Positions 1 to 7,285 of a stretch of 7,285 nt of DNA are shown here, in pieces. The notes under the pieces were generated by a model. The model had not been told where the DNA came from, made no database searches, and saw only the letters and a program-made list of their open reading frames with translations. Source of the DNA: an uncultured Oscillibacter sp. (lineage in GTDB: Bacteria; Bacillota; Clostridia; Oscillospirales; Oscillospiraceae); NCBI GenBank assembly GCA_905236835.1, contig CAJOQY010000162.1, positions 1 to 7,285 of the forward strand, written 5' to 3'. The position numbers and the translations under genes are program-made. Each line of letters begins with the position of its first letter. Within the stretch, counting starts at the first letter, position 1.

Positions 1-164
1 AATAAATCCACATAATCCGACGGGACCGGGACTTCCAGCCCGTCGCGGGCGTAAATCGTCATGTCGCCTTCCCGCCATGTCTCGATCCGGCCTCCGCCCT
101 CACAGCCGGTCAGCAGAAATAATATCACAGCCACGGGAAGCAGTCCCCAAAGCCAGCCTTTCAT
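1..164 (-). CDS. Lipoprotein, N-terminal part only
   Basis: The first 54 codons are visible; the rest lies beyond the left edge. The start is ATG at 164, with GGGAGG at 174-179 and a 9-nt spacer. The N-terminus is a short signal peptide (MKGWLWGLLPVAVILFLL) followed by a lipobox L18-T19-G20-C21, so Cys21 should be lipidated and the protein anchored to the outer face of the cytoplasmic membrane. The mature part begins with a Gly-rich linker (EGGGR) and polar sequence. It lies 20 bp downstream of the propeller gene and very likely shares its transcript, so the two may act together at the cell surface. No function can be assigned from the visible part. The lipoprotein call is firm; the family is unknown. 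Confidence 0.8.
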   Translation of the reverse strand, partial: MKGWLWGLLPVAVILFLLTGCEGGGRIETWREGDMTIYARDGLEVPVPSDYVDL

Positions 165-184
165 GTCGATATACCTCCCGTCTT

Positions 185-1357
185 TCAATCGCAATGATAC
201 AGCCATGTCACGCCGGAATTTCCCCCGCAGTCGATTAACAGCGATGACTCATTGGCCCACGCGTAATCCCGGATTTGTCCGCCCGCGTTTCCGGCGTCCA
301 GCCGCTGTCCCTCTCCGGTGCGTATGTCGATCAATAAAATTTCATCCGCCGCCGTTTCCGATTCGTCCGAGACCGGAGCCGCCAGCCGTCCGCCGGAGGG
401 CGAGAATTTCGCGCCGTCCGGATAATGCCCCGGAAATTCAGTCTGATTTAAAATCATGCCGTCCGCGCCGATACGCAGTAAAAACAGCGTTTCATCCGCG
501 TTATTATTATTATTTTCACGAATCATCGCCGCGTTTCCGTTCGCGCTGACGCCATGTACGGTCAGATAATCATCCGCCGCGTTGAAATCCAGCGCCGCGA
601 CATTGCCCGTTGTGGCGTCCGCGAGGGCGAACTTCCGCGTATCATCCCGGCTGTCCGTGATTTCCACAAAAATATTTTTATCCGATATAAAGCCGTGCAA
701 TAATTTCCGCGTGTTTTTCGCGGGCATCAGCAAATGCTCTTCCCCGGTGGCCGTATCCAGCGCCCAGACCGCGTCGCCGCCGGATTGCTCATCCGTATGA
801 TCGGAACAATAGGCAAGATAGCGTCCGTTGGGGCTGAGTACGGGATTGCCCGTCCGGAACAGTCCGCCGCCCTCTTGAAGTTCCGACAGGATTTCCGCGC
901 GGGTCCGCCCCTGAAACGCGTCCGCGCTAAGCCGGACAGCCGTCTGTGATTCCGGGTCAATCCGCCAGATTCCCAAATCCGTGCAGGCCAGATATACGCC
1001 GCCCGCGCTTAAAAACAGGAATCTTGACACATCCCATTCTTTCGGCGTGACGCTGTCCGCCGACAGCCGGAGAAATTCCGCGTTAAAACTCCCGGCCCCG
1101 TCCTCCAGCGCGATTACAAAACTGTCCGTGTCCTGATTCGCCGCCGCTTTCCGGATCGGGATATTATTCGGTCTGTCCGCCACTTTCCGCGCGCTCTCCG
1201 GCTTTTGGAATCCCACCGACAGCCGTTCAGCGGCATAATCATTCCGCGTATTTAATAACATATCCGGCGTCTGTTCCGGGAAGGGAGATAAAACCAGCCC
1301 CGCCGCGTATATCAGGCAAACCGCCGCCGCTAATAATAATCCGATTTCTTTTTTCAT
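185..1357 (-). CDS. Membrane-anchored TolB-like beta-propeller protein
   Basis: 390 residues. The start is ATG at 1357, with GGGAGG at 1366-1371 and an 8-nt spacer. The frame stays open to a GTG at 1453, but that lies within the predicted promoter and would add an Arg/Lys-rich low-complexity tail before the membrane segment. Residues 6-24 are a hydrophobic signal anchor, so the rest should be extracytoplasmic. The body shows TolB/WD40-like propeller blades: SPNGRYLAY (175-183) followed by AVWALDTATGEE, and SPSGGRLAAP (319-328) followed by EILLIDIRTGEG. Such 'SPDG..LA' plus 'D..TG' pairs mark blade strands. There are no catalytic residues, so a binding or scaffold role is likely. A run of five Asn (282-286) is encoded by an AAT/AAC repeat. 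The lipoprotein gene follows 20 bp downstream. The fold is fairly sure; ligand and pathway are unknown. Confidence 0.75.
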   Translation of the reverse strand: MKKEIGLLLAAAVCLIYAAGLVLSPFPEQTPDMLLNTRNDYAAERLSVGFQKPESARKVADRPNNIPIRKAAANQDTDSFVIALEDGAGSFNAEFLRLSADSVTPKEWDVSRFLFLSAGGVYLACTDLGIWRIDPESQTAVRLSADAFQGRTRAEILSELQEGGGLFRTGNPVLSPNGRYLAYCSDHTDEQSGGDAVWALDTATGEEHLLMPAKNTRKLLHGFISDKNIFVEITDSRDDTRKFALADATTGNVAALDFNAADDYLTVHGVSANGNAAMIRENNNNNADETLFLLRIGADGMILNQTEFPGHYPDGAKFSPSGGRLAAPVSDESETAADEILLIDIRTGEGQRLDAGNAGGQIRDYAWANESSLLIDCGGNSGVTWLYHCD

Positions 1358-1444
1358 GCCGATTCCCTCCCGATCCGAAACGCTTTCTGTTTTTCTCCCG
1401 CGCCGTTTTCGCGCCGTCTGTTTTCTCCCGCGTCTCTGTGTGTT

Positions 1445-1473
1445 ATCATACACGCCTCAAACCCGGATTTCAC
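1445..1473 (-). promoter_or_regulatory. Predicted promoter of the propeller/lipoprotein operon
   Basis: On the minus strand, GTGAAA (1468-1473, 4 of 6 matches to the -35 consensus) is followed after 17 bp by TATGAT (1445-1450, 5 of 6 matches to the -10). Transcription would start near 1438, giving an 80-nt leader before the ATG at 1357. This placement excludes the upstream GTG at 1453 as a start. The direct repeats at 1494-1543 lie just upstream, where an activator could bind. Sequence prediction only. Confidence 0.5.
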
Positions 1474-1493
1474 CACATTTTCATGACGAAAAA

Positions 1494-1543
1494 GTGACAG
1501 TTCGGAGGAAATCATGACAGTTTTCTAAAAATAGTAACAGATT
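1494..1543. repeat. Three direct repeats at exact 20-bp spacing, possible regulator site
   Basis: GTGACAGTTC (1494-1503), ATGACAGTTT (1514-1523) and GTAACAGATT (1534-1543) fit RTRACAGWTY and begin exactly 20 bp apart, about two helical turns, so all three face nearly the same side of the DNA. They sit 21-70 bp upstream of the predicted -35 of the propeller operon. Read on the other strand the core is CTGTCA/CTGTTA, which resembles half-sites of PhoB/PhoP-type response regulators, although those are usually 11 bp apart. A second short direct repeat, AAAAATAGTA, occurs at 1527-1536 and 1557-1566. The bound factor is unknown. Confidence 0.4.
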
Positions 1544-1763
1544 GGTAAAAGCCCCCAAAAATAGTATCTAATATTTGGCGATTACGACGGTTTCAGAAAC
1601 TTTTCCGCGCGTTTTTTGGACAACAAAAACCGCTTTACAGATTCAAAAAGTGATCAATTTTCCGGAAAACGCGGCGTAAAAAATAAAAATAACCGGATTT
1701 AAAAAATTTTAACAGGCATGATTCAATCCCTGTCCGGCATATACTAACGGACGGGGTGATAAC
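1544..1763. other. Non-coding upstream region of tspO
   Basis: This is the tspO-proximal half of the 406-bp divergent spacer. It is AT-rich and contains two perfect palindromes, GTTTCAGAAAC (1590-1600, central unpaired A) and TTTTCCGGAAAA (1658-1669), the latter two bases after TGATCA (1651-1656). A TATACT at 1740-1745 resembles a -10 but has no convincing -35 and would leave a leader of only about 12 nt. I cannot place the tspO promoter. No gene or structured RNA is evident. Confidence 0.3.
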
Positions 1764-2240
1764 ATGGACAAAGAAATCCGGAATAAATATCTTTTCTGGA
1801 TTATTTTCACGGAAGCCGTCGGCGCGCTGTCCGGATGGCTGACGCGGGACGGGGTAAATTTTTTCAACGCGTTTATGACAAAACCGCCGCTTTCCCCGCC
1901 CTCGGTTGTGTTTCCCGTGACATGGGCGATTCTTTATCTCCTGATGGGAATCGGCGCCGCGCGGATTGACATCAAGCGAATCCCGAAATCCCGTTCGCGC
2001 GCTTTATGGCTTTATTTATTGCAATTAGCGTTTAATTTTCTCTGGAGTATTGTCTTTTTCAACGTCCGGGCGTATTTGTTCGCGTTTCTCTGGCTGGCCG
2101 TCTTATGGCTTATCATTCTCGCGATGATACTGGAATTCCGCAAAATCGACTCCCGCGCGGCTTGGATGCAAGTCCCGTATTTGTTCTGGGTCCTTTTCGC
2201 CGGATATTTAAATCTCGGCGTCTGGGTTCTGAATAAATAA
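1764..2240 (+). CDS. tspO: TspO/MBR family membrane protein (tryptophan-rich sensory protein)
   Basis: 158 residues, the normal family length. The start is ATG at 1764 with GGGGTGAT just upstream. Five membrane helices are visible at about 8-26, 45-66, 80-98, 104-123 and 133-156, the TspO topology. Family signatures are the loop KPPLSPPSVVFPVTW (40-54), the N91-x-x-W94 segment in helix 3, and PYLFWVLFAGYLN (138-150) in the last helix. TspO proteins bind porphyrins and related hydrophobic ligands in the membrane. In bacteria they have been linked to tetrapyrrole handling and stress responses, but the reaction, if any, is not settled. The gene is monocistronic: it diverges from the propeller operon and ends in a strong terminator facing rsr. 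Family assignment is confident; the physiological ligand here is not known. Confidence 0.93.
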   Translation: MDKEIRNKYLFWIIFTEAVGALSGWLTRDGVNFFNAFMTKPPLSPPSVVFPVTWAILYLLMGIGAARIDIKRIPKSRSRALWLYLLQLAFNFLWSIVFFNVRAYLFAFLWLAVLWLIILAMILEFRKIDSRAAWMQVPYLFWVLFAGYLNLGVWVLNK

Positions 2241-2259
2241 TAAAAAAATAAAATATAAA

Positions 2260-2285
2260 ACGCCGCCGGAATATCCCGGCGGCGT
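2260..2285. terminator. Bidirectional intrinsic terminator between tspO and rsr
   Basis: The arms ACGCCGCCGG (2260-2269) and CCGGCGGCGT (2276-2285) form a perfect 10-bp GC-rich stem with a 6-nt loop. T-rich sequence follows on both strands: GATTTTATAAATTTTTT on the plus strand, and TTTATATTTTATTTTTTT after the minus-strand copy of the stem. It lies 20 bp past the tspO stop and 60 bp past the rsr stop, so it can end both convergent transcripts. Confidence 0.9.
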
Positions 2286-2345
2286 GATTTTATAAATTTT
2301 TTATTTTATTATTTTATTTACAAATAAATATTTTAAATTAATTTT

Positions 2346-3779
2346 TTATTCATATTCCTCAATCGCCTTTACCAGCGTTTCCCGGCCCTGTTCCGCGAGC
2401 GTGATAAACTGGAAAATTTTCTCGCTCCATCCGGCGATAATATTTGTCCGCTCCCCGTAAAACTGCTGTGTGCCGTATCCCTGTAAATCCACGGCGTGAA
2501 CCCAAAGGCGATCCCCTGTCTTTTTCCGGTACTCGTCCGCGAGGGTCTGGACAGGCTTGTCTTTATACCATCCGCCGCCCGCGTTGCATTCGTTGTCGGA
2601 AAAAATAATCAGTCGATCCGCGGTAATATCATCCCAGAGCATTTTCTGAAACGGCAGATACATATCCGTTCCGCCGTTCGCTTTCGCCCGGAGCGTCTCA
2701 CGAATAATATCCAAATGACGGGAGACCGCGATTTTCTCAATCTCCGTATGAAATATATAAAAAATCGCGTTGTCGCAGAGCCTGTTCGCGATCAGTCCAA
2801 GCATCATGCCGATTTCCACACAGCGCACGGAAGATTTTCGGCTGATAAGCCCGCTCATGGAGCCGGACACGTCCACGGCAATGACCGTCGTGCCGGGCAG
2901 TTTCGGCATATTCCCTATAGAAGCGTCCACGGCGTTTTCCAGCGCGTCCAGAGCGCGCGAACCGGCAATATCGGCAATGGATTTATACGCCGCCAGAAAC
3001 CGGAACGGGAGCTGTCCGGATTTGCGCACGGCTTCCGGATTCTCTATGCGCCGCCATACGTTCTCAATATTCGCCGGATTCGCCCGGATAATATTTCTCA
3101 GATTCCGCAACAGCGCCATATAGCCCACTTTTCCGCTGTCAATCAGATTTTCCCATGTTTCGGCGTTGTTGCCCTTGGCGGACAGTTCCGTCTCCCATGT
3201 GACGGGCGTTTTCAGGTTGTTTTCCAATACGCGTTTCCAAAGCGCGGATTGATTTTCGTCTTTCGGACACGGGCGGCACAGGCATAATATATCCCGCATT
3301 TTGACGGTTTTTCCAGCGCCTTTATATTTCGCCAGCGTATATTCGTCAAATCCGCTTAAAACGTCGTTAATCCCTTTTTTCAGCGAATTCGGAACGGGTT
3401 TGCCAAATTCGGCAAGATAAAACGCCATGATTTCCGTTATATCATCGCCGCGCGTAGATACGCGCCGGACAGCATCGCGCGCGAACGGTTTGCCGGTTTC
3501 CTCATGCGCCAGATACGCGGTCAGAACGTGCGGCACGGATCGCATATGAAATTCCCGGCGGGCGAACGCCGCCAGATTAGACACAAATCCCGGATCGGAC
3601 CGGATCACGGCCTTGATATTCTCGCGCATTGCCTCGCTGTTGTCACCGTAATATTTACCTTCATTGAAAAAACTTGTCAAGACCTGTGTGACAAGGCGTG
3701 ATTTCGCGTCCATCTCATACGCGGCGTGTCCGCTTTGATTGACTGTCTCAATCGTCCGCGGCGCGTTGAATTTGGCCAT
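2346..3779 (-). CDS. rsr: Ro60/Rsr orthologue: TROVE and VWA domain RNA-binding ring protein
   Basis: 477 residues. The start is ATG at 3779, with AAGGGGGG ending 6 nt upstream. Residues about 15-290 match the TROVE domain, a ring of HEAT-like helical repeats; MALLRNLRNI (221-230) is a hallmark segment. Residues about 296-470 are a von Willebrand A domain with an intact MIDAS: D303-x-S305-x-S307, T371 in GGTD, and D395 in FSDNE. Ro proteins bind the 3' ends of misfolded or damaged RNAs in the ring cavity and Y RNAs on the outside. In the bacteria studied, a Y RNA tethers Rsr to PNPase for RNA decay or maturation. No PNPase, RtcB or RtcA gene is in the window. Three Y-RNA-like genes lie immediately upstream on the same strand, strong context for the call. 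The gene may be read from its own AT-rich leader or by read-through from the RNA array. Confidence 0.95.
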   Translation of the reverse strand: MAKFNAPRTIETVNQSGHAAYEMDAKSRLVTQVLTSFFNEGKYYGDNSEAMRENIKAVIRSDPGFVSNLAAFARREFHMRSVPHVLTAYLAHEETGKPFARDAVRRVSTRGDDITEIMAFYLAEFGKPVPNSLKKGINDVLSGFDEYTLAKYKGAGKTVKMRDILCLCRPCPKDENQSALWKRVLENNLKTPVTWETELSAKGNNAETWENLIDSGKVGYMALLRNLRNIIRANPANIENVWRRIENPEAVRKSGQLPFRFLAAYKSIADIAGSRALDALENAVDASIGNMPKLPGTTVIAVDVSGSMSGLISRKSSVRCVEIGMMLGLIANRLCDNAIFYIFHTEIEKIAVSRHLDIIRETLRAKANGGTDMYLPFQKMLWDDITADRLIIFSDNECNAGGGWYKDKPVQTLADEYRKKTGDRLWVHAVDLQGYGTQQFYGERTNIIAGWSEKIFQFITLAEQGRETLVKAIEEYE

Positions 3780-3809
3780 TTCCAGCCCCCCTTATCAAAT
3801 CATATAAAA

Positions 3810-3831
3810 ATTATAATAAAATTATAATAAA
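3810..3831. repeat. AT-only tandem repeat in the rsr leader
   Basis: ATTATAATAAA occurs twice in direct tandem (3810-3820 and 3821-3831) inside an A/T-only stretch. On the minus strand each unit carries TATAAT, a perfect -10 hexamer, but neither has a good -35 at 16-18 bp. It could supply a weak promoter for rsr below the RNA array terminator, or simply be a low-complexity spacer like others in this window. Confidence 0.35.
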
Positions 3832-3834
3832 AAT

Positions 3835-3846
3835 AAAAAAACAGGC
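3835..3846 (-). terminator. U tract and closing stem ending the Y RNA array
   Basis: On the minus strand GCCUGU (3841-3846) pairs with ACAGGC at the 5' end of RNA-C (3955-3960) and is followed directly by six U residues and more U-rich sequence. A second helix, AACGCG with CGCGUU, stacks inside it. The result is terminator-like but has a long loop (the whole RNA-C), so some read-through into rsr, 56 bp downstream, is plausible. Confidence 0.5.
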
Positions 3847-3960
3847 GAACGCGGTAAAATCGCAATCGGTTGGCGGCGCGTGGCCGCCGGAGCCTTTCCA
3901 AGCCCGGATAATCGTTTTTAAGACGAAGTAACCGACTGGCGCAACACGCGTTTTGCCTGT
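3835..3960 (-). ncRNA. Y RNA-like RNA-C (Ro-binding stem, no tRNA arms)
   Basis: The third RNA of the array and the nearest to rsr. The ends pair: ACAGGC/GCCUGU, then AACGCG/CGCGUU, then GUUGCG with UGCGAU (three wobble pairs), a 3-nt CCA bulge on the 5' side, and GUCGG with CCGAU. The 5' strand contains the element shared by all three RNAs: UGCG (3940-3943), 7 nt, then GUUACUUCG (3924-3932). The middle differs from the other two. It has GGCGGC/GCCGCC with a 5-nt loop, and alternatively a hairpin closed by a GGAA tetraloop; these compete for the same two G residues. I find no T-loop or D-loop sequence. It looks like a Y RNA whose effector module is not a tRNA mimic. TATACT at 3962-3967, just upstream, could be a weak -10 of its own. 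The ends are set by base pairing, not by mapped transcripts. Confidence 0.65.
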
Positions 3961-3964
3961 AAGT

Positions 3965-4112
3965 ATAAAAAGCGGAGAAAAGCGATAACGGCATACAAAA
4001 GCGCTCTGACCGCTGAGCTACGCCATGTCCGGAGACAACGGCGGCGGGATTTGAACCCGCGACCTCTCGACCCTGACTCGAAGTAACCGTCATACGCACT
4101 GCCGCTTTTTAT
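3965..4112 (-). ncRNA. yrlA: YrlA-type Y RNA-B with a permuted tRNA mimic
   Basis: The outer helix is a perfect 11-bp pairing of AUAAAAAGCGG (4102-4112) with its complement (3965-3975). The shared element follows: UGCG (4095-4098), 7 nt, GUUACUUCG (4079-4087); GACGG pairs with CCGUU on the 3' side. The inner module is a tRNA in permuted order. T arm: GCGGG/CCCGC around a UUCAAAU loop (4044-4060). Acceptor-like helix: CGCC/GGCG and UGUC/GACA capped by UCCG (4021-4043). Then UA, equivalent to positions 8-9. D arm: GCUC/GAGC around AGCGGUCA (4003-4018), which keeps A14, G15, G18G19 and A21. An anticodon-stem equivalent, CGAGAG (4064-4069) with CUUUUG (3996-4001), joins the module to the Ro stem. 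YrlA RNAs are known to mimic tRNA in this manner. The order of arms rules out an ordinary tRNA gene. Confidence 0.85.
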
Positions 4113-4115
4113 CAT

Positions 4116-4242
4116 AAACGCGAACGGATAAAATCAAAAACAGTTTTGCGTCCGCGAACGGACGCCTTCTGGAGTCGAACCAGAGAGTAATCGTGACAAG
4201 ATTACAGCCGAAGTAACTGTTTTTCGCAATGCCGCCGCGCTT
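4116..4242 (-). ncRNA. Y RNA-like RNA-A with a partial tRNA mimic lacking a D arm
   Basis: First RNA after the strong promoter. Outer helix: AAGCGCGGCGG (4232-4242) with CCGUUCGCGUUU (4116-4127), with an internal loop. Inner stem: AAAAACAG (4217-4224) with CUGUUUUU (4136-4143), perfect 8 bp. Shared element: UGCG (4225-4228), 7 nt, GUUACUUCG (4209-4217). Three hairpins follow. GUAAUC/GAUUAC closes a 7-nt UUGUCAC loop (4187-4205), which looks like an anticodon arm with U33 and a GUC triplet. UCUGG/CCAGA closes UUCGACU (4168-4184), a canonical T arm. GCGUCCG/CGGACGC is capped by UUCG (4148-4165), a closed acceptor-like helix. AAAA then leads into the closing stem with no D arm. I read it as a second, shortened tRNA-mimicking Y RNA. 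It ends only 3 nt before RNA-B begins, so the array may be one processed transcript. Confidence 0.75.
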
Positions 4243-4251
4243 ATATATTAA

Positions 4252-4280
4252 ATTATATAGCGTAAAATTCCGTCTGTCAA
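4252..4280 (-). promoter_or_regulatory. Perfect consensus sigma70 promoter of the Y RNA array
   Basis: On the minus strand TTGACA (4275-4280) and TATAAT (4252-4257) are separated by exactly 17 bp, an exact match to the housekeeping consensus. The predicted start, near 4245, falls at the 5' edge of the RNA-A outer helix (4242). The -35 overlaps the HAD stop codon (4277-4279), which is the TGA inside TTGACA. Such a promoter fits an abundant stable RNA rather than the short spacer of an mRNA operon. Confidence 0.85.
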
Positions 4281-4945
4281 TGGTTTGCTGAAAGATTTTG
4301 AAATATCCGCCCGACGCAAGCGGGAATTTCCCGGAAATTTTTGATGATTTCATCCGGATTGACAACCTGTCCGAAGCCGTAAGACGCGAAAATAAACGGG
4401 ATTCCGGCCTGCTTGGACGCCGTTTCATCTCCCTCCGTATCGCCGATATAAACGGCGTGTTTGATTTTATTCCGCTCCATGACAAGCCGGATATTATCCG
4501 CTTTGGATTTGCCGATTCTGTTGGCTTCCTCAAAATCACAAAAATATGATCCCAGTTTATGTCCTTCCAGAAACGCCGGAATATATCCCGCCTGACAGTT
4601 GCTGACGATCATTAAATTATATTTTTCCCGCAATATTTTTAATACTTCTTCCACGCCGTCATATAAAATCCCGCCGGTTTTCCGTAGGGATTCCGTTTCC
4701 GCCTCGCCGCATAATTTGATTAATTCCAATTGCCGTTCTTGGGGCAGTTCCGGCCATAACGCCGCCGCTATCGCGTCCATTTGTTTCCCCATCAGCGGGC
4801 GAATATCTTGGACGGTCAAGCGCCGGGAGATACGCGCGTATTCTTCCTGTACGCGGCTCCAGATTTCGGCCAGACGTTCCGTTGAATCCCACAACGTCCC
4901 GTCCAGATCAAATATCACGGCCTGTTTTTTGATTTGCTGATTCAA
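4277..4945 (-). CDS. HAD-superfamily hydrolase, phosphoglycolate phosphatase-like
   Basis: 222 residues, typical of the PGP/Gph-like HAD subfamily with a helical cap after motif I. Motif I is D13-x-D15-G-T (the nucleophile and acid/base). Motif II is S115 in LMIVSN. The motif III lysine is K146 or K148 in GKSKADN. Motif IV is G-D169-x-x-x-D173, so the Mg2+-dependent phosphatase site is complete. The cap covers about residues 20-90. The substrate cannot be read from sequence; phosphoglycolate or another small phosphomonoester is possible. The start is a TTG at 4945: an in-frame TAA lies two codons upstream and the next candidate, GTG at codon 10, would cut the first strand. GGGATGA upstream is a weak ribosome site that overlaps the end of the small ORF. 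It probably follows tetR in one operon; its stop codon is inside the Y RNA promoter. Confidence 0.88.
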   Translation of the reverse strand: MNQQIKKQAVIFDLDGTLWDSTERLAEIWSRVQEEYARISRRLTVQDIRPLMGKQMDAIAAALWPELPQERQLELIKLCGEAETESLRKTGGILYDGVEEVLKILREKYNLMIVSNCQAGYIPAFLEGHKLGSYFCDFEEANRIGKSKADNIRLVMERNKIKHAVYIGDTEGDETASKQAGIPFIFASYGFGQVVNPDEIIKNFREIPACVGRIFQNLSANH

Positions 4946-4948
4946 ATT

Positions 4949-5023
4949 TTATTCATCCCAATTCTCAAACGCCGTCAATTTATAATAATACAGGCATATA
5001 TTCTCATAATGCCCGTCTTTCAT
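4949..5023 (-). CDS. Possible 24-residue small ORF
   Basis: In the 92-bp gap between tetR and the HAD gene, ATG at 5023 opens 24 codons ending at TAA (4949-4951). The peptide is rich in aromatic and acidic residues (it includes YENICLYYYKLTAFENWDE). The frame stays open upstream to a TTG that overlaps the tetR stop. The ribosome site is weak. It could be translated to couple tetR with the HAD gene, whose TTG start is in the same frame just after the TAA. It could also be a gene remnant or chance. I recognise no family. Confidence 0.25.
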   Translation of the reverse strand: MKDGHYENICLYYYKLTAFENWDE

Positions 5024-5037
5024 CCGGAAACCGCGTT

Positions 5038-5649
5038 TCAATGATTTCTTTCAAACGGATCAATCCGCGCCCGGTAATTTTCTAAAAACAGCGGCGTCAT
5101 CTGATCCGTATAAGCCACAAGGGAATATTCCCCGCCGGACAGACACCAGTCATATAATAAAGCGCGTTCCCACATGGCATACGCCCGCAGGATTTCCCCC
5201 GCCGTGCGATCCCGACGCAGTTCGCCCCGTTCCAATCCCTGTGAGATAATCCGCCGTAAAAGTTTGAAATAAATCCGATTCCGATCCAAAAGGCTTTTTT
5301 CCCCGCGCGCCAGAAGCTGTGTGGACAACAGCCGCGCCAGCAGATCCATAGAAATTCCGCTGTCAATCATGACGAACAACTCATGATTCAGCCATATCAA
5401 CGTGTCCACACAGCCCATGGCCGGATCCATGACCGCGCTCAACTGTTCGTATTTTTCATCAAATACATAGGCAAGCGTACCCAATAACGCGTCTTTTCCG
5501 TCAAAATAATGATAAAACGATCCCTTGGAAGTCTCGGATTCAAATACTATATCCTCAATCGTCGTGTCGTCGTAACCCTGCTGATAAAATAGCTTCCACG
5601 CGGCGGAGATAATGCGTCCGCGCGTGTTCCGGCTGTTTTTTCGCGGCAT
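5038..5649 (-). CDS. TetR/AcrR family transcriptional regulator
   Basis: 203 residues, the usual TetR length. The start is ATG at 5649, with GGGGAGG (5658-5664) and an 8-nt spacer. The N-terminal DNA-binding domain is clear: residues about 9-55 include the helix-turn-helix TTIEDIVFESETSKGSFYHYF (29-49), with the conserved SKGSFYHYF recognition helix and FDGKDALL after it. The C-terminal half is helical and variable, as expected for the ligand-binding and dimer domain; the ligand is unknown. TetR proteins usually repress their own operon or a divergent neighbour. The AT-rich palindrome 40 bp upstream (5689-5704) is one candidate site, and the inverted repeats at 6187-6220 in the divergent control region are another. 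The gene is 54 bp downstream of trxA on the same strand. Confidence 0.93.
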   Translation of the reverse strand: MPRKNSRNTRGRIISAAWKLFYQQGYDDTTIEDIVFESETSKGSFYHYFDGKDALLGTLAYVFDEKYEQLSAVMDPAMGCVDTLIWLNHELFVMIDSGISMDLLARLLSTQLLARGEKSLLDRNRIYFKLLRRIISQGLERGELRRDRTAGEILRAYAMWERALLYDWCLSGGEYSLVAYTDQMTPLFLENYRARIDPFERNH

Positions 5650-5688
5650 TATCCCCGCCTCCCCGCGTGATTTATTATGATAATTATT

Positions 5689-5704
5689 ATTATAAATTTA
5701 TAAT
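5689..5704. repeat. Perfect 16-bp AT palindrome between trxA and tetR
   Basis: ATTATAAATTTATAAT is fully self-complementary and, allowing one mismatch, extends four more pairs on each side. It touches the trxA stop codon and lies 40 bp upstream of the tetR start. It could be an operator for the TetR protein, or chance in an A/T-only spacer. There is no GC-rich terminator hairpin in this gap. Confidence 0.3.
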
Positions 5705-6021
5705 TATAAATTCGCGTCCAGAACGCCGCGGAACGCCGTCTCCGGCATGACCCCAATTTTCCGGTCAATCATTTCGCCGTTTTTGAAAAACACCACATTG
5801 GGAATGCTCTGGACCTGAAAGCGTTCGGCCAGTTCCGGCTCGTCGTCCACGTTGACTTTGCCGACCGTCACTTTGCCTTCATAGGCTTTGGCGAGACCGT
5901 CAATCACGGGAGAGACCATTTTGCACGGGCCGCACCAGTCCGCCCAGAAATCCACCATCGCCAGCGGCGCGGCTTTGACAACGTCATCAAAATTATCGCC
6001 TGTCAGATTTTTTACGGACAT
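5704..6021 (-). CDS. trxA: Thioredoxin
   Basis: 105 residues, a single thioredoxin fold of normal length. The active site W29-C30-G31-P32-C33-K34 sits at the start of helix 2 after VDFWAD; D24 is the buried acid of the family and P76 in SIPN is the cis-proline that lies against the active site. It reduces protein disulfides in the cytosol and would be recharged by thioredoxin reductase, which is not in the window. The start is ATG at 6021, because AGGAGG (6030-6035) is 8 nt away. A TTG at 6027 in the same frame would leave only 2 nt and is rejected. It is the first gene of a minus-strand run with tetR and the HAD gene. The trxA symbol is by family; paralogues elsewhere cannot be excluded. Confidence 0.96.
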   Translation of the reverse strand: MSVKNLTGDNFDDVVKAAPLAMVDFWADWCGPCKMVSPVIDGLAKAYEGKVTVGKVNVDDEPELAERFQVQSIPNVVFFKNGEMIDRKIGVMPETAFRGVLDANL

Positions 6022-6092
6022 ATTCAATTCCTCCTGATATAAAAATAATAAAATAAAATAAATATATCGCGTTTCTATTCCGATTCCTTTTT

Positions 6093-6120
6093 AGAATACC
6101 ACATTTTATAGAAAATACAA
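6093..6120 (-). promoter_or_regulatory. Possible trxA promoter
   Basis: On the minus strand TTGTAT (6115-6120) and TATTCT (6093-6098) are 16 bp apart, and the -10 is preceded by TGG, an extended -10 element (TGnTATTCT). Matches to the hexamers are modest (3 and 4 of 6). The predicted start near 6086 gives a leader of about 65 nt ending in an A/T-only stretch before AGGAGG. The -35 lies in the loop of the inverted repeat at 6103-6139. Confidence 0.4.
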
Positions 6121-6139
6121 GCCTGTTTTTCCATAAAAT
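6103..6139. repeat. Inverted repeat over the trxA promoter
   Basis: ATTTTATAGAAAA (6103-6115) and TTTTCCATAAAAT (6127-6139) are inverted copies with one mismatch in 13 positions, separated by 11 bp. The repeat covers the possible trxA -35 and lies 40 bp from the divergent SLH promoter. It is AT-rich with no U tract placed for termination, so a protein-binding site is the better guess. Confidence 0.4.
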
Positions 6140-6180
6140 TTCCCCGGCTGAAAAATTCTCCCGAAAAGCGCGGATAGAAC

Positions 6181-6209
6181 TTGACGGGATTTGTGAAATC
6201 CTGTATAAT
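6181..6209 (+). promoter_or_regulatory. Near-consensus sigma70 promoter of the SLH gene
   Basis: TTGACG (6181-6186, 5 of 6) and TATAAT (6204-6209, 6 of 6) have the optimal 17-bp spacer, with TG directly before the -10. Transcription should start near 6216, leaving a leader of about 165 nt before the ATG at 6381. The spacer and -10 are embedded in inverted repeats, so this strong promoter is probably repressible. Confidence 0.85.
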
Positions 6210-6220
6210 TATCAGGATTT
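6187..6220. promoter_or_regulatory. Nested inverted repeats, candidate operator of the SLH promoter
   Basis: Three copies of GGATTT alternate in orientation: forward at 6187-6192, reverse (AAATCC) at 6196-6201, forward at 6215-6220. The first pair forms a perfect 6-bp palindrome with a 3-bp centre that fills the promoter spacer. The second pair extends to a perfect 8-bp repeat, AAATCCTG (6196-6203) and CAGGATTT (6213-6220), that brackets the -10 hexamer and the likely start site. A dimeric repressor bound here would block RNA polymerase; the divergent operon's TetR is a possible candidate, by proximity only. Confidence 0.5.
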
Positions 6221-6380
6221 TCGCGCGGAATGTCGGCGAGACCGGAAAGCCTTTCGGCTTGCGTCTGATTGGCGGGACAGGTTTTTCCCGCTTCCCATCT
6301 GATTTTCGCCGCGCTCCGTCTTTCACCGCGTTCCCGCGAACCGTTCGCCGCGAATTCTTTTTTCAGAGAGAGGGTCTGAC
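6216..6380 (+). other. Structured 165-nt leader of the SLH mRNA
   Basis: The predicted untranslated leader can form several hairpins: AAGCC/GGCUU around UUUC enclosed by AGAC/GUCU (about 6238-6268), GCGGGA/UCCCGC with an 8-nt loop (about 6272-6292), and GCGAA/UUCGC near 6338-6350. It then runs into a U-rich stretch and AGAGAGAGGG ahead of the ATG. I do not recognise a known riboswitch consensus. Long leaders that stabilise the mRNA are common for S-layer and other abundant surface-protein genes. No ORF of note starts here. Confidence 0.4.
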
Positions 6381-7285
6381 ATGAGACGTTTCAAATTCAT
6401 AAAACCGCTGGCGGTCTGCTGTATTTTGATTTTCCTGCTGACCGCTAACGCCTCCGCTTCTTTTTCCGATACCGAGGGCCACTGGGCGGAAGCGATTATC
6501 AACAAGTGGAGCCAGAGCTACGGCCTCCTCGGCGGTTACTCCGACGGTACTTTCCATCCGGACGAATACATCACGCGCGGCGCGTTCGCCGGTATCATGA
6601 ACCGTTTCATGCACTATCCCAACCGCTCCGATCCGTCCGTGTTCCCGGATATTGAGGGCAATTACTGGGCCGACGCGATTCTGAGACTGCATAGCGCCGG
6701 GGTTTACCGCGGCAACGGCGGCTACGCCTTCGCCACCGCCACGATCACCCATCAGCAGGCCGTGACCATGATTTCCCGCGCTTTTCAAATCTCAACGGAT
6801 TATCCCGTCCCGCATTATCTCGACGAGGAATTTATAGAACCTTACGCGCGCGGCGCGGTATCCCAAATGACAGATATGGGTTATCTCAAAAATGTCGCGT
6901 GGGATACGTTCCGCCCGGATGATCCCATCACGCGCGCCGAAATCGTTCAGATTTTCAGCAATATCGTGGAGGATCTGGTCCAGTCCGCCGATCCGTGGTG
7001 GTATCGCTGCAACGGCAATCTCATGATCAACAGTCAGGCCGGCGCGACGCTCACCGGCGCGACGATCAACGGCGATCTGTTCATCGCCCCCGGCGTCGTC
7101 GGACCCGTGATTCTGCAAGATACGCAAATCAGCGGCACGGTTTATAATTTCAGCCCTATTACCGTGGAATACCGCTGGACGCCGTCTCCCACGCCCACGC
7201 CGGAACCCACTTCCACGCCGGAGCCGACATCAGATCCGACTATCCCGACGCCGACGCCTACATCCGCTTTTATCGGCCCCGTCCT
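6381..7285 (+). CDS. Secreted SLH-domain cell-surface protein, N-terminal part
   Basis: 301 codons are visible; the gene continues past the right edge. The start is ATG at 6381 after AGAGAGAGGG, in front of a classical signal peptide (residues 1-26: basic RRFK, hydrophobic core, ANASA cleavage motif). Three SLH domains follow: about 28-76 (FSDTEGHWAEAI, GYSDGTFHPDEYITRG), 88-136 (FPDIEGNYWADAI, but a weak second half) and 147-196 (YARGAVSQMTDMGYL, FRPDDPITRAE). The third keeps ITRAE, the first has ITRGA, and the second has ITHQQ, which departs from the ITRAE consensus. SLH triplets bind pyruvylated cell-wall polysaccharide or equivalent, fixing the protein to the envelope. Residues 213-257 are rich in Gly, Thr and Ile in a short-repeat pattern suggestive of a beta-solenoid. 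Residues 267-295 are a Pro/Thr/Glu linker typical of clostridial surface proteins. The C-terminal, functional part is unseen. Its leading promoter is strong, fitting an abundant product. Confidence 0.9.
   Translation, partial: MRRFKFIKPLAVCCILIFLLTANASASFSDTEGHWAEAIINKWSQSYGLLGGYSDGTFHPDEYITRGAFAGIMNRFMHYPNRSDPSVFPDIEGNYWADAILRLHSAGVYRGNGGYAFATATITHQQAVTMISRAFQISTDYPVPHYLDEEFIEPYARGAVSQMTDMGYLKNVAWDTFRPDDPITRAEIVQIFSNIVEDLVQSADPWWYRCNGNLMINSQAGATLTGATINGDLFIAPGVVGPVILQDTQISGTVYNFSPITVEYRWTPSPTPTPEPTSTPEPTSDPTIPTPTPTSAFIGPV

Follow-up and report, generated by a model that had tools for sequence, protein, structure and literature searches.

Three predicted Y-type RNAs beside a bacterial rsr gene, one of which reads as a circularly permuted tRNA with an anticodon arm

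Introduction

Circularly permuted tRNA genes occur in some algae and archaea, where they are processed into working tRNAs. Among bacterial Y RNAs, YrlA is modified by TruB and DusA. According to the available text of two papers, the long stem of bacterial Y RNAs binds Rsr and the middle module binds an effector such as PNPase (PMC8394870, PMC7790460). For YrlA (RF02553; found in Salmonella and other bacteria), the available passages of one review mention D, T and acceptor arms and no others, and describe the RNA with these three arms as tethering PNPase (PMC8394870). The YrlA structure, 6CU1, can be superposed on tRNA once a circular permutation is allowed for, as stated in the accessible part of PMC11472068, and a passage of PMC7790460 suggests that its tRNA-like domain is a possible competitive inhibitor of anticodon nuclease. 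For phages, the accessible text of PMC12282133 cites a proposal of Y RNAs in mycobacteriophages and reports very high transcription of three regions that precede a putative Rsr in Listeria phage CKA15. As far as the listings and passages show, the literature searches brought no description of a Y RNA with an anticodon arm.

The stretch of DNA analyzed here (the window) is a single contig of 7,285 bases, from a source genome that is 71%-complete. In common with YrlA, it has predicted Y RNA beside rsr and a long stem formed by both RNA ends. The circular permutation is already known from YrlA; the anticodon arm is what differs here.

Results

On the minus strand, the genes follow in the order thioredoxin, TetR regulator, HAD phosphatase, RNA interval and rsr. 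The promoter and the RNA units are predictions, and the unit ends are approximate.

4252..4280, minus strand: predicted sigma-70-type promoter TTGACA-17-TATAAT, matching 12/12 consensus positions and overlapping the HAD stop codon
4114..4245, minus strand: RNA-A, with a long terminal stem and the common 9-mer at 4209-4217 (folds, shuffles)
3966..4111, minus strand: RNA-B, read as a long terminal stem around a complete circularly permuted tRNA (85.5 bits with the covariance model R1 described below, 29.2 bits with YrlA, and fold)
3835..3960, minus strand: RNA-C, a minimal Y-type RNA with the 9-mer at 3924-3932; its outer stem, the last of the array, is followed by a run of U (terminator-like)
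2346-3779, minus strand: rsr, for a TROVE + Ro60 vWA (Ro60-like) protein of 477 aa (Pfam PF05731, E 1e-31; PF25045, E 3.8e-11)

As the promoter ends at 4252, the transcript start is expected near 4245. A single consensus promoter had been claimed in the first-pass annotation, and the one other site called in 3700-4400 matched the consensus at 9/12 positions. The same annotation placed three minus-strand RNA units, with paired ends and a common element, between the HAD gene and rsr, and this was borne out by folds, shuffles and the 9-mer. The ends of RNA-A, RNA-B and RNA-C are paired alike in a long stem in the predicted folds; the fold energy of each unit was better than 200/200 dinucleotide shuffles (z = -5.1 for A, -3.4 for B and -3.8 for C), and the whole 419 nt folded into three separate long-stem units (z = -5.8, 0/100 shuffles as good). 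The 9-mer GUUACUUCG lies just inside the long stem of every unit (at 4079-4087 in RNA-B; minus strand in all three), with 0.05 copies expected by base composition, counting both strands. Its core, UUACUUCG, has no further occurrence on either strand of the window.

The start of rsr lies ~55 nt past RNA-C. Among PDB matches of its product, the TROVE structures 9l5y and 9kop were closest (E ~5e-37) and Deinococcus Rsr, 2nvo, was a weak match (E 2.4e-5). In protein searches, Rsr was not found in 59 relatives (36 of the same genus, several of the genomes incomplete) and was present in 8/391 genomes sampled from the class, including the window's own. This patchy distribution is compatible with transfer between species, without being proof of it; rsr may have come by horizontal transfer, or binning may have misplaced the contig. 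The 620 nt before rsr are identical between one relative of the same class (L014) and Clostridium weizhouense (L005), which makes Clostridia the probable class of the host. No claim is made on the insertion site, since the closest relative of the HAD gene is only 49% identical. PNPase is encoded in the window's genome (G000:C256; score 30.2 bits, cut-off 24.6). RtcB is a repair partner elsewhere, in the rsr-Y RNA-rtcBA repair operon; no match to it was found in the 71%-complete genome, nor rtcB in the window, and the gene may sit in the missing part.

Elsewhere in the window, 6381-7285 encodes a protein with S-layer homology and a tail of proline/threonine-rich repeats, truncated by the contig end. 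A strong G+C hairpin with AT-rich flanks, terminator-like, lies at 2257-2290, 3' of a TspO gene; it was the source of Rfam miRNA and other matches at 2170-2314, which were dropped as weak matches on an AT-rich hairpin.

Motif copies were collected from genome and viral loci around rsr, and duplicate loci were removed. Loose criteria over the full stretch of each locus gave 126 copies, some of them chance occurrences; 60 had a T arm, 39 had T and D arms, and 33 also an acceptor hairpin. With at least 600 nt of upstream sequence available and the same kind of loose criteria, element copies stood before rsr in 32/34 related loci, and the remaining two lacked a copy in the 1,500 nt preceding rsr. 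The Y RNA reading of the array is well supported because of this recurrence, and is right as far as sequence tells. Two copies were counted in 7 loci; 14 loci had three, 6 had four, 2 had five, 1 had six and 2 had seven. These counts are approximate, since some chance occurrences pass the motif and stem criteria and variants escape them (L010 and L016 each hold one such variant). A tandem of three, considered unusual in the first-pass annotation, is therefore the commonest size (14/34). In 28 loci with a copy no more than 400 nt from rsr, the closest copy was minimal in 19, and it is likewise minimal in the window; among the remaining copies 37/78 were minimal.

In an Rfam search, named in the first-pass annotation as a check, RNA-B scored 29.2 bits with YrlA, far below the gathering score of 69, and scores this low also arose in 7/14 control genomes; RNA-A and RNA-C had no match up to E 1. 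The YrlA threshold was reached in 0/16 related loci, and copies from cultured phages scored 33-56 bits with that model. Rfam includes a Deinococcus Y RNA family, which was absent from the Rfam matches up to E 1. The window resembles the Deinococcus Y RNA/Rsr/PNPase system (RYPER) in having predicted Y RNA beside the Rsr gene and PNPase in the genome, and differs from it in that its RNAs have tRNA-like modules.

The first-pass annotation was supported, by sequence and by related loci, in placing a Y RNA array with different middle modules beside rsr, but it overlooked that the modules of RNA-A and RNA-B are tRNA arms. This tRNA identity of modules in Rsr-array RNAs, anticodon included, is the real finding. 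The parts of RNA-B were read as follows.

4066..4082, minus strand: anticodon arm UUCGA-GUCAGGG-UCGAG, with U33, anticodon CAG and G37; the last part of the common element serves as its 5' strand
4061-4065, minus strand: variable loop AGGUC, directly before the T arm
4044..4060, minus strand: T arm GCGGG-UUCAAAU-CCCGC (sequence reading)
4021..4043, minus strand: acceptor stem of six pairs, looped into a hairpin and lacking CCA
4003..4020, minus strand: U8-A9 and D arm GCUC-AGCGGUCA-GAGC, then G at position 26

Within the long stem the order from 5' to 3' is thus anticodon arm, variable loop, T arm, acceptor 3' strand, loop, acceptor 5' strand, U8 A9 and D arm. The distances between the arms match a tRNA whose variable loop is short, with the long stem inserted between positions 26 and 27. 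A T loop with UUC and a D loop are present. RNA-B therefore reads as a complete circularly permuted tRNA, including the anticodon arm. The permuted T arm, acceptor hairpin and D arm of YrlA are all found in RNA-B only; RNA-A is without the D arm and RNA-C without T and D arms. In the YrlA model of Rfam the T arm comes 4 nt after the main stem, a distance that leaves the model without an anticodon arm, whereas RNA-B has a 17-nt anticodon arm and the variable loop at that place. Algal and archaeal permuted tRNA genes have the same 3' half before the 5' half, joined at the acceptor end; unlike these, RNA-B has a closed acceptor and a long Rsr-type stem at positions 26-27.

The remaining arms of RNA-A were read as follows.

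4187-4205, minus strand: displaced anticodon-like arm GUAAUC-UUGUCAC-GAUUAC, with loop UUGUCAC and anticodon GUC
4168-4184, minus strand: T arm UCUGG-UUCGACU-CCAGA (sequence reading)
4148-4165, minus strand: acceptor-like hairpin with a UUCG loop (sequence reading)

A D arm was not seen in RNA-A, which scored 25.2 bits with R1. RNA-C has the hairpin UCGU-CUUAAAA-ACGA plus two more. Such an anticodon-like hairpin was unsupported in relatives without a T arm, where five pairs around a 7-nt loop occurred in 0/66 copies and at least four pairs in 7/66, like other lengths.

The anticodon arm was evaluated in several sets of copies. The motif was taken as the fixed 5' strand, and loop lengths of 3-14 nt were scanned in the 60 T-arm copies; 5/5 pairs formed in 16/60 at 7 nt and in 0-2 at each other length, and copies lacking a T arm gave 0/66 at 7 nt. 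A DNA pattern consisting of the motif and the T loop only was then matched to viral contigs and hit at least 120 stretches, of which 80 were read (rsr on 50/80), giving 87 unique copies. A 7-nt loop with 5/5 pairs was present in 34/87, and lengths of 3-6 and 8-12 nt gave 0-2. The 35 complete arms of this pattern set, taken in either of two registers, had U33 in 35/35 and a purine at 37 in 35/35, and pair 31-39 was CG in 15, AU in 10, GC in 5 and UA in 5. Pooling all loci, 120 non-redundant copies were chosen on T, acceptor and D arms; 53 had five pairs in the anticodon arm (U33 in 53/53, purine 37 in 51/53) and 27 had four (U33 in 22). Many copies are without the arm, even tRNA-like ones, as 40/120 in this set pair fewer than four of five.

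A subset of 48 of the 120 was aligned. Its selection was based on the position of the T arm (+27), on short acceptor loops and on the acceptor and D arms, and not on the anticodon arm; a T arm at +27 leaves space for an anticodon arm, so the selection is not fully neutral. The anticodon helix was paired in 89.6% of cells. Pair 31-39 was formed in 46/48 rows (AU 20, CG 18, UA 5, GC 3; unpaired 2), with ~20/48 expected to pair by chance from the column counts of the alignment. The covariation score of the whole structure was 0.546, compared with 0.152 in shuffles (0/500 as high). The anticodon helix provides the sole independent covariation result, as the other three helices had been selected for pairing, and changes on both sides were seen at pair 31-39 only, because UUCG is invariant. 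ARAGORN called a tRNA in 31/33 un-permuted copies (61/66 sequences); this was rejected as proof of an anticodon arm, since an anticodon-shuffled control still gave 25/33 (37/66). On the combined tests, read from sequence, the anticodon arm is conserved in a large part of the tRNA-like copies.

Loop positions were tabulated in the 48-row alignment. U33 was present in 43 rows, positions 34 and 35 were variable, and position 36 was U in 29, G in 16, A in 2 and C in 1. U36 went with A37 in 29/29 and G36 with G37 in 13/16. Coupling of 36 and 37 is a feature of real tRNAs, in which U36-A37 is the setting for t6A and G36-G37 the setting for m1G. A36 was scarcer in Y copies than in ordinary tRNAs of the same loci (5/75 vs. 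172/704; chi-square P = 2.7e-4, kinship ignored), a shortage that is taken as a lead. Anticodons differed within one array in 8/8 loci, where chance alone often gives the same.

The covariance model R1 was built from the 48 rows, RNA-B itself being one of them. At E 0.001 it matched in all 398 genomes searched (same phylum), because neighboring tRNA genes imitate the arm order. The eight best matches (at least 66.6 bits, window included) were all beside rsr, and none of the 22 next matches fetched (at most 65.7 bits) was; the readable ones among the 22 were ordinary tRNA genes. R1 was thus rejected as a stand-alone finder, and scores below ~66 were counted only for copies beside a Ro-like gene.

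As in the window, copies lie upstream of Ro-like genes in several phages. Five copies precede the TROVE gene of Xanthomonas phage 10KY502B, one of which (103.2 bits; L176:2485-2552) is annotated as tRNA-Thr. In Gordonia phage VanLee, an 84.3-bit copy upstream of the Ro-like gene is annotated as tRNA-Arg(tct) (L223:1763-1834), the annotated anticodon being that of the copy's loop, CUUCUAA. Copies in Streptomyces phage EhyElimayoE (64.2 bits) and Mycobacterium phage Cane17 (63.5 bits; element variant UUACCUC) are below the safe score and stand shortly before the Ro-like gene. In crAss001, weak copies of up to 29.7 bits lie downstream of the Ro-like gene. Bacillus phage G had no R1 match before its TROVE gene; five minimal UUACUUC copies (one CUACUUC), none tRNA-like, were found there by eye (L227:1000-1765). 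Vibrio phage pv27 gave no R1 match.

The Listeria phages were considered as an expressed example of the same family and rejected. The likely counterpart of the CKA15 putative Rsr, gp165 of phage P100 (L178:26571-28091), which is similar to it in size, is a DUF2828/DUF7788 protein with a weak vWA match, and the UUACUUCG element was not found in the 36 kb of P100 searched. The highly transcribed Listeria phage RNAs may be another class.

Discussion

The array, its common element, the link to rsr and the permuted arm order are established by sequence and comparison. Taken together, the interval probably holds three predicted Y-type RNAs, likely transcribed from one promoter and likely bound by Rsr, among which RNA-B would be a complete permuted tRNA with a closed acceptor, likely held by Rsr as a tRNA mimic. 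As in known bacterial Y RNAs, Rsr would bind the long stem with the common element, and the middle module would serve as the effector part. With all tRNA arms present, anticodon included, but rearranged and with the amino-acid end looped, RNA-B is likely a decoy or docking handle for tRNA-recognizing enzymes. The mimic would show the tRNA elbow and the anticodon loop to proteins that do not need a free 3' end; modification enzymes, anticodon nucleases and PNPase are candidate partners, which would be either tethered to Rsr or drawn away from real tRNAs. Copies within one array would offer different anticodons, or none. The anticodon loop would suit the anticodon-nuclease-inhibitor idea, as worded in the available passage of PMC7790460, better than YrlA itself does. 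An Rsr-held mimic engaging proteins that read elbow and anticodon is favored on the strength of the known Y RNA roles together with this idea.

The RNAs could instead be ordinary YrlA-type Y RNAs, in which the tRNA-like part tethers PNPase to Rsr (RYPER), the extra hairpin is a structural spacer and the anticodon is without a role. This is possible, although we consider it the less probable account. PNPase is encoded in the genome, its tethering is described for YrlA with T, acceptor and D arms in the available text of the review (PMC8394870), and the extra arm is missing from many copies; a spacer leaves unexplained the 7-nt loop, the U33 in 35/35, the purine at 37 and the coupling of 36 and 37. 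As the spacer account overlaps with the Rsr-held mimic on tethering, the two likelihoods are not exclusive.

It appears unlikely that the conserved hairpin serves to bind Rsr and owes its likeness to an anticodon arm to chance. Its 5' strand does belong to the element common to minimal copies, and the invariant UUCG of that strand could be kept for Rsr alone. The concern about a fixed motif as 5' strand is answered by displaced arms, which vary in both strands. In copies with the T arm 29-45 nt off, a separate stem was sought between the motif and the T arm with both strands free, and five pairs with a 7-nt loop were found in 18/46 copies, RNA-A among them, compared with 1.5 expected after shuffling; loops of 8, 9 and 10 nt were also above chance (6, 8 and 5 copies vs. 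1.0-1.4). Displaced arms thus retain the 7-nt loop with other stems, and U33 in 15/18, against an element kept for Rsr binding. The arm, moreover, accompanies the T arm and was not seen in copies without one.

That the copies are permuted tRNA genes processed into working tRNAs is very unlikely. Their anticodon loops are realistic, two copies are annotated as tRNA-Thr and tRNA-Arg, and N-CCA stands directly after the acceptor 3' strand in 10/93 copies (in L008, L016, L019, L031, L087, L090, L100, L108 and L140), compared with 2 copies when the site is shifted upstream by one base and 0 when it is shifted downstream by one to three. RNA-B and 83/93 copies overall, however, have no CCA at that place, many acceptor loops are short, positions 26-27 are interrupted by the long stem, and the copies sit beside rsr. 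The N-CCA remnants suggest that whole tRNAs were once circularized or tandem-duplicated. Such descent would also fit decayed or captured tRNA gene pieces without function, a reading made hardly credible by compensatory changes in all four arms (three of them selected for pairing), low fold energies and recurrence beside rsr in distant genomes and phages.

Returning to the Rsr-held mimic, a broader role is put forward tentatively. Rsr loci, many of them on phages, might maintain small libraries of non-chargeable, anticodon-bearing tRNA mimics that would absorb anticodon nucleases or capture tRNA enzymes in stress or infection, each Rsr-held copy with a different anticodon loop fit for tRNA modification.

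The annotation of phage genomes lists some Y-type permuted tRNA mimics as tRNA genes, which calls for caution. An anticodon arm with U33, coupled positions 36-37 and a covarying closing pair is found beside rsr in phages and in bacteria. The anticodon loop directs the question of what the mimicry is for to partners that read the anticodon, and this purpose becomes directly testable.
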